5,740 nt of DNA from Gemmatimonadota bacterium (GTDB taxonomy: Bacteria > Gemmatimonadota > Gemmatimonadetes > Gemmatimonadales > GWC2-71-9), in NCBI GenBank assembly GCA_003221985.1, contig QHUQ01000008.1, forward strand, positions 1 to 5,740. Reading direction: 5' to 3'. The stretch's first letter is position 1, and each line of letters starts with the position of its first letter. Below the pieces are notes generated by a model. The model saw only the letters and a list, made by a program, of their open reading frames with translations, ran no database searches and had not been told where the DNA came from. Below are positions 1-5,740 of the stretch, piece after piece. Position numbers and translations under genes: made by a program.

Positions 1-1381
1 CGCTCATGATCTTCCCGCCGCCCCAATCAGCCTCCCACGACCAGCGGCCGCCATCCCGCAGCGCGCTCACGGGATCGTTTCCCAGCGCCGTGCTCCAATC
101 GCTCTCGAACAGCACTCCGCCTGCGGGCGCCACCGACACGGTGAGCGCGGCGGTGCCGCTCTGGCCCTCGCTCGTGGCGGTGATCGTCGCCGGGCCTGCC
201 GCGATACCCGCGACGAGCCCAGCGCCACTCACCGTCGCCACGGCTAGTGCATTGCTCGACCAGGTGACGGTGCGACCGGTAAGCGTCCGGCCGGTGGCAT
301 CCTGGAGGGTGGCCGCGAACTGCTGGACCGCCCCGACGATAACACCGGCGGTCGCCGGACTTACCGTGACCACCGCCACTGGCGCCGTGGAGCCGGCGTT
401 GGTCGTCCCGCTTGTAAGGTTCGAGAGGGGGCCGAACACCGCGTTCGTGTTCAGATTGCCACGGAAGGCGACGATCCCGAACTGATAGGCGGTCGCGGGC
501 GTCAAGCCCAACACGGTACAGCTCCTGGTCGTACCGATGGCGGTGCCGACGACCGGCGTGACGCACGTACCGCGCGTCACTGGAAGTCCCGTGCTCCACG
601 CGAGCGTGCCCACCGCGTACTTGACGATGTAGCTCGCTGGCTGACCCGTGCCATCGTCTACTTGGAGAAAGGAGAGCGTCACTGAAGTGTCTGTCGCGCC
701 TGCGACCACGAGATCGGTCACCTTCGCAGGGTTCGTCACGACGACGGAAGCGGTCACCGTGAGCGCCGCCGCCCCGTCCTTTCCTTCGCTTGTCGCGGTG
801 ATCGTGCCCGTACCGGCCGCCACGCCCGTCACCACGCCGCTGCCATTGACCGTGACGACCACCGGCGCACTGCTCACCCACGTCACCAGGCGCCCGATCA
901 GCGCGCGGCCGACCGAGTCCTTTGGCGTCGCCGTGAGCGACACCAGCTGCCCCGCCGGCACGCTCGCCGTCGCCGGACTCACCGTGACGGAGGCCACAGG
1001 CACGCTCAGCGGCGCAGGCACCTCCACCAGCGCTGCACCGCTCTTTCCTTCACTCATGGCCGTGATCGTGGACGTTCCGGTCGCCACGCCCGTCACCGTG
1101 CCGTTGATATCCACGGTGGCGACCGTCGGTGCACTGCTCGCCCACGTCACCACCCGCGCGATCAGCGCATTACCAATCGAGTCCCTGGGCGTCGCCGAGA
1201 ACTGCACCGTCTGTCCCACCGGTACGCTCGCCGTCGCCGGTGCGACGGCCACCGACGCGACTGGAGCCAACAGGCCGAGCAGCGCCCGCAGGTCGCACGC
1301 CGCCGCGGCGCAGACGGCGCCGAGCAGCACGACATTCCTGAGCAGAGCCAGGCGGCAAGACAACTTGTGCTTGAACGTCAT
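1..1381 (-). CDS. Secreted Big2/FN3-domain lipoprotein, adhesin-like (3' end outside window)
   Basis: The frame is open from ATG at 1381 to the window edge (460 codons, no stop), so the C-terminus is missing. The start is fixed by an in-frame TGA 18 nt upstream and a purine-rich RBS 6 nt before the ATG. Residues 1-28 form a signal peptide: basic n-region (K4, K6, R10, R15), hydrophobic core VVLLGAVCAAAA, then Cys29 in a lipobox-like AAAC. Ala at -3 is less usual than Leu, so lipidation is probable rather than certain. Domains in order: Big2 at about 42-121, Big2 at 130-210, FN3 at 218-328 (with Cys273 and Cys288 able to form a disulfide), Big2 at 337-416. The Big2 units show the usual VTVSPATASVP, VTWxSS, VATV and GxxTITATSEG pattern. 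From residue 423 (LFESDW) a different domain begins that I cannot name. Such proteins act outside the cell, usually as adhesins or as stalks presenting a catalytic or sugar-binding domain. The riboswitch leader implies cyclic di-GMP control. No enzymatic role is visible. Confidence 0.9.
   Translation of the reverse strand, partial: MTFKHKLSCRLALLRNVVLLGAVCAAAACDLRALLGLLAPVASVAVAPATASVPVGQTVQFSATPRDSIGNALIARVVTWASSAPTVATVDINGTVTGVATGTSTITAMSEGKSGAALVEVPAPLSVPVASVTVSPATASVPAGQLVSLTATPKDSVGRALIGRLVTWVSSAPVVVTVNGSGVVTGVAAGTGTITATSEGKDGAAALTVTASVVVTNPAKVTDLVVAGATDTSVTLSFLQVDDGTGQPASYIVKYAVGTLAWSTGLPVTRGTCVTPVVGTAIGTTRSCTVLGLTPATAYQFGIVAFRGNLNTNAVFGPLSNLTSGTTNAGSTAPVAVVTVSPATAGVIVGAVQQFAATLQDATGRTLTGRTVTWSSNALAVATVSGAGLVAGIAAGPATITATSEGQSGTAALTVSVAPAGGVLFESDWSTALGNDPVSALRDGGRWSWEADWGGGKIMS
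134..1258 (-). repeat. Three Big2 Ig-like domain repeats within the lipoprotein
   Basis: The Big2 units are encoded at 1019-1258, 752-994 and 134-373. An FN3 segment at 398-730 separates the second from the third. Units 1 and 2 are clearly closer to each other, sharing the pattern ATASVPxGQ, SxTATPxDSxGxALI and VTGVAxGTxTITA, and are adjacent, as expected from a tandem duplication. Unit 3 is more diverged. These are protein-level repeats, not mobile DNA. Confidence 0.85.
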
Positions 1382-1387
1382 AAGAAG

Positions 1388-1398
1388 CCTTCTCCCTC
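1388..1398 (-). promoter_or_regulatory. Ribosome binding site of the lipoprotein gene, target of an anti-SD
   Basis: On the minus strand the sequence GAGGGAGAAGG ends 6 nt before the ATG at 1381. Its GGGAGAA core (1390-1396) is exactly complementary to TTCTCCC at 1463-1469 in the same leader, so the site can be masked by leader folding. Confidence 0.75.
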
Positions 1399-1459
1399 AT
1401 TGGAGCTCCGGACCTGTGCTCCCCTGGGAGCGATACAGCACGGAGCCTGGTTGTTGTGC

Positions 1460-1486
1460 GGGGGGAGAACGCATAAGCCCCCCCTC
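1460..1486 (-). promoter_or_regulatory. Putative translational expression platform: G7/C6 hairpin and anti-SD
   Basis: Just downstream of aptamer 2, the minus-strand RNA carries G7 (1484-1478), a loop of about 12 nt, then TTCT followed by C6 (1465-1460). G7 with C6 forms a strong hairpin that would hide the anti-SD TTCTCCC (1469-1463) and leave the RBS free. If G7 is engaged elsewhere, TTCTCCC can pair for 7 bp with GGGAGAA of the RBS and block translation. No T-run follows the hairpin, so control here would be translational. The competing folds are my inference from complementarity. Confidence 0.55.
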
Positions 1487-1601
1487 AAAGAGCTCGGCGA
1501 CCCGACTAGCGTGGCACCTGAACGGCGTGCGGTAGCCTCGTGGCTTTGCGTCCCCGGCTTTCGCCGGGTTTGCCTTTGTCGCGCTCCCCTCGAGGGGGGG
1601 C
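1477..1601 (-). repeat. Perfect 10-nt inverted repeat clamping aptamer 2
   Basis: Plus-strand 1477-1486 (G, C7, TC) is the exact reverse complement of 1592-1601 (GA, G7, C). The arms enclose the riboswitch aptamer at 1497-1582. In the minus-strand RNA the upstream C7 arm could capture the downstream G7 and extend the aptamer's closing stem, in competition with the G7/C6 hairpin. The upstream arm can also fold locally as CCCC-TCGA-GGGG (1597-1586). Confidence 0.6.
1497..1582 (-). promoter_or_regulatory. Cyclic di-GMP-I (GEMM) riboswitch aptamer, copy 2 (gene-proximal)
   Basis: The minus-strand RNA contains the hallmark parts of the GEMM-I aptamer in the right order. GGCAAACC (1574-1567) comes first. 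A hairpin with a GAAA tetraloop follows (CCCGGC-GAAA-like, 1568-1553). Then comes the tetraloop-receptor segment GACGCAAAGCC (1552-1542), followed by ACGAGGCTA and a second arm closing with TAG. GGC (1574-1572) pairs with GCC (1544-1542), and the outer stem GCGAC (1582-1578) pairs with GTCGC (1501-1497). The length of 86 nt is normal for the family. Known aptamers of this family bind c-di-GMP, some variants c-GAMP. The switch sits in the leader of the Big2 lipoprotein gene, about 115 nt before its ATG. Confidence 0.92.
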
Positions 1602-1619
1602 GATCCTGCCGACATCACC

Positions 1620-1675
1620 AAAAAACAAAAACGGCCGCCAGAAAACTCGATGGCATCTCGAGTCGCTGGCGGCCG
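1620..1675 (-). terminator. Intrinsic terminator between the two riboswitch aptamers
   Basis: On the minus strand a 10-bp stem CGGCCGCCAG / CTGGCGGCCG (1675-1666 with 1641-1632) carries an inner 5-bp CTCGA/TCGAG hairpin. It is followed directly by TTTTTGTTTTTT (1631-1620). On the plus strand no T-run follows, so it acts in one direction. It lies 1-2 nt after the closing stem of aptamer 1, as expected for a transcriptional expression platform. Read-through is needed to reach aptamer 2 and the lipoprotein gene unless another promoter exists; the 37 nt between terminator and aptamer 2 show none. Confidence 0.88.
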
Positions 1676-1676
1676 G

Positions 1677-1753
1677 GCTGACATGGCGACCGTTGTCGCC
1701 GAAGTCCCCGTAGCTCTGCGTCACCGCCTTTCGGCGGGTTTGCTCTGAGCAGC
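1677..1753 (-). promoter_or_regulatory. Cyclic di-GMP-I (GEMM)-type riboswitch aptamer, copy 1 (distal, diverged)
   Basis: The minus-strand RNA shows GCAAACC (1743-1737), a stem CCGCC-GAAA-GGCGG (1737-1724) with a GAAA tetraloop, and GACGCAGAGC (1722-1713). Then come TACGGGG and a second hairpin GGCGAC-AACG-GTCGCC (1700-1685). A 4-bp outer stem GCTG/CAGC (1753-1750 with 1680-1677) closes the fold. Compared with copy 2, the inner pair GGC/GCC is replaced by AGC/GCT (1744-1742 with 1714-1712), a compensatory change that supports a real folded RNA. Oddities are CAGA instead of CAAA in the receptor segment and a shorter 3' half. Ligand preference may therefore differ from c-di-GMP. The aptamer leads straight into the intrinsic terminator. 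Confidence 0.8.
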
Positions 1754-2037
1754 GGCTTCAATTTTTTCCGGGGCGCTCCGGGTTTACCGACTGAGCGTGG
1801 GCACGGCCTACAACCGTCGCGACCTCACAACAACTGATGCACGGTAGCAACGGGTGCCCTGTGCGACAATAGGGGGAATCCAGTGGGGCGAAACACCGCA
1901 CTTCAAGGCGTCATGTACACGCATGATCGCCGCACCCGCCGCGTGATGCCCGTCACTCGTCCGGGGTTCGGAGCGCGCGGTTGTTCGGCGCGGCGTTTTC
2001 ACGCTCGGCGGTATGGGGCTTGCTCCTCTAGTTGCAG
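1754..2037. other. Divergent intergenic region, no gene recognised
   Basis: This stretch separates the minus-strand riboswitch leader from the plus-strand carbamoyltransferase operon and must hold promoters for both. I see no well-spaced -35/-10 pair. TATTGT (minus, 1870-1865) and GACAAT (plus, same bases) are -10-like but lack a partner. A 64-codon minus-strand frame (1808-2002) has no RBS and no recognisable sequence. Confidence 0.5.
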
Positions 2038-3882
2038 ATGAGATCGGACGCCCACGTGCCGGCCACCTACATTCTCGTCATCTCCGCTTTTTATCACGAC
2101 AGCGCCGCTTGCCTGCTGCGCGACGTCGTGATCGTCGCAGCGGCGCAGGAGGAGCGCTTCACGCGGAAGAAAGGCGACGCCGGGTTCCCGCAGCACGCCG
2201 CGCAATACTGCCTCAACGCCGCCGGGATCGGCGCTCCTGAGCTGGCATACGTCGGATTTTACGATAAGCCGTTGCTCAAGTTCGAGCGGATCTTGGAGAC
2301 CTACCTGGGCGTCGCCCCCCGCGGGTTCACGCAATTCCGTCTCGCGGGACCCGCATGGATGAAAGAGAAACTCTTCCAGGATCGCGACATCCGCGACGCC
2401 CTGAGCTACGACGGCGAGGTGCTCTATGCCGAGCATCACGAATCGCACGCGGCTAGCGCCTTCTTCCCGTCGCCCTTCGAGGAGGCGGCGATCCTGACCG
2501 TCGATGGCGTCGGAGAGTGGGCCACGGCCTCGTTCGGCACCGGGCGCGGCAATGATCTAGAGCTGCTCAAGGATCTGCGCTGGCCCGACTCCTTGGGCAT
2601 GCTCTACTCGGCGTTTACGTACTTCACCGGCTTCAAGGTGAACTCGGGCGAGTACAAGGTGATGGGACTCGCGCCCTACGGTGAACCCAAGTATGTCGAT
2701 GCGATCTACCGCGAGCTCATCGACCTGCGCGAAGACGGCTCGTTCACACTCAACCAGAAGTACTTCAACTACCTCACCGGCCTCACGATGACGGACGGGG
2801 CCTTCGACAAGCTGCTTGGCGGCCCACCCCGGGTGCCGGAGTCGAGGCTCACCCAGCGCGAGATGGATCTCGCCCGCTCGATCCAGGTCGTGTGCGAAGA
2901 AATCATGATGCGCATGGCGCGGACGGTGCACCGGGAAACCGGCATGGAGAATCTCTGTCTCGCCGGCGGCGTGGCGCTGAACTGCGTCGCCAACGGGCGC
3001 TTGCTGCGCGAAGGTCCGTTCAAGCAAATCTGGATCCAACCTGCTGCCGGCGACGCGGGTGGTGCGCTTGGCGTAGCCCAGCTCATTTGGCATCGCCATT
3101 GCCGGCAACCACGCACCGTCACCAACGGGAACGACGCCATGCGCGGGGCCTATCTCGGACCCGAGTATTCGCCGGACGAGATCCGAGAGTACCTGGACGC
3201 GCAGGGGGCCACCTACGAGCGACTGGAGCGTCACTGCCTCCTCGAGCGCGTGGCCCGGCTGCTCGCCGAAGAGAAGGTGGTCGGCTGGTTCGATGGCCGC
3301 ATGGAGTTCGGACCACGTGCGCTCGGCGCGCGCAGCATCCTCGGCGACCCGCGGAGCCCGCGCATGCAGGCGCAGATGAACCTGAAGATCAAGTTCCGGG
3401 AAGGCTTTCGCCCGTTCGCGCCGAGCGTGCTGCGCGAGCGCGTGCACGACTACTTCGAGTTGGACTGCGAGTCCCCGTACATGCTGCTGGTGGCGCCGGT
3501 GAAGCAGGAGCGCCAGATCCCGATGACCACCGAGCAGCGGGGGCTGTGGGGCATCGACCAGCTCAATGTGCTGCGCTCCGACATTCCGGCCGTGACCCAT
3601 ATCGACTACTCGGCGCGCATCCAGACGGTGAGCCGGGACACCAACCCCAACTATTACGACCTGATCAAGGAGTTCGAGCGCCTGACCGGCTGCGCCGTCC
3701 TCGTCAACACGTCGTTCAACGTGCGGGGCGAGCCGATCGTGTGCACACCGGCGGACGCCTACCAATGCTTCATGCGCACGCACATCGACTACCTCGTGCT
3801 GGGACCGTTTCTCCTCGACAAGAGCCAGCAACCGGCATGGAAGGAGAGCGCGGATTGGCAGCGCGAGTTCCAGCTCGACTGA
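2038..3882 (+). CDS. NodU/CmcH/TobZ-family O-carbamoyltransferase
   Basis: This 614-aa enzyme is normal length for a family that transfers carbamoyl from carbamoyl phosphate to a hydroxyl group through a carbamoyl-adenylate, in the cytoplasm. Conserved blocks (numbered from ATG 2038): ISAFYHDSAACLL (15-27), AQEERFTRKKGDAGFP (36-51), the metal-binding HHESHAASAF (133-142), TVDGVGEW (154-161), VNSGEYKVMGLAPYG (201-215), LAGGVALNC (308-316) and GDAGGALG (338-345) in the Kae1-like N-terminal part. GWFDGRMEFGPRALGARSIL (416-435), GFRPFAPS (456-463) and LVNTSFNVRGEPI (555-567) mark the C-terminal YrdC-like part. All key motifs are intact. Start choice is uncertain. An in-frame TAG at 2029 leaves TTG 2032, ATG 2038 or GTG 2056; none has a good RBS, and GTG 2056 gives the most family-like N-terminus. 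It is the first gene of a four-gene operon. The acceptor cannot be read from sequence. Confidence 0.96.
   Translation: MRSDAHVPATYILVISAFYHDSAACLLRDVVIVAAAQEERFTRKKGDAGFPQHAAQYCLNAAGIGAPELAYVGFYDKPLLKFERILETYLGVAPRGFTQFRLAGPAWMKEKLFQDRDIRDALSYDGEVLYAEHHESHAASAFFPSPFEEAAILTVDGVGEWATASFGTGRGNDLELLKDLRWPDSLGMLYSAFTYFTGFKVNSGEYKVMGLAPYGEPKYVDAIYRELIDLREDGSFTLNQKYFNYLTGLTMTDGAFDKLLGGPPRVPESRLTQREMDLARSIQVVCEEIMMRMARTVHRETGMENLCLAGGVALNCVANGRLLREGPFKQIWIQPAAGDAGGALGVAQLIWHRHCRQPRTVTNGNDAMRGAYLGPEYSPDEIREYLDAQGATYERLERHCLLERVARLLAEEKVVGWFDGRMEFGPRALGARSILGDPRSPRMQAQMNLKIKFREGFRPFAPSVLRERVHDYFELDCESPYMLLVAPVKQERQIPMTTEQRGLWGIDQLNVLRSDIPAVTHIDYSARIQTVSRDTNPNYYDLIKEFERLTGCAVLVNTSFNVRGEPIVCTPADAYQCFMRTHIDYLVLGPFLLDKSQQPAWKESADWQREFQLD
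3841..3846 (+). promoter_or_regulatory. RBS deciding a TTG start for the SxtJ gene
   Basis: AAGGAG lies 8 nt before TTG at 3855, inside the 3' end of the carbamoyltransferase gene. The alternatives ATG 3837 and CTG 3879 lack a comparably placed site. Confidence 0.65.
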
Positions 3883-4262
3883 GCGCGGCGGAAGGCCGCC
3901 GCTTCGGCCTCACGCTTGGTATCGCCTTCGCCGTGCTCGGAGGCGTGGCGTGGTGGCGCGGCCGTGTGCTCGTGGCCGAGGTCGCCCTTGGGGTCGGGCT
4001 CGTCCTGCTCATCGCGGCGCTCGTCGTGCCGGCGCGGCTCGGGCCGATCCACCGGGCCTGGATGGGACTCGCCGCCGCGATGTCCAAGATCACGACGCCG
4101 ATCTTCATGGGCGTCGTCTACTTCGCCGTCGTGACACCCACCGGACTGCTTCGACGACTCGCGGGCAAGAACTCGCTGCTGCGCCCCCGCACGGCCGGGA
4201 GTTTCTGGGTCTCTCGCGCTGCCGACGCCCATCGCCGGACGGGAATGGAACGCCAATTCTAG
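3855..4262 (+). CDS. SxtJ-family small membrane protein
   Basis: The product is 135 aa. The conserved start SAAEGRRFGLT (10-20) leads into three likely membrane segments, at about 19-34, 39-60 and 78-98. A basic tail SLLRPRTAGSFWVSR (107-121) follows, typical of proteins annotated SxtJ, which are found next to O-carbamoyltransferases. The function of SxtJ is unknown; the family is named after a gene of the cyanobacterial saxitoxin cluster. I chose TTG 3855 because of the AAGGAG at 8 nt. This start overlaps the carbamoyltransferase by 28 nt, implying translational coupling. An in-frame ATG at 3837 would add 6 residues (MEGERG). The same frame stays open far upstream, across the carbamoyltransferase, but that part is a shadow of the other gene. 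The protein probably anchors or assists the carbamoyltransferase at the membrane (inference). Confidence 0.87.
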   Translation: MAARVPARLSAAEGRRFGLTLGIAFAVLGGVAWWRGRVLVAEVALGVGLVLLIAALVVPARLGPIHRAWMGLAAAMSKITTPIFMGVVYFAVVTPTGLLRRLAGKNSLLRPRTAGSFWVSRAADAHRRTGMERQF

Positions 4263-4267
4263 GGAGG
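4261..4267 (+). promoter_or_regulatory. RBS of the DUF5989/SxtK-like gene
   Basis: AGGGAGG lies 8 nt before ATG 4276 and overlaps the TAG stop of the SxtJ gene, the strongest RBS in the operon. Confidence 0.8.
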
Positions 4268-4275
4268 GCTGAAAC

Positions 4276-4434
4276 ATGGGCCGGATGACCTTGGCTGGGG
4301 AGTTGTGGGCATTCATGCGCGTGCGCAAGAAGTGGTGGCTGTTGCCAATCGTGCTGGTGATGCTCGTCGTCGGCACGCTCATGGTCTTCGCGCATGGGTC
4401 GGTGCTGGCGCCTTTCATCTACACGATCTTTTGA
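4276..4434 (+). CDS. DUF5989 / SxtK-like single-helix membrane protein, 52 aa
   Basis: This small gene is easy to miss. It begins at ATG 4276, 13 nt after the SxtJ stop, with a strong RBS. Sequence layout: an amphipathic start with GELWAFMRVRKKWW (8-21), one transmembrane helix LLPIVLVMLVVGTLMVF (22-38), and the conserved ending GSVLAPFIYTIF (41-52). The ELWAFxxxRKKWWLLP start and APFIYTxF end are what I know from DUF5989 proteins, which sit beside carbamoyltransferases. SxtK of saxitoxin clusters is a protein of similar size at the same position. No catalytic residues are apparent. Basic residues before the helix suggest N-in orientation with a short outer tail. A structural or coupling role within the carbamoylation system is inferred. 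Confidence 0.88.
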   Translation: MGRMTLAGELWAFMRVRKKWWLLPIVLVMLVVGTLMVFAHGSVLAPFIYTIF

Positions 4435-5663
4435 ACCTGCGGCATTCGAAGCTGTGGCCCCCCATCGTCCTCGGCCTCCTGGTCGTCGCGACGCTGGAGG
4501 GCCTCTCCTTGGCGGTCCTTCACCTCAGCCGCCCGCTGCTGACCGAGGAGATCAGAACCACGCGCGACATCTGGCGGGAGCAGAGCGTCCTGATGCGCCA
4601 GCTCCTGCAAGGGCGCGGGCTGCTCGCCGTGGACTCCGCGCTGGGGTGGCGCTACCGCTCGGATATTGCGACCGCGCGTGATCAGACGAACTCGCGCGGC
4701 TTGCGCAGCGCGCGGGAATACAGCGCCGTGCCCGCGGACTCCGTCGTGCGCGTTGCGGCGTTCGGCGACTCGTTCGTGTACGGGAACGAGGTCGACAACG
4801 CGAGCTGCTGGCCGGTGCTGGCCGAGCACATCTATCCGCGGCTCGAGGTCCTCAACTACGGTGTCGGCGGATACGGGAACGATCAGGCGTACCTGCGCTT
4901 TCTCGCCGATGGCCGAAGCCTCTCCCCGCGCATCGCGATTCTCGGCTTCACGCCGACCGATTTCGGCCGGGTGGTGAACGTCTACCGCCGATTTCTCTCG
5001 AACCGGGAGCTACCCCTCTTCAAACCGCGGTTCGTGCTGCGCGCCGGCGGCCAGCTCGAGCTGGTGCCCAGCCCCGTGCGAGCTCCGGCGGATTACGCCA
5101 GGTATCTCGAGCACCCCGAAGCCGTCACGACGCTGGGGCGCGGCGACGCCTGGTACGAACCGGCGATCTACGAAGACCCGTTGTACGACATCTCGGCAAC
5201 GGTACGCCTGCTCACCGGGCTGTGGATCAAGGTGCGCCGCCGCTACGTCGATGGCGATCGGCTGGTGCGGGACGGCGTTTTCAATCGTGCCTCGACCGCG
5301 TTCGCCCTGCAGACCACACTCTTTCAAAGCTTCGCGGCGAAGGCACGAGCAGCCGGAATTGTCCCGCTTGTCATCATCCTCCCCGACCGCGAGTCTATCG
5401 TCCGCCGTCGGGACGGCCACGCGCCGATCTTTGCGCCGCTGGTTGATGACCTGCGAGCGAAGGGGATTGACTATCTCGACCTCACGGAGGCGTTCCTCGC
5501 GCGCGAGGCCCGCCAGCCCCCGGACGGCTGGTTCATGCCTGGGGGTCACTACTCACCGAGCGCCAACCGACTCATTGCCGAGTGGCTCGGCCCGCGGCTG
5601 TTGGAGCGCGTCCGGCCTCCGGGCGCGACTAGCTCATATCCCAGGACGGCCGGGCGCGGATAA
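4431..5663 (+). CDS. Membrane-anchored SGNH/GDSL-like hydrolase
   Basis: From TTG 4431 the product is 410 aa. This codon overlaps the upstream stop (TTGA), so translation probably restarts after the small gene ends; no RBS is visible. GTG 4305 is unlikely because it would overlap the whole 3' part of the DUF5989 gene. A single N-terminal membrane helix (10-32) precedes a domain that should lie outside the cytoplasm. SGNH signatures: block I VAAFGDSFVYG (108-118) with nucleophile Ser114, Gly-block NYGVGGYGNDQ (142-151), block III position ILGFTPTDFGR (170-180), and block V GGHYSPSANRLIAEWL (371-386) with His373. The usual Asn of block III is missing, and Asp at -3 of the catalytic His is replaced by Pro370, so chemistry may differ. 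Such proteins are esterases, deacetylases or acyltransferases, often on glycans. SxtL, a GDSL lipase-like protein, holds the same place in saxitoxin clusters. Confidence 0.88.
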   Translation: MNLRHSKLWPPIVLGLLVVATLEGLSLAVLHLSRPLLTEEIRTTRDIWREQSVLMRQLLQGRGLLAVDSALGWRYRSDIATARDQTNSRGLRSAREYSAVPADSVVRVAAFGDSFVYGNEVDNASCWPVLAEHIYPRLEVLNYGVGGYGNDQAYLRFLADGRSLSPRIAILGFTPTDFGRVVNVYRRFLSNRELPLFKPRFVLRAGGQLELVPSPVRAPADYARYLEHPEAVTTLGRGDAWYEPAIYEDPLYDISATVRLLTGLWIKVRRRYVDGDRLVRDGVFNRASTAFALQTTLFQSFAAKARAAGIVPLVIILPDRESIVRRRDGHAPIFAPLVDDLRAKGIDYLDLTEAFLAREARQPPDGWFMPGGHYSPSANRLIAEWLGPRLLERVRPPGATSSYPRTAGRG

Positions 5664-5681
5664 CCGTGGGCATGGGGCCGT

Positions 5682-5740
5682 TTATCGCTCCTTCCTGGCG
5701 CACGCGGCCGCCAGAGGACCGGCCGACACCAGGCGATCGG
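5682..5740 (-). CDS. Possible 3' end of a convergent gene (18 codons)
   Basis: On the minus strand a frame enters at the right edge, reads DRLVSAGPLAAACARKER and stops at TAA (5684-5682). Its composition and high GC at third positions resemble a real C-terminus, and it would leave 18 bp to the plus-strand operon. Competing readings exist, so this is only a candidate. One is a plus-strand frame from ATG 5672 without an RBS. The other is a second minus frame ending at 5629. Confidence 0.35.
   Translation of the reverse strand, partial: DRLVSAGPLAAACARKER

What the first reader, a model, noticed from the sequence alone, without database searches (positions are those of the whole stretch)
1497..1753. 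Tandem GEMM / c-di-GMP-I riboswitches separated by an intrinsic terminator
Two complete aptamers lie in the same leader. The distal one abuts a 10-bp terminator with a 12-nt T-rich tail. The proximal one is followed by an apparent SD-masking platform. This predicts transcriptional control, then translational control, of one gene. Tandem GEMM aptamers are known, but two aptamers with different platform types in one leader would be a notable logic element.
Basis: partly seen in the sequence, partly recalled or inferred. Interest (0 to 1): 0.8.

Follow-up and report, generated by a model that had tools for sequence, protein, structure and literature searches.

The report
Two-signal tandem cyclic-dinucleotide riboswitch leader
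In front of a surface-protein gene of a soil-type bacterium lie two related RNA sensors in a row, whose key letters suggest that the first reads cGAMP to stop or continue transcription and the second reads c-di-GMP to control translation, so one leader may compare two signals.

Summary
Confirmed: two complete GEMM-I aptamers on the minus strand, 1754-1665 (52.3 bits) and 1583-1492 (66.8 bits), with a strong intrinsic terminator between them (z -6.0).
New here: they are different subtypes. The distal one has A at ligand-selecting position 20 (window 1744), the published mark of cGAMP-type GEMM-I; the proximal one has G (window 1574), the c-di-GMP letter. This A-then-G order recurs in 8 other leaders of 6 Gemmatimonadota genomes, before Big_2 proteins in 8 of 8. 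The A20 type is followed by a terminator re-using the 3' P1 strand in 90 of 108 cases, G20 in 4 of 35, as in the cGAMP ON switch pilM. All six tandem genomes encode a GGDEF with Hypr (cGAMP synthase) residues.
Against: 35 of 58 A20 genomes lack that enzyme at the cut-off used; no ligand was tested; the sign of the second switch is weakly supported (OFF favoured); in this window it masks the start of a 25-codon ORF, not of the Big_2 gene.
Verdict: a real, conserved variant of tandem riboswitch, probably two-ligand and two-mechanism.

The parts
1665..1754 (-). Distal GEMM-I aptamer, A20 subtype (A20 at 1744, A47 at 1717, G48 at 1716); P1 = 1750-1754 with 1664-1668
   Evidence: RF01051, 52.3 bits; positions; subtype; P1 pairing in relatives
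1620..1675 (-). Intrinsic terminator: stem 1666-1675 with 1632-1641, inner stem 1658-1664 with 1644-1650, T tract 1620-1631; its 5' arm re-uses the 3' P1 strand and C92 (1669)
   Evidence: z -6.0; same design in 90 of 108 A20 aptamers
1600..1611 (-). Motif CGGCAGGATCGC shared with part of the G20-type leaders; role unknown
   Evidence: 18 of 83 G20, 0 of 118 A20 aptamers
1592..1601 (-). C1, anti-SD strand, perfect complement of the SD at 1477-1486
   Evidence: sequence; own-against-swapped pairing test in 35 G20 leaders
1588..1591 (-). G1, strand beside P1 that can pair with C1 instead (CCCCUCGAGGGG hairpin with 1592-1599)
   Evidence: sequence; similar hairpins in the other tandems
1492..1583 (-). 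Proximal GEMM-I aptamer, G20 subtype (G20 at 1574, A47 at 1547)
   Evidence: RF03167, 66.8 bits, but A47, not the G of that family's consensus (alignment)
1477..1486 (-). SD GAGGGGGGGC that C1 can mask
   Evidence: sequence; model
1397..1474 (-). 25-codon ORF (MRSPPAQQ...) whose start the second platform controls; ends next to the SD of the Big_2 gene
1388..1398 (-). Purine-rich SD of the Big_2 gene
   Evidence: sequence
2..1381 (-). Big_2 / fn3 protein with a lipoprotein-like start, open at the window's end
   Evidence: Pfam PF02368, PF00041

Best explanation
The leader carries two GEMM-I riboswitches of different subtype. The first (A20) most likely binds 3',3'-cGAMP; binding holds P1 and C92 and so prevents the terminator that needs the same strand, letting RNA polymerase pass (ON). 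The second (G20) most likely binds c-di-GMP and decides through an upstream anti-SD strand whether the next SD is open; the folding model weakly favours closing on binding (OFF), which would give 'cGAMP and not c-di-GMP'. Shown here: both aptamers, the terminator, the A-then-G order and its recurrence, the mutually exclusive strands, and a GGDEF with Hypr residues in the tandem genomes. Inferred: both ligands, both signs, and that in this window control of the 25-codon ORF is passed to the Big_2 gene by translational coupling.
For: Two Rfam hits and a terminator with z -6.0. A20 at 1744 against G20 at 1574; PMC6456294 (passages): A20 to G20 turns a cGAMP-selective Geobacter aptamer into a c-di-GMP-selective one. 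Same A-then-G tandem in 8 further leaders of 6 genomes, before Big_2 genes in 8 of 8. Terminator arm against P1/C92 in 90 of 108 A20 and 4 of 35 G20 aptamers; P1 keeps pairing through double changes; same design as pilM, a cGAMP ON switch (PMC9262584, passages). Hypr-type GGDEF (Ser with GGDEF) in 31 of 395 genomes, 30 of the 31 read, in 6 of 6 tandem genomes and in 23 of 58 confirmed A20 genomes; cross-dimer residue Tyr 21, His 7, Asn 1, Gln 1, Arg 0. Upstream and SD strands pair better with their own partner than when swapped, -20.6 against -17.4 kcal/mol, p 2e-5, n 35.
Against: 35 of 58 A20 genomes lack the Hypr lineage at E 1e-40; in eight of them 30 of 65 matches were read and all 30 have Asp; in G188 and G267, 10 of 13 GGDEF matches were read, all Asp. 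G001, nearest to the window, has no hit. The overlap p ignores kinship. A20 is described as a selectivity factor, not a hard filter (PMC9262584); G48 differs from the A42 of the Geobacter cGAMP aptamer (PMC6274999). The sign of the second switch is weak: 13 lower, 5 higher, 16 unchanged (one of 35 on the boundary), p 0.03; of nine tandems 3 lower, none higher; in the window the SD is closed in both states. The own partner ranks only 10 of 35 at the median.
Confidence: 0.5

Rival explanations
1. Both aptamers answer to c-di-GMP, the A20 type being promiscuous or c-di-GMP-binding. The leader is then a one-ligand, two-mechanism tandem: a steeper response if both are ON, or a band-pass if the first is ON and the second OFF.
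For: 35 of 58 A20 genomes have no hit of the Hypr lineage; position 20 is not a hard filter (PMC9262584); G48 differs from the known cGAMP aptamer (PMC6274999). One-ligand tandems of this class are common (347 doublets, PMC9481103).
Against: The A20 and G20 types differ consistently, also at position 48, and the order is fixed in 9 of 9 mixed tandems; all six tandem genomes have the Hypr lineage.
Confidence: 0.27
2. The second switch is an ON switch: P1 extension takes up the CCUC strand that follows the aptamer and frees the SD. The leader is then an AND gate of cGAMP and c-di-GMP.
For: CCGAACCUC follows the aptamer in 8 of 8 relatives and CCUC can pair with the SD or with the G strand beside P1; 5 of 35 leaders open in the model when P1 is forced.
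Against: 13 of 35 close, and none of the nine tandems opens.
Confidence: 0.3
3. In this window the second switch is a relic: the leader was joined by recombination to another paralogue's start, so it governs only a 25-codon ORF and the Big_2 gene is controlled by the first switch alone.
For: In the relatives the G20 aptamer sits 23-29 nt (from C92) before the start of the long Big_2 ORF, here before a 25-codon ORF; the SD is closed in both model states.
Against: The aptamer and the 10-nt SD complement are intact; the ORF's stop touches the SD of the Big_2 gene, which would allow coupling; L050 also has a short ORF ending just before its gene.
Confidence: 0.3
4. The two aptamers are not one leader: a promoter between the terminator and the second aptamer starts a separate transcript.
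For: G20 aptamers also occur alone, and 18 of 83 share the motif CGGCAGGATCG 35-47 nt before position 20, which could mark a start.
Against: Only 8 nt lie between T tract and motif in the window; the sequence before the motif looks unconserved by eye in the 18 rows; the scan found no sigma-70-like site (which does not cover other promoter types).
Confidence: 0.12

Closest known systems
Tandem c-di-GMP-I riboswitches (347 doublets and 12 triplets in PMC9481103, passages; triple Bc3-5 of Bacillus thuringiensis, PMC4759541, abstract in listing)
   Same: Two GEMM-I aptamers in one leader, each with its own platform
   Different: Treated there as one-ligand; here the two differ at the ligand-selecting nucleotide and in platform type
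cGAMP riboswitches GEMM-Ib, for example pilM of Geobacter metallireducens (PMC9262584, PMC6456294, passages), tandem copies in G. sulfurreducens
   Same: A20; terminator that uses the P1 strand and the C that pairs with the ligand; ON design
   Different: G48 instead of the A of the Geobacter aptamer; Gemmatimonadota; followed by a G20 aptamer
Bi-mechanism SAM-II/SAM-V tandems (PMC9481103, passages)
   Same: First switch at a terminator, second at the ribosome site
   Different: One ligand there; other aptamer classes
AdoCbl / c-di-GMP-I and AdoCbl / c-AMP-GMP gates of Desulfobacca acetoxidans (PMC9481103, passages)
   Same: Logic gates that use G20 and A20 GEMM-I aptamers
   Different: Each is paired with cobalamin; Table 2 as shown has no pair of c-AMP-GMP with c-di-GMP

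Membership tests
GEMM-I / c-di-GMP-I (clan CL00126) | Covariance match above gathering score | tested here: met
   52.3 and 66.8 bits
GEMM-I / c-di-GMP-I (clan CL00126) | Binding of a cyclic dinucleotide | not testable with these tools
   needs in-line probing
c-di-GMP-I-GGC (RF03167), proximal aptamer | G at position 47 in the family consensus (that this letter defines the variant is my reading) | tested here: not met
   consensus GACGCGAA, window GACGCAAA
cGAMP riboswitch (GEMM-Ib), distal aptamer | A at position 20 | tested here: met
   A at 1744
cGAMP riboswitch (GEMM-Ib), distal aptamer | Selectivity for cGAMP over c-di-GMP | not testable with these tools
   needs binding assay
cGAMP riboswitch (GEMM-Ib), distal aptamer | A cGAMP synthase in the host | tested here: inconclusive
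   window's genome not held; Hypr-type GGDEF in 6 of 6 tandem genomes, 23 of 58 A20 genomes
Bi-mechanism tandem riboswitch | First platform a terminator, second an SD mask | tested here: met
   structure only; function not tested
Two-input riboswitch gate | Two different ligands | not testable with these tools
   inferred from A20 against G20
Hypr GGDEF (in relatives) | Ser/Thr at 348 with GGDE[F/Y] | tested here: met
   30 of 30 read, of 31 found; marks from PMC6456294

The most novel reading that the evidence does not exclude
A recurring RNA device of Gemmatimonadota that compares two cyclic dinucleotides in one leader: cGAMP opens transcription, c-di-GMP then closes (or opens) translation of Big_2 surface proteins, with a lineage of Hypr GGDEF enzymes as the cGAMP source in the tandem genomes. 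The A20/G48 aptamers would be a cGAMP-sensor variant outside Geobacter, confirmed in 58 of 395 genomes searched in the phylum.
Probability: 0.45. Interest if true: 0.75.

Novelty: new variant of a known kind. Interest (0 to 1): 0.6.

Why it matters
A tandem that reads two different cyclic dinucleotides is not in the logic-gate table of the main review as shown to me (PMC9481103). If true, bacteria with a Hypr enzyme would read its messengers with an RNA that tells them apart, and a phylum with little known signalling would gain cGAMP signalling with predicted surface-protein targets. It also suggests that doublets counted as c-di-GMP-I twice can hide two specificities, which can be checked in the hundreds already listed.

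Tried and rejected
The GGC label of the proximal aptamer was dropped, because it has A where that family's consensus has G. A search in the window's own genome was not possible. The sigma-70-like scan found no site. My first GGDEF expression found 0 motifs because it was too strict and was replaced. The first aptamer filters lost true aptamers and were relaxed. In one search the start codon of L152 was chosen wrongly; one search used a stricter choice and kept 35 G20 leaders, dropping those without C13-G14, CCGA, an SD-like stretch and a start in range (one search counted 83 unique G20 aptamers under looser rules). In one search the local folds of the upstream and downstream strands were hardly better than shuffles (mean z -0.3 and -0.8), so nothing rests on them; the region 1500-1385 folds no better than shuffles (z -0.6). 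The expression used for eight Hypr-positive genomes was too loose; their aptamers were read by position.

Sampling limits: of 91 genomes with the A20 pattern (whose reversed control pattern also rings at a low level), loci of 61 were read and 58 confirmed; the rest were not fetched, because the listed string showed no GEMM hairpin by eye or the match was not listed. Because loci were fetched around the A20 pattern, the proportions of A20 and G20 are no census. Of 395 genomes drawn from a larger phylum, many are incomplete MAGs.

Full report
What is there. On the minus strand, upstream of a gene for a Big_2/fn3 protein (ATG 1381), Rfam finds two GEMM-I aptamers, 1754-1665 (RF01051, 52.3 bits) and 1583-1492 (RF03167, 66.8 bits), and nothing else at gathering score. 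Between them stands a terminator of 10 + 7 bp with a T-rich tail, z -6.0. By kinship the host is a Gemmatimonadota bacterium: the divergent carbamoyltransferase is 95% identical (best segment) to that of a MAG labelled Gemmatimonadetes AG35 (L050), and the next relatives are mostly labelled Gemmatimonadota, some Acidobacteria or Chloroflexi. The window's own genome is not held.

Two subtypes, not two copies. Read by position, the distal aptamer has A20, A47, G48; the proximal one G20, A47, A48. In PMC6456294 (passages) changing A20 to G20 turns a cGAMP-selective aptamer of Geobacter into a c-di-GMP-selective one, and PMC9481103 (passages) uses the same letter to tell c-AMP-GMP from c-di-GMP aptamers. 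PMC9262584 (passages) calls the position a selectivity factor rather than a hard filter. The proximal aptamer scores best with RF03167 but has A where that family has G, so I take it as an ordinary c-di-GMP-I aptamer. The numbering by Vc2 is recalled and was anchored on the alignments.

Conservation. RF01051 is found in 205 of 395 genomes searched in the phylum. The A20 pattern rings in 91 of 395; I read loci of 61 of these and confirmed A20 with G48 in 58. Of 150 unique aptamers in the loci at hand, 102 were A20 with AGAG, 39 G20 with AAAG or AAAA, 3 A20 with AAAG and 6 something else. Besides the window, eight leaders in six genomes (G002, G030, G044 three times, G162, G237, G287) hold an A20 aptamer followed about 160-185 nt later by a G20 aptamer. 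The reverse order was not seen, whose loci include 300 nt upstream of each A20 site where the contig allowed. A20-A20 doublets and a triplet also occur. The eight genes behind the other tandems all match Big_2, several cut by the locus end.

First platform. Downstream of the A20 aptamer, an arm that complements the stretch with C92 and C93 in at least 7 of 8 letters and is followed by at least 4 T in 12 is present in 90 of 108 unique A20 aptamers and in 4 of 35 G20 aptamers. P1 keeps pairing through double changes: pair 10-97 is C-G 76, T-A 12, G-C 1, A-T 1, T-G 4 and 14 not paired of 108; pair 11-96 is G-C 98, A-T 5, C-G 1, G-T 2, and 2 not paired. Terminator and P1 use the same strand, so ligand binding should prevent termination: the design of pilM, a cGAMP ON switch (PMC9262584, passages).

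Second platform. In the nine tandems C92 of the G20 aptamer lies 23-29 nt before the start codon; in the eight relatives CCGAACCUC ends the aptamer and an SD follows. Upstream lies a C-rich strand that can pair either with a G-rich strand beside P1 or with the SD. In 35 G20 leaders the upstream strand pairs better with its own downstream strand than with those of other leaders (-20.6 against -17.4 kcal/mol, p 2e-5), though the own partner ranks only 10 of 35 at the median. Forcing P1 lowers SD opening by more than 0.05 in 13, raises it in 5 and leaves 16 unchanged, one being on the boundary (p 0.03); in the nine tandems 3, 0 and 6. I therefore favour OFF on binding of c-di-GMP, weakly. In the window the match of 1592-1601 to the SD 1477-1486 is perfect and the SD is closed in both model states, so the model shows no ligand effect there.

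What the second switch controls here. The SD at 1477-1486 precedes an ATG at 1474 that opens a 25-codon ORF. Its stop (1399-1397) touches the SD of the Big_2 gene (1398-1388). L050, with an A20 aptamer only, also has a short ORF that ends just before its homologous gene. Coupling is possible; a relic is possible too.

A source of cGAMP. The six tandem genomes hold 14-20 GGDEF matches each. One lineage has Ser where canonical enzymes have Asp, together with GGDEF. It rings in 31 of 395 genomes at E 1e-40; 30 of the 31 were read, and 30 of 30 have Ser and GGDEF. The residue at the cross-dimer position, placed by me 44 before the Ser (position 303 in GsGacA), is Tyr 21, His 7, Asn 1, Gln 1, Arg 0. 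PMC6456294 (passages) gives Ser/Thr with GGDE[F/Y] as the Hypr mark and reports that two enzymes with Arg made more c-di-GMP, while those with Tyr, Ser, Ala or Gln made mainly cGAMP. The lineage is in 6 of 6 tandem genomes and in 23 of the 58 genomes with confirmed A20/G48; two more of the 31 (G084, G272) have A20 aptamers with other changes. Taken as independent, the overlap has p 3e-15, but genomes are related and that figure overstates it. Against: 35 of 58 A20 genomes lack it at that cut-off. In eight of these, 30 of 65 matches were read and all have Asp; in two of them searched with Pfam, 10 of 13 domains were read, all Asp, three not readable. As a control, 30 of 74 matches read in eight genomes chosen for having RF01051 but no confirmed A20 also all have Asp.

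Known or new. Tandem GEMM-I leaders are common in print: 347 doublets and 12 triplets in PMC9481103 (passages), and tandem copies in Geobacter (PMC6456294, passages). Bi-mechanism tandems are known for SAM (PMC9481103). A pair of cGAMP-type and c-di-GMP-type GEMM-I in one leader is not in Table 2 of PMC9481103 as shown. My searches were: tandem with riboswitch, cGAMP, c-di-GMP and AND gate (20 of 28 listed); Gemmatimonadetes with c-di-GMP and riboswitch (0 papers); Gemmatimon with cGAMP or Hypr (15 of 41 listed, none of these 15 holding 'gemmatimon'); Gemmatimon with riboswitch or cyclic di-GMP (15 of 492 listed, likewise). None showed such a pair in title, abstract or passages seen; only open-licence papers are held. 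I file it as a new variant of a known kind.

Noticed in passing
window 1600-1611 (-); also L003, L073, L095, L109, L115, L122, L126, L132, L154, L163, L165, L276, L278, L282, L284, L295, L302: An 11-12 nt motif CGGCAGGATCGC (L154 with one or two changes) lies 35-47 nt before position 20 in 18 of 83 G20 aptamers, tandem or single, and in 0 of 118 A20 aptamers; the flanks before it look unconserved. Role unknown.
   Followed up: partly
L261 (G001), L263 (G044), L307 (G162), L313 (G287), L315 (G237), L318 (G002), L326 (G030): A second GGDEF class with Asn at the selectivity position (GHEAGN) was seen once in each of the seven genomes; its product is unknown to me.
   Followed up: no
L084, L090, L092, L212: A20-A20 doublets and a triplet (L090) in which each aptamer has its own terminator-like hairpin.
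   Followed up: no
window 1542-1552 (-): The proximal aptamer scores above the gathering score of RF03167 although it has A where that family's consensus has G; automatic labels would call it GGC.
   Followed up: partly
L050 9608-9400 (-): The nearest relative has the A20 aptamer and a short ORF (MPFTFKL...) before the homologous Big_2 gene but no G20 aptamer found there.
   Followed up: partly
L436 (G272), L438 (G084): Two Hypr-positive genomes have A20 aptamers with GGCGC in place of GACGC, missed by the pattern.
   Followed up: no
window 2032-3882 and 4305-5663 (+): Divergent carbamoyltransferase (PF02543, PF16861) and a protein with a GDSL-like match below the Pfam cut-off.
   Followed up: no
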